Assembly: GCA_027923505.1 (NCBI GenBank)
Contig: BROI01000002.1
Location: 1,488,001 to 1,552,000 of the forward strand
Source of the DNA: Mayamaea pseudoterrestris
Taxonomy: Eukaryota > Bacillariophyta > Bacillariophyceae > Sellaphorales > Sellaphoraceae
Reading direction: 5' to 3'
Length of the DNA: 64,000 bases
The notes under the pieces were generated by a model. It saw only the letters and a program-made list of their open reading frames with translations, ran no database searches and had not been told where the DNA came from. Within the stretch, counting starts at the first letter, position 1, and every line of letters starts with the position of its first letter. A program made the translations under genes and the position numbers. Below, piece by piece: positions 1-64,000 of this stretch.

Positions 1-80
1 CAAGCGGCAGCAACTGCCTTGATGAGCCATCCAGAAGCAGCATTTCGCTTACATTGAAAATCAAAACGAGAAAGACGCAT
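1..80 (-). CDS. Possible first exon of a gene running off the left edge
   Basis: On the minus strand an ATG at position 80 opens a frame (start MRLSRFDFQ) that stays open to the window edge. A GTAAGC donor-like site follows after about nine codons, so this could be a short first exon. A TACCGGTA palindrome lies about 93 bp upstream, the spacing seen at other genes here. There is too little sequence to name a product, and it may be noise. Confidence 0.2.
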   Translation of the reverse strand, partial: MRLSRFDFQCKRNAASGWLIKAVAAA

Positions 81-172
81 GCTGCTGGAACTAATGATAT
101 ACTCTTGCAGCTCTTCGCCGGCTGTCGGTAGGTAGGAGAAGGCTCGGTGCCTAACATATCTGTCATGGTGAC

Positions 173-180
173 TACCGGTA
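173..180. promoter_or_regulatory. TACCGGTA palindrome, copy 1
   Basis: Perfect 8-bp palindrome in non-coding DNA, about 93 bp upstream of the possible edge gene on the minus strand. It is one of eight intergenic loci of this word in the window. The rest of 181-630 is AT-rich intergenic DNA in which I see no gene. Confidence 0.4.
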
Positions 181-630
181 GTACTTGTAGCACTTGTGGT
201 TGATCTTCTCGCGTTTCAAAATGCCGTTGGAATATCATGACGTTTTGGGGCTTAACTATATTTTTCCTCCACCTCCGTTGGAGTCATGGTACGATAAAAG
301 GACGTTTTTATAAAGCTATGTGGTTAAATAGAGATGAGCCCGACCAAGTTGGCGATGCTCCATGTTTGAAGTGGCGAAGAATATTCAAATGTTGATGGAA
401 GTAGCGCTTTCTTTGAATCGCATTGTGGGATAATGTACCCATTGGCGGATGGAGGGTCTGTGATCGAGCAGCAGCAGCTGCTTAACGCCACAGCTGGCTT
501 TCTGTGGGTCTATTATGTTCTTACCTGCTCAAGGGAGGAGGAGCCATTCTGAGGTAGCAGTATAAATATGAACGTCTCGTTATTTATATGGCCACAACTT
601 GCCACGGCCACACTCGTCCCCTCCATCGCA

Positions 631-1860
631 CTAATATTCCTCGACATCATGCTGTCGATGAATCGTGGGTGGCTCGCCTCCATTGGCCTGGAGCATTGAC
701 TCCCACAATTTTTCCATTACAAGCAAGCGCTGCGTCGACATGTCAATGCCTTGTAGAAACTGGACCCGCTCCGCTCCAGGGCTCAATGCTTGCAGCTGTT
801 GCATAACTAGCTGAGATGCGTGTTTCGCTTGGGCGAGTTTGATCTCACGCTCCTCTGGTCCCATGGATAACAGTTCCCCGAGAATTTCCTGATGGAGCTT
901 GGAAGCTTGCTTCGCCATGTCCCATTGACTTGCTTGCTCAGCGGCATTACCTTTCTGGGAATCCTCTCGTATATGCTCTGATGATGGTACGTTTACAGCT
1001 AGATTATCATTGCTTGTTGTCAATGTCGACGTTGCAATCACTTGCCCCGATGCCGCGTCAATAATCTGCTCGGAATATTCCACGTTGACGACGCGCGTGG
1101 AGCCTCCTTGATCATGATCGTTCAGACTCGACTTCATCGACTCCATGGTGGCGTTTTGAATGGCGGCACTTAATGTGGCGCCCATGTTTGCCAACAGACG
1201 AGTTAATTCCTCGTCGTTAGATGATGCTTCAAGTAGTCGCTTGATTTCCGCCGCTCCAAAGTCTGCATCGTAGCCAATGGCACGGAGGAACATTTGCTGA
1301 ATCCGTTCCAATCGCTCCTGCGGAAAGAATGGGGCTGGCAACGTTTCGTGCAAGTCGGCAAAAAGTGGTGCGCCAGACGAAAGGTGTGACTGGACGTTGG
1401 GCAGTCGGACTGCAACGTTGCACAAGCCAATGAATTCCACTAGATCCGACCGACTCATAGAACCTGATGACTTCAGTGATCGTTGTTTCCTTGCCGCATA
1501 TGATTGGACTTCCCATGAACATTCCGAGTGTAGCACTAATCGAGCAAAGGCAAGGCGAGCAGCTTCATTCATCTTGTCCATAACAGTCTTGACTGGGAGC
1601 GGCAGAAGTTCTTCTCGCGTTCCAAGCTTTTGTAAATGGGCTTGGACTTGACTCGTCGTAACATGCTTATCGCCAGACTCTTGTGCTGCGTTGTACTGGT
1701 TTATCCATTGCTCTAAACATGCAAGTTGCGTCGACAAGAGGCGCTGGCGAATCTCGGAAATGTCAAGTGCAGCAGCCGAAGCTTGATCCAAGACGAGTTC
1801 GTTCAGTGACTTCTCGGCCAATTCAAAGAATTCAATAAAAACAGAGTCGTTCAGTTCCAT
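631..1860 (-). CDS. Conserved-looking hypothetical protein, 409 aa
   Basis: Single-exon minus-strand gene starting MELNDSVFIEFFEL. The protein is mostly predicted alpha-helical, with no signal peptide, membrane segment or domain that I recognise. The middle carries a helical block (ADFGAAEIKRLLEASS, LTRLLANMGATLSAAIQ), followed by a low-complexity linker and a charged helical C-terminus (EEREIKLAQAKHASQLVMQQL) ending in VEEY. The start is chosen because it is the first ATG after in-frame stops and is followed by a long uninterrupted frame. It diverges from the tRNA gene and the small plus-strand gene at 2504. Function unknown; likely a soluble diatom-lineage protein. Confidence 0.75.
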   Translation of the reverse strand: MELNDSVFIEFFELAEKSLNELVLDQASAAALDISEIRQRLLSTQLACLEQWINQYNAAQESGDKHVTTSQVQAHLQKLGTREELLPLPVKTVMDKMNEAARLAFARLVLHSECSWEVQSYAARKQRSLKSSGSMSRSDLVEFIGLCNVAVRLPNVQSHLSSGAPLFADLHETLPAPFFPQERLERIQQMFLRAIGYDADFGAAEIKRLLEASSNDEELTRLLANMGATLSAAIQNATMESMKSSLNDHDQGGSTRVVNVEYSEQIIDAASGQVIATSTLTTSNDNLAVNVPSSEHIREDSQKGNAAEQASQWDMAKQASKLHQEILGELLSMGPEEREIKLAQAKHASQLVMQQLQALSPGAERVQFLQGIDMSTQRLLVMEKLWESMLQANGGEPPTIHRQHDVEEY

Positions 1861-1978
1861 GTTTAACCGGATGTGAAAGAGAACAACAATCGTAGCTTTC
1901 TACAACGACAAAAGCCTGCCTTTTGGACTGGACGCTGCGACGATCTTGTGACGATTTTGCTTTGATCGTCGAACGGTT

Positions 1979-1984
1979 TATATA
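1979..1984 (+). promoter_or_regulatory. TATA-like element upstream of the permuted tRNA
   Basis: TATATA about 32 nt upstream of the first tRNA base at 2016. Upstream TATA-like boxes are common at plant and algal Pol III genes, and the internal A and B boxes of this tRNA are in reversed order, so an external element could matter. Assignment is inference from position. Confidence 0.35.
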
Positions 1985-2015
1985 GATTCTGAGAACCTTT
2001 TCAGCACGGTAATTT

Positions 2016-2096
2016 TCGAATGGTCGGGTGTTCGACTCACCCCTGGTGCTTCTTCCGATGCACTAGTAGCTCAGTGGCAGAGCGTTCGATTGCAGT
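2016..2096 (+). tRNA. Permuted tRNA-Cys (anticodon GCA), 3' half before 5' half
   Basis: Read in genomic order, the 3' half comes first: anticodon-stem strand TCGAA (2016-2020), variable loop TGGTC (2021-2025), T-stem GGGTG (2026-2030), T-loop TTCGACT (2031-2037), T-stem CACCC (2038-2042), acceptor strand CTGGTGC (2043-2049) and discriminator T (2050). A 9-nt linker (2051-2059) follows. Then comes the 5' half: acceptor strand GCACTAG (2060-2066), TA, D-stem GCTC (2069-2072), D-loop AGTGGCA, D-stem GAGC (2080-2083), G, anticodon stem TTCGA (2085-2089) and loop TTGCAG(T) with anticodon GCA at 2092-2094. Joining the halves between positions 37 and 38 gives a 72-nt cloverleaf with all stems paired: acceptor 7 bp with one G-U, D 4 bp, anticodon 5 bp, T 5 bp. 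U73 is the Cys identity base in eukaryotes. CCA is not encoded. Permuted tRNAs are known from red and green algae and nucleomorphs; maturation would need the tRNA splicing endonuclease plus RNase P and tRNase Z. Confidence 0.92.
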
Positions 2097-2122
2097 CCAC
2101 TTTTGCATATGCTTAATAACTC

Positions 2123-2128
2123 TTTTTT
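2123..2128 (+). terminator. Pol III T-tract terminator for the permuted tRNA
   Basis: A run of six T about 27 nt after the end of the tRNA 5' half. A TTTT also occurs at 2101-2104. Either would stop RNA polymerase III after the permuted precursor. Confidence 0.6.
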
Positions 2129-2185
2129 AAGTTAAAGCAGGGTCTTGCCAATTGTTATGACTGTTTCATCGTTATTGATCGCTAT

Positions 2186-2193
2186 TACCGGTA
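2186..2193. promoter_or_regulatory. TACCGGTA palindrome, copy 2
   Basis: Perfect 8-bp palindrome in the 643-bp divergent interval between the genes starting at 1860 (minus) and 2504 (plus), just downstream of the tRNA. Confidence 0.4.
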
Positions 2194-2503
2194 TATTACA
2201 GGAGCTTCGCGGCACCAAGCCTTTACCGCAGCGGTACTTCTGGATCACCAATCAGTAGTCGACAAAACGTCGACCCGTTTTGTACACGAAGTGCAATAGT
2301 TATCGTGAATTGCGTCACGATGTTCTTTAAATATAGGGAAAAGTGTTCGAAGAACACAAGCGGCTTCGATGGAACCAGTACACGGAACATCAAAGTCCAC
2401 GTCTCGACATGCTCACAACCCACGTGGAAGTTGGCATAGAAACGTGGGAGGTTCGCAAGTGTGATCATCCGCGATCCGCGACCACAATCATTGTCCATCA
2501 CGA

Positions 2504-2863
2504 ATGACGGAAGATAATTTGACCATGACAGCCCTCAACAACTCGCCGAATGCACCAGCAGCGCGTCAACCTCGTCGCGTCCGTCTCAAAACTCCCAGCT
2601 CATTGTCTGGAATGCTGGAAGGTTCGAAGCCGTCAGCCGCTGCCGCAAAACCTGTCGAACATGAGCACCGTCGCTCAAAAGCACTCGTGATGAGCAACGA
2701 AGAGCTTCAGTTGCTGGCTCGCAGCCTTCGTCGCGCCAAGCGCCGACTGCTACTTGCCGCTGTGGCGCAACCGAATGACATTCATCAAGATTCGCAAGAG
2801 TTTACGGAGAGTGACGACTCTGAATTATTCCAAACCCGCAGCGAAGCCTTTGCCGCGTCCTAA
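2504..2863 (+). CDS. Small basic hypothetical protein, 119 aa
   Basis: Frame from ATG 2504 (a second ATG is at 2525). The N-terminal half is Ser/Pro/Arg-rich and probably disordered (ARQPRRVRLKTPSS). It is followed by a predicted amphipathic basic helix, NEELQLLARSLRRAKRRLLL, and an acidic tail. The basic helix could bind nucleic acid or act as a nuclear localisation signal, but no family is recognised. The codon pattern is plausible and the gene sits alone between a divergent neighbour and the plastid gene at 3604. Confidence 0.45.
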   Translation: MTEDNLTMTALNNSPNAPAARQPRRVRLKTPSSLSGMLEGSKPSAAAAKPVEHEHRRSKALVMSNEELQLLARSLRRAKRRLLLAAVAQPNDIHQDSQEFTESDDSELFQTRSEAFAAS

Positions 2864-3603
2864 CGGAGGCTAATGCAATTTGCGACGCAATGACCGACAA
2901 ACTTACCAATGTACCAGCAATTTCTTTACTTACAATCTCAGTTGTTGACTCGAAATCAGGGTAATCTGCACATGAAGATGAATTCCTTGATAGGCGATTC
3001 AAGTTTACTGGCAACTGGCAATGGCGTAACCATGGATGCCATGCATCAATATATACGTTGCGTCGCATTCAGTTTGCTTGACAATGATGACTGAAAGTGT
3101 AGCTTATACGATCTATATTTCATTTATAAACATCATATAACCTTCTCTACATATCCTGCTCGTTCATTTATCGTTTGTAGCCTACTAAAGTATTTGGCAC
3201 GTCACGTCAGCTCGTCAACCCTCAAAGTTGTAAGCCCAAGAATGGGTAACCATTCCGAATCCTTCTACCTACAGATCTATATGCGCTGTTTTTATATCCA
3301 TGACGTGAAGAATGCTGATTAGTATCTGTCAGCAGATGGTAGCAATCTCTAGCTGGCGCATGATGGATGATAGCCGCAAATCGTACCGGCACTGCCACGT
3401 GGAGGTACACGACTGCGTGACACGCCTCCACCATGATGATTCTTTCGAACAAAGTCGACTTGACTGCTTGTATCAATCGTCCTGCTTCAGAGTCATTTTC
3501 TAAAGGAAAGATAGTCAGCAATTCTCTCATAGTAATGCTTTCAAGTGCATTGTGCAATTCTACACATCGCCTCGTGTCTCGTCGCCAAACACTGTCATTC
3601 ATC
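2864..3603. other. Intergenic stretch, no gene seen
   Basis: Several short overlapping frames are present on both strands, none with protein-like composition. A plus frame that enters the next gene begins at 3433, but its first 57 codons look like 5' UTR because a signal peptide starts cleanly at 3604. Confidence 0.5.
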
Positions 3604-4431
3604 ATGAAGCGCAACATTGTCTTGACATCACTCGCTGGAGCTCTTGCTACTTGTTCAAAATATAACGTGAATGCCTTTTCTATACAAAATCCATCTGTTC
3701 AATCATTCACGTCTACATATAGGCATGGTCTTCCATTTCAAGTGAGCAGTCGCTCATATCATTCGTCGGCACGCACGTCTCTCTTCGCCAGCAAGAACAA
3801 CAACGACAACAGCGGCGGCGGCCTCGTCGAAACGGTCAAAAACGTTGCCAAGACGATTCTCCCATCCAGTTGGTTCCAAAGCCAGCAGGAAAAGAAGGCT
3901 GCCATTGAAAAGTCTCGTCGCATGCAGGAAATCAAAAGCAATCTTAAGGAAATGCTGCAGGATGCGCCACTGCCAATGCGCATCATGGGCGGCCTGGTAG
4001 GCAACGTGTTTTCGAGCGCGCTGTCGAGCATGGCGGAAACCATGCAGGAGCAGCAGGAGACTGTGAGTGAGTTGCTGCGTCAGGCGGAGCGAGCCATACT
4101 GGCGGATAATGCGGCAGTGGCGGCGCTGGGCGCGCCCATTGTTGTGGCGAAGCAGCCCTTTTCGCAGTCGTCCAGCACCACTTCCATCAACGGCAAGACG
4201 GTGACGAACGTTCAACTCGGCTTTGCCGTGAATGGGAGTCTTCAGTCGGGTGTCGCGCAGCTAACGTCGGATGGAACTGGTATTCGGCAGCTGGTGGTGC
4301 AGGTGGGAGGTCGCGTTCTTTCCGTGAATCCGACGGTCGGGCAAGCGTCCGCTGCGACTGGTCGGCGAAGAATGGATGAAAGTGACATCATCGAGGCGGA
4401 GATTATTGAAAAGGAGACCAAGCTAAAGTAA
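3604..4431 (+). CDS. Plastid-targeted protein with Tim44-like helical region, 275 aa
   Basis: ATG 3604 begins a signal peptide (MKRNIVLTSLAGALA) with predicted cleavage in YNVNA/FSIQN. The Phe at +1 is the diatom plastid import signature, and a Ser/Arg-rich transit-like segment follows to about residue 60. The mature part has an amphipathic helical stretch (KKAAIEKSRRMQEIKSNLKE), a Gly-rich hydrophobic turn (MRIMGGLVGNVFSSALSS), a helical Glu/Gln segment, and a beta-rich tail (TVTNVQLGFAVNGSLQSGVA). Function not recognised; the helix-rich basic start resembles membrane-associated scaffold proteins only superficially. A longer frame starts 57 codons upstream, but the signal peptide argues for this start. 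Confidence 0.75.
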   Translation: MKRNIVLTSLAGALATCSKYNVNAFSIQNPSVQSFTSTYRHGLPFQVSSRSYHSSARTSLFASKNNNDNSGGGLVETVKNVAKTILPSSWFQSQQEKKAAIEKSRRMQEIKSNLKEMLQDAPLPMRIMGGLVGNVFSSALSSMAETMQEQQETVSELLRQAERAILADNAAVAALGAPIVVAKQPFSQSSSTTSINGKTVTNVQLGFAVNGSLQSGVAQLTSDGTGIRQLVVQVGGRVLSVNPTVGQASAATGRRRMDESDIIEAEIIEKETKLK

Positions 4432-4663
4432 TTATAGTCGATAGAATATGTATGATTTATGTGCAAGAGTTTGTGGGTACTTGTAGTAAAAGAAGCAATG
4501 CGATCACACAATGAGGCACTGTATTTGAACACGTGGCACCACAAATCAGCAGGCTACCCTGTAACAGAAAATTAGATTCCACATTCGTTACCACTAAGGT
4601 AGATGGTTGGCCATTGAAGAGGAGCAGGACATGCCGCAACGCATCGAAAGGCCATGTCAGCCT

Positions 4664-5785
4664 TCAATCTTCTAGCTCGACATTCGAGAATTTGCATGAG
4701 CCGGTTGAAACTTCCACATAGGGGATCAATTCGCAATCATCGGGAACTTTCCATCCAATGAGACAAACATTCTCCAATAACTCCTCTTTTCCATGCTCAA
4801 GAGATCGGTTGGTCGCAGCAACCAGGGCACCGTCAATAAAAAACTCTAATTCATCCGTGTATATATTCTTGCCGCACCGAAATACAGAATTTTCGTGAAT
4901 CGTGATGGCAATGGGATTGCACATTTTCAATAAACCATCACGACCAATGTAGCGCAATGCCTTCATCTGCGTATCAAAGATCATTGGTTGGATATGCTTT
5001 AGAAAAGCTGGTCTGTCAACGGCATAAATGGGCTCTCTATGAATCCACCCAATGCGACACAAAGATGGTCCGCTTAGCGCCACTTCAAATGCTTGTACTT
5101 GACGGGTATGAGATGCTCCAAATTTAAGTTTTGGTCGATCGAGACAAACGCGTTGAATGCTGCCTGGTGCATCGATCTGGTCGTTCTCAAGGGTAATATC
5201 TAAAATGGAGCCGTTTTGAGAGATCATAGAACGACTGTTCCATATTTGAACCGACTCTCCAAATTTGTAAATCTCGTAGTTGTAACAGACATTTGTTAAC
5301 CCGAAAGCGTCGACCATGGTTCGAAATCCTAGCTCATCCTTGGGATCCTTGAACGACGGCGTCATGGGAGGAAAGTTGCTCGTCGTGGCGGTCATGGAGC
5401 TCAACGTGCGCAAAAAGTCCAGTAATGGAACGAACAGCTCGGGCTTGTAATCAATGAAAAAACTTCCTTGCTCATTCTTGGGGAGAGAATCATCCCAGCG
5501 TCCGCTAAAGGTTTCTGCGAGCTTGCTTCCTTTCGTGTAAGTCAATGTGCTACGAAGCGTCTGAATCAATTTCTCTCCGCCAATATTCAAAGTCAATACG
5601 TCGCTCCCCAAAGCTTTCTTATCATACTTTTTGCTTAAGCACGTGTCTGTTCGCTGACGCTTCGACTTGCCGTCATTCGGGCCGCTGGAGTCTTGATCTT
5701 CAGCAACATCGTCGTGATGACGCTGCCGTGAGCTTTCGGCGGCGGCCGCAGCGTCGTCGTGCTCAACAGCGTTAGCTGGATTCAT
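4664..5785 (-). CDS. BTB/T1 (KCTD-type) and SPRY-like protein, 373 aa
   Basis: The frame extends up to 5905. I prefer ATG 5785 (MNPANAVEHDD) because the upstream 40 codons are AT-poor filler, although they could be a mitochondrial presequence. Residues about 60-135 form a potassium-channel-tetramerisation BTB fold (LTLNIGGEKLIQTLRSTL, then FFIDYKPELFVPLLDFLR). Residues about 170-365 resemble a SPRY/concanavalin-like sandwich (GPSLCRIGWIHRE, RYIGRDGLL, ELEFFIDGALVAATNRS, VCLIGWKVPDDCELIPYVEV). BTB-SPRY proteins usually act as substrate receptors for CUL3 ubiquitin ligases; that role is inferred here. An N-terminal basic patch (KSKRQR) may be a nuclear signal. It is head-to-head with the gene at 6215. 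Confidence 0.8.
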   Translation of the reverse strand: MNPANAVEHDDAAAAAESSRQRHHDDVAEDQDSSGPNDGKSKRQRTDTCLSKKYDKKALGSDVLTLNIGGEKLIQTLRSTLTYTKGSKLAETFSGRWDDSLPKNEQGSFFIDYKPELFVPLLDFLRTLSSMTATTSNFPPMTPSFKDPKDELGFRTMVDAFGLTNVCYNYEIYKFGESVQIWNSRSMISQNGSILDITLENDQIDAPGSIQRVCLDRPKLKFGASHTRQVQAFEVALSGPSLCRIGWIHREPIYAVDRPAFLKHIQPMIFDTQMKALRYIGRDGLLKMCNPIAITIHENSVFRCGKNIYTDELEFFIDGALVAATNRSLEHGKEELLENVCLIGWKVPDDCELIPYVEVSTGSCKFSNVELED

Positions 5786-6214
5786 GGCTACAATCGCTTG
5801 ATCGTCTGTTCTTGAGAATGCTTGCTTCAATGAGGGTCGTGATGCAATATTTAATAAGGAGTATTGCGCAGCGGTACAATAGTGCCGCAGCTTGCTTTGT
5901 GGCAAGCGTCAAGGCGGAGGATCCAAAATCCATCTCGTGTCGCAGCGGGTTTGGATTTCTTTTAAAAGCGAGACGCTTTGCGGGCAGATCTGCAAATCAC
6001 ACTCATCGAGAACACGCACCACTAACGAGCAACTCCCATCCTTGACGCGGAATGAACCGCTCAATCATGCAGGAATAGAATATTTCAAGGGAGTCGTCTC
6101 GCCGGTGGCGCTTGCAGAATTTACTGGATGCGGGGTGCACTGGCAACAATGCCGACCGCGACTCCTGCATCCATGTACTTTTACTATCAAAACTGCTCAG
6201 AGATAAAAGTGAAC

Positions 6215-7558
6215 ATGCTGCTCTTAATTTTTCTATGTCTCGCAGTTTGTCAGGTGTGTGCAAATGACTTGCAAATTACTCTTATTGCGTCATCGCCATT
6301 TTACATGGCGTTGCGACCAACCGCCAAAGAGATTGACTTTACCGCCATCCAAGCAGTTGCAAACGCCATTTCTGTATCGCTACTTGCACAACAAAGTCAG
6401 AATGCCTATTTGGATATGGAGGTTGTGACGCAGCAAGTGGACTTTATTTCGCCGTCGACTTCGCGACTCCGCTTCTTTGTGCTGGCAACGACCATTGTCC
6501 AGGCTTCGGATAGTGTCGCCGACGAGAAGCAGGCATTGGATTTGCTGCTCACCATGACATTTACAGACTCGGTTGCTAAAGCTGATTTTGTGAAGCAAGT
6601 TCGCTCGGCTTCGCAGCTGCAAAATGTTACGCAAGCAGCTCTGGCGCCAGTTGTTTCTAATTCATCGGCAGGCACATCGGGCTCGAAGAAGACGCTTTCT
6701 GTTCTTGACATTGTGCTGATCTCAATAAGTATACTCATTTTTCTCGGCATTGTATACATGGTCGTTGAACATCACCGCGACCGAGGTTGGCTGGAGAATC
6801 AGCGCATGTTTACCGCGAACGAAGCTAGTCATTCACCAGAACACACTTTGGCGTATCCCAGCACACCGCCCAGCATAAAAACTGCTGGACGGGAGCGGCA
6901 ACTTTCAGATATGGACGGACTTTCCACGACTCCAAGCTCGCCTAACTCGGATTCTGGGGCCAACGCGTCGGGTGCTCCGCGACAAGCAAAGTTGACTTAT
7001 TCGCCTCGTCTTACAAGTGTCTCGAGCCTTCCTTCGACGCCCATTCCGTTACTACCTCCGTCGTCTTTGGATGTCGAGTCACTTTCACATTCACGGTCTT
7101 CGTACAGGTCTGAAAGGACAATTCGCTTTGATCAGTCGACAAGTCCTAACAGAAGCTGCACGGGGATTAAAGTCGATAAACGCGGCACTGACTGCCCTGC
7201 AGGCAAAGGTGCCACTGAGATGGGCGGCATTAACTCCACCGAAAGCAGTGAGGATGTTTTCCATATTGATATGCAAGCAGTGAAAGGCAAGGACGATTCG
7301 GTCGAGGATGACGACGTGGCGAGTAAGCAAAGCGCGGCATCCGCAATTTCCGATTGGATCAAGGGCATACGCGTGGTTTCATCCAACAAATCGAACCTCT
7401 CTCAGTCGAGCAATATTTCGACCGCATCCATGGCAGAATCCAGCTTGGGGCAGTCATCCTTAGAGCAGCTGTCGCTGGAACACAGCATGGCTGACTCCTC
7501 AGTTGGTGAGCCAGATCTGGATGAAGTAGTAGTAAGCGATGAGCACATTCCGGTATAG
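6215..7558 (+). CDS. Type I single-pass membrane protein with disordered cytoplasmic tail, 447 aa
   Basis: Translation could start upstream at 6128, but ATG 6215 gives a clean signal peptide (MLLLIFLCLAVCQVCA/ND). An ectodomain of about 155 residues with mixed alpha/beta character follows (FTAIQAVANAISVSLLA, TSRLRFFVLATTIVQ) and resembles the small membrane-proximal SEA-like folds. It is followed by a Ser/Gly linker, a transmembrane helix (LDIVLISISILIFLGIVYMV) and a Ser/Pro-rich cytoplasmic tail with many possible phosphosites and acidic clusters. The function is unknown; architecture suggests a surface sensor or adhesion protein. Confidence 0.75.
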   Translation: MLLLIFLCLAVCQVCANDLQITLIASSPFYMALRPTAKEIDFTAIQAVANAISVSLLAQQSQNAYLDMEVVTQQVDFISPSTSRLRFFVLATTIVQASDSVADEKQALDLLLTMTFTDSVAKADFVKQVRSASQLQNVTQAALAPVVSNSSAGTSGSKKTLSVLDIVLISISILIFLGIVYMVVEHHRDRGWLENQRMFTANEASHSPEHTLAYPSTPPSIKTAGRERQLSDMDGLSTTPSSPNSDSGANASGAPRQAKLTYSPRLTSVSSLPSTPIPLLPPSSLDVESLSHSRSSYRSERTIRFDQSTSPNRSCTGIKVDKRGTDCPAGKGATEMGGINSTESSEDVFHIDMQAVKGKDDSVEDDDVASKQSAASAISDWIKGIRVVSSNKSNLSQSSNISTASMAESSLGQSSLEQLSLEHSMADSSVGEPDLDEVVVSDEHIPV

Positions 7559-7743
7559 TACGATGCAAGCATGACTGTTTCAGCCAAAGCAGGAACTATA
7601 TAAGAAAATAAATTCTCAAGTTAATTTTAGCCGGTCATCAAACTCACAACGACATTTCGCGAGCACCTTGGGGAACTCCACTACAATAGTATTACATACA
7701 GTACAACAAAGACACTTGTCAACACCTCAACCATCCGCGAACA

Positions 7744-9573
7744 TCAACTTTCACTATCCATGTTCTTGTCTTTGGGTGACCGCCGCAGCCATCGTGACAG
7801 TCGCGAGCGCGACTTTTTGATTCTTTCTCCTGTTACTTGCACCGATGCACTGAGCAAAGACCGATAGCTGGTGCGTAAGTGCTGCAATTCTTTCTCCTGA
7901 TCTTGAACCGTTCGTCGAAGACTCTGTATATCAGAATTCAAGTTTGCAATTTCCCGATTCCTTTGAGACAACGTCGCAATATAACGCTTTTCGACATTCT
8001 TGCTGTCGGCAACGGCGGCGTTTCGTTCTTTTTGCAGCTTATCCAAGAGTAGCTGAAGTTCATCATTTTTATTGTGCGATGCTTCAAGATCCGTTTCAAG
8101 TGATGACAAGCTTGTACTGAGCGTCTGTATTTGCGTCTCGTACTTATCTTTTAGTCGTTTTTCGTTCTTTCGTGCATCGCGCTTGGCACCTTCCCAAAGT
8201 GCAGTCATTTCTTGCCTTATCGCTTCGAATCGATCATTCATTTGCCGTTTCTTCAATCTGCCTATTCGAATCTCGTCCTCGAGGCGTTTGTTGTACTTTT
8301 CCTCCATGGACTCGTAACTAAGCTTTTCCTCTTCGAGTCGCTCCTCCATTTGCTGGAGACGAGACTGTTCCTCGTCAATCCGACTTTCTAACGTCAGCTT
8401 CTCACTTTCGAACCTTACTTGTTCCTTCTCTAGACGCTCCGCCAAGCTCTTTACCGCAAGTTGCTCAATACGAATCTTCTTTTCAAGATTGCCTTGAACC
8501 TCGCGGAAGCGAGCTTGCTCGCTCTTCATCATCGACTCAACTTGCTGCAGCTTTTCCCGCTCCTCCTCCAGTTGCTTTTTTAGATCCTTTCGATCCTTTT
8601 CGCTAGTTGTCCGTTCAACTGCAAGGTCAGCTGTCCGTTCAGCGAGCAGCTTCTTTTGCTCCTCCAGCTGCGTTTTAAAGTCGCGCTCCTGTCGCTCAAA
8701 GTCTACTTGGTTTTGCTTCCATTCACGCTCCCGCTCCTCGAGACGCCCCCTCTCCTCGCGCAGTTGCTGCTCCATATTCTCCTTTTCCTTTGTGAATCGC
8801 TTCTTGTCACTATTCCACGTTGCTTCAATATCTTCAAGTCGCTTCTTTTCCTGCATGACTGTCGCTTGCAGCTCCTTTTTCTCCTGACTAAACTCCATTT
8901 GCTGAAACTCCAATGCATCTTCAATTTCATGCAGACGCTCCTTGAGTTGCTCCGATACACGCTGCTCCTGCTGAAAGGCTTGCATGGCCTGATTCATTTG
9001 ATCCTGCAGCAACGAAACTTCTCGCTCCAAGCGGTCGCGCTCGTCGGCATCTTCCTCCGACGCAACCTGATTCATATTAAACAGTGACTGCAGTTCCGCC
9101 AACTTTCCCAGCAAGCCAGTCTTTTCCATGCTCCATTGGTCGGAGGCGCGTTGGAGTTGCTTGTTCTTGGCGGCAAGCTGTGACTGTAAATCCAGCAGGG
9201 ACTGCTCGAGCCACTCGAGTTTGGCGGCGGATTCGTCCGTGGCGTTGCGCGTGGCTTGGTAGTCGTACTCGAGTTTGCCGGTCGGAGGGGGATAGTATGG
9301 GGGATGGGGAGTGCTGTCGTCTTTGTCGTCGTCCACGTCGACGGATGTTGCTGTCGTCGTGTCACGCGCCGATGTAGCGAGGCGCATCGACGGGCGATTA
9401 AACGAGAAAGATCCTTGGAGATTGGCTGCTGCATCTCTGCATCCAGTTATTCCAAAGTTTTTGAAGGTGATCCTTGTAGCCGATAAAGTCGGTGTTTTGG
9501 CGACGGAAAAGGAGTAAGCGAATGGAACGATCCACAAGGTAAAGAGAATGGAAACTCGTCCGTTGTTCTTCAT
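7744..9573 (-). CDS. Plastid-targeted long coiled-coil protein, 609 aa
   Basis: The N-terminus is a signal peptide with a Phe at the predicted cleavage point (VPFAYS/FSVAK) and a transit-like segment rich in Ser/Thr/Arg, so import into the plastid is likely. After a short acidic linker (VDVDDDKDD) and a PPYYPPPTG motif, residues about 100-590 are an almost unbroken Glu/Lys/Gln/Arg heptad coiled coil. The C-terminus is basic (KKSRSRLSRWLRRSPKD) and could contact membrane or nucleic acid. No catalytic domain is visible. A scaffold or filament role in the plastid is a guess from shape only. Confidence 0.8.
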   Translation of the reverse strand: MKNNGRVSILFTLWIVPFAYSFSVAKTPTLSATRITFKNFGITGCRDAAANLQGSFSFNRPSMRLATSARDTTTATSVDVDDDKDDSTPHPPYYPPPTGKLEYDYQATRNATDESAAKLEWLEQSLLDLQSQLAAKNKQLQRASDQWSMEKTGLLGKLAELQSLFNMNQVASEEDADERDRLEREVSLLQDQMNQAMQAFQQEQRVSEQLKERLHEIEDALEFQQMEFSQEKKELQATVMQEKKRLEDIEATWNSDKKRFTKEKENMEQQLREERGRLEEREREWKQNQVDFERQERDFKTQLEEQKKLLAERTADLAVERTTSEKDRKDLKKQLEEEREKLQQVESMMKSEQARFREVQGNLEKKIRIEQLAVKSLAERLEKEQVRFESEKLTLESRIDEEQSRLQQMEERLEEEKLSYESMEEKYNKRLEDEIRIGRLKKRQMNDRFEAIRQEMTALWEGAKRDARKNEKRLKDKYETQIQTLSTSLSSLETDLEASHNKNDELQLLLDKLQKERNAAVADSKNVEKRYIATLSQRNREIANLNSDIQSLRRTVQDQEKELQHLRTSYRSLLSASVQVTGERIKKSRSRLSRWLRRSPKDKNMDSES

Positions 9574-10035
9574 GTTGCAGACAACCTCGTAACCGTAATG
9601 ACTAGGTAGAATACTGCTTGGACAGTCAGTGATTGTACGCAGCCGACGTTGAAAGTTGCGCCCTTTGGCAACTGCTGTTGACTGTCGGCAACGCTTTGAG
9701 CGCGCGGATCATCCAATCCTCATGGTGACGCAGACGAGAGCGTGACAGAATGTCGTAGCGGCTTTAAAAAGTCGGACCGCTTCTTACTGATGTCTGTCGA
9801 CGAAAGCAACCGTTGAGCTCCGTATGCATTGTTGCCATCGAGGTCCCGCAAGCTCCGTTCTTGTATTTGATCATTTACGACTGTCGTGGACTCATTCAAA
9901 GAGTCTTTTGCACCTCTTCGGCCAAGAAACTATACATACAGACCGACTTCTCAGCTCCATCGGCGGCTGGTTGCTGGTTTCACGGAACAATTATAATACA
10001 GTCACACACTGCTACTCCAAAAAGCCATTCGCAAC
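9574..10035. other. Divergent intergenic region
   Basis: This 462-bp interval separates the start of the plastid coiled-coil gene (minus) from the start of the sulfotransferase gene (plus), so it must hold both promoters. A TTTAAAAA stretch lies near 9763. I see no gene. Confidence 0.5.
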
Positions 10036-11322
10036 ATGAACACGACCACTCGTCGCAAGGGAATCTTCAAACTGCGGTATCTAATTGTGACGACGATTGT
10101 CATTGTTTTCGTGTACCTGCATCAGATTGAGAATCGAAGGTTGTCGTCGCAACCATGGGCTGCTGCAACGGATGATGTGCAGTTGCTTCAGGCAAAAGGA
10201 ATAGACATTAACGTTCCGGAGCAAGCTTTGACAAATAAAGTGACTGCTGAAAAGTCACGGTCTCTTGAATTATCCAACAGTTCCAGCTACGTTGCGCCGG
10301 CTACACTTTCATCGTCAATTGATCATTTACAAAACTTCGACCCATCCATTCCAGCACTGTGGACATGCAGCAACGAACACACTGACTCCAAGCGTCGCCG
10401 CCGCCACACCAAGGTTGTTTTTGTGCACGTCTTCAAGACTGCAGGATCATCCTTTCGCATGCTCTTTTTGAACTATGCGCAAAAATGCAAATTTGGCATC
10501 AGCATTGTGGCCCACTGCTCGGAACTTTCCACCGCGAGTATGCTCAACGGAACCGATTGGCGCAACAAGGATAACTCCAAATGTCGACACAAGACCATGG
10601 ATCGCAGGGGGCGTGGCGTCAAGGAGTTAGTGACGCGAAATGTCATGGACGAACATGTTGATATCGCCATTGGACACTTGCCGCTCGGAACGCAGTGGGG
10701 TTCGTCGATAGCGCAACTGGTGCCTCGCAGAAACGACGACTCGAATGACTTTATCCAGTACATTTGCTTCTTTCGATCGCCAGTGGAAAAATATGTCAGC
10801 GGCGTCATTTACTCGAACAAGCAATACAAGAGCTATCCAGCAACAGTAAAGGCTACTGTGAAACGCATCAAAACCTTTGTCACCAACGAAGTGAAACATG
10901 GCAAGTTTCGTGAGAGCTACAGTGCCTATCTGCTAACGCCCTGGGACAAAGACCAAAAGCCGCCAACTGTGGAAGAGCGGACGGAGCTGATAATACGAAA
11001 CATGGTGCAGTATCCGACCGTGATTGGCATTGTCGAAAAGATGGATTCATCGCTCGAGCTGATTCTTCATGTGGTTGACCAAGGCAATAAAGTGGCGAGC
11101 CTATTTCAGCAGGCCAGCGGCAATGGCGTTGTACTAAACAAGTCGAGAGGCGTCAGTACCAAGGAAGTGGTTGCTATACTACAGGCCGACACCGAGCTTT
11201 ATCCCATGCTGCAACTGTATCTTCAGTACGACGCAGCAGTCTACGAGTTTGCCATGCAACTGCATGATCGTCAATATGACTGGCTGCTGCAGCAACGACA
11301 AGTTGTAGCAACAGATGCATGA
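10036..11322 (+). CDS. Golgi-type carbohydrate sulfotransferase, 428 aa
   Basis: Type II membrane topology: a short basic N-terminus, one transmembrane helix (residues about 13-29, LRYLIVTTIVIVFVYL), a stem, and a lumenal catalytic domain. The 5' phosphosulfate-binding loop is KVVFVHVFKTAGSSF (126-140) and the 3' phosphate-binding element is FFRSPVEKYVSGV, with the conserved Arg and Ser. This matches the PAPS-dependent sulfotransferase family that includes heparan-sulfate 2-O- and 6-O-sulfotransferases; the acceptor is unknown. It would transfer sulfate to a secreted polysaccharide or glycoprotein. Single exon, with the start ATG directly before the anchor. A sulfatase gene is in the same window at 44734. 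Confidence 0.88.
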   Translation: MNTTTRRKGIFKLRYLIVTTIVIVFVYLHQIENRRLSSQPWAAATDDVQLLQAKGIDINVPEQALTNKVTAEKSRSLELSNSSSYVAPATLSSSIDHLQNFDPSIPALWTCSNEHTDSKRRRRHTKVVFVHVFKTAGSSFRMLFLNYAQKCKFGISIVAHCSELSTASMLNGTDWRNKDNSKCRHKTMDRRGRGVKELVTRNVMDEHVDIAIGHLPLGTQWGSSIAQLVPRRNDDSNDFIQYICFFRSPVEKYVSGVIYSNKQYKSYPATVKATVKRIKTFVTNEVKHGKFRESYSAYLLTPWDKDQKPPTVEERTELIIRNMVQYPTVIGIVEKMDSSLELILHVVDQGNKVASLFQQASGNGVVLNKSRGVSTKEVVAILQADTELYPMLQLYLQYDAAVYEFAMQLHDRQYDWLLQQRQVVATDA

Positions 11323-12006
11323 CGGTGAGTGGAGAAACGTCTTCACAACTACCGTAGTGTCTTGTTTGGGATGGGTGGTCAGTGTCCGGCCAGCTTGCGA
11401 ATTAAACATCAATCATTCCAATGGAAAAAGGTTAGTTCTAATTCAACCATAGTTAATTGCTTGTATCAATTAATCTTGTACCGCTAAATGAAAAAAGTTC
11501 ATCCAGCAACCACACAGATAGCTATGAAACCACGGGCCTGCTTGGCGGCAAACGGCATCGCCAAATTAAAGCCACGCGCAGGCACGCGCACAGTAATTCA
11601 CGATTCACACACGAATGATTCATGACTGAAAGGTATAGATAATCGACCGGTAGTCGAACCTATGCACCAAGGTTGCTCGGAACATTATTTGCGTGCGTGT
11701 ACATATATTCCAGCATGGGTGAGCTGATGCCGCCTACAAGAAGTGAACGAGCAAAAGCTGTTCCTTTTTCGTCGCCAAATGGTTCCTTGGCACATGATTA
11801 AAAGGAAAAAGCTTCCTACTCTTGACGCGAAATGAGTGCGCGCAATTAAGCACCAGGAACCTTGCATGGCAACTCATTCGTTCGTGTTCATTGCGCAAAC
11901 GTGGCAGTTCAACCGTTCATCCCGGATCGCATTTCCACTCGCTCACCTCTGCTCACAATTTTCAAAAAGATCCAAGTAACAAACATCCCAAACTAAAGAA
12001 GCAATC
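11323..12006. other. Intergenic stretch, no gene seen
   Basis: These 684 bp hold the 3' flank of the sulfotransferase gene and the promoter of the Cys-rich gene. A GACCGGTA near-match to the recurrent palindrome lies at about 11645 and a TTGACGCGAAATG motif at about 11822. No coding signal is convincing. Confidence 0.5.
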
Positions 12007-12558
12007 ATGATGAAGACCTTCTTGCTCAGCTTCCTTGTCCTCCTCGTCGCCACTGTCCAGGGAGAGCCCGCTCAAACCCGCTTCCTCCGTCGTCTTGATG
12101 CCACTGGCATTAGCGATGATGTTTGCATCGCGCTTGGCTCTACGTGCGATGAGGAAAATGATGACTGTTGCTCGGTTGATGGAACGTGCACCTTCGAATC
12201 GTACACGCCAAAGGTAAGGACTTACAGTCATTGTTCAATTTCAATAGTTATCTGGGTGTCCCGTTGGTCTCATATCTTGCAAATTCGAACTTTAATTGCT
12301 ACACAGTGCCGTCAATTCTTCCGTCTTGGTGGAGACTGTGACATTACCCCGCTCAACGAGTGTTGCCAAGCGATAATGGTTTGCAAAACTTGCAAGAGTG
12401 AAACGAAAAAGTGCGTGCAGGACGAGGATTGCTGCGACGATTTGGACTGCGTCTACTCGTCCAAGGCGGCCGGAAGCTTTGGCACTTGCCAGCCCGATAA
12501 CAGTCTCGACGGTGACAATGACAACATGGACGGTGTCACTGGCGACAGCAAAGACTAG
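12007..12558 (+). CDS. Secreted Cys-rich (knottin-like) protein, 152 aa spliced
   Basis: The start is a signal peptide (MMKTFLLSFLVLLVATVQG/EP), then a short pro-segment with RRL, then two Cys-rich blocks (CIALGSTCDEENDDCC and CVQDEDCCDDLDCV). The repeated C-x6-C-x5-CC pattern is typical of disulfide-knot secreted proteins. An intron is placed at 12214-12306 (GTAAGG...ACACAG, 93 nt), joining SYTPK to CRQFFRLGGDCD; removing it puts the Cys spacing in register. The intron is a multiple of three with no stop, so the unspliced message also reads through, giving 183 aa. Function unknown: could be a cell-wall, defence or signalling peptide. The acidic tail (GDNDNMDGVTGD) is probably disordered. Confidence 0.75.
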   Translation: MMKTFLLSFLVLLVATVQGEPAQTRFLRRLDATGISDDVCIALGSTCDEENDDCCSVDGTCTFESYTPKVRTYSHCSISIVIWVSRWSHILQIRTLIATQCRQFFRLGGDCDITPLNECCQAIMVCKTCKSETKKCVQDEDCCDDLDCVYSSKAAGSFGTCQPDNSLDGDNDNMDGVTGDSKD

Positions 12559-12676
12559 TAGTTGCAAGGGCTTTTTGCCGACGTGGAGAATGCAAAAATC
12601 AAGCAATACTTGCAATAACTCTACTATTAGCATATTATATTGACGTTTAATACTTATTCTTTGCTTAGGATAGCCG

Positions 12677-12714
12677 CCGGGGGTATAATTCGTCGACTAC
12701 TAATATACCCGCGG
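12677..12714. repeat. GC-rich inverted repeat between genes
   Basis: Arms CCGGGGGTATA (12677-12687) and TATACCCGCGG (12704-12714) pair over 11 positions with one mismatch around a 16-nt loop. It lies 119 bp after the Cys-rich gene and about 230 bp before RRP12. It could be a dimeric factor site or an RNA hairpin. The rest of 12559-12945 shows nothing else. Confidence 0.4.
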
Positions 12715-12945
12715 AACTCCTGTGACTTGCCAAGTTCGTAACCTGGTGAGGAGCTCGAAAGGCGAGTCAAGTGTGGCTACTTGCAGCAACTTCAAAGTGA
12801 GCCAACGACAAAATAAGCTATGAATTCCATGAAGCAGAAAGAAGGCTCAGTTATCTTATTCCATATAGTTGGACCATATTATATTGCGGTTGTCTTGGGT
12901 GTGCACCGCAAGCAATTTTTTGAATAGGTAGCTTTTTGTCGCATC

Positions 12946-15900
12946 ATGACTCAAACACCTATGCGACATTCGTCTCGCAGCCAACCAAGCAACTTGCTCC
13001 CACGGAACATTTTTTCATTTCGACCTGAAGACGACCCTTGGAACAGACTGGTTCAAGACAACGAAAGCTTGTATAAAGAATCTAGAGTCTGTAACATCAT
13101 GATTGACGATGATATATCTCCATCCGTCGATGACTTTGGCGACATGCTCAAGCAGCTCACCATTAGTCGACGCGACCCGCGATCCATTCGCCTCGCCGCC
13201 GTTGCCTCGGCCTTGATGGATGTTTCCAACGAGAGCAATGCAACGGCAGTTTCGCCCAATCAAGTCTTTGCCAAGACGGTGACTGCTTTGGAAGGAACCT
13301 TGACAAATTTGAATGCATCCACTAGCAAGAACGTTTCGGACAATATAGCGACGCAGGTGGCGCTGTTGGAGCTACTTTCCTTGACCGTTCCCTGCCTCGC
13401 CAACGGCGCCATTGTGACCAGCACCTTGCCACTCACGGCGCGCGTGTTGAATGCACTCGTGGCCTTTGCCAGTCAGGCGGCGGTACTGGAAACCAAGGAT
13501 GAGCTGGGAGGCGTCAATGCACTGCTGCGATGGACGTGTCGCGCCGTCGCGCAAGTGTTGATCAAGATTCAACCGTCGGCGGATGCCAATTTGGTAAAAA
13601 AGCTGACCATGGAAACGCTATTGACGCTCATGAACGACAAGCGCCCAAAGGTGCGCAAGGAGGCGGCGTCTGGTGTGGCGCAAGTCTTGACCGCCGCGCA
13701 GTGCCACCAAAGCGTCCGCAAGGCAACCTTTCAGTATGCCCATGTCATGGCCAGCAATGTTCGCAAAACACCAAACGATCAGGCTGCATTGGTGGAAATT
13801 GTGCATTTGCTGTCGTTTCTGGAAACTGCAATTTTTACATTGCCAAACTACAGCAAGTTGCTGCAGGATGTGATGGAAGTCTTTGTCGTCTTGGTGCAAG
13901 TCGATGCATCCCACGCAACGACACTAGACTTTGCAGCAGTGGCAAAGGTGAAGGAAAGTACGCCAAAAATATTGGCCATCAATGCCGTCTTGGCGTTTGT
14001 CAATGCTGCTCTTCACGACGCGGACGAGACGCGAGCGGCGCCATTGAATGAGCTTGCTCCGCGCGTCTTGGCGAGCTTGCTGCAGGCCAAGGCCAGCTTG
14101 GTCTTTCGGGTTGGAGCTGCCGATCATGATTTACTGGAGCGCGGACAAACACTGTGGGGACAGTGCTTGCTGGCATCCTGCAGTCGAGTGGTTGACACCA
14201 AGCCCGAGATTGCGCTCAAGCTCCTGCCGCTGGCGTTGCAAGTGATTGTCAACTTGTCCAAGCCGACCGAATCGAACCACGAAGATTCATCCGTTGCGCA
14301 GGAGCTCATGGTTGGAACGACTCAGTTTTTTCGCCAAAGTCTAGTTAAACTCTTTGGGCAGCCAAAAGGTGACTTGACCAAGTGCTTGAGCGACTCTCTC
14401 GCCAATGTTGCTCACGTGACAGATCCACTGTATCGACCGACGTGGTCAGTGTCGTTGCGAGCGTTCGCTTTGCTGATTCAGCTTTCACACGAGCACATTG
14501 ATGTAAAGCAATATGTTGGGTCCCTACTTGCCTTGCGCAATCAAGCTCCGGCTGGATCGCCTTCGCAGCATGCAGTGGAGGAAGCCTTTGCGAGCTTGGT
14601 ACAGGGTGTGGGCATTGAGGTTTGCTGGGGATGGATTGACTGGCAGCCGCCACGCACCGATGGAAAGGTTGATATGGAGCAGTCATGGATTTTATCGAAA
14701 CTAAAGTTTGGCATGGCATCTGCGCAACCTGTAGCTCCGCGACTGGCCTTTTTCCAGTCGGACATTCTGGTTGCCGCTCGGGCGTACGACAAGATCGCAG
14801 CCACTGCGAAAAAGAATCGCGCTTTTCATCAAGCTCGAGTCGTTGATTTATGGGCGCTGTTTCCCTACTTTTGTACTGGACCTTGTGATATTGAGAAGTC
14901 ACTGGCATCCTTGACGGCAACGTGCGCTCGCGCCATGGAGGATGATCGGTACCCTCAGCTACTGGCAATTATATGTCATGGGTTTAAAAATCTCTCTGCG
15001 TCGCTCGAGATAATGCAACAGCAGAATGATTTTTCTGATGCAATCACCGCTGTTATGCAAGAGGCATCCACGAAACTCCTTCCTGCACTCTTCAAGTTAG
15101 TTACGACTGTACATCAGTCTTCAATGACTCAGGCGAATAAGGACGACGACAAAATGGACGTTGATGGAACCAGGGATAAGTCACCTACATCAGCCGCGTC
15201 TCTGGATCGTAATGTAATGGAAGCCATTTCCGCTCTCGCAAAAGTGACTCCCAAGGATTTTCTTCAGTCGTTGTTCAAGAAGCTGATGCACAAGTTGCTG
15301 GAAGAGATCCAATCAGACCCGTGTGATGATGACAAAATTTGCTCATACCTTTGCCTGTCACAGGCTCTTGTGGCATCGGTTGCACTGGAAACAACAGAGG
15401 TGTCGCTTTTGTATCGCGCCCTCAAGCCTTTGATTCGAACTGATGAGCACAAGGTGCGAGTTCAGAAGCGATCGTACAAGGTACTCTTTGAAATTTGTCA
15501 ATGCCACCATCCCTTTATCGCAAAGGCTGATACATTAGAGGAGCTTATTTCTTTGCTAACCGACTCAATTGCGACATCTCAAGTGTCAGCGAGGCACATG
15601 CGTTTAAAATGCATGGAAATTATTGTCAAAGGCTTCGACGAGGTTGGTGTGGAACAAGTTGTAAGTATTTGGACGCTCTTTATGATAAACTGGAACCGCG
15701 ACTCAGCTGTATCATCTTCTTTCGTTGCAGAGCCCTTTCTTTACAGCAACCCCTGAGATTCTTCTTTGTTTGAAAGACACGAATGCGAAGACTCGTTCGG
15801 AGGCAATGGATCTATTAATGGCGTTGGCATCCAAAGGTGGCATTGACCCTATTCTTCTGCACGTTACTGCGGCCCTCGGTGCACAGACGACCCACTTGCG

Positions 15901-16948
15901 GTCAGCTGCAGTGCTAGCACTCTCTCGCTTAGTTTTTGAATTTGCATGGGATAATGCACAGTTGCAGTTGAATCTTCCGTCCCTTCTAACGACAGTCCTT
16001 GTCTTAATTGACGCAAACTCAAGGGAAGTAATTAGAAGTGTAATCGGTTTTATTCGGGTCAGCGTTGCTGCCATACCACCCGAGCAGCTGGAGCCGCTAA
16101 TCCCTGAGTTGGTGGAGAGCTTGACTCGGTTTCATAAGCCGAAGAACCGTTTTCGCGCGAAGATCAAAATCATCCTGAAGAAATTAGTCAAGCTGTTTGG
16201 CTACGACGCACTAATGCCCTATGTACCGGAGAGCGAGTCGCGGTTGTTGACCCACATGCGCAAGGTTGGGGAGCGGGAGGCGAGGAAGAAGGAAGCAAAG
16301 AAGACAGCCAGGGAAGATGTCACCGACTTTGACGATTTGCTTGAATCCGACGAGGAAGATTCGGATGACGGACGCACGTTCACGTCAAGTACGACAAGAA
16401 AAACTGCTTTGTCCAACAAAAGTCGGCTTTCGGGAAAGACCAAGGGCTCAGCACTTTCGGAGGTTACGGGTCGAAAGGGATCTGCTGGCATACGGTTGCC
16501 AAGCGATGCTCATGGTGAGATTGTCGATATGCTGGGCGTCAAGCACACTAGACACGTTCAGTCTGCTGAAGACAAAATGACGGCAGACGATAGCGACTCT
16601 GACGGAGCTTTAGAATTTGATGATGATGGTCGACTTGTAGTGAGAGACGAATCTGAACCGTCGCCGGGCTTGGTGGAGAATCTGCCTGATGACAATCGCA
16701 GAAAGAGACCACGCCTCGATTCAAACGCGAGTAAGTCGCGTCAAGGCTCAAAGTCTCAAAAATCGAAGCAGCTTGGTTCCAATTACAAGGCGAAGAAGGC
16801 TGGAGGAGATGTGAAGCGAAAGGGCCAGACACTTGAACCTTACGCATATGTTCCACTAGATGGACGCCAGTATTCAAAGAAAAACAGGCATAACGCGGTG
16901 ACGCAAATGTCTTCCGTAGTGAGGAACGGAAGTAAGCGCAAGCGATAG
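12946..16948 (+). CDS. RRP12: RRP12-like ribosome biogenesis protein, 1310 aa
   Basis: Two exons, 12946-15660 and 15731-16948, with a 70-nt intron (GTAAGT...TTGCAG) that keeps the frame (VEQV/SPFFTATPE). The protein is a long HEAT-repeat solenoid with the NUC173 region (for example ALLRWTCRAVAQVLIKIQP, DKRPKVRKEAASGVAQVL, VTDPLYRPTWSVSLRAFALL). An acidic and basic C-terminal tail ends YVPLDGRQYSKKNRHNA, as in the RRP12 family. Length matches yeast (about 1230) and human (about 1300) RRP12. Known role: nucleolar and pre-ribosome export factor for both subunits. The gene is long, intact and probably housekeeping. Confidence 0.93.
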
Positions 16949-17048
16949 CCTGGGCAATATACTCACAGTCAGTTGCAGGTTGGGCAAGGCCGGAATCTAA
17001 GCTTAAAAAAACAAATATAAATTTCAGATGTTTATTATGACTCCTAAC

Positions 17049-20000
17049 TTACACTACTTCGCGCCCCTTCGGTAGCAAGCGCGACCGAGTTGTCTTGGGA
17101 GCTTTCCTTTTACTGGTATCTCGCGACTCCTGTAGTCGTTTCTTTTCCGATTCTTCGAGCTCCGACAATCTGCTGCTTTGACGTCGATTCTGAACAAAGT
17201 ACCAAACGAGGCCGGTTATCATAATGGCTGTGATGCTCAACCAAGCAACAGCGTTTACTACTATGGAGTTGTAAGGAGCGTCCTCTCCAACGTTTCCATC
17301 ATTCTCTTCCAGGTACTTGTCCCATGACGTTTCGATGTAAACATTGATGCCCATCAACACGGCATCAAATGTTCCGTGTAGCAACACTGCAGGTAGAATA
17401 ATGCGGCCAACACCAATACGATGCCCGTCATCTTCTGTCGTCTCCACAAATTTTCGTATCATGTTGATACTCTGCATAGCAGCTGCAAGTGCGTGGATGG
17501 GAAAGATGGATCGAAAGAACAACACAATCCATGCTTCGAGAATGTCACCCTTATGTTGGTCGTCTTCGCTCGTCGAGCCCAGTGCACCTCCAAGCACAAA
17601 TACATACAGGAAGTTTTCGGCGCAAGCGAGTCCAACTGCCACACTAATCATTCCGGTTGTGATAGCCATTGCCATCTGCCGGTATGATCTCATTTCGGGT
17701 TCCTCATCTTCAAAAGGCTCCCTTTCAGGTTCGTCTAGTAAAGCCTTACCCCTGCGTGATGCTCCTTTCCGCTTATTGTTTCGACTCGTGTGGCTGCGGT
17801 GCGACGATACCGAAGCGTCGTCACTCAGTTCCTTGTTGATTTCCTGTATATAGTTCGAGCTGAATGGATAGTTGACAATTCCGCCGTCGACGGCAGTTTC
17901 ACGGTGTTCGTCCAGGTGCAATCCAGTCAAAAACATTAAATCTGGATGCTCCACGGCGCGGAAGGTATAGTATTTGCAAAGCTCTTCGGTAATGGCCGCG
18001 ACGACGTAGGCATTGAACAGCTCTCCAAAGATCCATATAAGTCGCCAGTGATCAAACACCCACGTAGTGAAAGAGTCTCCAAGACTGGCCGTTAATAGCT
18101 CAAAGAGACCCCATGCTCCAAACAGAACAATGTTGACTAGCAACCCTTCGAAAAAGAATGCGGAAGGGACAGCAATCACAAAGCCAGCGGCAAATAATTT
18201 TATAACAGCATCGACACTGAGATCACTCTTGTGAAAAATCCAATGCACGATAAAGAGGACCAGAAAACTTTGAAGAAACGTTGCTGCCAGGACTACTGCA
18301 TCTTGCCAGGCAAATGCTGCTCGCGGGTTGAAGAGAAGCGTCGCAACAATCGCCAAGACAGATATAGTAAAGCACACCAAAATGTACCGGCTCAAACGAC
18401 TGAGAGCGCTCCAATGTGGCATAATTCCTCTCATCAGTTCGCTCTTGCCCATCCAACCGAGACGAAGATTGATGACATCCTTTTGGTACTCGTGAAAGGG
18501 CTGGTGCGTGATAAAGTCAATGCGCTGGTAGCGCGGAGGAATCAACAGACGCATTTCGCGTGCTTCCTGCGCCAAGGCACAGACAGATAGACACTGAAAC
18601 CAGCACTTGCATACCGCTCCGCAGCAAATGGCCATGAAACAATTAAAGCCACGTGCCACAATATCTTCATGAAAGCGTTTTGGCTTGCGCTGACCAATAC
18701 CAGTGTCTAGCACTTCCACCTGTTCAATCTTCTCCTTATCGTCCTTGCTCATATAGTCGACGGGGTAGCACCCGCATAGCGTATGCGAGCAGGCTCCCTC
18801 GTACTGATTCTCCCGCGTATCTTCAAAGTTGATTCGTCGGGCAGCACCAATTTGTGTAGACGCGTAAAACAAGTGATCCTCCTGCGCGCGCGATTTCACC
18901 AAGTAGAAGCGTGTCCGCATGCGTCGTCGGCGACCCAAGACGCCCAAAAAGAGTAAAAATGAAAAGAACAAGGCGATACGAATGTTGGAACCAAGGTCGC
19001 GCGGTTCCGCCTCTTCATCATCACTGTACGTTTGTTCCTGCCGTCGATGCCATGACATTTCCGGTCGCTGGCCGTTGCGATACCATTCATCCTTGACAAA
19101 GTCAATGACTGGATCCCAAACGCATTCCTGCGTATCACGAAGCTTGAAAACTCCGTTGGAGCGGCATGATTGCATGTGCGAATGCTCTTGTTGCTGTCGT
19201 CGTCGACCATTGTTGCCAACCAGCCGCCGATTGGAGTCATCGTCGGCCGCCGCAGCGTAATAGTCGTCACCGTTATTGTCTGCAGCATCATCATTTTGCT
19301 GCTGCGCGTCGTCGTTATTGTTGGCATCGTCTGCAGCAACGTTTCCATCATCGTTGATTGCTGCGTCTGCGCCGTCATCATTTTGAGCTGCGGCATCGTC
19401 ATTTGCTTGCACTGCACCAGCGGCATCATCGTTCGCATTTGACGAAGCATCGTCATCATTAGCATCGTTTCCATTATTATATGAATTCGACGAAGCGTCA
19501 TACTTATCGTCCGCATAGTAGTCGTACCCTTGCTCCGCGAGTGACGCTTGATTGGACGACCCAAAACCAAACACAATAAACGTTGAAAACATGAGCATGA
19601 TGGTAATGACCAAGCCATAGGCCACGATGCGACTCGGCAGCTTTTTTGTGCTATTTCCGACATTTTTGCCACTCGTGCCGCGCTTGTCTTGTCGCAGCTG
19701 CAGCAAATACTCGGTGCGATTCGACAAGAACAAGCCAAAGCAGCCGCAGGCGGCGCACACCAGCGGTTCATCCAGAAAGAGTGACTGAATGCTCGTGCTG
19801 AAACCGCGGTAGCGTAGAATCGTCTTGCTGCTGCTGCTGCTGGGAGATGTGTTGTCGTCATGTTCGTCATCCGAGTAAAAGGTGGTGGAGTTTGCCAAAC
19901 TTGCTTGTTGATTCTTGCTATTGAAACTGCCTCTCGATTTGTTCGCCATTCTAGTCGAGACGCGCGATTCGAACGAGTCATCTGAGTCGTTGCTGTAAAA

Positions 20001-20438
20001 GATGCGTTGCTTCGGTTGCTCGTCATGGGCGTAGCTGCTACTCTGGGGGCGTCGTTGCTGCGATGACGATTTTGGAGATTGACTTGCAACGACTCCATTC
20101 ACAGCAGCAACACTACTACCACTCCCTTTACTAGAGTCGCGTCGAAACAATGTCGAAATTTTGCCGGTCAACGTGTTGCCCGTTTTCAGTAGCTTGGGTG
20201 GTGACGTTAAATAGTTGGCAGTGGTAGTGGGCGACAGTGAAACACTCTGCATCATGGTGCCAAGCTCACTTTGCGCTGCTGCCAATGAGTCATCTGCTAC
20301 CAAGTCGTCGAGGGAGGGTGCAGTGTAGTTGATTGTCGGCTGATTCGTAGTGGCGTCGTCGTTAATCGCTGCTGCATTATTCGTCCTTTTTCCGGCGCGA
20401 GACCGTCTGGATGTATCGTTGGATGGAGATAATGACAT
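17049..20438 (-). CDS. PrsW-like intramembrane metalloprotease, large eukaryotic form, 1129 aa
   Basis: The C-terminal half has at least eight hydrophobic helices with the motifs of the PrsW/CPBP-type protease superfamily: the glutamate pair ITEELCKY (about residue 815), FRSIFPIHALAAAMQ (about 978) and LLHGTFDAVL (about 1021), the likely metal-binding Glu and His residues. N-terminal to this are a disordered Ser-rich region, a first transmembrane helix (VAYGLVITIMLMFSTFIVF), an unusual Asp/Asn/Ala low-complexity segment (DDAAAQNDDGADAAINDD type), a second helix and a Cys-rich region (CSHTLCGCYP, CFMAICCGAVCKCWFQC). Bacterial PrsW performs site-1 cleavage of anti-sigma factors; the substrate here is unknown. 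Single exon; divergent from the KH gene across 569 bp. Confidence 0.82.
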   Translation of the reverse strand: MSLSPSNDTSRRSRAGKRTNNAAAINDDATTNQPTINYTAPSLDDLVADDSLAAAQSELGTMMQSVSLSPTTTANYLTSPPKLLKTGNTLTGKISTLFRRDSSKGSGSSVAAVNGVVASQSPKSSSQQRRPQSSSYAHDEQPKQRIFYSNDSDDSFESRVSTRMANKSRGSFNSKNQQASLANSTTFYSDDEHDDNTSPSSSSSKTILRYRGFSTSIQSLFLDEPLVCAACGCFGLFLSNRTEYLLQLRQDKRGTSGKNVGNSTKKLPSRIVAYGLVITIMLMFSTFIVFGFGSSNQASLAEQGYDYYADDKYDASSNSYNNGNDANDDDASSNANDDAAGAVQANDDAAAQNDDGADAAINDDGNVAADDANNNDDAQQQNDDAADNNGDDYYAAAADDDSNRRLVGNNGRRRQQQEHSHMQSCRSNGVFKLRDTQECVWDPVIDFVKDEWYRNGQRPEMSWHRRQEQTYSDDEEAEPRDLGSNIRIALFFSFLLFLGVLGRRRRMRTRFYLVKSRAQEDHLFYASTQIGAARRINFEDTRENQYEGACSHTLCGCYPVDYMSKDDKEKIEQVEVLDTGIGQRKPKRFHEDIVARGFNCFMAICCGAVCKCWFQCLSVCALAQEAREMRLLIPPRYQRIDFITHQPFHEYQKDVINLRLGWMGKSELMRGIMPHWSALSRLSRYILVCFTISVLAIVATLLFNPRAAFAWQDAVVLAATFLQSFLVLFIVHWIFHKSDLSVDAVIKLFAAGFVIAVPSAFFFEGLLVNIVLFGAWGLFELLTASLGDSFTTWVFDHWRLIWIFGELFNAYVVAAITEELCKYYTFRAVEHPDLMFLTGLHLDEHRETAVDGGIVNYPFSSNYIQEINKELSDDASVSSHRSHTSRNNKRKGASRRGKALLDEPEREPFEDEEPEMRSYRQMAMAITTGMISVAVGLACAENFLYVFVLGGALGSTSEDDQHKGDILEAWIVLFFRSIFPIHALAAAMQSINMIRKFVETTEDDGHRIGVGRIILPAVLLHGTFDAVLMGINVYIETSWDKYLEENDGNVGEDAPYNSIVVNAVAWLSITAIMITGLVWYFVQNRRQSSRLSELEESEKKRLQESRDTSKRKAPKTTRSRLLPKGREVV

Positions 20439-20603
20439 GATTCTGTCAGTCTTTCGCTATGCGTACATGCAGGATTTCTAGTTTGTAGCCTTGGTCTACC
20501 AGTATTATTATTAATTTCCTGGCGTCTTTGTCAAGAGATTCGAGCTATATTTTGGCATGCATTGGCCATTATCGTCATGGTGATGTTGCTTGCAGCGCAC
20601 GCT

Positions 20604-20611
20604 GGCGCGCC
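20604..20611. promoter_or_regulatory. GGCGCGCC, E2F-like palindrome in a divergent promoter
   Basis: CTGGCGCGCCAACC lies between two divergent starts (20438 minus, 21008 plus). Similar sites flanked by A or TT occur at 57083 and 63602 in other promoter intervals. The core resembles E2F sites (TTGGCGCGAA type). The same 8-mer also appears inside coding regions, so support is weak. Confidence 0.25.
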
Positions 20612-20663
20612 AACCGTTGAAAGCCTCTAACCGCGAAACGTGCTTCTGTCGTACCACCAACCA

Positions 20664-20671
20664 TGACGTCA
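20664..20671. promoter_or_regulatory. TGACGTCA CRE-like site
   Basis: Perfect cAMP-response-element palindrome in the divergent interval 20439-21007. CRE-like elements bound by bZIP factors control CO2/cAMP-responsive genes in diatoms. A second intergenic copy is at 37732. Two further copies lie in coding DNA. Confidence 0.35.
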
Positions 20672-21007
20672 TGCCACGCACGAGCGCCACTAACTTGGGT
20701 GTCGCAGCTTGACGGCGGCGCGACCATGGGAAGGCACTTGGCCCTTGAGACGCTCACACCTTCCAGCACTTTTACCAAGACTTGCTTGAATCTTCATTGC
20801 TGTTACAAATCAGTAGTAGCAAGAAAATAACGCTTGACAAGCAAATTAAACGTTATTGCTGTTCGCTCCAAGCGAAGATTATTACCAATCAATTCAGCGA
20901 GGCAAGCCCGTGTGCTCCTGGATTTTCACAGTCCGCATCGGAGGGACCATTTATCAATTACTGGGCTTTGCAAAATTAAAATCTATTAAAACGCAATCGA
21001 TTCAGTC

Positions 21008-24000
21008 ATGCCTCCCCGACGCAAGCTACCCGACGGCAAGACGCTCATGACATCGATGACGCTGCCAAAGCCGCACTCCACCAAGCGCAAGGCCAGTACC
21101 ATTGAAGGATTTCACGACAATAACGAGGCGGCGCGCACCATTGACAGCTTTGACAATGCGCAATACACGAGTCACGTGTTTGTGAACGACGAGTTTGCGG
21201 CGAGCCAGACGAATGACGCGAGTAATACTGCAGCAGCAGCTGCTTCTACTTGCGCTCACACCAACACTGACATGTGCAACCACCACAATACAACTACTGC
21301 AACTACTATCAAAAACAACAATACTACAACTACTGCAAATACCAACTCCAACACTAACCGCTGCTTACACTGCCACACTAATGCATCAACCACCACCAAC
21401 ATTCAAGTCCGCTGCGACGAGTGCAGTTCCTACATTTGCGGCGACTGCCACTGGTGCCACGAGTACCAAGCGAACCACGAGATTCGCGTCTGCGATCGCT
21501 GCGACATTTTCGTGTGCCGTCACTGCGACGAAATGGATCAGTGCGAGTACTGCGGCGAAGTCGTGTGTAAGCTGTGCGCGACGCTGCTGCGGTGCAAGTT
21601 TTGTGGCGGTAGCTTGTGTGAGGATTGCGCCACGGCGTGTGGGCGGTATGTGAACATATATTTGTAGATAGTGTGTATATATGATAACATGGTCGTTGGA
21701 TCTCATTTCCTTCATTTCTTTTCATCTCATCCATTCATTAACATTACAGTTGCGGCATTGTCTTGTGCAGCCGCGACGCCAAGTTTGCGGTTGACTGCGA
21801 CACGTGTAAGCTCTCCTACTGCCTCGTGTGCTTGGCCAGTGGCAGCAAGGATCCGTGCGTGCGCTGCGGACATCGGCCGTCGAAGCGCATGGAGCAGCTG
21901 GTGCATTTACGACTCAAGAGTATATATAAGGCGTTCAAGCAAAGTAGTAGTGGATTAAAGGTTGCGGCGGCGGCTGCTGGTAGACGAAAGGATGGATTTT
22001 CAAATGGTAGTAACAACGACAATGACAATTACATTCCCGATGATCCCGAGCTACTCTTTCAAGCGGCAGCATCGGCGGCGGCCAAGAGTAGTGCGGCGGC
22101 CGCACGATTGGGACGAGGCACGCATCGATCGAGTCAAACGTCGTCTCCAAATCAAGAAACGAATGCATCGACTGCACCAGTGCCGGAAACGTACATGGCC
22201 AAGATGGAAAAGGCGGATGCAGCGGCGGCAGAGTTGCTGGCAGAGTTGGAGGAAGAGGAGGCTGCCAAAAAGAAGAAGAGCAAGAAGAAGAAGGATAAAA
22301 AGAAGAAATTACCGGAGCAGCAGCAAGAAGATCTTGAATTAGATGGTAAGGGAGCGAAACCGGCGAAACTGGACGATGCTATTAATGGAACGAAGAATGG
22401 TGCAGACGATTTCAAGCGTGCTGCGCAGTCTTCTTCGCCTGTAAGATTGCCTACATCTCCAAAACGTTCTGGTAATTTCGTAAAGGTCGTTGCCGAAGAA
22501 GTGAAACCTGCTCCGGATCCAATGGAACAACTGCTTTGCGAGTTGGTGACAGAGTCGAATATTGATGGTATAGAGGCATTCTTGGCTTCTTTAAAGGGAG
22601 TTCCAGGAAAAGCAGTGTTGCGAAAGAACACTAAAAAGGCGTTGAAGAAATTGAGGTCCGTTGATGATGAACCTGAAATGGTCGAGCAAGAAACTGACAA
22701 TGACGTTGACACTCGTCCTGGAGCGCGTACACCGGTGGAGCCGACAATCAACCGCCACTCTGATCTTTTAAAGATTGTCTCTCATTCGCATTGCAAGATT
22801 CCGACCTTGCCATCCTCTCAGCGCCGGACGCAGGCAGCGACCGTTGCTCGATCGGAATGCGTCATGCACATGTCACCCAACATTGTTGGTTATGTGATTG
22901 GTAGAGGTGGCCAACGAATCCGTGATTTAATGGAAGAAAGTGGTGCGCGAGTTTGGATTGACCAGGATAGCATGTCGCCGTCAGACCACCGCATTGTCTA
23001 CATTAGCGGCTCACGAAAATGTGTTGATGCAGCGATGAAAATGATGATGGATCTTGCCGGCAAAGCACCTTTGGGAACGCCGGGCTCTAAACAAATGGCG
23101 CCTAGTATTGATGGTGGCACTGCCAAGTCTCCACTAATATCGTCGTCAAAGTCACCAGCGTTTCTAGATGTGGCTGAGTTGTCTGCCTCTGTTGCTGGCC
23201 TTGGCGTGCAACAACGCAGTCATCTAGCGGCAGACACGAAAGCTTCGCCACTTTCCTCTGAAAGAACGTCTCAGGTAATTTCATGCGATCCCAGATTTGT
23301 GCCGTTGTTAATCGGTCGGCGGGGATGGACGATTAAAAACATTCAGGACTCTAGCGGCGCTAAAGTAGACATTGATCAAACTGTCATACCACGAAAAATT
23401 ACTGTGTCGGGCTCTGTTACCCAAGTTTCACTGGCAGTGAAGATGGTGCACGAAGTTTTGGATTATCCGCAATCGCAGCTACAAAGTTTCTCAGGATTTG
23501 AGCCTCTGGAAGACTGCTTGGCCAATCAGCGCAATCATGCAATTCCTCCAGTCGTGAGTGACAGCATGCCAGCGTCTCCTTCGCCTGAGGCCAGCAAGCA
23601 TGTACCGGCACATTCGTCTCCGCCGTCGTCATTAATCATGCCCAACGACGCTGCGTCTGCATCGTCGTCGCTATCATCGACGCCAGAGCCTTCGATGGCA
23701 TCGTTGTCTACGAGAGGACAAATGTATCAGCATTTGCCAGCGGGTCCCATGCTCCCTCTTCCGTGTATGGGTGTGAATCTTACTGCTCAGCACAGCCTGC
23801 TGACATCAGACTTGGGACCTGATGCTTTACAGCAGGCTCGACTTCCTTCCGATCTATTAACGCCGGTAAGACCAAATCATGAAGGTGAAACGCACGACAC
23901 GACCCGACAGGCAATTACCAATCCTATTGGGGCAGTGGGAACGAATGCGTTTAGCTCGCGGCAAATTTCAGGAACTTATGCCTCTACTGTTATCGGAGAG

Positions 24001-24663
24001 CGCAATTTCGGACATGCCATGAACCCCGCAATTAACCATCAAACTCAGACTGCCCGATCGCACACTGCGTTCGAATTGCCATCAGTAACCCAGCGAGGGT
24101 TTGTTGACCCTGTCCCGCCTTTAGCATACAATGGCCTCACTAGAGATGATCCTATACTGCCACCACCAGGTGAAAGTTGGTCTTTGAATCACTCTGCTCC
24201 CCGGTCTCCAAGCCATCCGTTGACTGGTCGAACCTCGTCGGATGGATTTTACCTCGACGCCGCAGTAGACTTTTTACAAAACAGCAGCAGCACGAACGCG
24301 CATCGTGATACCACCTTGCCCGGAATCGCGTTACCTCCGTCAAGGGCTGGTCTCCATGAGCGGACAGCTAGTGCTCCTACCGCATATGCGACTACTGGTG
24401 GCATGGCTGACGAGTCGCTCATTGTCGATAGCTTGTTTGGTCCTTTGGACAATGGCGGTAACGGCGGAGGTTCTGCGCTCTTGGCTGGCCTGCAAGGACT
24501 TTCGTTGAGTAAGGAACCACCAGCAGACGGCGGAATCTGGGGCTCGGCGGCGGTCGCGAGCCACATTGGAGGATTTGAAACTGTTGAAAAAGGCCATGTA
24601 CCCGCTGCCGAGCTGTTTGATATGCATCATCAGCATCCGTCTCAGTCACGCTTTGGCTGGTAA
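21008..24663 (+). CDS. Cys-cluster and double KH-domain RNA-binding protein, 1183 aa
   Basis: Two exons, 21008-21645 and 21750-24663, with a 104-nt intron (GTATGT...ATTACAG) inside the Cys-rich domain (ACGR/CGIVLC). Residues about 118-255 carry some nine CxxC-type pairs (CDECSSYICGDC, CDRCDIFVCRHC, CKFCGGSLCEDC, CVRCG), probably several small zinc sites of B-box or treble-clef type. A Lys-rich stretch follows. KH1 is at about 581-649 with the GxxG loop VIGRGGQRI; KH2 is at about 721-783 with LIGRRGWTI. The rest is Ser/Pro/Gln-rich disordered sequence. KH pairs bind single-stranded RNA, so a cytoplasmic post-transcriptional regulator is likely. Two hairpins lie just after the stop codon (24729-24806). 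Confidence 0.85.
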
Positions 24664-24728
24664 AGGTCGTCCGTGTTGCGATTGGCATATTTTGCGATCA
24701 AGTCTTGAATGTTTGAGTTGTGCGGTCC

Positions 24729-24806
24729 GATAGTTTGCGGCATACTGCTCCGTGTCGCAAACTATCAAAGTAATTACAGTGCCGATACATACTGCTAAGT
24801 GTATCG
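24729..24806 (+). promoter_or_regulatory. Two consecutive stem-loops with shared loop motif in the 3' flank of the KH gene
   Basis: Hairpin 1: GATAGTTTGCG (24729-24739) pairs perfectly with CGCAAACTATC (24756-24766); the loop contains CATACTGCT. Hairpin 2: CGATACA (24783-24789) pairs with TGTATCG (24800-24806); the word CATACTGCT recurs at its apex. They start 66 nt after the stop codon of an RNA-binding protein gene, so they are probably in its 3' UTR. The function (autoregulation, localisation or processing) is inference. Apart from a TACCGGTA at 25170 I see nothing more in 24664-25314. Confidence 0.5.
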
Positions 24807-25169
24807 CGCATTGTTTCCATTAACTGCTATTTATGTTCTTGCAATGTTTTGCTAGGTAATGGCTGACTGACTGGCAAAAATTAGTACATCGTCGCGCCTA
24901 TTCAGTCCTTGATTCAACAGGCGGCATGTGACTGCGAATTTTTCTGCACTGCACTTATATACTAGTACTGTAGCAGCTGTATGTATTTGTAGTTCTGTAG
25001 TCAATTTGCATGGTACAGTAGATGATAATGTCGAATCACCTCCGCACATCCATACATATTTTTACTCCAGCATTGACGGATCAACGACGCGCTTCTTGAA
25101 GCGTGACGAGGATGTACCAGGGAGTCGTGTTTATCAGTCGTGTTAGGTCACACTTCCATAAGTATTGGG

Positions 25170-25177
25170 TACCGGTA
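25170..25177. promoter_or_regulatory. TACCGGTA palindrome, copy 3
   Basis: Perfect copy 138 bp upstream of the start codon at 25315. Confidence 0.45.
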
Positions 25178-25314
25178 GGTCGCGCGAATTCTGCTTGTCG
25201 AGACTGGGAACATGGCGGATCGCCCGTCACACTCTCTTCTTTGGCAGCCGACTGAGAAGAGTGGCGTTGGACGATACTTATATACAAGCATCAGCCTTCC
25301 CTTGCCGGAATACC

Positions 25315-27064
25315 ATGAGTCCTGGGATCAAAGTCTCTCGCAAGCATTATCTTGATCAGACCAAGAGTGAAGACGATGAACATGACGAACGTCCCACCAA
25401 GTTGCCGAGGCATCAAGACATTAGCTCGGACAACGAGACTGAAGCAACCTTGCTTCAAGCATCTCAGTCAATTGATCCACTCGTCAATGGCGACACTGCC
25501 ACCATTATATATTCCTTTTTAGATTGCCGCGAGCTACTGAACATGGCATGCACCTCCAAGCTGCTCATGGAGCGCGTCAGCTACGAGCATGTGCTGCGAT
25601 CAAGTATGATGCACGGCGGTTACGCCAAATCGAGTACGGAGCGCATCGTTTCGCTCGTCCAACAAAACAAGATTCATGTGCCGTCGCCCATGCGCATGCT
25701 ACGAATCGCCAATGGAAGGCGGTGCGAAAATTGTCTACGCGACAAGGTGAATGTGCTTTCAGCCGACTATGGGTAGGTTTTTGTTCCAAGGTTTTGAATG
25801 GCTATCCGCTGACTTCAAGTGTGACTCATGTGTGTTTCACTCTCTCATCTTTTTCAGTGTTTTCTTTGGCCGAAGATGCTGCCTGAACGAAAACAAGTGG
25901 TCACGCACCGTTCCTCACAATAGTCAGTGGAGCGCCATTCTGAGCGAGCCCAAAATGGCAAGGAGCGACACCAACACGAGGACGCAAGTGTTTGACCGAC
26001 CATTTTTCAAGTTTGGTGAGTCGCATGGCCCCGTCTTGACCGCCAAATGCTGGCTACAAGACTGCAAGCAGCAAGAAGGCGCCGTTGTGGAGCTGTTGCA
26101 CCACTACGAAGCGCATGAAGTCAATTGCTTTCGTGCCAAGCAACTCGTTCGCGCCTACGACGAAGCCTTGGGCGACGCAACAAGGCGAACGGCGGAGCGA
26201 GAAACAGCGCAGTCGAAAAGGCAAGAGTTGTCGTGGACCAAGTTTGTCAACAAGAGTCAAGCCGTGGTTCAAAGACTGGAACACGCCCTTGGTCGCATGC
26301 CGGAGCGCGACGTTTTGCTCAAGTGGACGCCTCCGCGACGTGAGGAGGACGGCAAGCGACGGATTCAAGGTCAGTTTGGTTGTCCGTTACTCAACGAGTA
26401 CATGAAGAAACATTTCAAAGCGCCAAGCAAGTTCAAGGGCGCGAAAGTTACTGAGGCGGCCACGAAATGTTTTCAAGTAGTTGCGGCAGCAACGGCCTTG
26501 ATGCAACTTGACTTCTTGTCACAAGCGGATCCTTGCGAATCAATGCTGCTTCAGTATTGCAAGTCTCAAGACCAAGCGGTTTTGCAAAACACGTTCCTCA
26601 ACAAGATGGATGCGGCCACGTTAAAGGCCATACAGCAAGGTCATCTACTCGCTGCAATGGAAATGCTCCTACCTGTCGACGCGATTGCTCACGAGGCGAT
26701 TGCAGATGCCTCAACTGCTACCACAATTAGTACTGATAGTCTTTCGATGCAAAAATCGCTCGCGAAACTGTCATGGAGCGCTTCAATAACATTACCCCCA
26801 ACGCGGGAGTGCTACCAGTCGGCCTTGGAACAATATTCCTTCTTGAGCGACGCAGTCAACGAGGTCATGGCGACGCCCGATATCAAGGTTCACAGTCGAT
26901 TAAACTCTTTCCTCACGCGCAATGCGGCGCGTGGATGCGGTTTCAGCATGTTGCGCGAGCATGCTACGAACCCCGACTGTCTTTCACCTGCCATGGGGAC
27001 CATGTGCCAAATGCCTGACGATGGTACACATCGTAAGCCAAGCAAGCCTTTGCTGCGCGTCTAG
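25315..27064 (+). CDS. F-box-like protein with Cys motif, 554 aa
   Basis: Exons 25315-25772 and 25858-27064 with an 85-nt intron (GTAGGT...TTTCAG) joining SADYG to VFFGRRCCLN. After an acidic N-terminus with a nuclear-signal-like KLPRHQD, residues about 62-100 look like an F-box (IIYSFLDCRELLNMACTSKL). A CxxC...CC group (RRCENCLRDK, GRRCCLNENKW) suggests a small metal site. The remainder is helical without known domain. F-box proteins recruit substrates to SCF ubiquitin ligases; that is inference from a single motif. The stop codon overlaps, tail to tail, a minus-strand frame ending at 27061. Confidence 0.75.
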
Positions 27065-27510
27065 ATAAGATCTGCAGGAAATGTCGGTCGCTTTACCAAT
27101 TTGAAATTGAACATGTCAGACAGAAAGGCATAGCGAGGACGCCACCTTGCTGACGCCCGCCATAACTTGGAGAACTTCTCAAGCCTCGGTGAGCATTCGA
27201 CGGAATCTGGTAAAGCAGCACAAACAACCTGACACCTATTGACTGTGAAGTAAACAACGGCATAAGGTAAAGTCTGCGAGCACCTCAACCTCAAGTCATC
27301 GGGTCGATGCCACCTCATTGGATAAGGTAGTACGTTATTAAAACCTTTAAAACTAGGTAATGACTGCGTAAAGTTTGCGGCATCGCTTACTAAAAATGGA
27401 TTAATAGGCGGACCACTTCTCGCGGGCGTAGCTAATTGCCAAAGGACTCCTAACGTAATTCTCATACGCACGCAGGCCTCATATATCATGCCAAAGCCAG
27501 ATCGTAACAT
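27061..27510 (-). CDS. Hypothetical 149-aa reading frame, doubtful
   Basis: An open minus-strand frame fills the gap between the F-box-like gene and the end of methyltransferase-like gene B. The translation (MRITLGVLWQLATPARS, MRWHRPDDLRLRC) looks moderately protein-like but matches nothing I know. It could be a small gene, an eroded gene fragment, or chance. Its last base pair overlaps the stop codon of the plus-strand neighbour. Confidence 0.3.
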   Translation of the reverse strand: MLRSGFGMIYEACVRMRITLGVLWQLATPARSGPPINPFLVSDAANFTQSLPSFKGFNNVLPYPMRWHRPDDLRLRCSQTLPYAVVYFTVNRCQVVCAALPDSVECSPRLEKFSKLWRASARWRPRYAFLSDMFNFKLVKRPTFPADLI

Positions 27511-27523
27511 TGAATAACAACAG

Positions 27524-30500
27524 CTAATATTTGTTTAATTCCACAGAAGCGAGCATACCACGTGCAATTACAGCGGCGAGCGGTTCAGGGATAACACAAT
27601 GCGCCGCGTCCTTGTCATTCTGAACACTTCCTGGATGATTCACTTCTGTTTGCCGGTTGTAGGGACAGTTAACGTTCTTGCAAGTATAAGCGGAAAGTTT
27701 CTGCGCCAGCTCACCATTATTTGTCCACAGGTGCGTCGGCTTCATTTCGTCACGTCCAAAAGCGCAATAATTGACCTTGACAGTCTCTAAGCCAAGCATG
27801 TACTTTGCGAGTGTCATGAGTGGGCATTTGTCCATGGCAGCGTCAGGATTCTCAATCATCAACTGTACATCTGGATTTCGCTGTTGTGCCATCACCATTA
27901 TCTCCATTAGCTTTGCCAGATCATAATTTGCTCGTCGAGCGTCGTCTGTAATCTCGTAGAGGCCATTTTTCGGGGAGCGATGTTTTCCACAGGCCAAGCA
28001 TGTAAATGTAGTACATGGTGGTGAACCGAATATGGCGTCGGGCACATCACCAAGCTCATTTTCAATATACTGATACGTAAGTGTATGGACATTAATTCTG
28101 TGCGTCGCCTGGGAAAACCGATCATTGTCGACCGAGATGACACGGTCAAATCCAGCCTGGATGAGTTGATCTATTGTGGCCCAACGTAGAGTGAGGCGCT
28201 AATTGTAATGACTGCAACATAATGCGTAGTGTAACTCACCTGCGACCCTTCCTCGCCCACAAAAGAGCTCAACAGCACGGCGAAGACGACCGTTCATATT
28301 CCATTGCATGCGATTGCAGGGCTGACAAAGTCGCAACAACTCGCTACCCTCATATTCCTCATTATCTCCATCGTCGTATGTCACCTGGCATAAGTTCTCA
28401 CGCTCTCCGTTAACGTTGACAAAACTCTCTATATTAGTAACTCTGCCGACGTGGTATTCGTCAAACATTTTCCTCACCCACATACCAAGCTGAGGTACCC
28501 AGTGGTGGTCGCACGGGCCACATAACGACCCGTCACGGATTGCGGCAGCTCGCTTAATCAATTCATCCCGATCGAAAGGTTCACGTGACGTCGAGAACTC
28601 TGCCAAGACCAGCACAACTACGTCAATTGGAAATCGAATATCGTCCCAGAGTACACTCTTACGCATGACGTGAAGATCTTGTAGTACCTTGTCGTCTTTT
28701 AGTGAGAGATAAATGTCATCGTCGTCGAAAATGTAGCGCTTCAGCAAGGTTACCTGATAATCATTCCAGGCTGCTTCACTAAAATCAGCCCATTCCTCGT
28801 CATCCCGCATCACAACTTGGGCAATGCCTAATGGAGGCTCTGCGTTCTCGGTGTCATCGGCGTCAAAGCAACGTAATGTTGGTGGGGCCCGAGAAACCAG
28901 CTCGTCACATCTTGCATTGATATATCGGACCACACAATGTGTTGTATAATAGATTAAGTCAGAGTGATCACCAAAAACTCCTTCTTCATTCATCGTCAGA
29001 AGACGCTGACAAAGTGCTGGGGAGTTAACCCATAAAGTAAATTTCCCGACTACCGCCTTGAGGCAAACCATGTGAAGCGGGAGACCAAAACGTTTCCAAT
29101 CGTCACGCTTATCGCGAATTAAATTATTTATGGCCGCGATCTGACTCTCTAAAGCCAACTGGAGATGAGGACTTTCCGTCTTTGCCCACGCAACAACAGT
29201 GGACAAAGTCTGGTAATCGAATCCAGCAAACGCATAAATAAAGTCAGGCGCAACCCCACAGCATCGCTGCTTTATTTCTTCTACGTCGGAACTAACATGT
29301 TCCACCTTCCAATATCGGCGCTCGAGTTCAAGTCGCAGGTCCAATCTTGCTGGAACTAGAAGCAAAGAATGTAAGTAATATGAAAGCGCATATGAAAGCG
29401 CATACGTACAAACAATTGATCATGGCAACGTACCGTCACCAACCACCAAACAAAGAAAATAAAGCTTATTGACAACAGAAGGGCCTGTGACAGGCAACGG
29501 CGAGAGTTCGGGAAACCACTTGCCGCAGATCTGTTCCGCAATACGCTGAAGACCGAATTCTGGTTGTGCGTTAACAAAAAATTGTAGCGGAACCGTCCAT
29601 TCTTGCCTGTAACGTAAGATCGACGTAAATATTTCCATGGCCCTCTGACATATAATTCTCGGTCCAAGAGGCAACGCGGCAAGGTATGTCAAGTAGTGAT
29701 GAGGTAACGGCGGGCTGCCATCCGATATAACAACAAAAAAACCCGGCAGACGCTCCAAGCATGGGTAAATTGAAGCCAGATCATCCAGCATCTCGCGAGA
29801 AAGGAAATTCCCATGATCCAAGTAAACTTCCAAAGGATCAATTTCGACTGACTGTGAATCAGCCGAGAGCGACGACAAAGACTGCAGAGATTTAACTGCA
29901 ATGCTGTTTACTGAAATTGAAACATCTGATGTGGCAGACTGTTCCATTGCTCGCGGCGCCCGGTAGGGCAGCTTGCTGTCCTTGCCGGATGGTTCACCCG
30001 GCCTTGTGGTTTTCAAAGCTGTGGGACGAGCGGATGATCCAGCCGACACCTGTGGAATTTCCTTGGTCGCCTTAAAGAGACGCGCATTACTGTGCATGAC
30101 CTTTTGTTTTCCGTCGTTGTTCATCTTGCCGGACTGTTCCTTGCGATTTTGGCGCTCACCAGCTGTCTTTGCAGTCGTGTTGTCTGTGCGTGTCTTTAGA
30201 CGGCCGACAAATGCATCGAGCGACACTCGCTGACTCTTTGTGGTCGCTGGCAATCGCTTGCTACTCTGAACCGGGCGTTTTCGCAAACTCGACTGTCGAG
30301 CAGACTCTTGTTTGTCGTCACCTTCGTCATCCGATGATATCTCCACATAGTCTGAATCACTTCCGCAATCTTTTAGTGAGTCAACGTCTTTGTCATTGCC
30401 CAAAAGTTCCTTCTCAAGAAGCGCTGTGCGAGCAGCTTGAGTAGCAACATGATTCACCACGAAACTCGTGGTCGCAGGCTGCGAAGGTACTTTTAATGTG

Positions 30501-31663
30501 CTGTCCGCTGAAGATCCGCTGCCGAGTGGTGTTTGTGACGGTTCACGCATAATCAGCGTTGGAAGTTGGTAGTCGTCCTCACGATCGACACATTGGCCGT
30601 TGCGGCTGGCAAAAGGATTGCTAGAAGCAAAGCCGGCGTCAAGCAAGGCTGCTTTTGAAGCCTCTTCGTCAGACAACTCGTCAGAGTCGAAGTTATCGTC
30701 GCTCGTGCACCCTTCCAGCGCAATGCCTGCATTTGGCTCATTTTCTTCTGCTCGTTGCGTGTCGACACGGCCATCTCCTTGCACCTCGAAACCATTCTTG
30801 ACAGGACTGCTCACCGTCAAACCCTGAAAGATGTTTGCCAAGGCATCTACGATATCCAAATCACCTGCCGCATCTTCCTCGCCCTTGTCCTCGACTTCAT
30901 CATCGTCCGAGGTCAATTCGATACGTTGAAACATGTCAATCATCTCGTCCAATTGCTGCAGTTGTTGCTGCTGATCGTCGTCGCCCCCGTCGTCGCACAC
31001 AGGAAGGTCATTCACTTTTGAAATTTGCTGCTGCTGCTGCTGCTGCTGATTCTCGGCATCGTCCTCATCATCACTCGCCGAAAGATCAAACAATTGTACA
31101 TGCTGACCTTGCAAATTTGGTTGTTGCTGCTGCTGATTCTCGTCATCGTCCTCGTCATCACTCGCCGAAAGGTCAATCACTTGCACATGTTCCTGTTCCT
31201 GCTGCTGCAGCTGATTGTCGTTGTTGCTCACTCTGAAAGTATCACTCTCGTCGTCGTCCTCGTCATCACTCGCCGAAAGGTCAATCACTTGCACATGTTC
31301 CTGTTCCTGCTGCTGCAGCTGATTGTCATCGTCGTCCTCGTCTTCCTCGTCATCGCTCGCTGAAATGTCAATCACTTGTACATGTTCCTGTTGCTGCTGC
31401 TGATTATTGTCGTCGTCGTCCTCGTCACCGCTCACAGAAAGATCAATTACTTGTACATTCCGCTGTTGCTGCTGCTGGACAAATCTTTGCTGCTCGTTTG
31501 GCGCTGGCTCGACAGCATGCTGATGGTGCTGATCGTTGTCCGGATCAGGCTCTGCTTCCTCCACAATCGTATCAATATCCGAATCATTCAAAATGGCTTC
31601 CAAAAAGTAGTCGTCCTCCAGAAGATCGTCGTCGTCGTCGTCCTGCAGTTGTTTATACTCCAT
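27524..31663 (-). CDS. Poly-SIM, Tudor-like, C5-methyltransferase-like protein (gene B), 1330 aa
   Basis: Three exons on the minus strand: 31663-29434, 29355-28240, 28170-27524 (introns 78 and 69 nt; donors GTACGT and GTGAGT). Exon lengths 2230, 1116 and 647 close in frame. Residues 70-230 hold about six repeats of the type VQVIDLSASDDEDDD separated by poly-Gln: a hydrophobic core followed by acidic residues, as in SUMO-interacting motifs. Further SIM-like sites are IELTSDDDE and YVEISSDDE. Then come a basic linker, a helical region (EFGLQRIAEQI) and a novel middle region. At about 1032-1085 is a Tudor-like module (LGMWVRKMFDEYHVGRV, TYDDGDNEEYEGSELL). Methyltransferase motifs: I, ELFCGRGRVA (about 1104); II, VISVDNDRFS; IV, FGSPPCTTFT with the catalytic Cys (about 1161); VI as MIENPD; then YCAFGRDEMKPTHLWTN. 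ENP and KPTxLWTN are typical of phage- and virus-type C5 enzymes. Probably nuclear; target (DNA or RNA) unknown. Confidence 0.85.
30974..31456 (-). repeat. Coding minisatellite encoding the SIM/poly-Gln array
   Basis: About six units encode [VIL]-x-D-L-S-A-S-D-D-E plus a Gln-rich spacer. Two units near 31165-31220 and 31273-31328 are nearly identical at DNA level, offset by about 108 bp (36 codons), indicating recent duplication. A perfect CTG/CAG microsatellite (7-8 units) sits at about 31029-31050. Copy number is expected to vary between strains. Confidence 0.75.
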
Positions 31664-31825
31664 ATTGTTTCGTCGAAAAATTCAGCAAGTCACCAAGACA
31701 GTCAATGCTGTTGATGCAGATTCAGTGCAGTGAAGCCGTCCCTCTTGTCGACCGCAACTTGCAGTTTGCGCGCCTCCAACCCCCCAGGCGCCGTGGAAGG
31801 CTTCCATGAGAGAGTCATATTGCTC

Positions 31826-31895
31826 CACGCTGCTGCGAATGAGCAGCGTGATGCCATGGCGATCATGGTGCACACATCATAATATTATGATGTGT
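31826..31895. promoter_or_regulatory. Hairpin plus long perfect palindrome upstream of gene B
   Basis: CACGCTGCT (31826-31834) pairs with AGCAGCGTG (31842-31850) around a 7-nt loop. After 21 bp there is a perfect 24-bp palindrome at 31872-31895 with half-site ACACATCATAAT. The pair sits about 165-230 bp upstream of the gene B start codon at 31663. It may be a dimeric factor site or a cruciform-forming element. The rest of 31664-32040 shows no gene. Confidence 0.45.
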
Positions 31896-32040
31896 TGCGG
31901 CGGAATCAACTCGCGCATTTTGTTGTTGTCGCTGCGGTTTCAACAAGTACCGCAGCGACTGATCGCCAAATGACTGGACGCGCACCTCGTTTTCTCACGG
32001 CAAAGAAGCACGAGTACTACGCCTATGCTTTTGAAGTCCT

Positions 32041-32256
32041 CTAACCCCAGCTCAGCAACACCAAGTCTAGCTGTTCACGGCCAAGCGCGACAGGTATAAG
32101 CATGGTACCGTCTTGCAGCATCTTTCTGCCTAGAATCCGTTCCGATACACGTTTTCGCCCAATTGCGACTGGAAGAAAAAAACAAGAGCTTATACTAGAT
32201 TTACAACTACACTTGCAAGCGGTTAAGGGATGACTCCATAATCCAACTGGCTTCAG
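32041..32256 (-). pseudogene. Remnant of a methyltransferase-like 3' end downstream of gene A
   Basis: A block at about 32210-32256 repeats, with few differences, the gene A segment 32343-32389 that encodes SQLDYGVIPEP, including the word GATGACTCCATAATCC on the plus strand. It lies after the gene A stop at 32292. Further on in transcript direction is a polypyrimidine tract with CTTCCAG (splice-acceptor-like) and an open stretch ending LGREQLDLVLLSWG. The arrangement suggests a partial duplication, or the eroded tail of a third family member, possibly with an alternative last exon. Confidence 0.4.
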
Positions 32257-32291
32257 CAAATGGAAGAATTATTAAGCGATTATACTAAATT

Positions 32292-34699
32292 TTACAGGTC
32301 TCTCCCCTTACTCTCCAAGTAAGCATCCACATAGCGTGACACTACACATGCAAGTGGTTCAGGGATGACTCCATAATCCAACTGGCTTCGGCCCTTCTCG
32401 GTTTTTTCACCCTTCGCGCGACGTATGTGTCGGTGCTGATGGTCACGCAAACATATATTTTCACAAGTATATGTAGCAAGGCGAAGGGCCAAGCCTTTAT
32501 TGTTCGTCCACAAATGCGTTGGCTTGTTTTCGTCGCGACCAAAAGCACAGTAATTGACTCGGACCGTCAACAAACCCAGAGAACGCTTCATTAGCTTCAT
32601 CAATGGAGTGTGATCCATTACCCCGACAGGATTTTCAATCACGAAAATTGCCTTTTGATTATACTTTCGAATTGCCAACAAAAGCTCCAATACCTTGAGT
32701 ACATGAAAGTTGTGCTCATGAGCAAGCTGTGTCTTTTCCATATGCCCACCCACTTTCCGATGTTTGCCACCACTCACGCGAGTATTTGTAACACAGTCTG
32801 GTGAAGCCCACACAAAATGAGGTATACCTCCAAGGGACTCCCGAATGTCGTGAATTGTGAGCGAGCACAGATCCATCTTATGCGTGGCGTTTGAGTATGG
32901 ATCAATGTCAACCGACATTACTTTAAATAGACGTTGATGGAAGTAATCTGCGTGAAAGATGTGAGAAGCGACAAAAAGTTTCAACTGGAACAAACACAAA
33001 CCACTCTTACCTGTGATCACGCCTCGGCCGCAACATAACTCGAGCGCGCGAAAAGACTGCCCAAGCAACGGAGACACTATACGATCCCGATTCTGACGGA
33101 ACTTCAATAGCTCATGATACTCCATTTCCTCTTGGTCGCCATCTTCGTGGGTTACCTGCCATGCTTGAACCTTCTTTCCGTCCTCGTTGGCATCCAAAAA
33201 ACGTACACCAGTCACTTTCCCCATGAAGTATTCACCGTCAAACATTTTTCGAACCTTCATCCCTATGCAAGGCGTCCACACATGGTTCAGGGGATTATAC
33301 AATGCCTTGTCACGAATCGCCTTGGAAGTCGCCGCTAGTGCATCGTCATTGAACGGTTGGCCTAACTTGCATGCATCATTCCATGGTTCCAATACCTCGT
33401 CCGTCCAAAAGTCAACCTGTCGCCATAGCTGGCTCCTCGCCATGCAAGCGCTGTAGGCATTGCCATTCTTGAGAATATCTGATGCGACCGAAGATGCACC
33501 CAAAGATTCCCTTGATAGGCTGGCGTCGCTTAGCGCGTCCGAGTCATCTACCTTTGCGTTCCTGTCCTCAATGAAATCCTTTGGATTGTCCTCGTCAAAT
33601 TCTTTTTCTATCCGCGTCGTTAATGCGGCCGGCCATGGCCGAATCGTACTTAGCTCACACGCCGAATTCATATAGACGACAATGAGCTGAGCAATGTGGT
33701 GTGGAACAGTGTTTAAAGTATGCGGTCCCCAAGTTTCAATATCATATAATGGCTCGCGCATGCGCGATAAAAGACGTCCACGAAGTATATCATCATTGAC
33801 CCATAATGTGAACGGCTGGGCACCATGCACAAAGGACACCTTCTGCTGCAAATTCATGGAGCAAAGTCGTTGTCCGCGCTCCATTTCTATCAAATCATTT
33901 TCAGCTTCGCTTTTAGTCCTGACAATCACAGGCACGTCACCAAATGTTTGGCTGGCATACGCGAGTGCATCCAGCATACTGTTAAAATCAGTATCGGCAG
34001 ACGCGAACAGGAAATCAGGAATGCTAGCTAGACTCATACACGCATCCGCTATATAGACTGGATCAGTTGGAAGGACGTTCACCTCCCAATCTCGGAGCAA
34101 GAATTCGTCTTTGAGAGTTATTTGTTCTGGACGCAACAGAAAAGTCAGTGTGAATTTCGTCAACAAGCGGCGATTGAAAGTCAGTGTAAATTTCGTCAAC
34201 AAGCGGCGATTTGAGTCGATCCACACAACGTACCATGACCAATCATCAAACAGCGGAAACATGTTTTTTGATAGTCCGACGGATTCTTCACTCTGTTGGT
34301 AACCTCGCAGTCCCGGGCCCAACACTTTTTTACAGGTGTGGCTGATGGAGTCTGTAACATATCAATCAAATCTTCTGCAATAGCTTGAAGTCCGAACTTA
34401 GGGCGCGCCTTGTCGATAATTGGTGGCAAAGCTTCCAATGGTATATTTGCTAAGGGAGGAGCATAGTTGTATCGGAAAACGGACAGTAAGGCATGTGTGA
34501 CGTTGTGTCCAACCTTATTCTCTCCTCCCAACCCTGCCAAATACTCTTTGAAAAACGATGGCACAGGTGGATCAGGTTCACAGGGAATCCAAGAGTCGCC
34601 TAATTGGTCGTGGTCGTCGATGCTTTCAGAGTCTACAGAATTGGACGATGGCGGAGGCTGGCTTCGCTTAGATCGCTCAATCTCCTTCTTGTCGCTCAT
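32292..34699 (-). CDS. Tudor-like, C5-methyltransferase-like paralogue (gene A), at least 745 aa
   Basis: Exons 34699-34234, 34126-33011 and 32947-32292; introns of 107 nt (donor GTACGT) and 63 nt (GTAAGA). The middle exon is 1116 nt, the same length as in gene B, and both introns sit at the same positions as in B. Order of parts: helical region with KFGLQAIAEDLIDML; middle region with FTLWVNDDILRGRLLSRM (B has FTLWVNSPALCQRLLTM); Tudor-like module IGMKVRKMFDGEYFMGKV (about 443-500); motif I, ELCCGRGVIT; motif II, VMSVDIDPYS; motif IV, WASPDCVTNT (PDC instead of PPC, catalytic Cys kept); VIENPVG; YCAFGRDENKPTHLWTN; and VIPEPLACVV near the end. The ATG at 34699 is the first in this exon, but the frame is open upstream to a TGA at 34862 and continuous with the next reading frame, so the true N-terminus may be longer. 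Confidence 0.82.
34141..34212. repeat. 36-bp tandem duplication inside gene A intron 1
   Basis: Two adjacent 36-bp copies (34141-34176 and 34177-34212) differ at about two positions and make up two thirds of the 107-nt intron. Without one copy the intron would be 71 nt, close to the 78 nt of the gene B counterpart. The repeat is open in the exon-2 frame but not in the exon-1 frame, so it is not expected to be coding. Confidence 0.75.
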
Positions 34700-34861
34700 T
34701 ATTACTGCAGATGACTCGTCACAGATCGCATGCTTTCGTTTCTTGCTTCCCTTCTTGCACCAATTGGCTTGACTCTGCGGATTGATGTTACGCTGGACCG
34801 CTACTGATGCGCCGGTCTCGATACGCCGTTTGCCTTTGGCGGTCGACTGATTCGACTGAGC

Positions 34862-36085
34862 TCAACGTGCTCTTTTCGACCGGAAATAGTGTACCAGTAC
34901 TTCGATAGAGTCATCGTCTTTCGCATCAGCGTTGGCTTGTACTATCGGGTGATCACCAGGCTTCACAAAAACTAATTCGCCAGCGACAAACGGAGCTTGA
35001 GTATTGCGAGTCGACTCAATGTCTTCGTCGTCAACGTCGTCATCCGAAACTTCATCATCAAAATCGTTGCTATCAACTGCCAGAATGCGGCCCGCAGGTT
35101 TGTCATCAGTCGAGCTGTTCTTATCCGTTTCGTCGTTGTCAAACAATTGGCGAGGGCGCGCAGCAGGTTTCGCACTGGTGCGGTTATGCTGCCGAGAACC
35201 AGAACCATCGGTAACCAATGCCGTAGCTTCAAGCTCGTTCAAACGTCGTTCCTCATTCAACGGGTCAAGAGTGTTGGTTGGACTGCCTCCCGAAGCATCC
35301 GAAGGCGTCACGAGCGACGCGCCCGCTTGGCTGGCCGTCTCCCGAGCCTCCACCTTGTTTCGTGGAGCACTGGCTTCTGTCGCCGCCAAAACTTCCTCGG
35401 TGACCATTCGCTTGCAATTTGAGCATGGCACAACACATTCCGCGTATTCGTCTGGGACCACAGTGTATCTGACAACCACATACCAATCGTCTTCTACAAA
35501 AGTTGGGGCAGATTGAATCGTTGCTTTACGTAGTCGTATCTTTGTTTGCGGTGCATCTCCATCGGTCGTAATCTTCACTCCTACTTCGACCTCTTCCGCC
35601 ATCCATTTGTAGTTTGGAGGAACTATGGCGTGTTTCGGCTCGATCGCCGGCACTTTGACAATGGACATTGGAGGTGACTGCGACTCCATGTCCAGCCTTG
35701 CACCGCCGTCCACGCATCGGCCTGCGGTACTCGTAGTCGAGCTTGATCCACCAGTGCTTCGTCGAGCAGGAGGCTTCTTGTTCATCCAAGACTCGTCTTC
35801 CGCGTTGCTCTTGCGAGCAAATCCTGCTGGTTTAGTAGCAGCAGCAGCAGCAGCAGCAGCCTCGTCCTCATCTTCTTCCGTGGACGAGATTTCAATGATT
35901 TCATCATTTCCTCCTGACTTCTTTTCAAGCTTGACCTCCAGTTTGACTTTGACGGAAGGACGCGCCGTTTCTGAATCCGAGTCGCTTGGCACCGAAATGA
36001 TTTCAATGTCGCCGCCGTTTGAGGCTCGGCCTTGGTCGTCGGCAGCAGCAGCAGCAGCAGCAGGCGCCTTGGCAATGCCATTCAT
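34862..36085 (-). CDS. Acidic SIM-bearing protein or N-terminal part of gene A, 407 aa
   Basis: ATG 36085 to TGA 34862. The N-terminus has two SIM-like motifs (IEIISVPSDSDSE and DEIIEISSTEEDEDE), poly-Ala tracts, and a disordered Ser/Arg stretch. A folded-looking middle follows (NYKWMAEEVEVGVKITTDG, DDWYVVVRYTVVPDEYAE, VVPCSNCKRM), and near the end a Tudor/BAH-like start, AGELVFVKPGDHP. The frame after the TGA stays open for 54 codons and runs straight into gene A, giving a Lys/Arg-rich segment (KKGSKKRKH). So this is either a separate tandem gene ending 162 bp before the gene A ATG, or the true N-terminal half of gene A with the stop bypassed by splicing or created by mutation. The SIMs and acidic character parallel the N-terminus of gene B. 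Confidence 0.65.
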   Translation of the reverse strand: MNGIAKAPAAAAAAADDQGRASNGGDIEIISVPSDSDSETARPSVKVKLEVKLEKKSGGNDEIIEISSTEEDEDEAAAAAAAATKPAGFARKSNAEDESWMNKKPPARRSTGGSSSTTSTAGRCVDGGARLDMESQSPPMSIVKVPAIEPKHAIVPPNYKWMAEEVEVGVKITTDGDAPQTKIRLRKATIQSAPTFVEDDWYVVVRYTVVPDEYAECVVPCSNCKRMVTEEVLAATEASAPRNKVEARETASQAGASLVTPSDASGGSPTNTLDPLNEERRLNELEATALVTDGSGSRQHNRTSAKPAARPRQLFDNDETDKNSSTDDKPAGRILAVDSNDFDDEVSDDDVDDEDIESTRNTQAPFVAGELVFVKPGDHPIVQANADAKDDDSIEVLVHYFRSKRAR

Positions 36086-36381
36086 GTTTATGCTTTACGT
36101 CCACAATGCAAAAAGGCAACTGTGCAAGAGTAGTAGAAGGAACACGGACACCAAGTTATGTCATCAATGAAGCCATTTGCACGAAAGATCCAAGACAGTT
36201 GCAATCAACGCACGAACGTGTGACAAGGCGCGGTTGCCGCGCTTTCGCGGGAAATCAAAAAAGTCGCATTAGTACTCGTTTGCACCGGAGCGACATGGCG
36301 TGACAGACAAACAAGGTCGGCTGCCGCCGTTAGCACTGACCCAGCCTTTGGAGTTGGATGACAGGTTGGCCTATCAGTGGG

Positions 36382-36567
36382 CGGTTGGGTAGCTATCCGA
36401 CTATGGCCTGCACACAACTGCCGTAGCTATCAGCCTTGTGCGGGACCTGTTCGCAAGAGGCTCTTCCTAGTACTGTTCGCAAGACACAGCGGTCGGGTAG
36501 CTATCGGTCTATTGCCTACATAAGCATCACGCCTACAGTTCGCAAGATACAACGGTTGGGTAGCTAT
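36382..36567. repeat. Degenerate interspersed repeat cluster
   Basis: Three copies of CGGTYGGGTAGCTAT (36382-36396, 36490-36504, 36553-36567) alternate with three copies of GTTCGCAAGA (36449-36458, 36475-36484, 36538-36547). The cluster lies in the 839-bp gap 36086-36924 and is not coding. It could be an eroded satellite or a bound regulatory array. I see no other feature in the gap. Confidence 0.5.
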
Positions 36568-36924
36568 GTGACATTAAATGTCGCAATGGGTTACGCACTC
36601 ACGCACACAGGACGCACAAACTACTATCGAGCCCGTTCCGGGTCAGTGACTTATGCGTGCTGTCGCGATGGCGACCGTGTCGCTTATAAAAAAAGTTGAT
36701 GGATGGTGCTTGCGCTAACTAAAAACTATGCTTGGTCTTTTTGTTGGAGGCTACGCTGCATCTAACATGACATCAATGGACCATTACTCGGACAAGAACG
36801 CTAAGCTCAGATGACAACGCCCTTCTAACTTTTGCTTACTACCGCTGCAACACTCCAGTATTAACCATTCTTTATAGGTAGATATCCAACTTTTGGTGCA
36901 TATCAGCACCGCTACGCAGCCAAA

Positions 36925-37621
36925 TTACGAGCTGGCAACAACATCCTCCATGGGAGTAGCAGCAGCACCAGCCGCAGCACCATCCTCGCCAGCTGCCTTG
37001 TCATCCTTTGGCTTGTCACCCCGGCGGCCGCCACCACCTCTGCCTCTTCCACCACCACCACCACCTTCGCCTCTTCCGCCTTCCGCTCCCACGGGACGAG
37101 GTCGGCGCTTGCGCACGGGAGGCTCAATCGGACCGCCGCCGGGAGCCGTCACGTTAATGGCCTTTTGACGGTCGCCCTCCAGCTCCGTCTCGAATTCCAC
37201 CAATGTGCCTTCGGCCTGTAACAAATAGAAAATGATATATTAGTACGTTCGATGGTAGTATACTGTTTTAATCCAGTTGCCATCAAATCCCAAACATTTT
37301 CAACAACTGCGTCCAGGGTCATTGTGCGACGCCATCAAAATGACTCACCAGAGTGCGGTATTTTCCCTCTGGAGCCACAATGGAGGTCTGATGAACAAAA
37401 ATATCCTCTTTCGTGTCGTCACGGGTAACAAAGCCGTAACCCTCTGGCGAAAATGAATGAAACAAGAGTGTGTGAGGAACATGTCAAAATACGACACGCA
37501 TGATTCGCGTTCGCGATGAAAGTAACATTCGCGTCTCGTCCATCAGGTTTCGCACCAGCCTCCACTATCGTTACTTACTTTGGTTCGAAAACCACTTGCA
37601 GACACCTTGGACCTTGGACAT
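36925..37621 (-). CDS. Cold-shock-domain RNA/DNA-binding protein with RGG-like tail, 142 aa
   Basis: Three exons on the minus strand: 37621-37579 (43 nt), 37443-37349 (95 nt), 37215-36925 (291 nt); introns of 135 and 133 nt with GTAAGT and GTGAGT donors. The short first exons are easy to miss. The product starts MSKVQGVCKWFSNQKGYGFV. It has RNP1 (GYGFVTR) and RNP2 (DIFVHQTSI), closes the barrel with EGTLVEFETELEGD and KAINVTAPGG, and ends in a Gly/Arg-rich region. This is the full cold-shock domain of Y-box and algal NAB1-type proteins, which bind single-stranded RNA or DNA and act in translation control or stress response. Single-domain length is normal for the family. Confidence 0.9.
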
Positions 37622-37731
37622 GTTTCGTATAAGTTGGATCGACAACGCAAAATCACACGCGGGTTGTGGATCGACGCGGATCAGCTTGGACGGCCATCCA
37701 TTCGCGCAATCGTCTTGCCATCCGTCGGTCA

Positions 37732-37739
37732 TGACGTCA
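37732..37739. promoter_or_regulatory. TGACGTCA CRE-like site, extended by ACGTG
   Basis: CATGACGTCACGTGCG combines a CRE palindrome with an overlapping G-box core (CACGTG), a strong bZIP-type target. It lies in the 391-bp divergent interval between the cold-shock gene start (37621) and the LRR gene start (38013). Confidence 0.4.
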
Positions 37740-38012
37740 CGTGCGTGAGTCGTGTTTTAGTACCGAAGCGACTTGAATAATGAGCAACTACCGTTCTTCC
37801 ACTTGCTACGGTAGCTTTGGTAGGTTTTTCACGTCTTGCTACACTTTCCACGCCATGGCTGCGTAGAGAAACGTCTGTTCCTCATTGCTTCCTCGCCAAC
37901 CCAGGAGCATGTTCTTCCGATCCCTTCGCCATGACTTGTTTTCGTGCCTCCTCTGGCACTATCACTCGCTCGAGCAAGTCAAAACAACTACATTACAAGC
38001 AGCAACGACAAG

Positions 38013-39908
38013 ATGGATGTGGAGGAAGCTCACCCTGCAGCGACTGGCTCGAACCTGTTTCGCCACTCCAACGAAGGAACCACCATGGATCCAAGCAGCA
38101 CAGCGAACCAGCCGCGGGTCATTCCACTGGACGACGACAAGCACGGCTGCTGCACCAAGCGAGTCATTGGCTTGCTTCTCATCACGCTCATTGTCATTGG
38201 AGCAGTGATTGGTGTCTCGCTTGGATTGACGCTGGGCAAGAATGCCAACGAATCGTCGTCAGCATCATCATCCACTCTCACCACTGCGGATTACGAACTG
38301 CGGTACAATACGTTTCGCTCCCTGCTAGCATCGGCGGAAGGCGATTCGAGCGGCTTTGTCAAAATGGATTCGCCGCAGTCGCAGGCGCTCGAGTGGCTCG
38401 TCTACAAGGACAAGATTGTTGAAATGGACAGTGACAGCAAAATGACTGAAACGAGCGATTTCAAGCTCGTGCAGCGGTATGCAGTCATTGTCTTGCTCTT
38501 TGCACTCAGCGGAAGCAACTGGCAGCAAGATACTTTGGAGACGCCTTTTTCCAAGCTGGATGAGTGCAAGTTTGAAGGTATTACGTGCCGAAGCCAAGGA
38601 GAAATTACGCGCCTCGAGTGGCCTCTGAAGGAGCTGGTTGGCGCGCTGCCGGACGAAATAGCCTTGCTGACGGCGCTCGAAACGCTCGACCTGAGTAGCA
38701 ACGACATTGAAGGAGTCATCCCGGAGCGTCTGTTCGAGCTGACTGAACTGCGTAAGTTGCATGCGCGTCGCGTCGTGTAATAAACGCTTCACCTTGCCTC
38801 ACACCCTACTCGTCTCGCGTATTCAGGCTCTCTCATTTTGGAATCAAACAGGTTCACGTCGACCATCAGTCCCGACTTTAACAAGCTCAGTCGCCTCGAG
38901 GAGCTCTCGCTCAGTGTCAACTACTTTTCTGGAAGTTTTCCCGAGTCAATAGGAGCCATGACGTTACTCAAACGACTTGAACTCACAAACAACCGATTCA
39001 CTGGCACCATTTTTGACACTCTGCTCAAGCTTACCAACTTGGAAATAATGGACCTTGGGGCTAGCGGATTCACTGGAACCTTTCCAGATTCGATTGACCA
39101 GCTTTCAAGCCTCCACACGCTTTCCCTATCCAACGTTGAATTTGCGGGAACCCTTCCCGGCACCATTGCCAATCTAACCAACCTTGAAAGCTTCACGCTC
39201 TTTTCTCCGACGCTGACCGGGACGTTCCCAAGCATGATTGGACAGTTAACGAACCTAGGTACGTTGCAGGATTTCGCGGATCCGCCGCTCTTGCTGCAAA
39301 ATGTTTTACTCACGCATTAATTCATTTCTGCAGAGGGTCTCATGATTCAAAATACACACATTAGCGGAACGATACCAAGTGAGATCGGTAAACTTACCAA
39401 GCTTACAAAGATTGTCATTCAAGCGACGGACATGACTGGAACCTTTCCAACCGAAATGGGACGTCTGACTCGGCTAATCGACGCGCTCTTCGAGTAAGTT
39501 GCAAAAAGGAAGCGCTAAGAATGATGCCAACGCTCGCTATCAAACTCATCTTGCCGTTCATTACAGTATCAACTCGTTTTCGGGTCATGTCCCGACTGAA
39601 ATTGTCAATCTCAAGTCCTTGCGTACGTAAAAATGAGCGAGTGATTGCGAAAACCATTCGCATCGCTCCATCGTTTACTCACCCAACCACGTCTTTTGTA
39701 TTCAGGCGAGTTGAACATTTACCAGAACGACTTTACGGGTGACATTGAGTTTGTCTGCCAAATGCCCGAGCTTGGATACTTCTTTAGTTGCGGGGTAACG
39801 TGCGATTGCTGCTTCAAAACGTGCGAGGACTGCGCCAAGGTGAACGGAGTGGCGCCGGAAGGTTGTAGCACGACAACTTCGGCTGGTAATGGAACCAGAG
39901 CTTTGTAA
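38013..39908 (+). CDS. Membrane-anchored leucine-rich-repeat protein, 529 aa
   Basis: Five exons: 38013-38751, 38827-39258, 39334-39493, 39567-39622, 39706-39908. Introns are 72-83 nt and the frame closes exactly. A cytoplasmic N-terminus (MDVEEAHPA) leads to one transmembrane helix (about 50-75, IGLLLITLIVIGAVIGVSLG). Then comes the N-cap region common in diatom LRR proteins (SPQSQALEWLV, LVQRYAVIVLLFALSG, CKFEGITC), followed by about nine plant-type LRRs (LxxLxxLxLxxNxxxGxIP, for example LETLDLSSNDIEGVIPE and NTHISGTIPSEIG) and a Cys-rich cap (FFSCGVTCDCCFKTCEDC). Type II orientation puts the LRRs outside. No kinase domain. Probable surface recognition or cell-wall protein; exon borders fall near repeat borders. 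Confidence 0.88.
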
Positions 39909-40310
39909 AAGTAGCAGTGAATTTGATATAATAAAAAAGTTATTTTACTCTTTCATTCAAGGTGAATTTGTACCGCGGGAGCACGATCAGTCGAAGTTGT
40001 AGCTGCGCAGCACAATGTTCCACACGTTTTCTTCCTCTCGGTCGTGTCTAATCTATGTAGGCTTCTGATGTCATGTTCTTCGAGTTCGCTTCTTTCATAA
40101 GCCCTGGGAAGTGTGGGAAAACTCGTTCGCACCGGTTTTAAGCGTTGCGCTAACCTTTGCCATTCAAGTATACGAGCAAAGCTGCCTTAAAATAATAGTG
40201 TTGTTTGGGGCTACCTCTAGTGACAAGTTAATTTAACTAGCTGCGTGCTTACTGCATTAATCATTTCCTCTTATTCTAGTCACATTAAAGAGTGCGCTCA
40301 GCGCTCGTCA
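39909..40310. other. Convergent 3' interval
   Basis: About 400 bp between the ends of the LRR gene (plus) and the two-exon gene (minus). AATAAA-like words occur near 39930. No gene is seen. Confidence 0.5.
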
Positions 40311-41366
40311 TTAACAGTCCGACTTAGTGGGGGCAGCCACTTTTCTTGCGCGACAGATCTTGACCTTGCAAGACTTGTAATCCTTGTTTTCCAACGCCAT
40401 AATGTCAACAAACAAGATGGCTGCACCAGTTGCATCATCGTAGATGATTTCCGGGTCAAGCTTCTGGCGAGGAACTGGCATTGGGAGGTCAATGAGAGCC
40501 TTTGAAGTGATTGACTCGTCCGGATTTGCGCGGAGCTTGCGATAGTGCTTTTCAAAGCACTTCAAAACCTCAATGTCATCAGCCGTCTGTTTGAAGTTAC
40601 GAATAGTGAAAAGCGCAGGCAGATTCGTCATCATCGTTGGCCATTCAGCCTCAAGACGAATCTGGTTAGCAGTTTCTCCCAACGACACCAATTCCATGCG
40701 ATAACGGTCAATGGCAAGGGAATCAGATCCTATAGGATGCACAGTTCCTGATGGAAGGTTGATCATGACGGCCAGGTGAGTGTTCAAATGCTGGTCTTGA
40801 TAGTCGGTGATTGCGACTTGTGGCAAAAATACAGGCTGGTCCATGGTTTTGTCACGCTTGGCGGAGCCAGTAGGCGTAACTGTGTTCTGGGAATCAGCAG
40901 AGCGCTTCTTGTCGCCTCCATGGTGAGTGTCATCGTCCGCATCGTCGTCGTCATTCAGATCAGGGTATGCAGTCGAGGCAACAGACGGTTCCTGTGTTGA
41001 AACTGCTGCTGATCCACAAGATAATGAGAAACACCAGTTAAATAATATATTTCTTTCCAATAGAGTTCAAGAAATGTTACACTTACCATCCGGATTGTTG
41101 CGCAGTCCAACTTCAAGAGCCATGCGATGAAACGCGCCTTTAAAGGATGGGGCCTGATACTTTTGAAACTCCTGCCACTTTTCCATAGCAACCTGATAAG
41201 TATCACTTGGCAAAATCTCACGAGAGACCATCAAGCGACGAAGAAGCTGTCCATCGGGTCCATTCTTGTTCCACTTTGGTGCAGTGAAAGGTCCTTGAGC
41301 ACCGTCGAGACGATTGGGCGCGACAATGTTGCGACTTCGGCCACTTCCGCTTTGACGTACAAGCAT
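40311..41366 (-). CDS. Conserved diatom-type two-exon protein of unknown function, about 325 aa
   Basis: Exon 41366-41087 and exon 41008-40311, joined by a 78-nt intron (GTAAGT...GATCAG), in frame. The N-terminal block (KWNKNGPDGQLLRRLMVS, EKWQEFQKYQAPSFKGAF) has the Trp/Leu/Phe spacing of a small helical DNA-binding-like domain that I recall from many diatom proteins, but I cannot name the family. A disordered Asp-rich stretch follows (NDDDDADDDTHH). The C-terminal block (VFLPQVAITDYQDQHLN, VAVMINLPSG-like beta strands, YDDATGAAILFVDIMALE) forms a second domain. The start is uncertain: ATGs at 41366 and 41432 are both possible. The 5' end lies against, and may overlap antisense to, a transposase fragment. 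Confidence 0.6.
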
Positions 41367-41482
41367 TTTCAAATTTGTGAGCACATGAATGAGCCGATGA
41401 AACTGTTTCAAACAGAGCCAATTTATTGGCATCTTGGAAATTGCCACTCGTGACTGGTTCACCAACGGTTGCGAACGTAGTT

Positions 41483-41890
41483 TTCGCCTGGGAAATTGCC
41501 ATTTGCATTCAAACGGGATGGATTGTCTGGATTGCAGGTCCCTATCCTTGTGGCTCATGGCCGGATCTACGCATTGCGCGGCATGGATTGATATATCTTG
41601 ACAGAGAGCCAGGAGAAAAGTTTGTTGCTGATGGTGGCTACCGTGACAATGAGCAATTCTTTTTGACTCCTACTGGGGAGAATAATGAAGATCAGCGAAT
41701 GAAGTCTGCAGCAAGAGCACGACATGAGACGATCAACAGACGCTTCAAACGATGGGCAATTTTGAAGGATGTGTTTCGCAATGATGTAGAAAAGCATGGG
41801 GTGGTCTTTGCAGCAATTGCCAACATTACGCAGTTACAAATTGAGCAACAAGGTGTCAACCAAGTGTTTTACAATGATGTAGGTCATTAG
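41483..41890 (+). mobile_element. DDE_Tnp_4 / Harbinger-like transposase fragment
   Basis: The plus frame reads FAWEIAICIQTGWIVWIAG, then FVADGGYRDNEQFF and ARARHETINRRFKRW, ending VFYNDVGH. The ADGGY and HETINRRF motifs fit the second Asp and the final Glu of a DDE nuclease. The part with the first Asp and the N-terminus is missing, so this is a 3' remnant of a plain DNA transposon. The upstream end merges with DNA antisense to the first exon of the minus-strand gene. Confidence 0.7.
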
Positions 41891-41900
41891 GCGTGGATGT

Positions 41901-42059
41901 GCTAGTAGCTAAAACTGCTTGTGTACTTAGACTAAAGACTGAACATTACACAAAGTAACTATCACATAATCCATCAAGTAGACCTTCAATACCTTCACAC
42001 AAGTATTGGTTACCTGTGTATGTAGTCAAACTAGTTGCAAAGTTGCGATAGCTACTAGC
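41901..42059. repeat. 10-bp inverted repeat flanking 140 bp
   Basis: GCTAGTAGCT (41901-41910) is the exact reverse complement of AGCTACTAGC (42050-42059). It starts 11 bp after the transposase remnant. It could be an eroded terminal repeat pair or a small non-autonomous element. No target-site duplication is evident by eye. Confidence 0.35.
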
Positions 42060-42205
42060 TGTTGCCGCGACATATCAACGAAAACCGGTGCGAACGAGTT
42101 TTCCCACACTTCCCTGGGAATGAAGGACATGATCGCGCCTCGATTCTCTCACAAATAATCTGATTCACAGTGACAGTTTGAACACAACTCCAGACCTTCT
42201 CAAAC

Positions 42206-42984
42206 ATGTTCCTCCATGACGATGCCTCTCCCTTCGACCAAGCCTTGGCGCATCCCTTCCTTGGCGAGCCAGTTTCGAAACGTTTAAGCAGCTTGAGTCT
42301 CTTCAAATTGACTTCCAGCAAGCAGTCGCGTGACTATGCGGAGGATGCCTTTGATCTTTCGTACCGAGGCGAGCGACGGGAGTCGCAATACAAGGCCCCG
42401 CATGCAACGCAGGAGACTCATGAGATTACGTTTGCGTCATCCGATCATGATGGTGAAGACTTTAGCAGTGGTTCGTTTGGCCTCGTGTCGCTGGAGGAGG
42501 GACTTTCATTGGATGCCGATGTTGCCATTTTCCGGGAGCGACTCGACGACATTTCGGAGATCAACATGAGCATGAAACACATTAATCAGATTCAAAAAGG
42601 TTCGTAGTACTTGTGCCTGTTGGATTGCCATGTGTGCGAATCTCAAAAGGCGGTGGAAAGCATGTCTAGCAAACATGTCCCGTTCGATGTTTCAACTCAC
42701 ACACGTACTATCCCGTGCACCTTTTTACAGATCTCGCCGTTTGCGTCGAGTCGCAGGATGAAGGCATTCATCATCTCGAGTACATGGCCATTGAAACTTT
42801 AGAGTCGACGTCGTCGGGCTTGTCGTATTTGCTGAAGTTGCAGCACGAGGCAGCCCAAACGTCCAAGCGACGCAAGCAACTTTTCGCCGGCGTTTCTGCG
42901 GCGATCCTCATTGTATCTGTTTTGAACTGGATTCTTTCCGCGTCGCAGAATGTTCATGGCGATGACGGACCCAACGAGAACTAA
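42206..42984 (+). CDS. Tail-anchored Qa-SNARE (syntaxin)-like protein, 215 aa
   Basis: Exons 42206-42599 and 42731-42984. The donor is a less usual GTTCGT, the acceptor TTTTTACAG, intron 131 nt; joining gives INQIQK/DLAVCVESQ in frame. A SNARE heptad region spans about 115-175 (ISEINMSMKHINQIQKDLAV, CVESQDEGIHHLEYM) with the zero-layer Gln at about residue 140, followed by basic residues and a C-terminal transmembrane helix (183-202, FAGVSAAILIVSVLNWIL). The DLAxxVxxQ pattern matches Qa SNAREs, which drive membrane fusion. The N-terminal 110 residues are too short for a normal three-helix Habc domain. Confidence 0.85.
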
Positions 42985-43093
42985 ATCAATGCTATAGCAG
43001 AGATTGTCGTTCGAACTCCATTCTATCAGTACAGTAAACATCAAGACAAAGTAAATCACCTATTGCATTTACATCACGCACACACCACATCTA

Positions 43094-44335
43094 CTACTCA
43101 TCATCCGCTTCATCAAACTCCTGTTCCGCCTTGACTCCCGCCAGGCGAACGCATTTCACAAAATTGTTGGGAATCGTCACCATGCGCCCCCGCTTGTTGA
43201 TAATGACATCCATGGCGTTGCGATCCACCAAGGTGCCTCGCAGCGTGCGATTCGAGTTGAACGGATCAATCGTTTCCACATACACTCTTTGGTTTCTGTA
43301 AGCGTCAAACTGCTTTTGCGTCTCGATCACATCCGGCGCGCCGGGTATTGTCAAGACCAACTCGTGTCGCGCCAAGACTTGACACTCCTCCTCCACACTC
43401 TCCAGTCCATCCAGTATCGCTTGCGCAATGGTCGACAGCTTGGCCGTGTCCACAAAGAGCGCCCCATCAACCGCATCCTGCGGCAATGTCTCCATGAGCT
43501 CCTGTCCAATGGACGAAACGTGCAGCGCCACATCGGCGCGCGACTCCTCGTTGACATATAGCGGCACATTCACCAACGGATCCTGGTCGTCCAAATGGTG
43601 CGGCTCGTCGGAATCGTCATCAGGATCCTTGTTGGCGTAGTAGAATCGACGCTGGCGCTGTAGTTCCTCGGCTTCCTCGGGCGTTTGGCGGCGGTACATG
43701 ACTGGGTCTTCCGTGGCGTCAATGTCGGGTGGATTGGGATCGGCCGGGTCTTGGTATTCCGCATTCTCCGGTTCACAGACTTGCATGACGGGACCGCGCG
43801 CCTTTAGTAAATCGCGATCCATTTCGTTAATTGCCACAGGATCCAACGTGACTAACAGCGTCGTGAGATACCACGTGACATCCAAGACGACTGGTCTATT
43901 GGCGGCAAACTCGGACGATTGGTAAATCATCTTTTCGGCCTGCAGACGCCAGGGAGACGTAATGGGAGCCTCGCAGCCGGCCGTGTCGCCTCTGCGCCAC
44001 GGCTGGTGCGGAATGGGATGCGGCAGTTGGGAAGCATCGGAAACGTCGCGCAACTCTAAAATGTCGTCGGGGTCAACGACTGGAACGGATGCGGCGTCAA
44101 AGGTTGGAGTGGGGCCGTCATGGTCCGTGACAATGGATGGAGGGCGGTTCGACTTTCGTGCTCGTGGAGTTGCGGTGGAGTGTAACAGAGTGTGGAATGG
44201 TCGAGTTGATTGGATTTTTGATGATTGATGTCTCGTTGGCCTCGCTGCAATTGAAAATGCTCTTATTTCCATAAATTGACTCGACAATAAAGTAAATAGC
44301 AATGTAATGTTAAACGTCATCTTGCTGCTACTCAT
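43094..44335 (-). CDS. Plastid RimP-like ribosome maturation protein, 413 aa
   Basis: The frame is open to 44434. ATG 44335 or 44320 starts a signal peptide (MTFNITLLFTLLSSQFMEIR) with cleavage at RA/FSIAARP, the plastid signature, and a Ser/Arg/Pro transit segment. The middle is acidic and lineage-specific (DPADPNPPDIDATEDP). The C-terminal 130 residues resemble RimP: an N-domain with YELxxSPG-like RHELVLTIPGAPDVIET, then the SH3/LSm-like barrel RVYVETIDPFNSNRTLRGTL and RMVTIPNNFVKCVRLAG. RimP binds the small ribosomal subunit during its assembly, so a role in plastid ribosomes is likely. Divergent from the sulfatase gene. Confidence 0.75.
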   Translation of the reverse strand: MSSSKMTFNITLLFTLLSSQFMEIRAFSIAARPTRHQSSKIQSTRPFHTLLHSTATPRARKSNRPPSIVTDHDGPTPTFDAASVPVVDPDDILELRDVSDASQLPHPIPHQPWRRGDTAGCEAPITSPWRLQAEKMIYQSSEFAANRPVVLDVTWYLTTLLVTLDPVAINEMDRDLLKARGPVMQVCEPENAEYQDPADPNPPDIDATEDPVMYRRQTPEEAEELQRQRRFYYANKDPDDDSDEPHHLDDQDPLVNVPLYVNEESRADVALHVSSIGQELMETLPQDAVDGALFVDTAKLSTIAQAILDGLESVEEECQVLARHELVLTIPGAPDVIETQKQFDAYRNQRVYVETIDPFNSNRTLRGTLVDRNAMDVIINKRGRMVTIPNNFVKCVRLAGVKAEQEFDEADDE

Positions 44336-44733
44336 GAATTGCGAGGCGTCGATGTTATGATTGAGCATCAATGTAGAGATGCAATGATGATGATCTGCCT
44401 GGATTCCATCATGGCGATTTGATGGCTGTCGCAATTGTCACATGCATCGCAGCGGTAAACAGTGCGCCACATTATGCAGTCATTTTGCGCGCGCCATTTT
44501 GCGCGAGCACAACCATCCCTGATTCGACAGGTCGAAGCTACTGCTTCTGTTGAGTCTACAGTCGTTCCAAGCGCTAGCCAAGCGACGGCACAATCAACAC
44601 AAGACATAAAATAAACAGATTCGCGAGAAACTGCCGTTAGTAGCTGCTTCTGATTCCCAGTTTACTGTCAAGAATCCCATTTCAGCTTCAAAAATTTTCA
44701 GCTTCTCGCCCCTTCCGTGACCAACATTACAAC
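44336..44733. promoter_or_regulatory. Divergent promoter interval
   Basis: About 400 bp between a plastid protein gene (minus) and the sulfatase gene (plus). It contains TTTTGCGCGCGCCATTTTGCG near 44488, two overlapping E2F-like half sites facing each other. No gene is seen. Confidence 0.35.
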
Positions 44734-46434
44734 ATGCCGACACAGGATCGTCTCGACCGCATGGTGAACTGCACGAATCGTAAATGCGCCGTCGTTTTGC
44801 TTTTCGTCGTGACCAACTTCTTTTGTCTGCGAAGCTTGCGATTCACCGATCGCATCGCTAGCCTTCAGGGGGACGACGGCCACGTGCTGGTGCAACACTT
44901 ACTGCAGCGGCAGCAACGTACCACGACGACGAGCTCGATGCAGTCTACTAATGTCACGAAAACAGCTTACGACAAGACTGGAGCAAACAATATCACTGGG
45001 CAAAGTGCATCAATCAGGCAACAACAGACGGTTGATGTGTCATCGAATATGGAACAGCAAGGCAAAGTCCAAAATGACAGTAATTCATCAATTGCTTCTG
45101 CTATCCAACCTGATTCACCACCAGACACGCCAAAGCGCCTCAACATACTCATACTCTATCCCGACGACATGCGCCACGATTCACTGAGCATTGCCGGCAC
45201 CCAAGCTGTGCAAACACCCTTTCTCGATTCCTTGGCCAGAAGTGGCATGCGCTTCACACACAATTGCGTCACCACTTCCATTTGCTGGATCAGCCGGGCC
45301 AACTTGTTCACCGGTCAGTACGTATCTCGTCACAAGGCTAACACACTGCGCGCCTATCTACAACCCGACGCCTGGAACAAAACGTGGCCCGCCATGCTGC
45401 GCCGCAGCGGCTACTACATTGGTCACATTGGCAAGTGGCAGTACTACGACTCGGGCATGCTCAAGCATCGCTATGATTTCGCGCGCGTCTACGAGGGCAA
45501 GCACATTTACGGTAATCTGCATGTCACGGACCGCAACGAGCAGGACGCCATGCAGTTTCTCCGCAAATCGCGAAACAAGTCCAAGCCGTTTGTTCTGCAG
45601 ATTGCCTTTTACGCGCCAAAGGCCGTGGGCACGGGTGACATGCAGTGGACGCCCAAGAATTCGTCCATGCACTTGTATCAAAACTTGACGTTTAAATATC
45701 CGGGCAATTTGAACGAATCGTTGGCCCGACTGCCAGCCTTTCACAACAACAATCGCAAGGGCGAAGCGCGGCGGCGGTGGCAGCAGCGGTTTGGAACGCC
45801 GGCTAAGTTTGACGCATCCATGAAGGCATACTATCGCATGATTACGGAACTCGACGAGTGCAGTCGCAACGTTGTTGCGGAGATTGAACGACAAGGTTTG
45901 TTGAACGAGACAATGATTATCTTTACGACAGACAATGGCTTTTTTCACTCGGAGCATGGCTTGTCCGGCAAGTGGTTTCCGTACGAGGAAAGTATTCGCG
46001 TGCCACTGATCATTTGGGACCCGCGCATGCCCCAACACGTTCGCGGCACCACCAGTGATGAATTCACACTGAACATTGACCTTGCCGAAACAATCCTTGG
46101 GGCTGCTGGACTGGCGCCTGATCCAGGCATGCAGGGTCGGGACATTGCCGACTTGTACTTGCCGGATAACAATAGTAACAGCTCGATGCCGTGGCGGAAG
46201 GAGTTTTACTACGAGTTTCCTGGTCAAGGAAGTTTGAACATTGTACCGGCCGCGAATGCTGTCATTCGCAAGGATTACAAGCTCTTTCATTATCCCGAAT
46301 ACGACCTCTGGCAGCTGTTCAACCTGCAGGAAGATCCCTTGGAGGAGTTCGACTTGATCGAGGACCCAAAGTACGCGCAACTGGTCGTTGAGCTCAAACA
46401 GCGCTATGAGGAAATGAAATTGGCCGTCAAGTAA
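44734..46434 (+). CDS. Type II membrane sulfatase, 566 aa
   Basis: N-terminal anchor at about 18-31 (CAVVLLFVVTNFFCL), a Gln/Thr/Ser-rich stem, then a sulfatase domain from about residue 135. Metal-binding Asp pair: ILYPDDMRHD (144-145). The active-site signature is TTSICWISRANLFTGQY with Cys184, which would be converted to formylglycine; the usual C-x-P-x-R core is C-W-I-S-R here, lacking the Pro. A second metal site is FTTDNGFFHSEHGLSGKW. The C-terminal subdomain (ELFNLQEDP-like QLFNLQEDPLEEFDL) is typical of arylsulfatase/N-acetylglucosamine-6-sulfatase families. Probably removes sulfate from polysaccharide in the secretory path or outside the cell. Single exon. Confidence 0.9.
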   Translation: MPTQDRLDRMVNCTNRKCAVVLLFVVTNFFCLRSLRFTDRIASLQGDDGHVLVQHLLQRQQRTTTTSSMQSTNVTKTAYDKTGANNITGQSASIRQQQTVDVSSNMEQQGKVQNDSNSSIASAIQPDSPPDTPKRLNILILYPDDMRHDSLSIAGTQAVQTPFLDSLARSGMRFTHNCVTTSICWISRANLFTGQYVSRHKANTLRAYLQPDAWNKTWPAMLRRSGYYIGHIGKWQYYDSGMLKHRYDFARVYEGKHIYGNLHVTDRNEQDAMQFLRKSRNKSKPFVLQIAFYAPKAVGTGDMQWTPKNSSMHLYQNLTFKYPGNLNESLARLPAFHNNNRKGEARRRWQQRFGTPAKFDASMKAYYRMITELDECSRNVVAEIERQGLLNETMIIFTTDNGFFHSEHGLSGKWFPYEESIRVPLIIWDPRMPQHVRGTTSDEFTLNIDLAETILGAAGLAPDPGMQGRDIADLYLPDNNSNSSMPWRKEFYYEFPGQGSLNIVPAANAVIRKDYKLFHYPEYDLWQLFNLQEDPLEEFDLIEDPKYAQLVVELKQRYEEMKLAVK

Positions 46435-46708
46435 GCAGAATTGCTGGGCACAAGTCGTCATGGCGCATTGTTGCAACGAACAACCTGCTAATGTATTGCG
46501 CTCCAGGGTCTATGCTCCGGGCTGCGCTGCCATAATTCGTCCAAACACTGACAAGCTGGCAAATCACTCGACGCGGAATGGCGAGTTAAGATTGGTACGA
46601 GTACAGTACAAACAGCGATCTAAACTGCAGTCGTTTGCTATTCCGCATCCGACATTACATCATCAGATTAAAAGTACAACAGCTTTTTTAACGCATGCCT
46701 CATCTTAA

Positions 46709-48793
46709 CTATTGGTCAACATGTTCCAAATCCATTCGATAGCTATACCGAGCATCGTCGCTAATCAAAAAGCGAACGCGTTCCACGAGCCAGTCTATTT
46801 GCTGGTCGTCGCACTCGGCAGGACCTGTCCAGTCGTCTGATAAACCAGTGGCCCGTTTCTTCGAGTGCAACAAGTCAATCTCATAGCTTTCCAACCAGAT
46901 CTCAAACACATTGTCCTCCTCGCGAGCCAGTGCCATGAGTCGCGTTTCAACAAAAACTTGCTTGCCAAACTCCTTTTGGAAACGCTCAGTAATCTTTTCG
47001 GCGATATTCAGGTCTCCCTCTTCGCCAGTGCAAGCGACAATCAAGTGACCACGAAAGTCTCTTTCAAACTCCTCGTCCTTCACATAGGTGTAATCTGTCC
47101 GTTGAGCAATCATTTCGTGGTTGCTCCATTCCTCGCCGCCGTCCTTGCGCATATTGTACTGCCACTCGTCATAGTCGTCAATGGCATCGTCAATATCTGG
47201 TATATCAGGATGCTGCGGCTGCACATAATAGTCGGAAAATACATTGTCCTCATCCGTTAAGGCATCGTCATCAAAATCCTTCTTGTCCCATTCTGGATTG
47301 TAAACCTCCTTCATCCAATTCTCAAAGGCTGCCATTTTAATCTCCTCCTCGTCCAAATCTTCAAAGGAAATAATACCAGTCTCCGCAGGAGCCTTGTCCG
47401 GAATACTAGTGTAACCAAAACCTCGATAGTAACGTTCCAATTCGCTAATATCGGCAGCCTCAACGTCTTCCCACGTAAAGTCAAAATTGTTTTCACGAGC
47501 CTGCTTGTATCGCTCGTAAATATTTAGCTGGGGATACCAGTGTCGAAAGAGAATGGGCGCGTTTCGATTGTGCTTGACGGCAGCCAGCATGAGGTTGCTC
47601 ACGTTGAAGTTCAAGTCGTAGAGCAGCCACGTGGTGACATTGTAGGAACTTCCCTTGATTGCCTTTAGCACCTCCTGAATTTCGGTAATGGTCTGGTTGT
47701 CAAGGCGGTTCCAGTCAAAGTTGTTTGCCGTCTGCATAATCTTGTCCCATGGTTCCTCGGATATAATCTTGTTTACATCTTTGAAGGCGGCGTCAAGTTC
47801 CTCCATGTCGTTGTCCGAAACCCCCGTCGTGTCGCGCAGCAAATTAAATTCGCCCTCCTGCGAGCGCGGAAACGGCTCGTCGACGACAATGTCGTATGGT
47901 TCCGAAGACTCTTGCTCCACATTAATGTTTTTGACGTCATTTTCCGTCAAGAACTCCATTTGACGAGCAGCTTCTTCGACTTGCTGAAAAATGGGCAAGC
48001 TGTCAAACTGACGCGCCTGTTCATCCGTCATTTCGTTTTGCACCCATTCCTCCGCGTCAAACTCCTCCGCTTGGGCTCGCTTAATGGATGCCTCTATGTC
48101 AGCCATGACTAGTTCCTTTTGCTTCATATAGTTGGGGTCGTCAGGGTCGTCGAGGATTTCAATCGTTTCGTCCTCCGCTTCCTCCTCCTCCCAGTCGTCG
48201 TCAACAACATTCACCAGACTTTCAGAGTCACTAGTCTCTTGCAAGCTACCGGCAGCAATGTCAACGTCTACTATATCATCAAGATCATCGTCCTCATCTT
48301 CCAGTTCTAGTACAATGTCGTCAAGCTCATCGTCATCATCATCAAGCACATCATCTTCATCATCCTCCACTTCATCTTCATCAACATTTACAATTAAATC
48401 ACTATCCACTTTATCACTCTCAAACTCATCCTCCGCAATCACGACATCGTCGTCGTTTTGGCTCTGCAAGTCGTCGACAATGTCGCCCAGCTCGGCGGCA
48501 ATGTCCGCCTCGGTCCAGTCGGCGGGAACGTCGTCCAGCAAGTCGTCAAAGTCTTGGTCGTTGTCACTATCTGGAATCTTGGCGCATAACGCAAAGGCTC
48601 GTCGTGTTTGTTGATGCAGTTGATTGTTGGCTGGTATCCGTTGATGGACATGGTGATGCCCTTGACGCGTCGATACAAAGCTCACTTTTTGGCGCCGCGT
48701 CAATGCAAAGCTCGAAATTTCACGCGGCAATAGCAGCAGCGCCAGCAAAAGTATAGCTTGGCTCGAGTATCTTATTAATAATCGTTGCATCAT
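46709..48793 (-). CDS. Large acidic plastid-targeted protein, 694 aa
   Basis: Signal peptide and plastid import motif at the N-terminus (LLLALLLLPREISS/FALTRR), then a transit segment rich in His/Arg/Gln. Residues about 75-200 are extremely acidic and disordered (DEDEVEDDEDDVLDDDDDE). The C-terminal 450 residues are folded: a helical part (TITEIQEVLKAIKGSSYNV, LMLAAVKHNRNAPILFRHW) with several Trp residues, and a last domain of beta-alpha type (GHLIVACTGEEGDLNIAEKI, KQVFVETRLMALAREEDNVF). I do not recognise the family. The organisation, acidic linker plus globular end, resembles plastid nucleoid or transcription-associated factors only by composition. Confidence 0.78.
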   Translation of the reverse strand: MMQRLLIRYSSQAILLLALLLLPREISSFALTRRQKVSFVSTRQGHHHVHQRIPANNQLHQQTRRAFALCAKIPDSDNDQDFDDLLDDVPADWTEADIAAELGDIVDDLQSQNDDDVVIAEDEFESDKVDSDLIVNVDEDEVEDDEDDVLDDDDDELDDIVLELEDEDDDLDDIVDVDIAAGSLQETSDSESLVNVVDDDWEEEEAEDETIEILDDPDDPNYMKQKELVMADIEASIKRAQAEEFDAEEWVQNEMTDEQARQFDSLPIFQQVEEAARQMEFLTENDVKNINVEQESSEPYDIVVDEPFPRSQEGEFNLLRDTTGVSDNDMEELDAAFKDVNKIISEEPWDKIMQTANNFDWNRLDNQTITEIQEVLKAIKGSSYNVTTWLLYDLNFNVSNLMLAAVKHNRNAPILFRHWYPQLNIYERYKQARENNFDFTWEDVEAADISELERYYRGFGYTSIPDKAPAETGIISFEDLDEEEIKMAAFENWMKEVYNPEWDKKDFDDDALTDEDNVFSDYYVQPQHPDIPDIDDAIDDYDEWQYNMRKDGGEEWSNHEMIAQRTDYTYVKDEEFERDFRGHLIVACTGEEGDLNIAEKITERFQKEFGKQVFVETRLMALAREEDNVFEIWLESYEIDLLHSKKRATGLSDDWTGPAECDDQQIDWLVERVRFLISDDARYSYRMDLEHVDQ

Positions 48794-48948
48794 GTGTATC
48801 TACGTAGCAGTGTACAATGTCAAGGACATGCCGATCAAGTCGATGGAGGTTGTGCTGGATCTGATGGATGGTGGTCGAGTCACGGTATGTGTCGCAGTAT
48901 CACTGAAATGGCGCGTCGCGATGGCTACGTACCGGCATCGTACAACCT

Positions 48949-48956
48949 ACCGGTAG
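48949..48956. promoter_or_regulatory. TACCGGTA palindrome, copy 4
   Basis: Perfect copy 156 bp upstream of the start codon at 48793 (minus-strand gene). A TACCGGCA near-match lies at 48931. Confidence 0.45.
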
Positions 48957-49070
48957 CTAACACAACATGTACTTCATGTATTTAACATGAACTAAACGGC
49001 ATATACGCTGCTAGCAAAGTGTTGGCATGACTACTTGCACAAGATTTGGGTTCGACTTTAGCATCCGTAC

Positions 49071-52000
49071 TCACGTAATGATGCATTTGCTGTTATGGTC
49101 GTCGTCGTCTTCGTCAGGCTTGCCGCAATCTTCCGTATCCTCGTCTTTGGCACACGCCTGAAGGATCGCCATGACTTGAACGCGGATGCGCGTCTTGCAG
49201 TCTCTGCCGTTAACGTGGGCGAGACTTTCAACATCATCAGCGAGACGGCCAGAGTACAAACCTTCCTGCCGCATCGTGTTCAACACCTTTGCCCAACATT
49301 TGATTTGACGGTCGCTAAAGCATGTCGCCAGCTCGTCTAATAGATGCTGGCTCACGATGTTGTGGTCGCGTTTGAGCTCTTCAATGGCCTGCGTAAATGC
49401 GGCTAAACAAATCTCGTAATCGACTTTGACGTCAGATGTGAAACGCACACCGGCTGCGTAGGCGCGTCTCGCAATGACACCGATGCAATGTTTTATCATG
49501 GTCGAGTCTCCAACTGGGTCATGCAAACTGGCGGAATCCTTTAACTCTACAAACTCGTTGGTAGGCTCCTCGTGTCTGGACACTACTCGACTTTTGCATT
49601 CGCGAGTCTCGTCAGCCTTTTCTCTTTCCACCAGCTGGCGAAGTTCATGAATCTGATCATTTTTCCTAGACAGCACCTTTGCAAAAAGTCTTACTTTCGC
49701 CTCTGCGTCTCGTTTCATCATGTTCAGCTGCGCATTCAAGCGCTTCATCTCGTCATCTGGCGTACAAGGCGCTTTGCCATTCTGCGCAACCTCAGCTTGC
49801 TCACTGTTGCTTGCCACTAGCTCAGCGCGAAGTCCCACGATAGACTTGTCGGCGATTAAAAGCCTACTTTTGAGTCTTCCGTTCTCTAGTTCAACACAAT
49901 CCATCTTTTCTTTGAACTCGATTTTAGCTTTGTTTGCTGCAGCTAGTGCTTTGGAAACTTTGGCAAGCTCTGACTTATGCTTGTCCTCTTCTTTCATCTG
50001 CGGTGTTACAACGGGTTTGCACATTTGCTGCGCTAATGCATCAGCGCTGGCTTTTGTACGAGCATGTTTAGATGCCTTTTCAAGTAGCTCCAGTTGCTGC
50101 TGCAGACCCACGTTCAAACTTTCGGCTGCCAATAACTTTCTATGAAATCCCTTATTTTCTAATGTCAGCGCCTTGTTTTCTGATTTCAGCGTCATGGATG
50201 CGATACGTTCCTCGTGGATTTGTCGTTTAGCGTCAATGGTTGCCCGACGAAGCTTTTCGTTTTCTAGTACGAGCCTATTCTCCGTCCGTGTGGCCAATTC
50301 ACGAACTGCTTTTTGTTCTCTAAGCTCTCGTTTCATGTTTGCGATCCTTTCATGAAGTTTCTTTGTCTTGGCCTCAAAGGTCGTGCTCGAGAAGTTTGCC
50401 TGGCTGTTTTGCATTTGCAGTTGGTTCTCCAACCTCATATTCTCCTCCACCAACGCCTCATATTCTTGCCTGTGTGTGTCGCTTCGATGTGACAACGTCG
50501 CGTCGGAGGATATCGCTTCTGAATGATTTTCAAGCTGGTCTGTCAACTTCTCGTTTTCATCCAAATTAGCTAATTCAGCTTGGTCAATTGCGGATTTAGT
50601 TACGCAACATTCATTAGCGCTTGTCGATTCAGCCAACTCCTTCGCCGCCAGCAACTCAACATTTCGGAGCTTTTCCAAAGCTACACTCAAGGCCTGTTTA
50701 GTGGATGCTAACGCCACGCACTCCTCTTCTTTGGCTCGCAGCATCGTCAGAGCCTGCATCAACTCAGTGCTGACGCAATTATGCTCATTTGCAGTCGCTT
50801 CAAAACGGCCGGTCTCTAAGAGATCCCCATTTTCACCTGTAACCATATGCTTCGCCTTTAAACTCGAGACACTTTCGCCGCCCTCCAAGTTTGGTTGTGC
50901 CACAATGGCTTTTTGTGACTTCATACGTTCATTGTCAATTACACGTTCAAAATCAGAGGTTTGGTCTACTTCACGTACAGTGACCATGTTACTTGCAGTT
51001 AGCGACTGGTGCTTCATCTGAAGCCGGTCAAAGGCAATCCGCTTCGCGTCCAATATTCTATGAACCGCGGCCAGATCTTCGGCGAGCGCTTTGCTTTCGT
51101 GTTTTGCCTGCATCAACTCTTCAGCGCTATTAATGCTTTCGCGATTTAGTTTAGCCAAATGATCGATACTTAAAGTGACGTTATTGTGTCCTTGGAACGG
51201 CGGAGTGACAACGACATTTGCAAAGAGATTCATACCGGGTGAGGCATGAAGGGAAGCGACGGTCGCATCGCCCCTGGGGAGCTGCGACATGAGGCTCATG
51301 TTGTTCGCAAATTCTGTATCATAACTCTGCCGTAACTCCTCGAGTTCGGCATTTTTCGCCGATAGCGTACGCGCCCACGATGATTCTTTCTTGGCGTGTC
51401 TTTTCTTTATAAATGTCAAACTCGTTTCCATTACATGCTTCTCATTCTGGACACGCGTGAGCATTGCCTCGAGAAGCGACATCTTCGAGTCCTTGTCGGT
51501 AGCGTACAGTGTATCAGCCGCGTGCATGCTTCGTTTGGCGTCGTCAGCGCTCATAAGAATTGAATCTGACGTTGATTTGCCGCCGAAAGGCACGTCCATT
51601 TGCTTTTCAAGCTGGGTTGCCGCAAGCTTTTTGATTGTTGTAGCATAGTTCTGCTCGTCCCTATTCCCAGTCCTTGTACCTAAATTGTCTGCATCCGACG
51701 CCTTGGCCAAGCGAGCAGCAGTCTCGGCAGGTTCGCCATGAGGCTCAGAATCATGCATGTTCGCGTCGGCATTTATCCTTGCATGTTTGCCTTGCCTCAG
51801 ATCCTCGGCTATGCAAGTCTCTCTGGCAGATGATTCACTATCACTTGCAGTGAGCTTTACCGGCGCTTCAGGTGTTCCATTGTCATTATCTGAGGCCTCT
51901 GGAATGCTAGGATGCGCCGTCTTGCTTCGCTTTTGATTGTCATTACTTGCGCTCTTCGTTTCAAGACTGTCATCTCCATCTACAATCGGGTTTGTCAGCT

Positions 52001-52235
52001 CTTGCGTTACCTCGAGTGGACGTTTGTTGGAGTCAAGAGATGAAACTGTAGGCTCCACATCGACGTCCGAGCTAGCAAATTCAAAATGCTCCAATTCTTC
52101 ATCCGAGTTGGTTAAATCAAAAAGTTTATTCGGTTCATATGACGCTGCGCTATTCGTTCGTCCACTTTTCTGCCAAGGCGCCTTTGCTGCTGCGGCTAAA
52201 GTTCCCTCAATCTCGTCGGCGCTACTTTCCGTCAT
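49071..52235 (-). CDS. Long coiled-coil protein with C-terminal CaaX-like box, 1054 aa
   Basis: Single exon. The first 270 residues are disordered, acidic and Ser/Asn-rich. Residues about 270-880 form a segmented coiled coil with Ala/Glu/Lys heptads (LRREQKAVRELATRTENRL style). The last 160 residues are a small helical domain (IGVIARRAYAAGVRF, IKCWAKVLNTMRQEGLYSG) and an acidic tail ending SKCIIT. The final Cys-Ile-Ile-Thr fits the CaaX prenylation pattern, suggesting lipid anchoring to a membrane; this is inference. Overall shape is that of golgins or other tethers, but no GRIP or other golgin domain is visible. Confidence 0.8.
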   Translation of the reverse strand: MTESSADEIEGTLAAAAKAPWQKSGRTNSAASYEPNKLFDLTNSDEELEHFEFASSDVDVEPTVSSLDSNKRPLEVTQELTNPIVDGDDSLETKSASNDNQKRSKTAHPSIPEASDNDNGTPEAPVKLTASDSESSARETCIAEDLRQGKHARINADANMHDSEPHGEPAETAARLAKASDADNLGTRTGNRDEQNYATTIKKLAATQLEKQMDVPFGGKSTSDSILMSADDAKRSMHAADTLYATDKDSKMSLLEAMLTRVQNEKHVMETSLTFIKKRHAKKESSWARTLSAKNAELEELRQSYDTEFANNMSLMSQLPRGDATVASLHASPGMNLFANVVVTPPFQGHNNVTLSIDHLAKLNRESINSAEELMQAKHESKALAEDLAAVHRILDAKRIAFDRLQMKHQSLTASNMVTVREVDQTSDFERVIDNERMKSQKAIVAQPNLEGGESVSSLKAKHMVTGENGDLLETGRFEATANEHNCVSTELMQALTMLRAKEEECVALASTKQALSVALEKLRNVELLAAKELAESTSANECCVTKSAIDQAELANLDENEKLTDQLENHSEAISSDATLSHRSDTHRQEYEALVEENMRLENQLQMQNSQANFSSTTFEAKTKKLHERIANMKRELREQKAVRELATRTENRLVLENEKLRRATIDAKRQIHEERIASMTLKSENKALTLENKGFHRKLLAAESLNVGLQQQLELLEKASKHARTKASADALAQQMCKPVVTPQMKEEDKHKSELAKVSKALAAANKAKIEFKEKMDCVELENGRLKSRLLIADKSIVGLRAELVASNSEQAEVAQNGKAPCTPDDEMKRLNAQLNMMKRDAEAKVRLFAKVLSRKNDQIHELRQLVEREKADETRECKSRVVSRHEEPTNEFVELKDSASLHDPVGDSTMIKHCIGVIARRAYAAGVRFTSDVKVDYEICLAAFTQAIEELKRDHNIVSQHLLDELATCFSDRQIKCWAKVLNTMRQEGLYSGRLADDVESLAHVNGRDCKTRIRVQVMAILQACAKDEDTEDCGKPDEDDDDHNSKCIIT

Positions 52236-52438
52236 GCTCCACGCAACAAAAATGAGAATAGCTAGTCGTAGTTCCAGATAGTTAGTTTATCCAGGATAGA
52301 AATGTATTGCTTGCAGGACACCAAAACGATGTCCATACTGCTTCTCGAATCTGATCCTCGAGGCTCGAGGGAGTAACATTTGCGGCGCGCGCAGGCGCGC
52401 GCTCGCACCGGTTCTCGATCTACGTTCCTCGCAACGTG

Positions 52439-52452
52439 TACCGGTACCGGTA
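52439..52452. promoter_or_regulatory. Overlapping double TACCGGTA, copies 5 and 6
   Basis: Two overlapping palindromes (52439-52446 and 52445-52452) about 204 bp upstream of the start at 52235. They follow a GC-rich alternating tract (GCGGCGCGCGCAGGCGCGCG) at 52382-52401. Nothing else is seen in 52236-52624, the promoter and convergent interval with the transporter 3' end. Confidence 0.45.
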
Positions 52453-52624
52453 CGCGGGATTTTACAACTATTGCCAATCAAGTTAAAGGGTCCTCCTTCT
52501 ATAGAAGCTACCACACATTTACAAGTGAACTGATCTTAATGAATGCAAAGCTTGATCCGGGATAAAACTACCGTATACACACGATCATTGCGAGATTTCT
52601 TGACCCGAAAGTGTTTCGGGTACT

Positions 52625-53767
52625 TCAGATAATGTCAGTCTGCTTTTCGTCATTGACAAACGTCGGATCTGGCTCGCTACTGCTATTTGCCGTCAAATTT
52701 ACAACCAAAAAACCAACAATCACAGCAACGGCGCCCCAGAGGGATATCAGACTATCAACACCCTCGCCAAGCATCCAGTCTGCGAAGAGAGCCATTGGAA
52801 TCGTCAAGCCAATTCCGACCGTTGCAGTCGTCGCGCCACATGATACAATTATCCGACAAAACAAATACTCGATGACCATAAAGTCCATGATACCCTTAAT
52901 GACAACTAAGGCAAAGACAGTGGCGGTCAAAGTGATCTGCTCATAAGCTATCCATAAAGCAAATGGAAAGAGAGGGATGCTGCACAGAATCCCGGCATAG
53001 CCAAGCAGCAGCTGCGTGCTATATAAATCCTCGTTTTGCGGACAAAAGAGCCGTATTTGAATGCTGTATGTGGCAAATGCCACAGAGGCCAAGAACGCCA
53101 TGACGTCTCCAAACAAGGCCCTTCCGGTACCGTCAGCTTCCATATCAGTCTCGGCGTCTTCAAACGTCGTCATTGCCGTCCCAATGACTGCCATCATGAC
53201 GCCAATGAGCTTGCAGTGGTCATACTTCTCTAGTCGCAACATGACCGCCATGGCAAAGACCAGCACCGACTGCGTTGATATGAGCACAGTCACCGACGCA
53301 AGAGTTGTGTGCACCATGGCCGCATTGCAGGCCCAGTCGGCACAAAACATGGCCGGCGCGATATACATGGCTGCAACGATATGCCTCCGATGGTTCCACT
53401 GCGTATCTTGATTTTGAATGAGCTCCTCGGTACGTCGCGAAGCAAGATCGACAATGTCGGTATAGTTTTGCAGTTGACTTATTTCGCGTTCCAAACTATC
53501 AAACGACTTGATCGAAACTGGAACAAAATTGGTCAAGCCCACTCGATCGGTCAATGCCTTGATTGGCAGCAAAAACGCAAGCATGGACATGCCAATATAA
53601 GACATGAGAAAGGGTGAATGGAAACCCTTGGTTGAGTATAGATATTGCGTCAAAACGCCAGCCAGAACCCACGTTACGCATTGAACGATAATGAAAAAGA
53701 GGCCGAGCACGTAGCGCTGCGTTTGTGGATCGCCAATGGATGGCAAGGGATACGGTAAGGGAAGCAT
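52625..53767 (-). CDS. SLC35F-like drug/metabolite transporter, 380 aa
   Basis: Ten predicted transmembrane helices in two EamA-like halves. The first helix region is YVLGLFFIIVQCVTWVLAGV. A hydrophilic insert of about 50 residues follows helix 2. Conserved late motifs include MAFLASVAFATYSIQIRL and the signature ATTATVGIGLTIPMALFADW, which matches the SLC35F3/4/5 branch (typically TSATVATVGLSLTIPLA). The family comprises membrane carriers, some implicated in thiamine or nucleotide-sugar transport; the substrate here is unknown. Single exon with the start close to the first helix. Confidence 0.88.
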   Translation of the reverse strand: MLPLPYPLPSIGDPQTQRYVLGLFFIIVQCVTWVLAGVLTQYLYSTKGFHSPFLMSYIGMSMLAFLLPIKALTDRVGLTNFVPVSIKSFDSLEREISQLQNYTDIVDLASRRTEELIQNQDTQWNHRRHIVAAMYIAPAMFCADWACNAAMVHTTLASVTVLISTQSVLVFAMAVMLRLEKYDHCKLIGVMMAVIGTAMTTFEDAETDMEADGTGRALFGDVMAFLASVAFATYSIQIRLFCPQNEDLYSTQLLLGYAGILCSIPLFPFALWIAYEQITLTATVFALVVIKGIMDFMVIEYLFCRIIVSCGATTATVGIGLTIPMALFADWMLGEGVDSLISLWGAVAVIVGFLVVNLTANSSSEPDPTFVNDEKQTDII

Positions 53768-54086
53768 GCCGATCGCTTTAACAAATAGATATCAACAGGT
53801 CCGATCCTGACGTTGGAGCTCGTCCAGGAAAGGTTCTCATGCACAACTCTCGATGGAGTAGCTACCAATGCACAAACAACGTCACGGCCAAGCTGATCCG
53901 AGTCAACAAGTTTTGAGGTTATATGGAATGAAGGAGTTGGACTATTTTGTAGTATAAGAGGGCATGCCGAGCTGTCCACGGCGGCAAATGATTTTTCGTG
54001 AACCGCGACGAAGGCAAATCTTGGAGTCGCGAAGTCGCAGGCGCAGAAAGGGGACTCGGATTCCGAATTTCTGGGGTATCTCAACG

Positions 54087-54468
54087 ATGACGAGGTCTGA
54101 CACTACCAAACTGACACGTGCCATTGCGTTATGTAACTTTGAATACGTAGCTCGTGAATACCCGCATGCAGAGGCGGGACTGGAGTAAGAAAGATATCAT
54201 TTGAGCCCGAACTCTAATTCAGGTGTTTCCGTTCAGACTTTTTCGCTCGCCAAGGATGAAGACCTCCATGTTCTTTACAAGACCCTCGCCCATTTATCGC
54301 AATCATGGTAACGCCTTCACAACCTGTTGCATGGCAAACGAAGGAAACGCAAACAAGTACCTACAGATCAGAGGAGACGAAAGCCTTGCTAGGTTTGACG
54401 ACCTCTGGAAAGTGAAGGAGCGAGCGAGGAAAAGGGGTGCGAGAAAAGCTTCGTCTGCCGACCACTAG
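54087..54468 (+). CDS. Possible small spliced gene, about 109 aa
   Basis: ATG 54087 opens MTRSDTTKLTRAIALCNFEY and runs to a GTAAGA donor at 54185. An acceptor at 54236 (CCGTTCAG) continues in frame to a Lys/Arg-rich end (FDDLWKVKERARKRGARKAS) with stop at 54468. Both exon parts look protein-like, but part of exon 2 reads equally well in another frame (DEDLHVLYKTLAHLSQS), so the splice pattern is unsettled. It starts just upstream of the TPR gene. No family recognised. Confidence 0.3.
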
Positions 54469-54519
54469 TCGTGCCAACAACAATCACCAAGCTCCGAATC
54501 CTCGCCAAGATTTGCAGCC

Positions 54520-56112
54520 ATGAAGCTTTTGAAGCGAAACAACAAGGACCTGGCGACTCTTACGATACTTGTCAAGAAGGATGAAAAAGACAGTTTACTC
54601 AAGACTGTCACGCCTGCAACGAGCGCAACTTCCTCGGACACGTCGTCCTCGTCGTTTTCGGGCAGCAGCAGCAATGCCAGCAGTCTTCCACCTCCGCCTC
54701 CGCCTCCATTATCGTCTCCACCGTTGAGTGACATTCACTTTACCAAGCTGACTCAAGTCGAAAGCGCCTTGACGGATCCTGTCTTTGATCGATGCAAGGA
54801 GGAAGGTTCCGAGTTGGATAAATTACTCAAAAAACATGACCAAGCGTGGCATGTCCGACCAGTCAATGACGAGGAACATTCCATTCATATCAGTGAACTA
54901 TGCTGCATCGAGGAAGTTGGTTGCTACGATGATGATACTAGTTTGGACACGTTTGTCGCCGGAAACTTGAAACGAACATCCCTTCCTACTCTGTCAGGTC
55001 TTGTTTGCTTGAATCTGTTGGAGTCGCATGAATCTGCATCGGGCGACGGACCACGCGAATGGGTGCGAGCCAGTTTGAGGCGACAAGTCAAACTTCACTT
55101 TGCGTTGCTCAAGGTTTATGAAAGATCATGCGAAAGTGTGTCATCATGTTCCAGTGGCAATACGGAGGATGGCAGCGACACGTCAATTTCGTCGGATGAC
55201 TCTTACTCGGACGAAAGCAGCTGCAGCAGCAACCATCAATCCTCCATAACTTACTCATCAAGGTCTGGATCTGCTTCCGAGTCGTCTGGTTCGTCGAATG
55301 GCTCGTTTGTAACAAAGCCTCCGAAACAAGTGCAAATTGATGCTCGCTTGAGCCAACAGCATCGAGTCAAACTAACGTTTGCACTTGACGCAGATGCTCG
55401 CGCACAAGAATGCTTGATGCGCGGCGACTATGCAAGTGCGACGCAGATTTATCGTCGCGAGATTTCCAGTTGCCGCGACTGCGCGCATCGCGCCGCAACC
55501 CTAAACAAGCTTGCCACTCTGTGCATGGCTGGCAAGTACACGGAAGATTCAGCAAAACTGGCGCTCAAGTGCTGTACCAAAGCCAGCCAGTTGCATCGAG
55601 AGAATGATAATCCCTTGCAGGGTATTGTTTCAGGCATGCAACTTGGACTGGTCCACTTTTGGAGCGAACGACGAGCCCAGGCGTTGCAGCAGTGGAAGCA
55701 AGTTATGCAAACGGCGTGTGTTTTCCTTGGCAACGATCATGCATATCTGGCACTGTTACTGAATAACATTGGCGTTTTACACTACGACAATGGAGATTTT
55801 GATGCAAGTCTGCGAGCACTGGCCGAATCGTTGAAACTGCAGCGCGCTGCGCTTGGTTGCTCCTCTCCGTCAGACGTTGAGTACGCCATTCACCAGTTGG
55901 TCTGCACCATGGGCAACATGGCGGTTGTATTCGATGAGGGAAAGAGTCAGTTTGATCGGGCCAGTGCATTGCTGCAAGAGGCTGTCTCTATGCTTGAATC
56001 GGTCGATACGTTTCCTAATGATCATATGGAGGGAACCATTTCCGATTATTTGGATAATTTGACGAAGCTTGGAGAGCGAAATAGCGGAGCAAAGAGACAA
56101 GTCTTGCTGTAA
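54520..56112 (+). CDS. TPR-repeat protein with disordered N-terminus, 530 aa
   Basis: The first 90 residues are Ser/Pro-rich, including a polyproline stretch (SSLPPPPPPPLSSPP). A linker and an acidic Ser-rich block follow (SDTSISSDDSYSDESS). From about residue 295 there are five or six tetratricopeptide helical pairs of kinesin-light-chain type (AQECLMRGDYASATQIYRRE, LALLLNNIGVLHYDNGDFDA, SLRALAESLKLQRAALG, QFDRASALLQEAVSMLESV). TPRs mediate protein binding; partner unknown. Single exon. Confidence 0.85.
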   Translation: MKLLKRNNKDLATLTILVKKDEKDSLLKTVTPATSATSSDTSSSSFSGSSSNASSLPPPPPPPLSSPPLSDIHFTKLTQVESALTDPVFDRCKEEGSELDKLLKKHDQAWHVRPVNDEEHSIHISELCCIEEVGCYDDDTSLDTFVAGNLKRTSLPTLSGLVCLNLLESHESASGDGPREWVRASLRRQVKLHFALLKVYERSCESVSSCSSGNTEDGSDTSISSDDSYSDESSCSSNHQSSITYSSRSGSASESSGSSNGSFVTKPPKQVQIDARLSQQHRVKLTFALDADARAQECLMRGDYASATQIYRREISSCRDCAHRAATLNKLATLCMAGKYTEDSAKLALKCCTKASQLHRENDNPLQGIVSGMQLGLVHFWSERRAQALQQWKQVMQTACVFLGNDHAYLALLLNNIGVLHYDNGDFDASLRALAESLKLQRAALGCSSPSDVEYAIHQLVCTMGNMAVVFDEGKSQFDRASALLQEAVSMLESVDTFPNDHMEGTISDYLDNLTKLGERNSGAKRQVLL

Positions 56113-56351
56113 GACTTGTTTGTTCTATTCGTCATGGCGCGATATTGACTTTCGCCGTAAGTATTCTGCTCACATTGCATAGCGCTGCTTGTCTTGGTCC
56201 TACGTAATGTAACTACTCGTTCAAAATATTGTTGTTGCAAACACATCTATAATAGTCTCTATTGATTAGTCAGTCTTCGTGTAGTGTTCAGCTTTGTACA
56301 GCCTCATTCGTAAACATCCTCTCAAGTCCATTTGCCCCATAGTCTGCCAAC

Positions 56352-56993
56352 TCAACGACTTCCACCCGTCGGCGAAACTTTTGCATATTCAGGAAAACCT
56401 CCCATATACTCGAGACTTGGCACCGACGAGGACGCATACTTGTAGGACGACGCTGCTGATTTACTCGTAAATCCCGGAATACTGTTTCCAACAACATCCT
56501 CCGTCCTTCCAAACACACTGGGAGCAGTCTCCTGATCATTGCACTTGTTTTCCATCAACGGACTCACAGCCGAAGGCGTTCCATTGGGACAAAAGACTCT
56601 AGAGCGTTCATTGTTCATGGGAGCAATCTCGCGCAGCTGCTGCCGGAGAGCCTTGGCGTTGGAAACTTGAATGTCGCCCGTCTTTTGTCGGCGCTCCCAG
56701 TCCTCCTCGCGGTGCGTGTAGGCCGAGTATGAAGCGTGGGCAGGGAGTGGAGATGATGCTATCGAAACTGTTGCTGCTGCTGCTGCTGCGATTGACGCGG
56801 CGATCGTAGAGCGAGTCAAAAGTTGGTCGAAAAAGTCACGCCTACTATTCTCTGCAGAAAGAGTCGTATGGGACTGGCTCGTCGGCGTCCGCGATCGTTG
56901 CGGGCCGACTGCAAATGCTAGTAGCAGCTCCAGCTGAGTTCCAAGAAGCAGTAACGCTAAGAGTAAACGTAATTGAGTCAAATTCACCATCAT
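56352..56993 (-). CDS. Thylakoid-lumen protein with Tat-type signal, 213 aa
   Basis: Three targeting steps are visible. First, a signal peptide ending LLLA/FAVGPQ, the plastid motif with Phe. Second, a Ser/Thr-rich transit peptide. Third, a twin-arginine lumenal signal: SRRDFF, then an Ala-rich hydrophobic core (STIAASIAAAAAATVSIAS) and cleavage at PAHA/SYSAY. The mature protein, about 110 residues, begins YTHREEDWERRQ, contains one helix (NAKALRQQLREIAPMN) and two or three Cys (VFCPNGTPS, ENKCND), and ends in a flexible Gly/Ser tail. Tat use implies folding before transport. Function not recognised; small size and lumen location recall extrinsic photosystem proteins. Confidence 0.8.
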   Translation of the reverse strand: MMVNLTQLRLLLALLLLGTQLELLLAFAVGPQRSRTPTSQSHTTLSAENSRRDFFDQLLTRSTIAASIAAAAAATVSIASSPLPAHASYSAYTHREEDWERRQKTGDIQVSNAKALRQQLREIAPMNNERSRVFCPNGTPSAVSPLMENKCNDQETAPSVFGRTEDVVGNSIPGFTSKSAASSYKYASSSVPSLEYMGGFPEYAKVSPTGGSR

Positions 56994-57183
56994 GGTAGTG
57001 TTCTTTAAAATTGCATAGTTGCAGTTTGAGCAAGAATCGTCTCTTCGTCAGAAGTCGTTCCTCGTCTTCACCATTCGAACTTGGCGCGCCAGCGCGCCCC
57101 GCGTGGGACAAAAGATCTCGCGCAACTAAATTGACATCGCTCCGGTACTCCATCATGTCAATAAGGTACGTAGCTAAGCTGCC

Positions 57184-57191
57184 TACCGGTA
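57184..57191. promoter_or_regulatory. TACCGGTA palindrome, copy 7
   Basis: Perfect copy 191 bp upstream of the start at 56993; the same interval holds an AscI-like GGCGCGCC at 57083. The remaining part of 56994-57478 shows no gene. Confidence 0.45.
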
Positions 57192-57478
57192 GTATCATAT
57201 TCAGCTAAAGACTACTGTATCAAGTTTCACGTAACTGACAGTGGTTCGTTATCAGTATTTATGAAGAAAACTAGAAGGGTCATTACTGTAAAGCTATTTA
57301 ACGCCAACTGAGGTCGCGCCACATCGACGCAGTTGGCCAATCGGGCCCAGGTTGCAAAGAGCGGCAACAAGAAAACAGTACAGTCAGTGTAAGCACATCA
57401 CTTGTCGCAAATCATATGCTAATCACTTCTTCGATACGCCTGCTGCATGGAGGAGTTGTGTTAACCACAATTTTTGCA

Positions 57479-59121
57479 TTACTCAACCTGATCATCACCA
57501 ACCACAATGTCGTCATTTATCGAAGGGCGTTGAGACGATGCACTGCTAAAGGACCAGAACCGAGTCTTTTTCTCATTCGTTTCCGGCATGCGTTCGCTTG
57601 CGCGAGGCTCCGTTTCTGGTTGCTCCAACGAGCCTACGATATAGACCAATTCTGCTTCATCATCGACCGCTCCATCACGCATGGTATCACCAAGTGTTTG
57701 TAAACGCGACTTTTGACTAGCTCGCAAGGGTTGCGATGGTTCCTTCTCCGCCTCGTCGGAACACGTGCTGTTTGCCTCTTGCGTGGCAGGCTTGGGCATT
57801 ATTTGTTCTTCCAGTTTTCGTCGTTTCGTCTCGTCCTTTCGATATTGCAGATAACGGGGTCGCAGGTAAACTAATGCTGGGCGAACGTAATCGATAGTCG
57901 AGCTGCGAGTGAGACATGGCCTTGATCAAATAGTGGAACGACTCTCACAAGTCATGAACAACTACACGTACCATTGCATATTCCCTGCGCCGGCATGAAG
58001 AGACTCACGAAAAAGAGCATGGTCCAGCGAATGGTACCATGCGTTTCCTCGTACGTTCGAGCAATCACCACGGGTGTAATGGATACGTAGAGTGCCCCGA
58101 CGTATAGATACGACTGAATGGCGAGGCGCTGCGCCACACTGAGCTTGACAGCCTCCACTTGCCATGGCTGGAGCGATGGCGGTAGCGGATTGGGTAGTCG
58201 ATCCGTCCATCGTTTCGCCTTGCTCAACATGGTCTCGGTTGGTTCGCCAGAGTTTTCGGCAGCAGCATCCGGCGCTTCCTTGACAGCAGCAGCAGGTTCC
58301 GTAAACTTTTTGGTTTGCTTTTCTTGCTGGTGGACCGAGTACCAAGTGAGGTACATGTTGATTGTGACAATGATAATGCTGATCAACTTTGGTATCAAGT
58401 CGAAGCCCCACTGATATAGTTCAATGTTATCGCCGCGGATACATGTCGGAGGATTCTCTGGCGTGCTTTTGAACGATGGGTTGCATCCTTCTATTGACGT
58501 AATATAACAAGAGTCAGTTGCACAGACAAAAGCGTCTCATGGAATCATCACCGACGCAACGATTGGTTCGTCATGATACTCACGCGGAAACGGCGCTAGC
58601 CAGCATTCAAAGTAGCCCGAGTTGAACAGCTTGAGCGACAGTGACGCAACCACGATACATACTCCCCACACCCACGGCACTATATGCAACCACGTTTCCA
58701 CCTTTCGCAGTTGCGTCGGCGTCCATCCGTGTCGAATGCGCAGCAAGTAGTAAATGCTGAGACTAGCATTGTACATGGTGGGCACCACGCCAAAGGTTGT
58801 AAACATGCCGGCGAACGCACAACTCTTGGTGTTGCCAACGTTGCCCCAAATGTAGGGCGTGTCTCTGGGAATGGGCAGCGTGCTCAGAACAAAACCAAAG
58901 GTCATGATCATGTCCGATACCGATAAACCAATCATGAGTCGCTGGTAGGTGTGAGCCGTCGAAACGATTCCGCCGCGACCGCGGACGGTCGTACGGAGTT
59001 GGCGCCAGCAGTCGTGGACAATGTAGCCCGAGCCAAGCATGCTAAAGACTCCAGTGACGCGGGGAGTCATGGCAATGGCAATGAGCTGGGCCAGTGTTGG
59101 TGGAACTTCATATGGAGCCAT
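57479..59121 (-). CDS. Seven-transmembrane receptor (GPCR-like), 484 aa
   Basis: Three exons: 59121-58584, 58490-57972, 57876-57479; introns 93 and 95 nt (donors GTGAGT and GTACGT); the frame closes. Seven hydrophobic helices: TM1 LAQLIAIAMTPRVTGVFSML, TM2 QRLMIGLSVSDMIMTFGFVL, TM3 FTTFGVVPTMYNASLSIYYL, TM4 LHIVPWVWGVCIVVASLSL, TM5 LIPKLISIIIVTINMYLTWY, TM6 RLAIQSYLYVGALYVSITPV, and TM7 MLFFVSLFMPAQGICNALVY, ending in LRPRYLQYRKDE. A Cys pair (CAFAGM and ECWLAPF) fits the TM3-ECL2 disulfide. It belongs to the diatom GPCR-like families related to cAMP-receptor and secretin/rhodopsin folds; ligand unknown. The cytoplasmic tail is Ser/Glu-rich. Confidence 0.85.
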
Positions 59122-59739
59122 AATACACGTTGATGCTTTATTCGATTTGCAAAAGTGTTTTTGCTAGTGCCAAGTAGCCGCGTTGTCGCTGATTGTTGTT
59201 TGCAGTTTTGTCGGGTTGTGCCTGTCGATAGTCTCACGCTTGACGGAGAAGTGATGCTGTCCTAGCTTCTTGACCAAAAATTTTTTATCAGCGATATCTC
59301 GCTTCTCGCGGTCTATATAAGTAAGATGATGACAGCAAGAAGTTAATAACGCTAGCGATTGAGCTTATATGCTGCTGGATATGCTTGTAAATTTGTATAG
59401 CAATAAGCTTCGCGATCAACATCGCGTCGTCGCTCGCATCCGGTCACGCAGCTTGAACCAGTGCGACATCATGTTAATCGTGGAACGAGGACGATGACGT
59501 TACGGTACGACATCAGTACCGCTACGATTTTAATTCAGTTGGCCATGGTGCCTGGCCTCATTTTTCATGACAAAAGATGCCGACGACACAACTGAATGTA
59601 GAAGATACGACAACGCTCCTTGACGGAGCCAATAACTTAAGAGAGCAGCAAAAATGGGCTGCTGTGGTTATATTTAATGCCATTCTGCCGCGATCAGCTC
59701 AAGTACAAAGTCGCAACATTATGTCGTTCATTGGCCGTC
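59122..59739. promoter_or_regulatory. Divergent promoter interval
   Basis: About 600 bp between the GPCR-like gene (minus) and the FAR1-like gene (plus). A TATATAAG box lies near 59323. No gene or RNA is recognised. Confidence 0.35.
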
Positions 59740-60597
59740 ATGAGTCATGATCCTGCATCTCAGCCATACTTCAACGAAAAAATCTACTTTGACACGGCAA
59801 GATACAAAACTTCTACTGATTGGAACGACTTGCTACACGGCTTGCAACGAGCGGCACTGGAATCTGGGTCCATTCTGATATCGAATGGGTCAGCGAAAGG
59901 CAAAAACTCGCGGACGCACCAAATAGTCTGCAAACATCATCGTAAACAAGAAAAACATACCAAGAAGCAGTGTAAGAAAACATCATTACACAAAGACCGA
60001 TTGAATAGTCGCAGCAAGAATGGTCATGAGTTGGACCAACGGACAACAGCGCAGCTTTCTAGTGACAATGTCCACCACCATTGCCCCACGAGGATTTGCA
60101 TCATTGAGGATCCATTTGGGTTCAGTTTCATATGCGGCGGTGGAAACGCCTGTCACGAGGGGCACGACAAGCTGGACGAGCTGCAGCGCACGTTGCCCAA
60201 GCGGCTGATGAAAAAGACGGAGCAACCAACCAGCAATTACCAAGATGCAAACATGCCATGGAGCGACAATGAGGATGATGATGATGACTTCAACTTTGAC
60301 TTGACGGCTCATCATGAAGTACCGCAGGCACCTGTGGATTATTATGCGCAGATCATGCCAGTCTGCGAAGAGATGATTTCTGCCATGGAAAAAGTAGGTT
60401 GTTGTCCATCCGACTGTGATGAGGTAATAAATATTATCCAGAGCTTTACGAATCAACTTAAAGCTCAATCAGGAGCCACGAACGATAGTGGATTGCCAGC
60501 TCAAGGTGCGACTTTTTCCGGCAATGCACCTACATGTACTGATGGTAGAACACATGACCTACGTCATGGACCCAAGAAACGCAAACCGTATGAATAG
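59740..60597 (+). CDS. FAR1/Mutator-type zinc-binding domain protein, 285 aa
   Basis: The upstream ATG at 59677 is possible, but ATG 59740 (MSHDPASQPYFNEK) starts more naturally. Residues about 25-150 have the Cys/His spacing of the FAR1/WRKY-GCM1 zinc fold: IVCKHHRKQ, then HHHCPTRICIIEDPFGFSF, then NACHEGH. The fold is used as a DNA-binding domain by Mutator-like transposases and by proteins derived from them. An acidic segment follows (NEDDDDDFNFDL), then a helical block (MISAMEKVGCCPSDCDEV) and a basic tail (HGPKKRKPYE) that may be a nuclear signal. No transposase catalytic region is present, so it may be domesticated. Confidence 0.6.
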   Translation: MSHDPASQPYFNEKIYFDTARYKTSTDWNDLLHGLQRAALESGSILISNGSAKGKNSRTHQIVCKHHRKQEKHTKKQCKKTSLHKDRLNSRSKNGHELDQRTTAQLSSDNVHHHCPTRICIIEDPFGFSFICGGGNACHEGHDKLDELQRTLPKRLMKKTEQPTSNYQDANMPWSDNEDDDDDFNFDLTAHHEVPQAPVDYYAQIMPVCEEMISAMEKVGCCPSDCDEVINIIQSFTNQLKAQSGATNDSGLPAQGATFSGNAPTCTDGRTHDLRHGPKKRKPYE

Positions 60598-60609
60598 CTA
60601 CTGAAGCTG

Positions 60610-60617
60610 TACCGGTA
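60610..60617. promoter_or_regulatory. TACCGGTA palindrome, copy 8
   Basis: Perfect copy just after the stop of the FAR1-like gene, an exception to the promoter placement. The remaining 60598-61024 is a convergent interval with no convincing gene. Confidence 0.35.
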
Positions 60618-61024
60618 CAGTACTGCATTCTACGAGAAAGTGCCGGTCACTCACTGTTCGCCACTACCGCCACCGGACAAGTTGGTGCATCGGCAGCGGG
60701 CCGACTAGGCAAATAGCAGCGAAAAAGTCGAGCAAAGCGGCTTTGGATGAATTCCAGTTTGTCAAAACGGAGGCCGCGCTGCCATCGAACAACTACTTTG
60801 TCGCCATGTCGTTGTGACGCCTTGATAAACGCAGAACAGTAGTGGAGCACGGTGTTTAGTGCGGAGCTATTTGCTCGCTAAGTAGCTCTTGGTTTATAGT
60901 ACCTTTGCTTCAATTTGTCGTTTTGTGCATTGACCATCGAGCCAATCCGCATACCTCCTAACATCATATGCATGCTGAAGCTTTCGTTATACTTCTCACC
61001 TTTGACTTAAATAACTTATTATAT

Positions 61025-63482
61025 TTATTGGTTGTCACTTTGGTTATTCAACGTCTTCACCTTCATATGACCGCTCGTCCACAGAAACGCAGCAGCAGCA
61101 CCTCCGGCTGCGACGGCATACGGCCACACGACACGACCAAAGTACAGAAAGACACTTGCCTCACCAATGCTATCCACTTCGTAGGCACATCGCCAAAGAC
61201 CTCCATGGAATGAGCCGTACGAAAACAACTGATTAGGATTGCTCAGCTTTACCTTTGGATTGCCGACGCTCCTTGGGTCATTCAAGTCGTAAAAGAGTAT
61301 TGCCGACATGACGGCGTTGGAAGTTTCCGGAGCAAATATTTCAAACGGCTTGAAATAAGGCATGCCCTCGTAGGCCCATGCAAAGGTACGGTTCTGCACG
61401 ACCGAGAGAGTCGACGTGGATGGAGCAATGTTGGACGAAACGATGCAGTTCTTGCTGCGCGCAATAATTGCCCTCCAGTGCTGCATTCGCTTGGCAAGCG
61501 CATAGTTTGGGCCTTGTGCAACGCTAATACCATTCACAAGGTAGTAGTCACCTCCTTCTCCCTTAACGGAAGGTTTGACGTTTGATATGAGTTTACTCCC
61601 GCCGCTCAAAAGTCGGATTAACATGCCTGCGCAATAGAACCGTCGAGACAAGGTAAGGACAAAGTCAAAAGGTACAGTTATAACAAATAGCAGAGCCCAG
61701 ATACATAGACTTACAGTAGGGATCTTTCGAATACTCTTGTAAATGATCTTTCTGTGCCAGGTGGGCTTCCTCGGGGATCAAATGCAAATCTGTTGGAGTG
61801 CACAAGTATGCGAGACTTGTGTTTGAGCGTTTCTCACTCAAATCGCGACAGATGGAGTCCATGGCCAAGGACACTTGCACATGAAGAGCGCCATTCAAGT
61901 AAGCGTAGCTGCCAACGGTGAAAGGCTTGCCCTTGTACAAATCCATGAGCCAGTCGCGAATCATGGGTGTGTCTGTGAACAAGTTGCAACCTGCGTTCTC
62001 AATGACAGCATCTTCCGACTTGCAATCTTTCTGCTCGCACTTCATGGGGAATGTGATACTACCTGATGAATTTTTAGCAATGTCAATCAAACGCTTCCAT
62101 ATTTGTGGCCTGTCGAGGTCAATCGCAATCACGTTCGCGCCGAGCGCCATGAGCACCAACAGCGGACCCATGGCTGATCCAGCCCCCAGCAACACAAAGT
62201 AGCGGTCCGATACGTCGAGCCACTTTGGATTCTCCGCACACTTTTTAATGGCGTCACCGCAGCTTGGTTCAATCGTGCCATATGAAACCCATGCGTCGAC
62301 TTGATCCATGAGCTCTTTTCCATGCAGCGTTTTTCCCTTGTACGGAATCTCCAGCCGGTCCGTCCGTTGCTTGCCTTGACCTTGAATGAATCCCGTGTGA
62401 AATGTTTCACTTCCACTAGCTTTGCCGGCCATGGCGTCCTTGAAACTCGTGGACGTTCCATCCGGTGCGACAAACTCGAACAGTTCGTACGCCTTGTTTA
62501 AACCAGCTTGCGCAATTTTCAAGGCTGCCTCTGGACTTTTACACTGCTCCTCCACCATGGCGCGCAAATGCTTGGTGTACTGGAACCGCCAGTGGCGACT
62601 GCGTAAGACGGCGCTCGCCTTGGTTGGATTGACTGCGCCCACGGCCGCCGCAACAATCTGCTGGTTGATCTTGGTGGAGGATCGCTCGCCCTTACTATCG
62701 AGTGGCCATACCAGTCCACGCGGTGGTGGCGGAAGCTTGGCGAACCTCTTTTTAAAGGCACTCTTGCGGTTTCCAACCATGTTGAGAATCATAAACGGAG
62801 ATCCGACAAAGTAAACGGCAGGAAGAATTTTGCCGTACAAGACTGCGGCAAACGGACCAAACATGTGTAACAAAGCTCCATCCGACGCGGCCTTGAAAAA
62901 CACAGTGAGCTCGCCAGTAATGCCGGATGGATACAGTACGGCAAAGAGCGAGTATCGGAGCCAAAATAGCCAGTATGGTGTCCTCTTGGTGGCATCGCCA
63001 GTCAGTATGGCCAAAATGTAAAAGGCGTAGCGCGGCACTTCCACGAGCGACCACGACAGAATCATGAGTCCGGCTCCCCATTGCGCTATTATTAAAAGAA
63101 GAAACATGATTGAGAAAGAGAATCAATACTATCAATCTTGTTTATTTTCACAATAAGACTCGCTCTCACCTTGCGCGGACGGAGCGTACGCCACGGCCAG
63201 TAGCGCGAAGATGCGACTCCCCACTTGCATGGCCGTCACCAAAACGGGCGATCGGACCAGTTTCAGCATGGCATGCACCACCTCCATGATTGCCGCCATT
63301 TGCGTGTACCACAGCAACTGAGCCATGTGGGACGCAGCGTAAACGTGCGACAGCGCATCCGTCACGTTGGTGTTTGCAGCCAAGTCGGAGAAGATGGATT
63401 GCACGGCAATCTTGCAAATGAGCGCCCATCCAGCACAGCAGAGGAAATTATAAAGGATTAGATATGCGTCCTTCGGATCCAT
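61025..63482 (-). CDS. 3-hydroxyacyl-CoA dehydratase (HACD/PTPLA) fused to a Rossmann-like domain, 761 aa
   Basis: Three exons: 63482-63170, 63085-61715, 61626-61025; introns of 84 and 88 nt; total 2286 nt in frame. The N-terminal 230 residues form a six-helix HACD domain: YLILYNFLCCAGWALICKIA at the start, QMAAIMEVVHAMLKLVRSP, and WSLVEVPRYAFY, where the family has its catalytic Glu and conserved RY, then YSLFAVLYPSGITGEL. This enzyme dehydrates 3-hydroxyacyl-CoA in the ER very-long-chain fatty-acid elongation cycle. From about residue 340 a Rossmann-like domain follows (FVLLGAGSAMGPLLVLMALG, NVIAIDLDRP) and continues to a C-terminal transmembrane helix (YAVAAGGAAAAFLWTS). The second domain's reaction is not known; its family is not recognised. 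Confidence 0.88.
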
Positions 63483-63601
63483 GATGGTGAATGGTGATGA
63501 ATGTAAAGAGGCAAGTTTTAATGATCAACAATATATAAAGTTACGGCGCAGCCTTTCCTTTGTCCATGGTGAATGACGAACGATGCATGGCGCGGCACCG
63601 C

Positions 63602-63609
63602 GGCGCGCC
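63602..63609. promoter_or_regulatory. GGCGCGCC, E2F-like site in a divergent promoter
   Basis: GCGGCGCGCCAATCC lies about 120 bp upstream of the HACD start and 75 bp upstream of the possible plus-strand gene at 63684. Confidence 0.25.
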
Positions 63610-63683
63610 AATCCTTTCATTGCGACATCAACAAGAGCCATTTCAGTAACGCTTCAAAATTAGTAGCTATCGTCACAATCCCA

Positions 63684-64000
63684 ATGCCGAACTTTGAAAA
63701 TGGCGCCGCATCAGCTTCAGATAACGAGCATCTTGTTGCTGGCGTGCCGCATCAATTATCGCCAATGGCATTGACAGCTTATAGCTTGTTTTATTGTTTC
63801 AATGGCATTACAGGCGTCTCGATGAGAGTGTGGACAAGTACGTGGAACGTCGCCATGCAAACAGTTGTGCCAAACGAGGTCCGCTGGGGCGGTTTGCATC
63901 ATTGCTTTCGCCATGGTGACGGGCGGTTGTCAAGTACCGGTAGAGTGTGTGGGTTGTGGATTTTGGGATCGGACTGGATCACAAATCGCGACGCGCTGGA
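63684..64000 (+). CDS. Possible gene start running off the right edge
   Basis: ATG 63684 begins MPNFENGAASASDNEHLVAG and the frame stays open to the edge (about 105 codons). The first 40 codons look protein-like. After an acceptor-like ATTACAG at about 63812 another frame (LDESVDKYVERRHANS) looks better, so an intron is possible. The TACCGGTA at 63935 lies inside this reading frame. Confidence 0.3.
   Translation, partial: MPNFENGAASASDNEHLVAGVPHQLSPMALTAYSLFYCFNGITGVSMRVWTSTWNVAMQTVVPNEVRWGGLHHCFRHGDGRLSSTGRVCGLWILGSDWITNRDAL
63935..63942. promoter_or_regulatory. TACCGGTA palindrome, copy 9
   Basis: Perfect copy 453 bp upstream of the HACD start. It is non-coding unless the doubtful edge gene at 63684 is real. 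Confidence 0.3.

Follow-up and report, generated by a model that had tools for sequence, protein, structure and literature searches.

Does the nuclear genome of a diatom carry a working permuted tRNA gene? The question is raised by a locus in Mayamaea pseudoterrestris, a freshwater diatom of the Sellaphorales (Stramenopiles). A first-pass annotation of the DNA had read this locus as a permuted tRNA-Cys(GCA) gene in a stramenopile, and its reading of the host was correct. In permuted tRNA genes, the 3' half of the tRNA precedes the 5' half. A table in PMC3978253 comprises 34 such genes, whose carriers are red algae, green algae, a single nucleomorph and a single archaeon. We analysed a 64-kb stretch of DNA, referred to here as the window, on contig C2 of a 30.6-Mb assembly in 41 contigs; the locus sits inside this 2.78-Mb contig. 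The window also encodes an RRP12-like protein.

On the + strand of the window, the locus comprises a 3' half, a 9-nt linker and a 5' half, in that order (Table 1), which bears out the arrangement proposed by the first-pass annotation. The 3' half contains the anticodon 3' strand, the variable loop, the T arm, the acceptor 3' strand and U73. The 5' half contains the acceptor 5' strand, the D arm, the anticodon 5' strand and the GCA anticodon. Joined at 37/38, the halves yield a 72-nt tRNA-Cys(GCA) with U73, a combination of discriminator and anticodon that we take to be the mark of cysteine. As had been claimed, all four stems pair: the cloverleaf has standard pairs at 21 of 21 positions, including one G-U. 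The conserved bases U8, A14, G15 with C48, G18, G19, U33, U54 U55 C56, A58 and U73 are likewise in place. CCA is not encoded, as TCTTCCGAT directly follows U73. The span originally annotated, 2016-2096, describes the same RNA but is cut one nucleotide late: there is a T at both joints, and the 37/38 cut, which gives 2015-2095, fits the splice-site helix.

Table 1. Features of the permuted tRNA-Cys locus, in window coordinates
Feature	Position	Strand	Basis
TATA-like element TTTATATAG	1977..1985	+	TATA at −36 and −34 relative to the 3' half
Leader strand of the central helix (H), relaxed bulge-helix-bulge	2009..2012	+	pairs with tRNA positions 35-32 (2093-2090)
3-nt bulge with predicted 3' cleavage site, 2014/2015	2013..2015	+	adjoins the H helix
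3' half of tRNA-Cys, positions 38-73	2015..2050	+	R1, ARAGORN on tandem copy, pairing check
Linker of 9 nt between the acceptor ends, without a T-run	2051..2059	+	sequence
5' half of tRNA-Cys, positions 1-37	2060..2095	+	R1, ARAGORN on tandem copy, pairing check
Start of trailer; predicted 5' cleavage site, 2095/2096	2096..2100	+	predicted by the helix register
TTTTGC, likely Pol III terminator	2101..2106	+	match to ordinary tRNA terminators
T6, possible back-up terminator	2122..2127	+	BHB helix predicted to be weaker in transcripts with this end

According to ARAGORN, a tandem copy of 2015-2095 contains a tRNA-Cys(gca) of 72 bases with U73, in agreement with the identity first assigned. The same program detected no tRNA in 300 bases around the locus in native order, and ARAGORN and Rfam (gathering threshold) detected none in the 64-kb window as it stands. 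An ordinary scanner such as ARAGORN calls no tRNA-Cys here because the gene is permuted. The permutation also reverses the order of the A and B boxes, which counts against a working gene.

As the first-pass annotation had suggested, we scored the locus with a covariance model that takes permutation into account. This model, R1, was trained on in silico permutations of 20 ordinary tRNAs from the diatom; the permuted locus itself was not included. Each training tRNA was cut at 37/38 and rejoined in reverse order with a random 10-base linker. The training set derives from 27 tRNAs chosen from the 47 named by ARAGORN, seven with shorter variable loops having been dropped for the alignment. At E values up to 10, R1 returned a single match in the 64-kb window: 2015-2095, with 69.0 bits and an E value of 1.7e-21. 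R1 was also run on 21 genome loci, comprising the permuted locus (L059), ten loci with ordinary tRNAs (that of L067 being identified by reading) and others. The permuted locus scored 69.0 bits and all other matches scored 25.5 bits or less.

A high score with R1 might also be expected of a dead relic, in which a tandem-duplicated, intron-bearing tRNA-Cys gene lost its outer halves, leaving inner halves that are neither transcribed nor processed into tRNA. One published origin model has a tandem duplication and then the loss of outer exons (PMC3978253, accessible part), and the apparent inner halves of adjoining tRNAs do mimic the permuted fold. When viral contigs were searched for a B-box-to-A-box order, at least 120 stretches were returned, and in the 80 of these that were scored (L080-L159), R1 reported 303 matches at E values up to 1e-4, with a maximum of 59.2 bits. 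Based on three inspected alignments, these matches are taken to be tandem tRNA arrays that mimic the permuted order. Because such presumed arrays reach 59.2 bits, R1 alone does not discriminate between a permuted gene and two inner halves of adjacent tRNAs. Against a relic, the stems of the diatom tRNA are without mismatch. Moreover, no remnants of outer halves were detected in the ∼115 nt on either side (1900-2014 and 2096-2210), where 97% and 96% of 300 shuffles, respectively, scored as high as the native flanks; the flanks were rejected as relics of outer tRNA halves on these grounds.

Promoter- and terminator-like signals at the locus also argue against a relic. The first-pass annotation had placed a TATA-like box about 32 nt upstream; the box exists, with TATA at −36 and −34. 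For comparison, we counted such signals in 44 ordinary tRNA loci (L013-L056), which correspond to the 46 fetched from the genome minus two suspected dead copies, L057 and L058. TATA occurs at −40 to −25 in 13 of the 44, versus one of 44 at −80 to −65, and is absent from −40 to −25 in the other 31. Downstream, a T4+ run occurs within 20 nt in 44/44 of these loci; the next base is G in 36 of them, and GC comes next in 20. By comparison, 2.7% of 20-base segments of the window contain T4+G. At the permuted locus, TTTTGC begins at the sixth base past the 5' half, with its T4 at 2101-2104. As this element matches the tRNA terminators of the genome, transcription probably ends at the T4 of TTTTGC, the nearer run, and not at the T6 at 2122-2127, which had been correctly located but put forward as the terminator. 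No T4 run occurs between 2015 and 2095, that is, in the halves and linker.

The two loci set aside from these counts have no T4 run in the 100 nt downstream and no TATA upstream. L057 and L055 are two copies of an intron-bearing elongator tRNA-Met gene, ∼4 kb apart (G000:C11); to judge from its downstream sequence, which is free of T4 within 100 nt, L057 may be a dead copy. L058 (G000:C22:145217-145288), a tRNA-Val(UAC) copy whose 3' end is broken, lies ∼3 kb away from L025, the intact gene.

Excision of the precursor at 37/38 would call for a bulge-helix-bulge (BHB) at the splice site. In the expected BHB register, position 32 pairs with leader base −3, and so on to position 35 with −6. In the permuted gene, all four pairs of the central helix, H, form in this canonical register: U32-A2012, U33-A2011, G34-U2010 and C35-G2009. 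Such 4/4 pairing was obtained with 2.2% of 20,000 shuffled leaders. The same helix is part of the MFE structure of 2004-2104, in which bases 2095 and 2096 are weakly paired and no 3-nt bulge is present at the 5' cut. The outer helix, h', is poor, with three of six pairs, scattered. With nine transcript starts from 1998 to 2008, the pairing probability of H was 31-82% for transcripts ending at 2102-2104 and 3-22% for those ending at 2110, 2120 or 2127. In the same register, the introns of tRNA-Tyr (L049) and eMet (L055) form three of four H pairs. A BHB-like motif, at least of the hBH type, is thereby present at 37/38 in the permuted gene, consisting of the anticodon stem, the 4-bp central helix and, at the 3' site, a bulge of 3 nt. 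The folding models indicate that a bulge-helix-bulge of relaxed type exists at this gene, in a register that speaks against a dead relic. The first-pass annotation had reported no strong BHB, which is true of the outer helix but overlooked the central helix and bulge.

Folds were also computed for the mature tRNA and its predicted precursor, the 81-nt circle. In the MFE structures of both, the acceptor, T and anticodon stems are kept and the D stem is lost, the D arm forming a different 3-bp hairpin. For the mature tRNA, the cloverleaf lies 4.5 kcal/mol above the MFE (−25.2 vs −29.7). Energy folding models leave out tertiary contacts and base modifications; we therefore gave the misfolded D arm little weight.

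The first-pass annotation had held that several normal tRNA-Cys genes elsewhere, together with a lack of reads across the 37/38 joint, would mark this one as a dead copy. We searched the genome for such genes by BLAST and with three patterns and, after the matches were checked, found none. BLAST of the mature tRNA-Cys against the 30.6-Mb assembly matched these two halves only. A Cys-type D-arm-to-anticodon pattern with a 7-nt D loop, required exactly, had its sole match in the genome in the 5' half of the permuted gene. With up to three mismatches allowed, this pattern gave 25 matches, versus 42 for a reversed-pattern control: one in the permuted gene, three at ordinary tRNAs (Arg once and Val twice, one Val being truncated) and 21 elsewhere. 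The corresponding pattern with an 8-nt D loop gave 61 matches, versus 81 for the control; of the 61, 11 fell at ordinary tRNAs (Tyr, Phe, Asn, Ala, Lys, Met) and 50 elsewhere. ARAGORN, with introns of up to 200 allowed, detected no tRNA in any of the 71 remaining loci (L060-L066 and L219-L282), and R1, applied to 64 of them (L219-L282), gave no score higher than 9.0 bits. Finally, an anticodon-to-T-loop pattern gave 19 matches, versus 17 for its control, among which ARAGORN and Rfam find one tRNA, Phe. The most tRNA-like of these matches, L207, was rejected: by eye it resembles reverse-transcriptase coding sequence, and neither ARAGORN nor Rfam reports a tRNA there.

A survey of the ordinary tRNAs was made from the RF00005 genome list, for which 63 of 802 candidates were scored; 48 places in this list were fetched as 46 loci. 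ARAGORN names 47 tRNAs in these loci, none of them Cys. Two ordinary tRNA-Gly(GCC) genes, L075 (G000:C4:795682-795707) and L076 (G000:C16:311451-311476), are missing from the RF00005 list, which is therefore incomplete. A tolerant Trp(CCA) pattern of the same kind as those used for Cys, run over the whole assembly, returned Arg genes only and no tRNA-Trp. The genome must nevertheless contain a tRNA-Trp. Since the method missed it, an unusual tRNA-Cys gene could escape too, and absence is not proof. Nor do the 47 tRNAs named from the incomplete list include Arg(ACG), Ile(UAU) or Leu(CAA); for these and for Trp, the genes may have diverged, contain introns, be permuted or simply have gone unscored. 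A joined DNA query of four plant-type tRNAs returned nothing, missed ordinary tRNAs as well, and is silent on absence. Overall, as no ordinary tRNA-Cys was found after every pattern match had been checked, the permuted gene is probably the only nuclear tRNA-Cys gene, to the extent that this can be judged from the assembly. The failure to detect a second tRNA-Cys gene is a further point against a dead relic, which we consider improbable.

A working permuted gene would depend on enzymes that cut and ligate RNA. L011 encodes a tRNA-splicing-endonuclease domain that scores above the Pfam cut-off. Compared to solved tRNA-splicing endonucleases, its best E value is 1.3e-5, and those for Sen2-named chains, 0.14-0.15, are not significant. 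A second endonuclease candidate, L012, is weak: it falls under the Pfam cut-off and its best PDB match (E 0.098) is not significant. An RtcB ligase is clear (E 1.9e-132). The RtcB gene (G000:C2:1417853-1419261, two matching pieces) is on the same contig as the permuted gene, ∼71 kb away. A search for a Trl1-type ligase with PF09511 was empty, but its controls were empty as well. Introns read by eye at 37/38 in tRNA-Tyr (L049) and eMet (L055) imply a working splicing pathway. L049 is labelled an intron-bearing tRNA-Phe by ARAGORN, but its sequence reads as tRNA-Tyr(GUA), interrupted at 37/38 by an intron of ∼28 nt.

Together, the blind R1 score, the 21/21 pairs, the H helix, the TATA and terminator elements, the lack of another detected tRNA-Cys and the candidate enzymes argue for a working permuted gene. 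The locus presents a 3' half that lies 5' of the 5' half on the same strand, a cloverleaf, a short linker without promoter or terminator, an upstream TATA and a downstream T stretch. Judged by these sequence features, it is a circularly permuted tRNA gene of type II and is very probably functional. It is highly likely, in our assessment, that it represents a working permuted tRNA-Cys(GCA) gene of type II, joined at 37/38, in a diatom nuclear genome, and probably the only cytosolic tRNA-Cys gene.

In the published pathway for permuted tRNAs, the transcript is cut at the BHB and ligated into a circle, RNase P and tRNase Z remove the linker, and CCA is added (PMC3978253, accessible part). In the diatom, Pol III would start at the upstream TATA-like element and stop at TTTTGC just past the 5' half, generating a transcript with the order leader, 3' half, linker, 5' half and trailer. 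This RNA would fold as a cloverleaf open at the anticodon loop, the leader and anticodon loop forming the relaxed BHB. The tRNA-splicing endonuclease would cut at 2014/2015 and 2095/2096, and a ligase, for which RtcB is the candidate, would join position 37 to 38 to give the 81-nt circle. RNase P and tRNase Z would then remove the 9-nt linker, CCA would be added, and the mature tRNA would decode UGU and UGC. We infer each of these processing steps, including the circular intermediate, from the arrangement of the locus and the published pathway.

Two further explanations fare less well than a dead relic. It is very improbable that an assembly error scrambled an ordinary tRNA-Cys locus: the locus lies inside a 2.78-Mb contig, BLAST reveals no second copy that could have caused a misjoin, and the leader and trailer carry fitting signals of their own. 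Least likely of all is a split tRNA, whose halves, both physically complete here, would be transcribed separately and joined in trans, as just 9 nt lie between them, with no T4 run and no space for a promoter, and the leader and trailer fit a single precursor.

If the locus is the sole tRNA-Cys gene, cysteine decoding in the sequenced diatom depends on RNA circularisation. A more tentative suggestion, which we regard as rather doubtful, is that the permuted gene supplies all cytosolic tRNA-Cys and that some of the isoacceptors missing from the searches, namely Trp, Arg(ACG), Ile(UAU) and Leu(CAA), may have permuted or otherwise scrambled genes too. In that case, permuted tRNAs would have originated, or been acquired, once more in the stramenopile line. 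The first-pass annotation knew of no well-described diatom case, and no earlier stramenopile or diatom case appeared in the literature searched, a set that did not extend to the genome paper (Suzuki et al. 2022) or Maruyama et al. 2010. The words diatom and stramenopile are absent from PMC3978253 and from the accessible part of PMC4033280; the accessible parts of PMC4090602, PMC8450103, PMC12159174, PMC13353863 and PMC4929541 contain no diatom permuted tRNA. The locus thus appears to extend permuted tRNA genes to the nucleus of a stramenopile host, with no earlier report found in the literature searched.

The diatom gene shares features with several known systems, described here from the accessible parts of the sources cited. 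The intervening sequence of known permuted tRNA genes is 1-74 bp (PMC3978253). In Cyanidioschyzon merolae (Soma et al. 2007, via PMC3978253), as in the diatom, a TATA-like element lies within 50 bp upstream and a T stretch downstream, the linker is short and CCA is not encoded. By contrast, C. merolae has 11 permuted genes with junctions at 20/21, 37/38, 50/51 and 59/60 (PMC3978253), whereas one was found in the diatom, at 37/38. The permuted tRNA-Ser of the Bigelowiella natans nucleomorph has a type II junction like that of the diatom, with 5-bp linkers (PMC3978253), and permuted tRNA-Ser genes also occur in the nucleomorph of Amorphochlora amoebiformis (PMC4494063). Chlorarachniophyte nucleomorphs are relict green-algal nuclei, whereas the diatom gene resides in the diatom's own genome, on a 2.78-Mb contig. 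In the green alga Auxenochlorella, permuted tRNAs were found after an ordinary scan had given an incomplete set (PMC12633428).

The prasinophyte green algae Ostreococcus lucimarinus, O. tauri and Micromonas pusilla possess permuted tRNA-Cys(GCA) genes of type II (Maruyama et al. 2010, tabulated in PMC3978253, accessible part). The diatom gene shares with these three the isoacceptor, the 37/38 junction and the lack of an extra intron, and green-algal permuted junctions are of the hBH type (PMC3978253, accessible part). The linkers differ, at 9 bp in the diatom versus 26, 38 and 12 bp in the three prasinophytes (same source), as do the hosts, a stramenopile versus prasinophytes. The occurrence of the same isoacceptor with the same joint in prasinophytes makes independent origin versus gene transfer a testable question.
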